Assembly (NCBI GenBank): GCA_004376975.1 | Contig: SOJA01000168.1 | Location: forward strand, 1-6,121 | From: Candidatus Bathyarchaeota archaeon | GTDB lineage: Archaea; Thermoproteota; Bathyarchaeia; Bathyarchaeales; UBA233 | DNA length: 6,121 nucleotides | Direction: 5' to 3' | In this document: positions 1 through 6,121 of the stretch, one piece after another | Numbering within the stretch: position 1 is the stretch's first letter | Layout of the letters: the number at the start of each line of letters is the position of its first letter | The notes under the pieces: generated by a model | Seen by the model: the letters and a program-made list of their open reading frames with translations, nothing else | Database searches by the model: none | Told to the model about the DNA's origin: nothing | Program-made: the position numbers and the translations under genes

Positions 1-520
1 TTAGCATTTCTGCTGTCTGTGTTTTTAGTTTGTATGTGCCTGATGCGTGTCCTTTGCATCCTTTTGCGCTGATTATTCCCTGTTCTGTGTCTATACTGTC
101 TTTGTGTATGTTGCGTAGTTCTTGTCCTTCTAGTCCTGTTTCTGCCAAAATTGTAAAGATAGTTGCGTATCGTTTCGTGGATGCGCTAATTATTTTGGTT
201 ACATTGGCTTTGGTTGGGATTATTGGAATGGTTTGTATCCATTCGTATCTTGGTGGTTGCCATGGGATATTATTCGCTTTACATAAACACCCATAGCAAA
301 AGACAAGCTTTGACTTTGTAGCATTGGATAGGGGTTTCCCATTATCAATTCTGTTAGCATTTGCGATGTATTGCTTTACTTCTTCAGGGTTTGCTAAGTC
401 TACGTGTTTGCTCATTCTGTTTAAGTTTTGAGATACGCTTTTTATTGTGTTTTCTGCTTTGCCATTATTCTTCAAATTTATTAGTGTGTTAATGATAAGT
501 GCTGTTTGTTTGGTGGACAT
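1..520 (-). CDS. Tyrosine recombinase/integrase, N-terminal part (runs off window)
   Basis: A minus-strand frame opens at ATG 520-518 and continues past base 1, giving about 173 residues. The first ~90 residues (MSTKQTALIINTLINLKNNG onward) look like the helical SAM-like core-binding domain of archaeal tyrosine recombinases. The later stretch with AETGLEGQELRNIHKDSID resembles catalytic box I, followed by a GCKGH segment at the beta-hairpin position. The usual box-I arginine (TG-x-R) appears to be glutamate here (TGLEGQEL), so activity is uncertain; the remaining catalytic residues lie outside the window. The start is uncertain: no Shine-Dalgarno precedes ATG 520, and the same frame stays open upstream through the antisense of the tRNA, with another in-frame ATG at 682-680. 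The gene probably belongs to an element integrated at the tRNA and extending left. Family assignment is by recognition of sequence pattern. Confidence 0.75.
   Translation of the reverse strand, partial: MSTKQTALIINTLINLKNNGKAENTIKSVSQNLNRMSKHVDLANPEEVKQYIANANRIDNGKPLSNATKSKLVFCYGCLCKANNIPWQPPRYEWIQTIPIIPTKANVTKIISASTKRYATIFTILAETGLEGQELRNIHKDSIDTEQGIISAKGCKGHASGTYKLKTQTAEML
477..483 (+). promoter_or_regulatory. Possible TATA box for tRNA-Pro
   Basis: TTTATTA lies about 45 nt upstream of the mature tRNA 5' end. This would place the transcript start near 505 with a short leader for RNase P to remove. It lies inside the antisense integrase frame, and the match to the archaeal TATA consensus is only moderate. 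Confidence 0.3.
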
Positions 521-525
521 GTTGG

Positions 526-652
526 GGGGTCGTCGTCTAGTTAGAGTTTCTGGCTTTGATTTGGTAGGTATCTTGGTTAGGATTCTCCTAGAGTGGTCAA
601 GGATACCAGCCTGGGGCGCTGGCGATCCGGGGTTCAAATCCCCGCGACCCCA
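526..652 (+). tRNA. tRNA-Pro(GGG) with D-loop intron
   Basis: The acceptor stem GGGGTCG (526-532) pairs perfectly with CGACCCC (645-651), followed by discriminator A652. The anticodon arm is CCAGC (606-610)/GCTGG (618-622) with loop CTGGGGC, giving anticodon GGG (613-615). The variable loop is 5 nt (623-627). The T-arm is CGGGG/TTCAAAT/CCCCG (628-644). The D-arm only closes if 51 nt are removed: GTCT (535-538) then pairs with GGAT (601-604), including G-U pairs, around an 11-nt D-loop containing GG (595-596), and the mature tRNA is 76 nt. No CCA is encoded. The gene is flanked on both sides by integrase sequence on the other strand, as expected for an integration target. Confidence 0.9.
543..593 (+). 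other. 51-nt non-canonical tRNA intron (D-loop) with bulge-helix-bulge ends
   Basis: The two CTAG tetranucleotides at 537-540 and 588-591 are self-complementary and form the 4-bp central helix. They are flanked by 3-nt bulges TTA (541-543) and AGT (592-594). An inner helix GAG/CTC (544-546 with 585-587) follows. Cutting each bulge after its second base removes 543-593 and leaves the D-loop AGTTTGGTCAA. Because CTAG is repeated, removing 51 nt anywhere across 537-591 gives nearly the same product, so the exact junction is inferred from the known cleavage position of archaeal splicing endonuclease. The outer helix is weak (T536-G595 only), so this is a relaxed motif. The intron is too short to encode a homing endonuclease. 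Confidence 0.8.
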
Positions 653-653
653 T

Positions 654-687
654 CTACAATCCCCCCCGGACAGGGAGATCATTGTAG
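654..687. repeat. Inverted repeat between tRNA and integrase remnant
   Basis: CTACAAT (654-660) and ATTGTAG (681-687) form a perfect 7-bp inverted repeat starting 2 nt after the tRNA. C-run 661-667 and GGG 673-675 can pair inside it. A short palindrome GTAGGGCTAC (684-693) overlaps its right arm. It could be a processing or termination hairpin for the converging transcripts, or a recombinase site near the attachment core. There is no T-run, so a classical terminator is not supported. Confidence 0.45.
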
Positions 688-689
688 GG

Positions 690-1230
690 CTACTTTCGTT
701 TCCGGAACAGCTTTTTGGCGTCCATGTCAGTGACGAAATCGAAACCGCTTTCAACGAGTTCTTTAGCTCCTTAATTGTCTCAGCAACTTTGCAGGTGAAC
801 TCGTCGTCCTTAAAGTCCATCAGCTGTGTATATTTCATTGTGTTTTGTATGGATTTGTGGCCGAGAAGCTGTTTCACATATAGAATGTCCTTTGTGCGAT
901 GATACTCCATAGTAGCTTTCCAATGTCTGAAGGTGTGGAAGTGTATCTGCTCAATTCTTCGATTCTGAAGTTTGTGGGATGATTTTCTTCTTTGTCTACG
1001 AAAACTTCTGGCGAAGTGTATTAGTGATCCGTTGAACGTTTCAGGTGTTTGTTGCGGTAGTAACTTCAGCATTGCGACGAGTTTGCTGCTGATCTTAAGC
1101 ACTCTTGGATTGCTTCCTTTCTTAGGAGTAACTCTCACTGTATTACTGACAAAGTCGATTTCTGTCCAATGAAGTTTCCATGCTTCACCAATTCTCATGC
1201 CTGTTTCCTTCAACAGTTGCGCGCGCGAAG
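690..1230 (-). pseudogene. Tyrosine recombinase remnant: catalytic domain only, frameshifted
   Basis: Minus-strand translation gives a clear integrase catalytic domain: LLKETGMRIGEAW (box I, Arg at 1195-1193), a beta-hairpin TPKKGSNPR (Lys), HTFRH (937-923), LGHKS, and NTMKYTQL with the nucleophilic Tyr at 832-830. All catalytic residues are therefore present. The N-terminal DNA-binding domain is missing: homology fades about 11 bp beyond the tldE stop, where a GCGCGCGC run sits. Near 761-763 a one-base deletion in an A-run shifts the frame. The expected continuation (ELVESGFDFVTDMD ... LFRKRK, stop at 692-690) is intact in the neighbouring frame. With no start codon, no N-terminus and a frameshift, it is decayed or, less likely for the frameshift alone, contains a sequencing error. 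It is a different lineage from the integrase left of the tRNA, judged by box I. Confidence 0.85.
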
Positions 1231-2604
1231 CTACCCTGACACAGTGAGGTTTTCGATGGTTAAGCTGGGGATTTTACCTACGCTTGTGATTCTTGAATCC
1301 GAACCGATTGTGGCTATGTTCTTTAATGAATGGAAGAAGTTCCCAGCGATTGTTATAGGTTCTAGGGGAAACTTGACTTCTCCGTTCTTTATCATAAATG
1401 CGCTGGGAGCTACTACACTGAATTCTCCAGTAGTCATATTTGCGTGTCCAGAACCCATTACAAAGTCGGTGACTAGCACGCCTTCGTCGACTTCACCTAT
1501 TAATCTCTCCAAGTCTTTTCTTCCTGCTTTGACGACTAGGTTTGAAGTTGCTACGTTAGGCGTGTACAGGAACGGCTCTGGCCATTGCCTGCCTGCGTTT
1601 CCTGTGCTTGACTTGTTTTCTTGAAGGGCTGAGTAACTGTCATACAGGTAATTTTCTAAGACGCCATTTTGTATGAGAGTGGTAGTTTGGGAAGGGGTTC
1701 CTTCGCTGTCAAGTTTGAACGTCAGTAACCCTTCTGGTAGCTGGCCGTCATCCATGATAGTGAAGATGTTGCTGGCCACTTTTTTGCCGAGTTTTCCTTT
1801 GAAGAAGCTTTTTCCTTCTTGTACGTTTCTGGCGCTTGATGCTGAGTTGAACATCCATTTCAGTAGTGGACTTATTGAGATGTTCTCCCAAACGACTGTG
1901 GTTAGGAAGGATTTGTTCAGCTTTTTTGACTTGAGCATTTTTATGGCACGTTGAGCAGCGTCTGATCCGACCTTGCGAAAGTCAACGAGTTTTCTTGAAT
2001 CAATTTTCTCTGAGCCGGTTTTTCGTTTTCCATTTTCAATAGCTGTGAGGTAGGCGCCTCCTCCTACTATAGCTGTCTTGGAACAGCCTGTGACCCCTCT
2101 TGAATTGCTTACAGCGAATACGCCTTTTTGGACGCCGACTCCGCCGTACAAGCCCTTGACACGTTTGTCATATTCAAACCCGGTTTTTGCGAGGTCGTTC
2201 ACTTCTTTTAATGCTTGAGTTTCAGAGAATTGAAGGATTTTTTCGTCGATTTTTCCGTCTTTTGAAGGTATTGACAAACGATCTGGTAGATGAGTGAATC
2301 TTGGATCTAACGGTCGAATCTTCGCGACGTCTAGAGCTTCTTCTATTGTGTCGTTGATTCTCGTCTCACTTATTCCGCTTGTAGCTGCAAATCCCACTTT
2401 TTTGTCTAATACGACTCTTATTCCTAGTCCGAGTGATGTGCCTTCTCTTGCCTCTATGACGCTTGTCTTTAGAGTGATGTTGATTGTGTTTATGTTTGAG
2501 ATGAAGACTTCAGCTTCTTCAGCTCCCTTTCCTTTTGCCTTTTTGACGCCTGATTCTGCAAGAGTGGAGAGTTCGTCTGCAATTTTGTCCAGGTCAATGG
2601 TCAT
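1231..2604 (-). CDS. tldE: TldE/PmbA-family protein, non-catalytic partner of TldD
   Basis: The 457-residue protein matches the length and layout of the TldE (PmbA) family. An N-terminal domain contains SLGLGIRVVLDKKVGFAATS (about residues 57-76), followed by the long central region. The C-terminal barrel has the family signature GSGHANMTTGEFSVVAPSAF (from residue 384) and the PITIAGNF element. It lacks the HExxxH zinc motif of TldD, as known for this subunit. TldD and TldE form a heterodimeric metalloprotease that degrades unfolded peptides and, in bacteria, matures microcin B17 and affects CcdA stability. The archaeal substrate is unknown. The start is well fixed: ATG overlaps the tldD stop as ATGA and is preceded by GGAGGTG at 2618-2612 with 7-nt spacing, implying translational coupling. 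The stop is 11 bp from an integrase remnant. No terminator is visible downstream. Confidence 0.93.
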   Translation of the reverse strand: MTIDLDKIADELSTLAESGVKKAKGKGAEEAEVFISNINTINITLKTSVIEAREGTSLGLGIRVVLDKKVGFAATSGISETRINDTIEEALDVAKIRPLDPRFTHLPDRLSIPSKDGKIDEKILQFSETQALKEVNDLAKTGFEYDKRVKGLYGGVGVQKGVFAVSNSRGVTGCSKTAIVGGGAYLTAIENGKRKTGSEKIDSRKLVDFRKVGSDAAQRAIKMLKSKKLNKSFLTTVVWENISISPLLKWMFNSASSARNVQEGKSFFKGKLGKKVASNIFTIMDDGQLPEGLLTFKLDSEGTPSQTTTLIQNGVLENYLYDSYSALQENKSSTGNAGRQWPEPFLYTPNVATSNLVVKAGRKDLERLIGEVDEGVLVTDFVMGSGHANMTTGEFSVVAPSAFMIKNGEVKFPLEPITIAGNFFHSLKNIATIGSDSRITSVGKIPSLTIENLTVSG

Positions 2605-4049
2605 TGCTTTTCACCTCCAAACTGGACATCACTGACTAGAAGGTGTGGACCTCCAAGGCCTACTGGTAATGGCCACTGTCCGTCTTTTCCGCATCCTCCA
2701 TAATAGCTGCTATACATGAAGAGCTCTTTTGTTGCGCCTTCTACATTCTTGAGAAAGTCCAGGATTGACCCTGTTAATGTGACTTCGCGTAGAGGATATT
2801 TCTTTTCTCCTTTTTCAATGTAGTATCCCCTGAGGGCTTTGAACATGAATGTGCCGTCCATGTTTGCTTGTCCTCCTGCAGTGCGGATGGCGTATATGCC
2901 TGTGTCAAGTTGTTCCATTGCTTCTTCCAAAGATAGGTCGCCTGGAGAGAAGTATGTGTTTCTCATTCTGACAATTGGCGGAAAGCTGTAGTTGATTGCT
3001 CGAGCGTTTCCAGTGAAGTCGCTCTTCATGAGAGTAGCCGTGTTCCGGTCGTGGAGATATCCTGTTAGCTTACCTTTGTCAAGTATGGTCAGTTTGTTTG
3101 TTTTTATTCCTTGATCATCAAAAGGCAGCCAGAAACCATAGAATCGGCTCATGTCTGGAGTGCCTTCATCAATTATCGTTGTTTTTTCAGAACCTAGTTG
3201 TTGACCTACTTTTTCAGCTAGGGGGGACATGCCGGACATCACGAAGTCGCTCTCTGTCAGATGGCCGAAGCTTTCGTGAGCTAGCACTCCAACTAGGCGG
3301 TTTTCACATAGAGCTCGATGTCTGCCAGGTGGAGCAGGTTTTGCATCCAGCTTTTCTGCAGCCCATTTTCCCGCGTTTTCACCTATCTTTTCAGGTGTGT
3401 AATCGTCAGTGTTGAATAGCTCTAGCCCGAAGCTTCCTCCTATACCATCAGCACCGTCTGCAAGTAAGTCGCCGAGTTTTGATACTACGCGAATCCTGAG
3501 GTCTGTTACTAATGGTGACCATGAGATTTCGGTTCCTTCACTGTTCGTGAAGTATTTTTGACCGAAAAGTTCTCCGTAACGCGATGTTACCGACGAAATA
3601 TTTTTTCCGTGTTCCATTGCTGCTTTGACGCTTCTAAGAAGCAAATCTTTCTTAAAAGCTATGGAGAAGTCTTTTGGATGTTTCTTGACGGATAGTTTCA
3701 GTTCTTTTTGTGTGTGTGGTTCGGATTGACCTGGGTCAATCTTGATCTTGGCGGTCTCTGATGAGGCTTTAGCTATTTTGAATGCTCTGTTTGTTGTGTC
3801 TTCGATTGCTGTTCTGTTCAGTTTCGTTGTGAAGGAGTAGCCAGTAGCACCGTTGTAATATATGATTACGCCTACTCCGACTCGATGCATGGTTTTGACG
3901 TCTTTCACTTCTTCTTTTTCTGTTCTGATTTCTATGATAGAGAAGTCGTCGTATCGGGCTTCAACAAACCTGACTCCCAGTTTTTCTCCCGTTATTATGG
4001 CATGTTGAATTAGATCAAACAAATCATTCACCTTACTTTCGATTTCCAC
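2601..4049 (-). CDS. tldD: TldD-family zinc metalloprotease subunit
   Basis: This is the catalytic half of the TldD/TldE protease. With a GTG start at 4049 it is 482 residues. The zinc motif HESFGH sits at residues 258-263 within LVGVLAHESFGHLTESD. The conserved C-terminal GGCGKDGQ (Cys at about 453) supplies the further metal ligand known in this family, and the end LVSDVQFGGE is typical. The longest open frame begins at ATG 4154, but its extra 35 residues are Cys-rich and unlike the family. A TATA box at 4095-4102 would also lie inside it, so I chose GTG 4049; GTG 4031 is an alternative, and neither has a clear Shine-Dalgarno. The predicted leader is about 20 nt. It is the first gene of the tldD-tldE operon, and its last codons hold the ribosome binding site of tldE. 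Confidence 0.92.
   Translation of the reverse strand: MEIESKVNDLFDLIQHAIITGEKLGVRFVEARYDDFSIIEIRTEKEEVKDVKTMHRVGVGVIIYYNGATGYSFTTKLNRTAIEDTTNRAFKIAKASSETAKIKIDPGQSEPHTQKELKLSVKKHPKDFSIAFKKDLLLRSVKAAMEHGKNISSVTSRYGELFGQKYFTNSEGTEISWSPLVTDLRIRVVSKLGDLLADGADGIGGSFGLELFNTDDYTPEKIGENAGKWAAEKLDAKPAPPGRHRALCENRLVGVLAHESFGHLTESDFVMSGMSPLAEKVGQQLGSEKTTIIDEGTPDMSRFYGFWLPFDDQGIKTNKLTILDKGKLTGYLHDRNTATLMKSDFTGNARAINYSFPPIVRMRNTYFSPGDLSLEEAMEQLDTGIYAIRTAGGQANMDGTFMFKALRGYYIEKGEKKYPLREVTLTGSILDFLKNVEGATKELFMYSSYYGGCGKDGQWPLPVGLGGPHLLVSDVQFGGEKQ
2612..2618 (-). promoter_or_regulatory. Strong Shine-Dalgarno of tldE inside the end of tldD
   Basis: GGAGGTG on the minus strand ends 7 nt before the tldE ATG (2604) and lies within the last codons of tldD. 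It decides the tldE start. Together with the 4-nt ATGA overlap it suggests coupled translation and near-equal subunit amounts for a heterodimer. Confidence 0.85.
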
Positions 4050-4094
4050 TGCTAAGTTCGTAATAGTGTATTGTGTTAATGAAAGCGTACAGAA

Positions 4095-4102
4095 TTTATA
4101 AG
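4095..4102 (-). promoter_or_regulatory. TATA box of the tldD-tldE operon
   Basis: The minus strand reads CTTATAAA here, a good archaeal TATA box. Transcription would begin around 4072, about 23 nt before the proposed GTG start at 4049. No clear purine BRE element stands out upstream. Confidence 0.6.
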
Positions 4103-4213
4103 ACTGTCTGAGGCAGCAACAGTTAGGACGCACACAGAAACATAATAGGTACAAGTGTTTTCCAGACGATTTTAATCTCTTGCGTGTGCAGGCATTTGTG
4201 CTTTTGGAAAGGA

Positions 4214-4260
4214 AGTGGGGATTTTGCGGGAGACATCTCCACTGTGTTTGTGTTCGAATA
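4214..4260 (+). repeat. tRNA-like intergenic element A (degenerate)
   Basis: AGTGGGGA (4214-4221) can pair with TCTCCACT (4236-4243), 8 bp with one G-U, and a smaller GGAG/CTCC hairpin sits inside. The block TGGGGATTTTGCGGGA (4216-4231) is identical to element B. A weak T-arm-like hairpin follows (GTTT...AAAC around TTCGAAT, near 4246-4263). It fills the gap between the 42-residue ORF and tldD. It is probably an older, more decayed member of the same family as B and C. Strand is given as that of the T-loop-like sequence. Confidence 0.5.
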
Positions 4261-4273
4261 AACCTTATCCTTT

Positions 4274-4402
4274 TTACTGAACCTTATTCCTCTTATTTTC
4301 GCTTAGGAAGATTTTGTCACCATCAATGTACTCCTCCGTCATGTATTCAAAGCCGACTTCAAGCAAGGCTTTTCTCTTTTCAGGCTCAGGTCTTAAGAGC
4401 AT
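4274..4402 (-). CDS. Small hypothetical protein, 42 residues
   Basis: ATG at 4402-4400 opens a 42-codon frame ending in TAA (4276-4274), starting MLLRPEPEKRKALLEVGFEY and ending in a lysine/arginine-rich tail. The composition is that of a real charged soluble protein, and the frame lies only 20 nt after the methyltransferase stop on the same strand, so it is probably co-transcribed. An in-frame stop just upstream (TGA, two codons before) fixes the earliest start. No Shine-Dalgarno is evident. I do not recognise the family, and chance cannot be excluded at this length. Confidence 0.5.
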   Translation of the reverse strand: MLLRPEPEKRKALLEVGFEYMTEEYIDGDKIFLSENKRNKVQ

Positions 4403-4422
4403 CAGTCACACTTGCCCACTGC

Positions 4423-5163
4423 CTATTTTTTCCGGTTTGCAGGCTTTTGCCCTGAGAAGATGAGAAGTTTTGGGTATTTCATCCCATACTTGTCTATGAG
4501 TGGGCCAAGTCTCTTCTCAACATCTGAATCATACCATACTTGTGCAAAACTCAGCTCCTGCTTTGCCAAGAGAGGGGAAAACCAAATATTGCTATCAAAC
4601 TGCTCTATGTAGACCTTCGCTAATCCACTAGTTTTCATTGATTTGGCTATTTGCTTGCTTTCGAAAAAACAATCTCCGCTTTCCATGTGAAGCCTAATGT
4701 AAGTCTCTTCAGCCTTGTTTCTGGCTTTGCTACTCAACTCGACGAGACAAACCTTTCCACCATTCTTAACCGCACGGACCATCTCACGAACAACTCTTGG
4801 CATATCCTCACATCTTTTCAACTCCTCAAGAAGACGAAAACTCACAACCATGTGAGCAAAATCATCCGTTATTTCATCTTTAAGATTGGTTGCGTCGGCT
4901 TGAACAAACGTGACAGTGTTCTTGACTCCATATCTGTTTAAGCGTTCTATAAACTCATCTAAGTACTCATTTGTAACATCAATGGCTATCACCTTGCCAG
5001 CTTCTCCCACAATCTTCGCAAGAGAAGCAGTGAAGCCACCCTGTCCACAACCCACATCTAAGATAGTCATCCCTTTGTGAACCCCGATCCATCTCACAAC
5101 TCTGAGTTTCAGTTCAAAGATCGCGTGTTCGAGTGACTCAGGATCTGTTATACTCCAGCGCAT
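4423..5163 (-). CDS. Class I SAM-dependent methyltransferase
   Basis: This 246-residue protein has a Rossmann-type methyltransferase core. Motif I is ILDVGCGQGGFT (residues 34-45), the SAM-ribose acidic residue is in VIAIDVT (Asp62), the QADATNL segment (88-94) contacts the adenine, and strand GGKVCLVEL (135-143) follows the usual post-motif pattern. The family resembles UbiE/COQ5-like or Methyltransf_11/25 small-molecule methylases; the sequence does not show the substrate. No signal peptide or membrane segment is visible, so it is cytoplasmic. The ATG is preceded by GGGAGG at 5172-5167 with an unusually short 3-nt gap. A candidate TATA box is at 5209-5217. It is followed by a 42-residue ORF 20 nt downstream. 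Confidence 0.88.
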   Translation of the reverse strand: MRWSITDPESLEHAIFELKLRVVRWIGVHKGMTILDVGCGQGGFTASLAKIVGEAGKVIAIDVTNEYLDEFIERLNRYGVKNTVTFVQADATNLKDEITDDFAHMVVSFRLLEELKRCEDMPRVVREMVRAVKNGGKVCLVELSSKARNKAEETYIRLHMESGDCFFESKQIAKSMKTSGLAKVYIEQFDSNIWFSPLLAKQELSFAQVWYDSDVEKRLGPLIDKYGMKYPKLLIFSGQKPANRKK

Positions 5164-5208
5164 TTACCTCCCACCCCTAAGAGGCATCTGAAATAACTTC
5201 GCATTCAC

Positions 5209-5217
5209 ATAATAAAG
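5209..5217 (-). promoter_or_regulatory. Possible TATA box of the methyltransferase gene
   Basis: The minus strand reads CTTTATTAT about 45 nt before the ATG at 5163. This allows a transcript start near 5186 and a leader of about 23 nt containing the GGGAGG ribosome binding site. Confidence 0.45.
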
Positions 5218-5264
5218 AGTATCGTCATCGAGTCTGTCTGAGAAGCGATTGGTGCTTGAAAATA

Positions 5265-5331
5265 TGGGGATTTTGCGGGAAACAGTGGAGACATCACCAG
5301 CGCACTGGGGGTTCAAATCCCCCCCACTCTT
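5265..5331 (+). repeat. tRNA-like element B: acceptor/T-arm minihelix
   Basis: The element starts with TGGGGATTTTGCGGGA (5265-5280), identical to element A. A canonical T-arm follows: GGGGG (5307-5311), loop TTCAAAT, CCCCC (5319-5323). CCACTCT (5324-5330) pairs with ACAGTGG (5282-5288) in 6 of 7 positions, with one C-C mismatch. Only 18 nt lie between the acceptor 5' strand and the T-stem, so D and anticodon arms are absent. It is not a functional standard tRNA. It may be an internally deleted tRNA relic or an unrecognised small RNA. It sits between the divergent methyltransferase and lipocalin-like genes, and a CGCGCGC run (5335-5341) follows it. Confidence 0.6.
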
Positions 5332-5351
5332 CAACGCGCGCAGAGCAAAGC

Positions 5352-5361
5352 AAAAATAAAT
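5352..5361 (+). promoter_or_regulatory. Possible TATA box of the lipocalin-like gene
   Basis: AAAAATAAAT lies about 38 nt upstream of ATG 5395. Transcription would begin near 5383, giving a very short leader, which fits the absence of a Shine-Dalgarno. Confidence 0.45.
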
Positions 5362-5394
5362 CCGAATTAGTACGTGTTCTGGAAGTGTTAGAAA

Positions 5395-5844
5395 ATGGAA
5401 AAGTCTATCCGAAATTCAGCGACCATGGTCGGTGCGTGGAAGCTAACTTCACTTAAGATCCAAAAGGCAAATGGAGAAGTGGTTTATCCTTTTGGGAAAA
5501 ATGCGCGAGGGTCAATTATATACACTGATTCTGGACGCTTTTCAGCACAAGTCATGCGTCCCGACCGGCCCAAGTTCACCTCTGGAGACCAGATGAAGGG
5601 AACATCTGAGGAAATTAAAGCAAACTATGAAGGGTACGTATCGTATTACGGGTCTTACGAATTTGACAATGAATATGGCTTCATCATCCATCATGTAGAA
5701 GGCTCATTGTTTCCTAACTGGGAAGGGCAGGGACTAAAACGTTTCTTTGAACTGTCAGGCAATCGGTTGAAGATAAGTACTCCACCGACATTGTGGGGCG
5801 GCGGCAGAGAAGTGGTCATCTTAATCTGGGAGCGTATTGTATGA
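5395..5844 (+). CDS. Lipocalin-like domain protein
   Basis: The 149-residue protein fits the small lipocalin-like family often annotated as Lipocalin_5 (PF13924). The GAWKLTSLK strand is at about residues 13-21, then GEVVYPFGKNARGSIIYTDSGRFSAQVM in two overlapping segments (about 27-54), and a beta-rich C-terminal half ends in VVILIWERI. This family forms a beta-barrel thought to hold small ligands; its physiological role is generally unknown. There is no signal peptide. The ATG at 5395 is used, but ATG 5425 begins exactly at the conserved MVGAWKL and would remove ten unconserved residues; neither has a good Shine-Dalgarno. It stands alone between two tRNA-like elements. Confidence 0.75.
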   Translation: MEKSIRNSATMVGAWKLTSLKIQKANGEVVYPFGKNARGSIIYTDSGRFSAQVMRPDRPKFTSGDQMKGTSEEIKANYEGYVSYYGSYEFDNEYGFIIHHVEGSLFPNWEGQGLKRFFELSGNRLKISTPPTLWGGGREVVILIWERIV

Positions 5845-5884
5845 GAAACGCACAGACAATCGCTTTCCATTAGTAGAAAAAAGA

Positions 5885-5940
5885 GGGGTCACGCGGGAGA
5901 TGTCTCCATTTGTCCGGGGTTCAAATCCCCGCAACTCCAC
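5885..5940 (+). repeat. tRNA-like element C: acceptor/T-arm minihelix
   Basis: A perfect T-arm CGGGG/TTCAAAT/CCCCG (5915-5931) is followed by CAACTCC and discriminator-like A5939. CAACTCC (5932-5938) pairs with GGAGATG (5896-5902) in 6 of 7 positions, with one A-A mismatch. The connector is only 12 nt (5903-5914), so D and anticodon arms are absent. The 5' part GGGGTCACGCGGGAGA resembles elements A and B with substitutions, and GGAG-ATGT-CTCC can form the alternative small hairpin. A CCGCGCGCGG palindrome and a T-run follow. As for B, it is a tRNA relic or an undescribed small RNA. Confidence 0.6.
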
Positions 5941-5947
5941 TAGCAAT

Positions 5948-5962
5948 CCGCGCGCGGTTTTT
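5948..5962 (+). terminator. Possible hairpin plus T-run after element C
   Basis: The palindrome CCGCGCGCGG (5948-5957) is directly followed by five T residues. The hairpin is small, but a T-run is itself the main archaeal termination signal. It could end transcription of element C or of the lipocalin-like gene ahead of the ABC ATPase promoter. Confidence 0.4.
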
Positions 5963-5965
5963 CTC

Positions 5966-5977
5966 TATAAAAATATA
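5966..5977 (+). promoter_or_regulatory. TATA box of the ABC transporter gene
   Basis: TATAAAAATATA lies 41 nt before ATG 6019, giving an expected start near 5996-6000 and a leader of about 20 nt. A second A/T-rich stretch, TTATACTTTAATTAA (5985-5999), is a less likely alternative. Confidence 0.55.
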
Positions 5978-6018
5978 TCTAGTGTTATACTTTAATTAAG
6001 TTAAAGTTGAAAGCCAAA

Positions 6019-6121
6019 ATGAACGTTATCGAAACGGAGAATTTAACAAAGATCTTTGGACGCAACCTAATCGCAGTAAATAATGTTAATCTCTCTGTGA
6101 AAGAAGCGTCAATCTACGGTT
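6019..6121 (+). CDS. ABC transporter ATP-binding protein, N-terminus (runs off window)
   Basis: The 34 visible residues begin MNVIETENLTKIFGRNLIAV and end at SIYG, exactly where ABC ATPases lead into the Walker A loop. The pattern of a short strand, a NLTK(I)FG A-loop region with the aromatic Phe, then VNNVNLSV and SIYG, is typical of the DrrA/CcmA-like export and ABC-2 type ATPases. Walker A and all later motifs lie outside the window, so substrate and subfamily cannot be stated. No clear Shine-Dalgarno is present. Confidence 0.85.
   Translation, partial: MNVIETENLTKIFGRNLIAVNNVNLSVKEASIYG

Follow-up and report, generated by a model that had tools for sequence, protein, structure and literature searches.

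Elements A, B and C of the window (the whole stretch of 6,121 nt analysed here) are very probably attR-type scars. Small tyrosine-integrase islands would have left them while accumulating in tandem at a single tRNA-Pro gene, in a Bathyarchaeota-like archaeon. Such an island would enter a tRNA gene, the RNase P RNA gene or another site; the incoming DNA would restore the target at one end, beside the island's own integrase gene, and the displaced piece of the target would remain at the other end (the tail), directly behind the head, which would be the conserved terminal sequence of the element. Repeated entry would yield same-strand arrays. At the level of sequence, relatives show that the head is part of the insert and the tail displaced host DNA. 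They further show an integrase gene on the opposite strand whose C-terminal end faces the target, and arrays produced by repeated entry. By the same steps, the window would have become a tandem array of decayed islands starting at tRNA-Pro.

The head as a dispersed conserved sequence

The head is a constant part of ~35 nt, made up of an A-run, GGGG and GCGGGAGANNTCKCCA, and the richest relatives of a Bathyarchaeota MAG carry tens of copies. With up to two mismatches, its core has 26 matches in the CG07 MAG (G001; 22 places, four of them on both strands) against none for the reversed control, and eight against three in G002. With at most one mismatch, 60 genomes related to G001 give 483 matches against 64 reversed, and 59 of the 60 hold a match. 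The model built on head alignment A1, which took in 65 of 71 copies, finds at an E of 0.1 64 copies in G032, 46 in G050, 43 in G018 and 5-34 in seven other searched genomes, with weak best scores in G002 and G049. The head profile at 14 bits or more has 99 matches against 0 reversed in 0.70 Mb, these being stretches chosen for holding copies. The sequence-only reading had expected further copies and a dispersed family rather than three independent dead tRNAs, and the searches of relatives, run with a model of the copies, bear this out.

What is conserved in the head is its sequence, not a stem. The hairpin ascribed to the elements finds no support as an RNA stem: paired cells make up 89.2%, shuffled versions reach 90.1%, and one of its four pairs is broken in 27 of 65 copies. 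An RNA hairpin or small-RNA family was rejected on the lack of covariation and on folding z-scores of -1.58, 0.58 and -1.60 for A, B and C. Other roles were also tried and set aside: a terminator in reverse orientation (downstream genes are 41 on the opposite and 35 on the same strand, upstream genes 36 and 44), a polarity tied to replication (distant clusters of one contig lie on differing strands) and an insertion-sequence end with inverted repeats (no inverted head was seen by eye behind intact targets).

Upstream of several heads a stretch of ~90 nt recurs (GGTCTCGGT...GCTCGTAGTA...; L016, L018, L020 and L022 in G001, L075 and L084 in G003). It joins different tails and is either a second repeat or a shared element end.

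Tails, targets and the integrase

Tails are tRNA 3' ends, reversed tRNA 5' halves, the 3' end of RNase P RNA or one conserved upstream region, and their sources comprise tRNA-Pro, Phe, Glu, Asn, Cys, Ile, His and Gly, RNase P RNA and others. The class dominated by the tRNA T-arm and acceptor strand holds 43 of 142 distinct copies, the remainder falling into small classes or singletons; reversed 5' halves of tRNA-Glu and tRNA-Gly serve as other tails. The tail-target test used 141 heads (eight of 149, with a short tail or less than 400 nt upstream, were left out). At a score of at least 18, the tail matches a same-strand stretch up to 20 kb upstream for 25 of the 141, against 0 on the opposite strand and 0 reversed; at a score of 16 the counts are 33, 5 and 1. 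Tails set against upstream sequence swapped between genomes give a mean of 1.1 and a maximum of 3 matches, and 20 matches survive masking of other heads and tails. Tail-to-target distances run from 0.5 to 14.7 kb. An upstream match at score 18 is missing for 116 of the 141 tails, many of them decayed and some with targets beyond the fetched stretch; MAG contigs are short, and decayed and recent units are counted together. Downstream, at a score of at least 18, 11 of 131 heads match on the same strand and one on the opposite strand (unsorted), the same-strand matches being those that arrays would be expected to give.

The archaeal RNase P RNA 3' end forms one tail class, and Rfam finds the gene in three loci. 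At L194 the gene is followed 4.7 kb on, on the same strand, by a head with the RNase P RNA 3' end, and in G024:C33 the gene and a head with its 3' end likewise share one strand. The upstream-region tail (CGATTTATGACTTATTA) was found 19 times, in 16 of the 60 genomes: six places have a head, 12 share one headless context and one is different. An integrase C-terminus lies behind three of these 12 intact copies. Tail class GGAAATAGGGCAACCC (L400, L402-L405 and others) has a head at seven of seven places, and no intact target was found for it among them.

The separate origins of head and tail emerge from the thermosome locus, at which 30 relatives of G015 were searched and the gene was found in 29. 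Twenty-one of 30 loci were read as eight with a complete tRNA-Glu, four with an interrupted one and nine with neither; among these nine, L377 carries a head but no Glu piece that could be read, and L383 ends there. The remaining nine of the 30 hold neither tRNA nor head. Complete tRNA-Glu genes stand behind the thermosome gene in G008, G017, G016, G040, G021 and G014, and, with extra internal sequence, in G042 and G007, so that the uninterrupted site is found, in relatives only; no such free site came to light for the species of the window itself. In G015, G009 and two loci of G012, only the first 23 nt of tRNA-Glu are left; two of the loci agree exactly with G008 and two differ from it at 2-3 positions. 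A stretch of 13-14 nt separates this piece from the head, which stands in reverse. The heads score 28.0, 17.8 and 14.6 bits, and the fourth (L375), under the profile threshold, was read by eye. The rest of tRNA-Glu was found across the insert in G015 only, 2.2 kb away. The comparison thus assigns the tail to the host and the head to the insert. The extra sequence of G042 (L387) and G007 (L373) is intron-like and sits at or near the break position of the inserted copies (after GGTCA), which brings to mind the suggestion that introns in tRNA genes protect attachment sites (in the accessible text of PMC3293823).

The integrase adjoining the targets is a tyrosine recombinase whose C-terminus is characteristic (GFEYVC..G.KLFRKRK). 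Among solved proteins, XerC-like and XerA proteins are its best relatives; among named families, archaeal XerA scores best, at 116 bits against a cut-off of 220. The strict motif occurs beside eight of 33 matched targets (seven distinct) vs 18 of 1963 random places. From the end of the matched stretch to the stop codon the distance is 25-28 nt at five of these targets, and 3 and 45 nt at two. A C-terminal profile, built from 11 sequences with a twelfth left out, has 36 matches in 1.08 Mb, 11 of which are its own sources, and it matches 15 of 20 fetched integrase loci. Of the 36 C-termini, 34 are opposite in strand to the nearest head and nine lie 44-78 nt past a head; a remnant stands at the expected place after only nine of 149 heads. 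Across 60 genomes, head counts rise with the number of integrase relatives: the Spearman correlation is 0.62 (p 1.3e-7), against 0.0003 for a control pattern, and it is 0.56 when genome size is kept constant. Among the exceptions are G030 (six heads, no integrase match), G016 (12 matches, seven heads) and G058 (six matches, one head). Neighbouring heads lie on the same strand in 43 of 45 pairs (36 of 37 within 3 kb). In G011 (G011:C4, L228), two intact integrases flank a tRNA that the author reads as tRNA-Phe(gaa), and there is a head-bearing unit to either side; the tRNA is used from both ends, one tail being its 3' half and the other its reversed 5' half.

A viral contig carries the same components. 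In L349 (IMG/VR, record of 26.5 kb), an integrase C-terminus, 60 nt and a head stand in a row, close to genes for portal, head maturation protease, scaffold and major head protein. The row has the appearance expected of a candidate attP; it may also represent two neighbouring elements. A scan of at least 120 virus-contig loci gave a clear head, of 27 bits or more, on five contigs, L349 among them, and a doubtful one at ~21 bits on two; the others do not exceed chance. Terminal repeats were looked for in the five contigs and none turned up, hence no sign of a circular L349.

The window as a probable tandem array

The presumed target, a tRNA-Pro gene at 526..652 (+), has extra sequence inside, which ARAGORN gives as an intron in the anticodon loop (tgg); no tRNA is detected in the window when the intron search is left out. 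By the author's reading, the gene carries ~50 nt of extra sequence within the D arm, and the ARAGORN fold differs. Beside it lies a decayed tyrosine integrase at 693..1213 (-), with a catalytic domain (PF00589, 82.9 bits, in ORF 2-1213) and, in another frame, a C-terminus (AKELVESGFDFVTDMDAKKLFRKRK) at 693-767 (-) that points at tRNA-Pro and matches the C-terminal profile at 41.1 bits. This remnant supplies the integrase beside the target. On the other side, what may be the N-terminal part of a second integrase (2-520, -; weak Pfam match, 20.5 bits) starts ~6 nt from the tRNA-Pro 5' end and runs out of the window.

The elements lie where they had been placed (A 4214-4260, B 5265-5331, C 5885-5940), all on the + strand and, as noted from the letters alone, without D or anticodon arms. 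Each occupies one gap of the right half: the three gaps right of tldD are filled, and tldD (ORF 2601-4154, -) overlaps pmbA (1231-2604, -), so that there is no gap between these two. A and B do have 16 bases in common (TGGGGATTTTGCGGGA), and repeat families D1, D4 and D6 catch the shared blocks. Of the T-arm attributed to all three, B and C have a block (GGGGTTCAAATCCCC) and A has no intact T-arm. The T-arm blocks give the sole Rfam matches of the window, to tmRNA and mascRNA, and these fall short of the curated cut-offs. A common tRNA-like body for the three does not hold up, as head and tail differ in origin.

Head C (5874..5908, +; 30.2 bits with the head profile) precedes tail C (5909..5949, +; repeat family D2), a displaced tRNA-Pro 3' fragment that matches the tRNA-Pro 3' end with 84% identity over 37 nt and a score of 28, extending 10 nt beyond the tRNA end. 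Head B (5265..5299, +) is a long form (GCGGGAAACAGTGGAGACATCACCA) with a weak head-profile score of 10.0 bits; similar long forms occur at L125, L213 and L219. Its tail (5300..5336, +) is a tRNA 3' end with a T-arm, which scores 16 against tRNA-Pro, the edge of noise. Head A (4208..4241, +) scores 31.4 bits, and tail A (4242..4283, +) is decayed, with no recognisable origin; against upstream sequence, tRNA-Pro included, it reaches a score of 13, which is noise, and it is presumably a decayed copy of a target piece. A second integrase C-terminal remnant (4304..4378, -; 24.7 bits) ends 62 nt past head A. Within the window, the pairing of an intact target with a displaced piece in the same orientation is present for C, weakly for B and not for A. 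As attR-type scars, C reads as well supported and B as weakly supported, and A reads as one through its head and the integrase remnant.

The genes between the scars are presumed cargo of the islands: pmbA and tldD, a methyltransferase gene (4423..5163, -) and a lipocalin-like gene (5395..5844, +; PF13924, 120.5 bits). A further ORF starting at the right end of the window has no Pfam match. The closest tldD relatives are in two Bathyarchaeota MAGs, with 78% and 71% identity in the best segment. In the CG07 MAG, pmbA/tldD are flanked by a tRNA (His) and a head, the tail of which scores 17 against that tRNA, an arrangement that suggests pmbA/tldD as cargo. At L002 the pair occurs without a head nearby.

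Known systems and alternative explanations

Integration at tRNA genes with a regenerated target and a displaced fragment is well known, as the accessible parts of the sources describe (PMC4383910, PMC3293823, PMC8371274), and so are such islands; the conserved head is without an earlier report among the best-ranked literature matches. Like the tRNA/tmRNA islands treated by Islander (PMC4383910, as far as accessible), the units described here have the regenerated target at one end, the displaced fragment at the other and the integrase beside the target. However, a conserved head stands at the displaced fragment, common to units with different targets, and RNase P RNA and an upstream region also serve as targets. 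SSV-type integrases, as set out in the available text (PMC3293823, PMC8371274), are likewise tyrosine recombinases with tRNA targets and 40-50 bp of shared sequence, but their attP lies inside the integrase gene, whereas here the stop codon falls outside the target wherever it was measured. In the pNOB8-type (PMC3293823, accessible part), an intact integrase gene adjoins the regenerated tRNA as here; there the integrase is on the tRNA strand, whereas at the 3'-end targets described here it occupies the other strand and its C-terminal end faces the tRNA. Head-tailed (pro)viruses of Bathyarchaeia (PMC11705971, PMC10848311) share the integrase, the tRNA and direct-repeat boundaries, and L349 is itself a tailed-virus contig, but a shared attachment arm is not mentioned in the accessible parts of these papers.

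By its position and its co-occurrence with the integrase, the head is a putative arm-type site of this integrase subfamily. Archaeal integrases are described as needing extra nucleotides outside the shared sequence (PMC8371274), and no mention of 'arm-binding' or 'arm sites' was found within the accessible text of that review. Among the best-ranked literature matches, with subscription papers mostly outside the scope, no report of a conserved head as a shared arm was found. In a wider form, the head would be the general arm site of the XerA-like integrase family, with viruses and, in trans, integrase-less units inserting into many RNA genes and piling up in same-strand arrays as a virus-derived, integron-like form of archaeal gene capture; this extension is unlikely. 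It is possible, if rather doubtful, that the scars are as described and the head is some other conserved terminal feature, such as a replication or packaging signal, that ends beside the attachment core. The accessible account of archaeal attachment sites, given without arm sites (PMC8371274), agrees with such a feature, but the head keeps a fixed place directly beside the core across units that differ in target, and its copy number tracks the integrase subfamily (with G030 and G058 among the exceptions).

The same-strand arrays, in which exactly one ORF of at least 90 aa lies between 20 of 45 neighbouring pairs, and the several units without a recognisable integrase also resemble integron-like cassettes, with heads as recombination sites of single-gene cassettes moved in trans. 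Archaeal integrons (PMC9668308, accessible part) similarly have repeated sites between genes in one orientation, but these are attC sites served by IntI, and neither is recognised here: by eye, no attC-like boxes were noticed, and the integron-integrase model TIGR02249 gives 72.1 and 76.6 bits against a cut-off of 265. Since, moreover, the tails are displaced RNA-gene pieces and integrase remnants adjoin many targets, cassettes are a very improbable explanation. The tRNA-derived, SINE-like RNA element envisaged by the sequence-only reading has next to no probability left. It would accommodate the many copies and the large T-arm-dominated class, but the compensatory changes sought in the stems are absent, and without covariation an RNA or SINE-like element lacks support. 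Against it also stand the tails drawn from RNase P RNA, from reversed tRNA halves and from an upstream region, the match of tails to their local target, and the thermosome comparison, which contradicts it. The family is defined by the head, which has no likeness to tRNA; the tRNA-like parts are displaced pieces of targets. That reading had itself named results that would count against it, and these fell out unevenly: covariation is lacking and a distinct neighbouring tRNA accounts for many tails, but further copies, of the head, do exist.

Understood as attR-type scars, tRNA-like repeats become a readable record of past insertions. In archaea of which few are in culture, the head is a simple marker of the attachment ends that belong to one integrase family; with it, viruses and islands that have integrated could be mapped in each genome, together with their targets and boundaries. 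The scars also draw attention to a putative conserved accessory site, absent from the accessible text of the archaeal-integrase review (PMC8371274), and make visible the accumulation of fragments of tRNA and RNase P RNA genes in these genomes.
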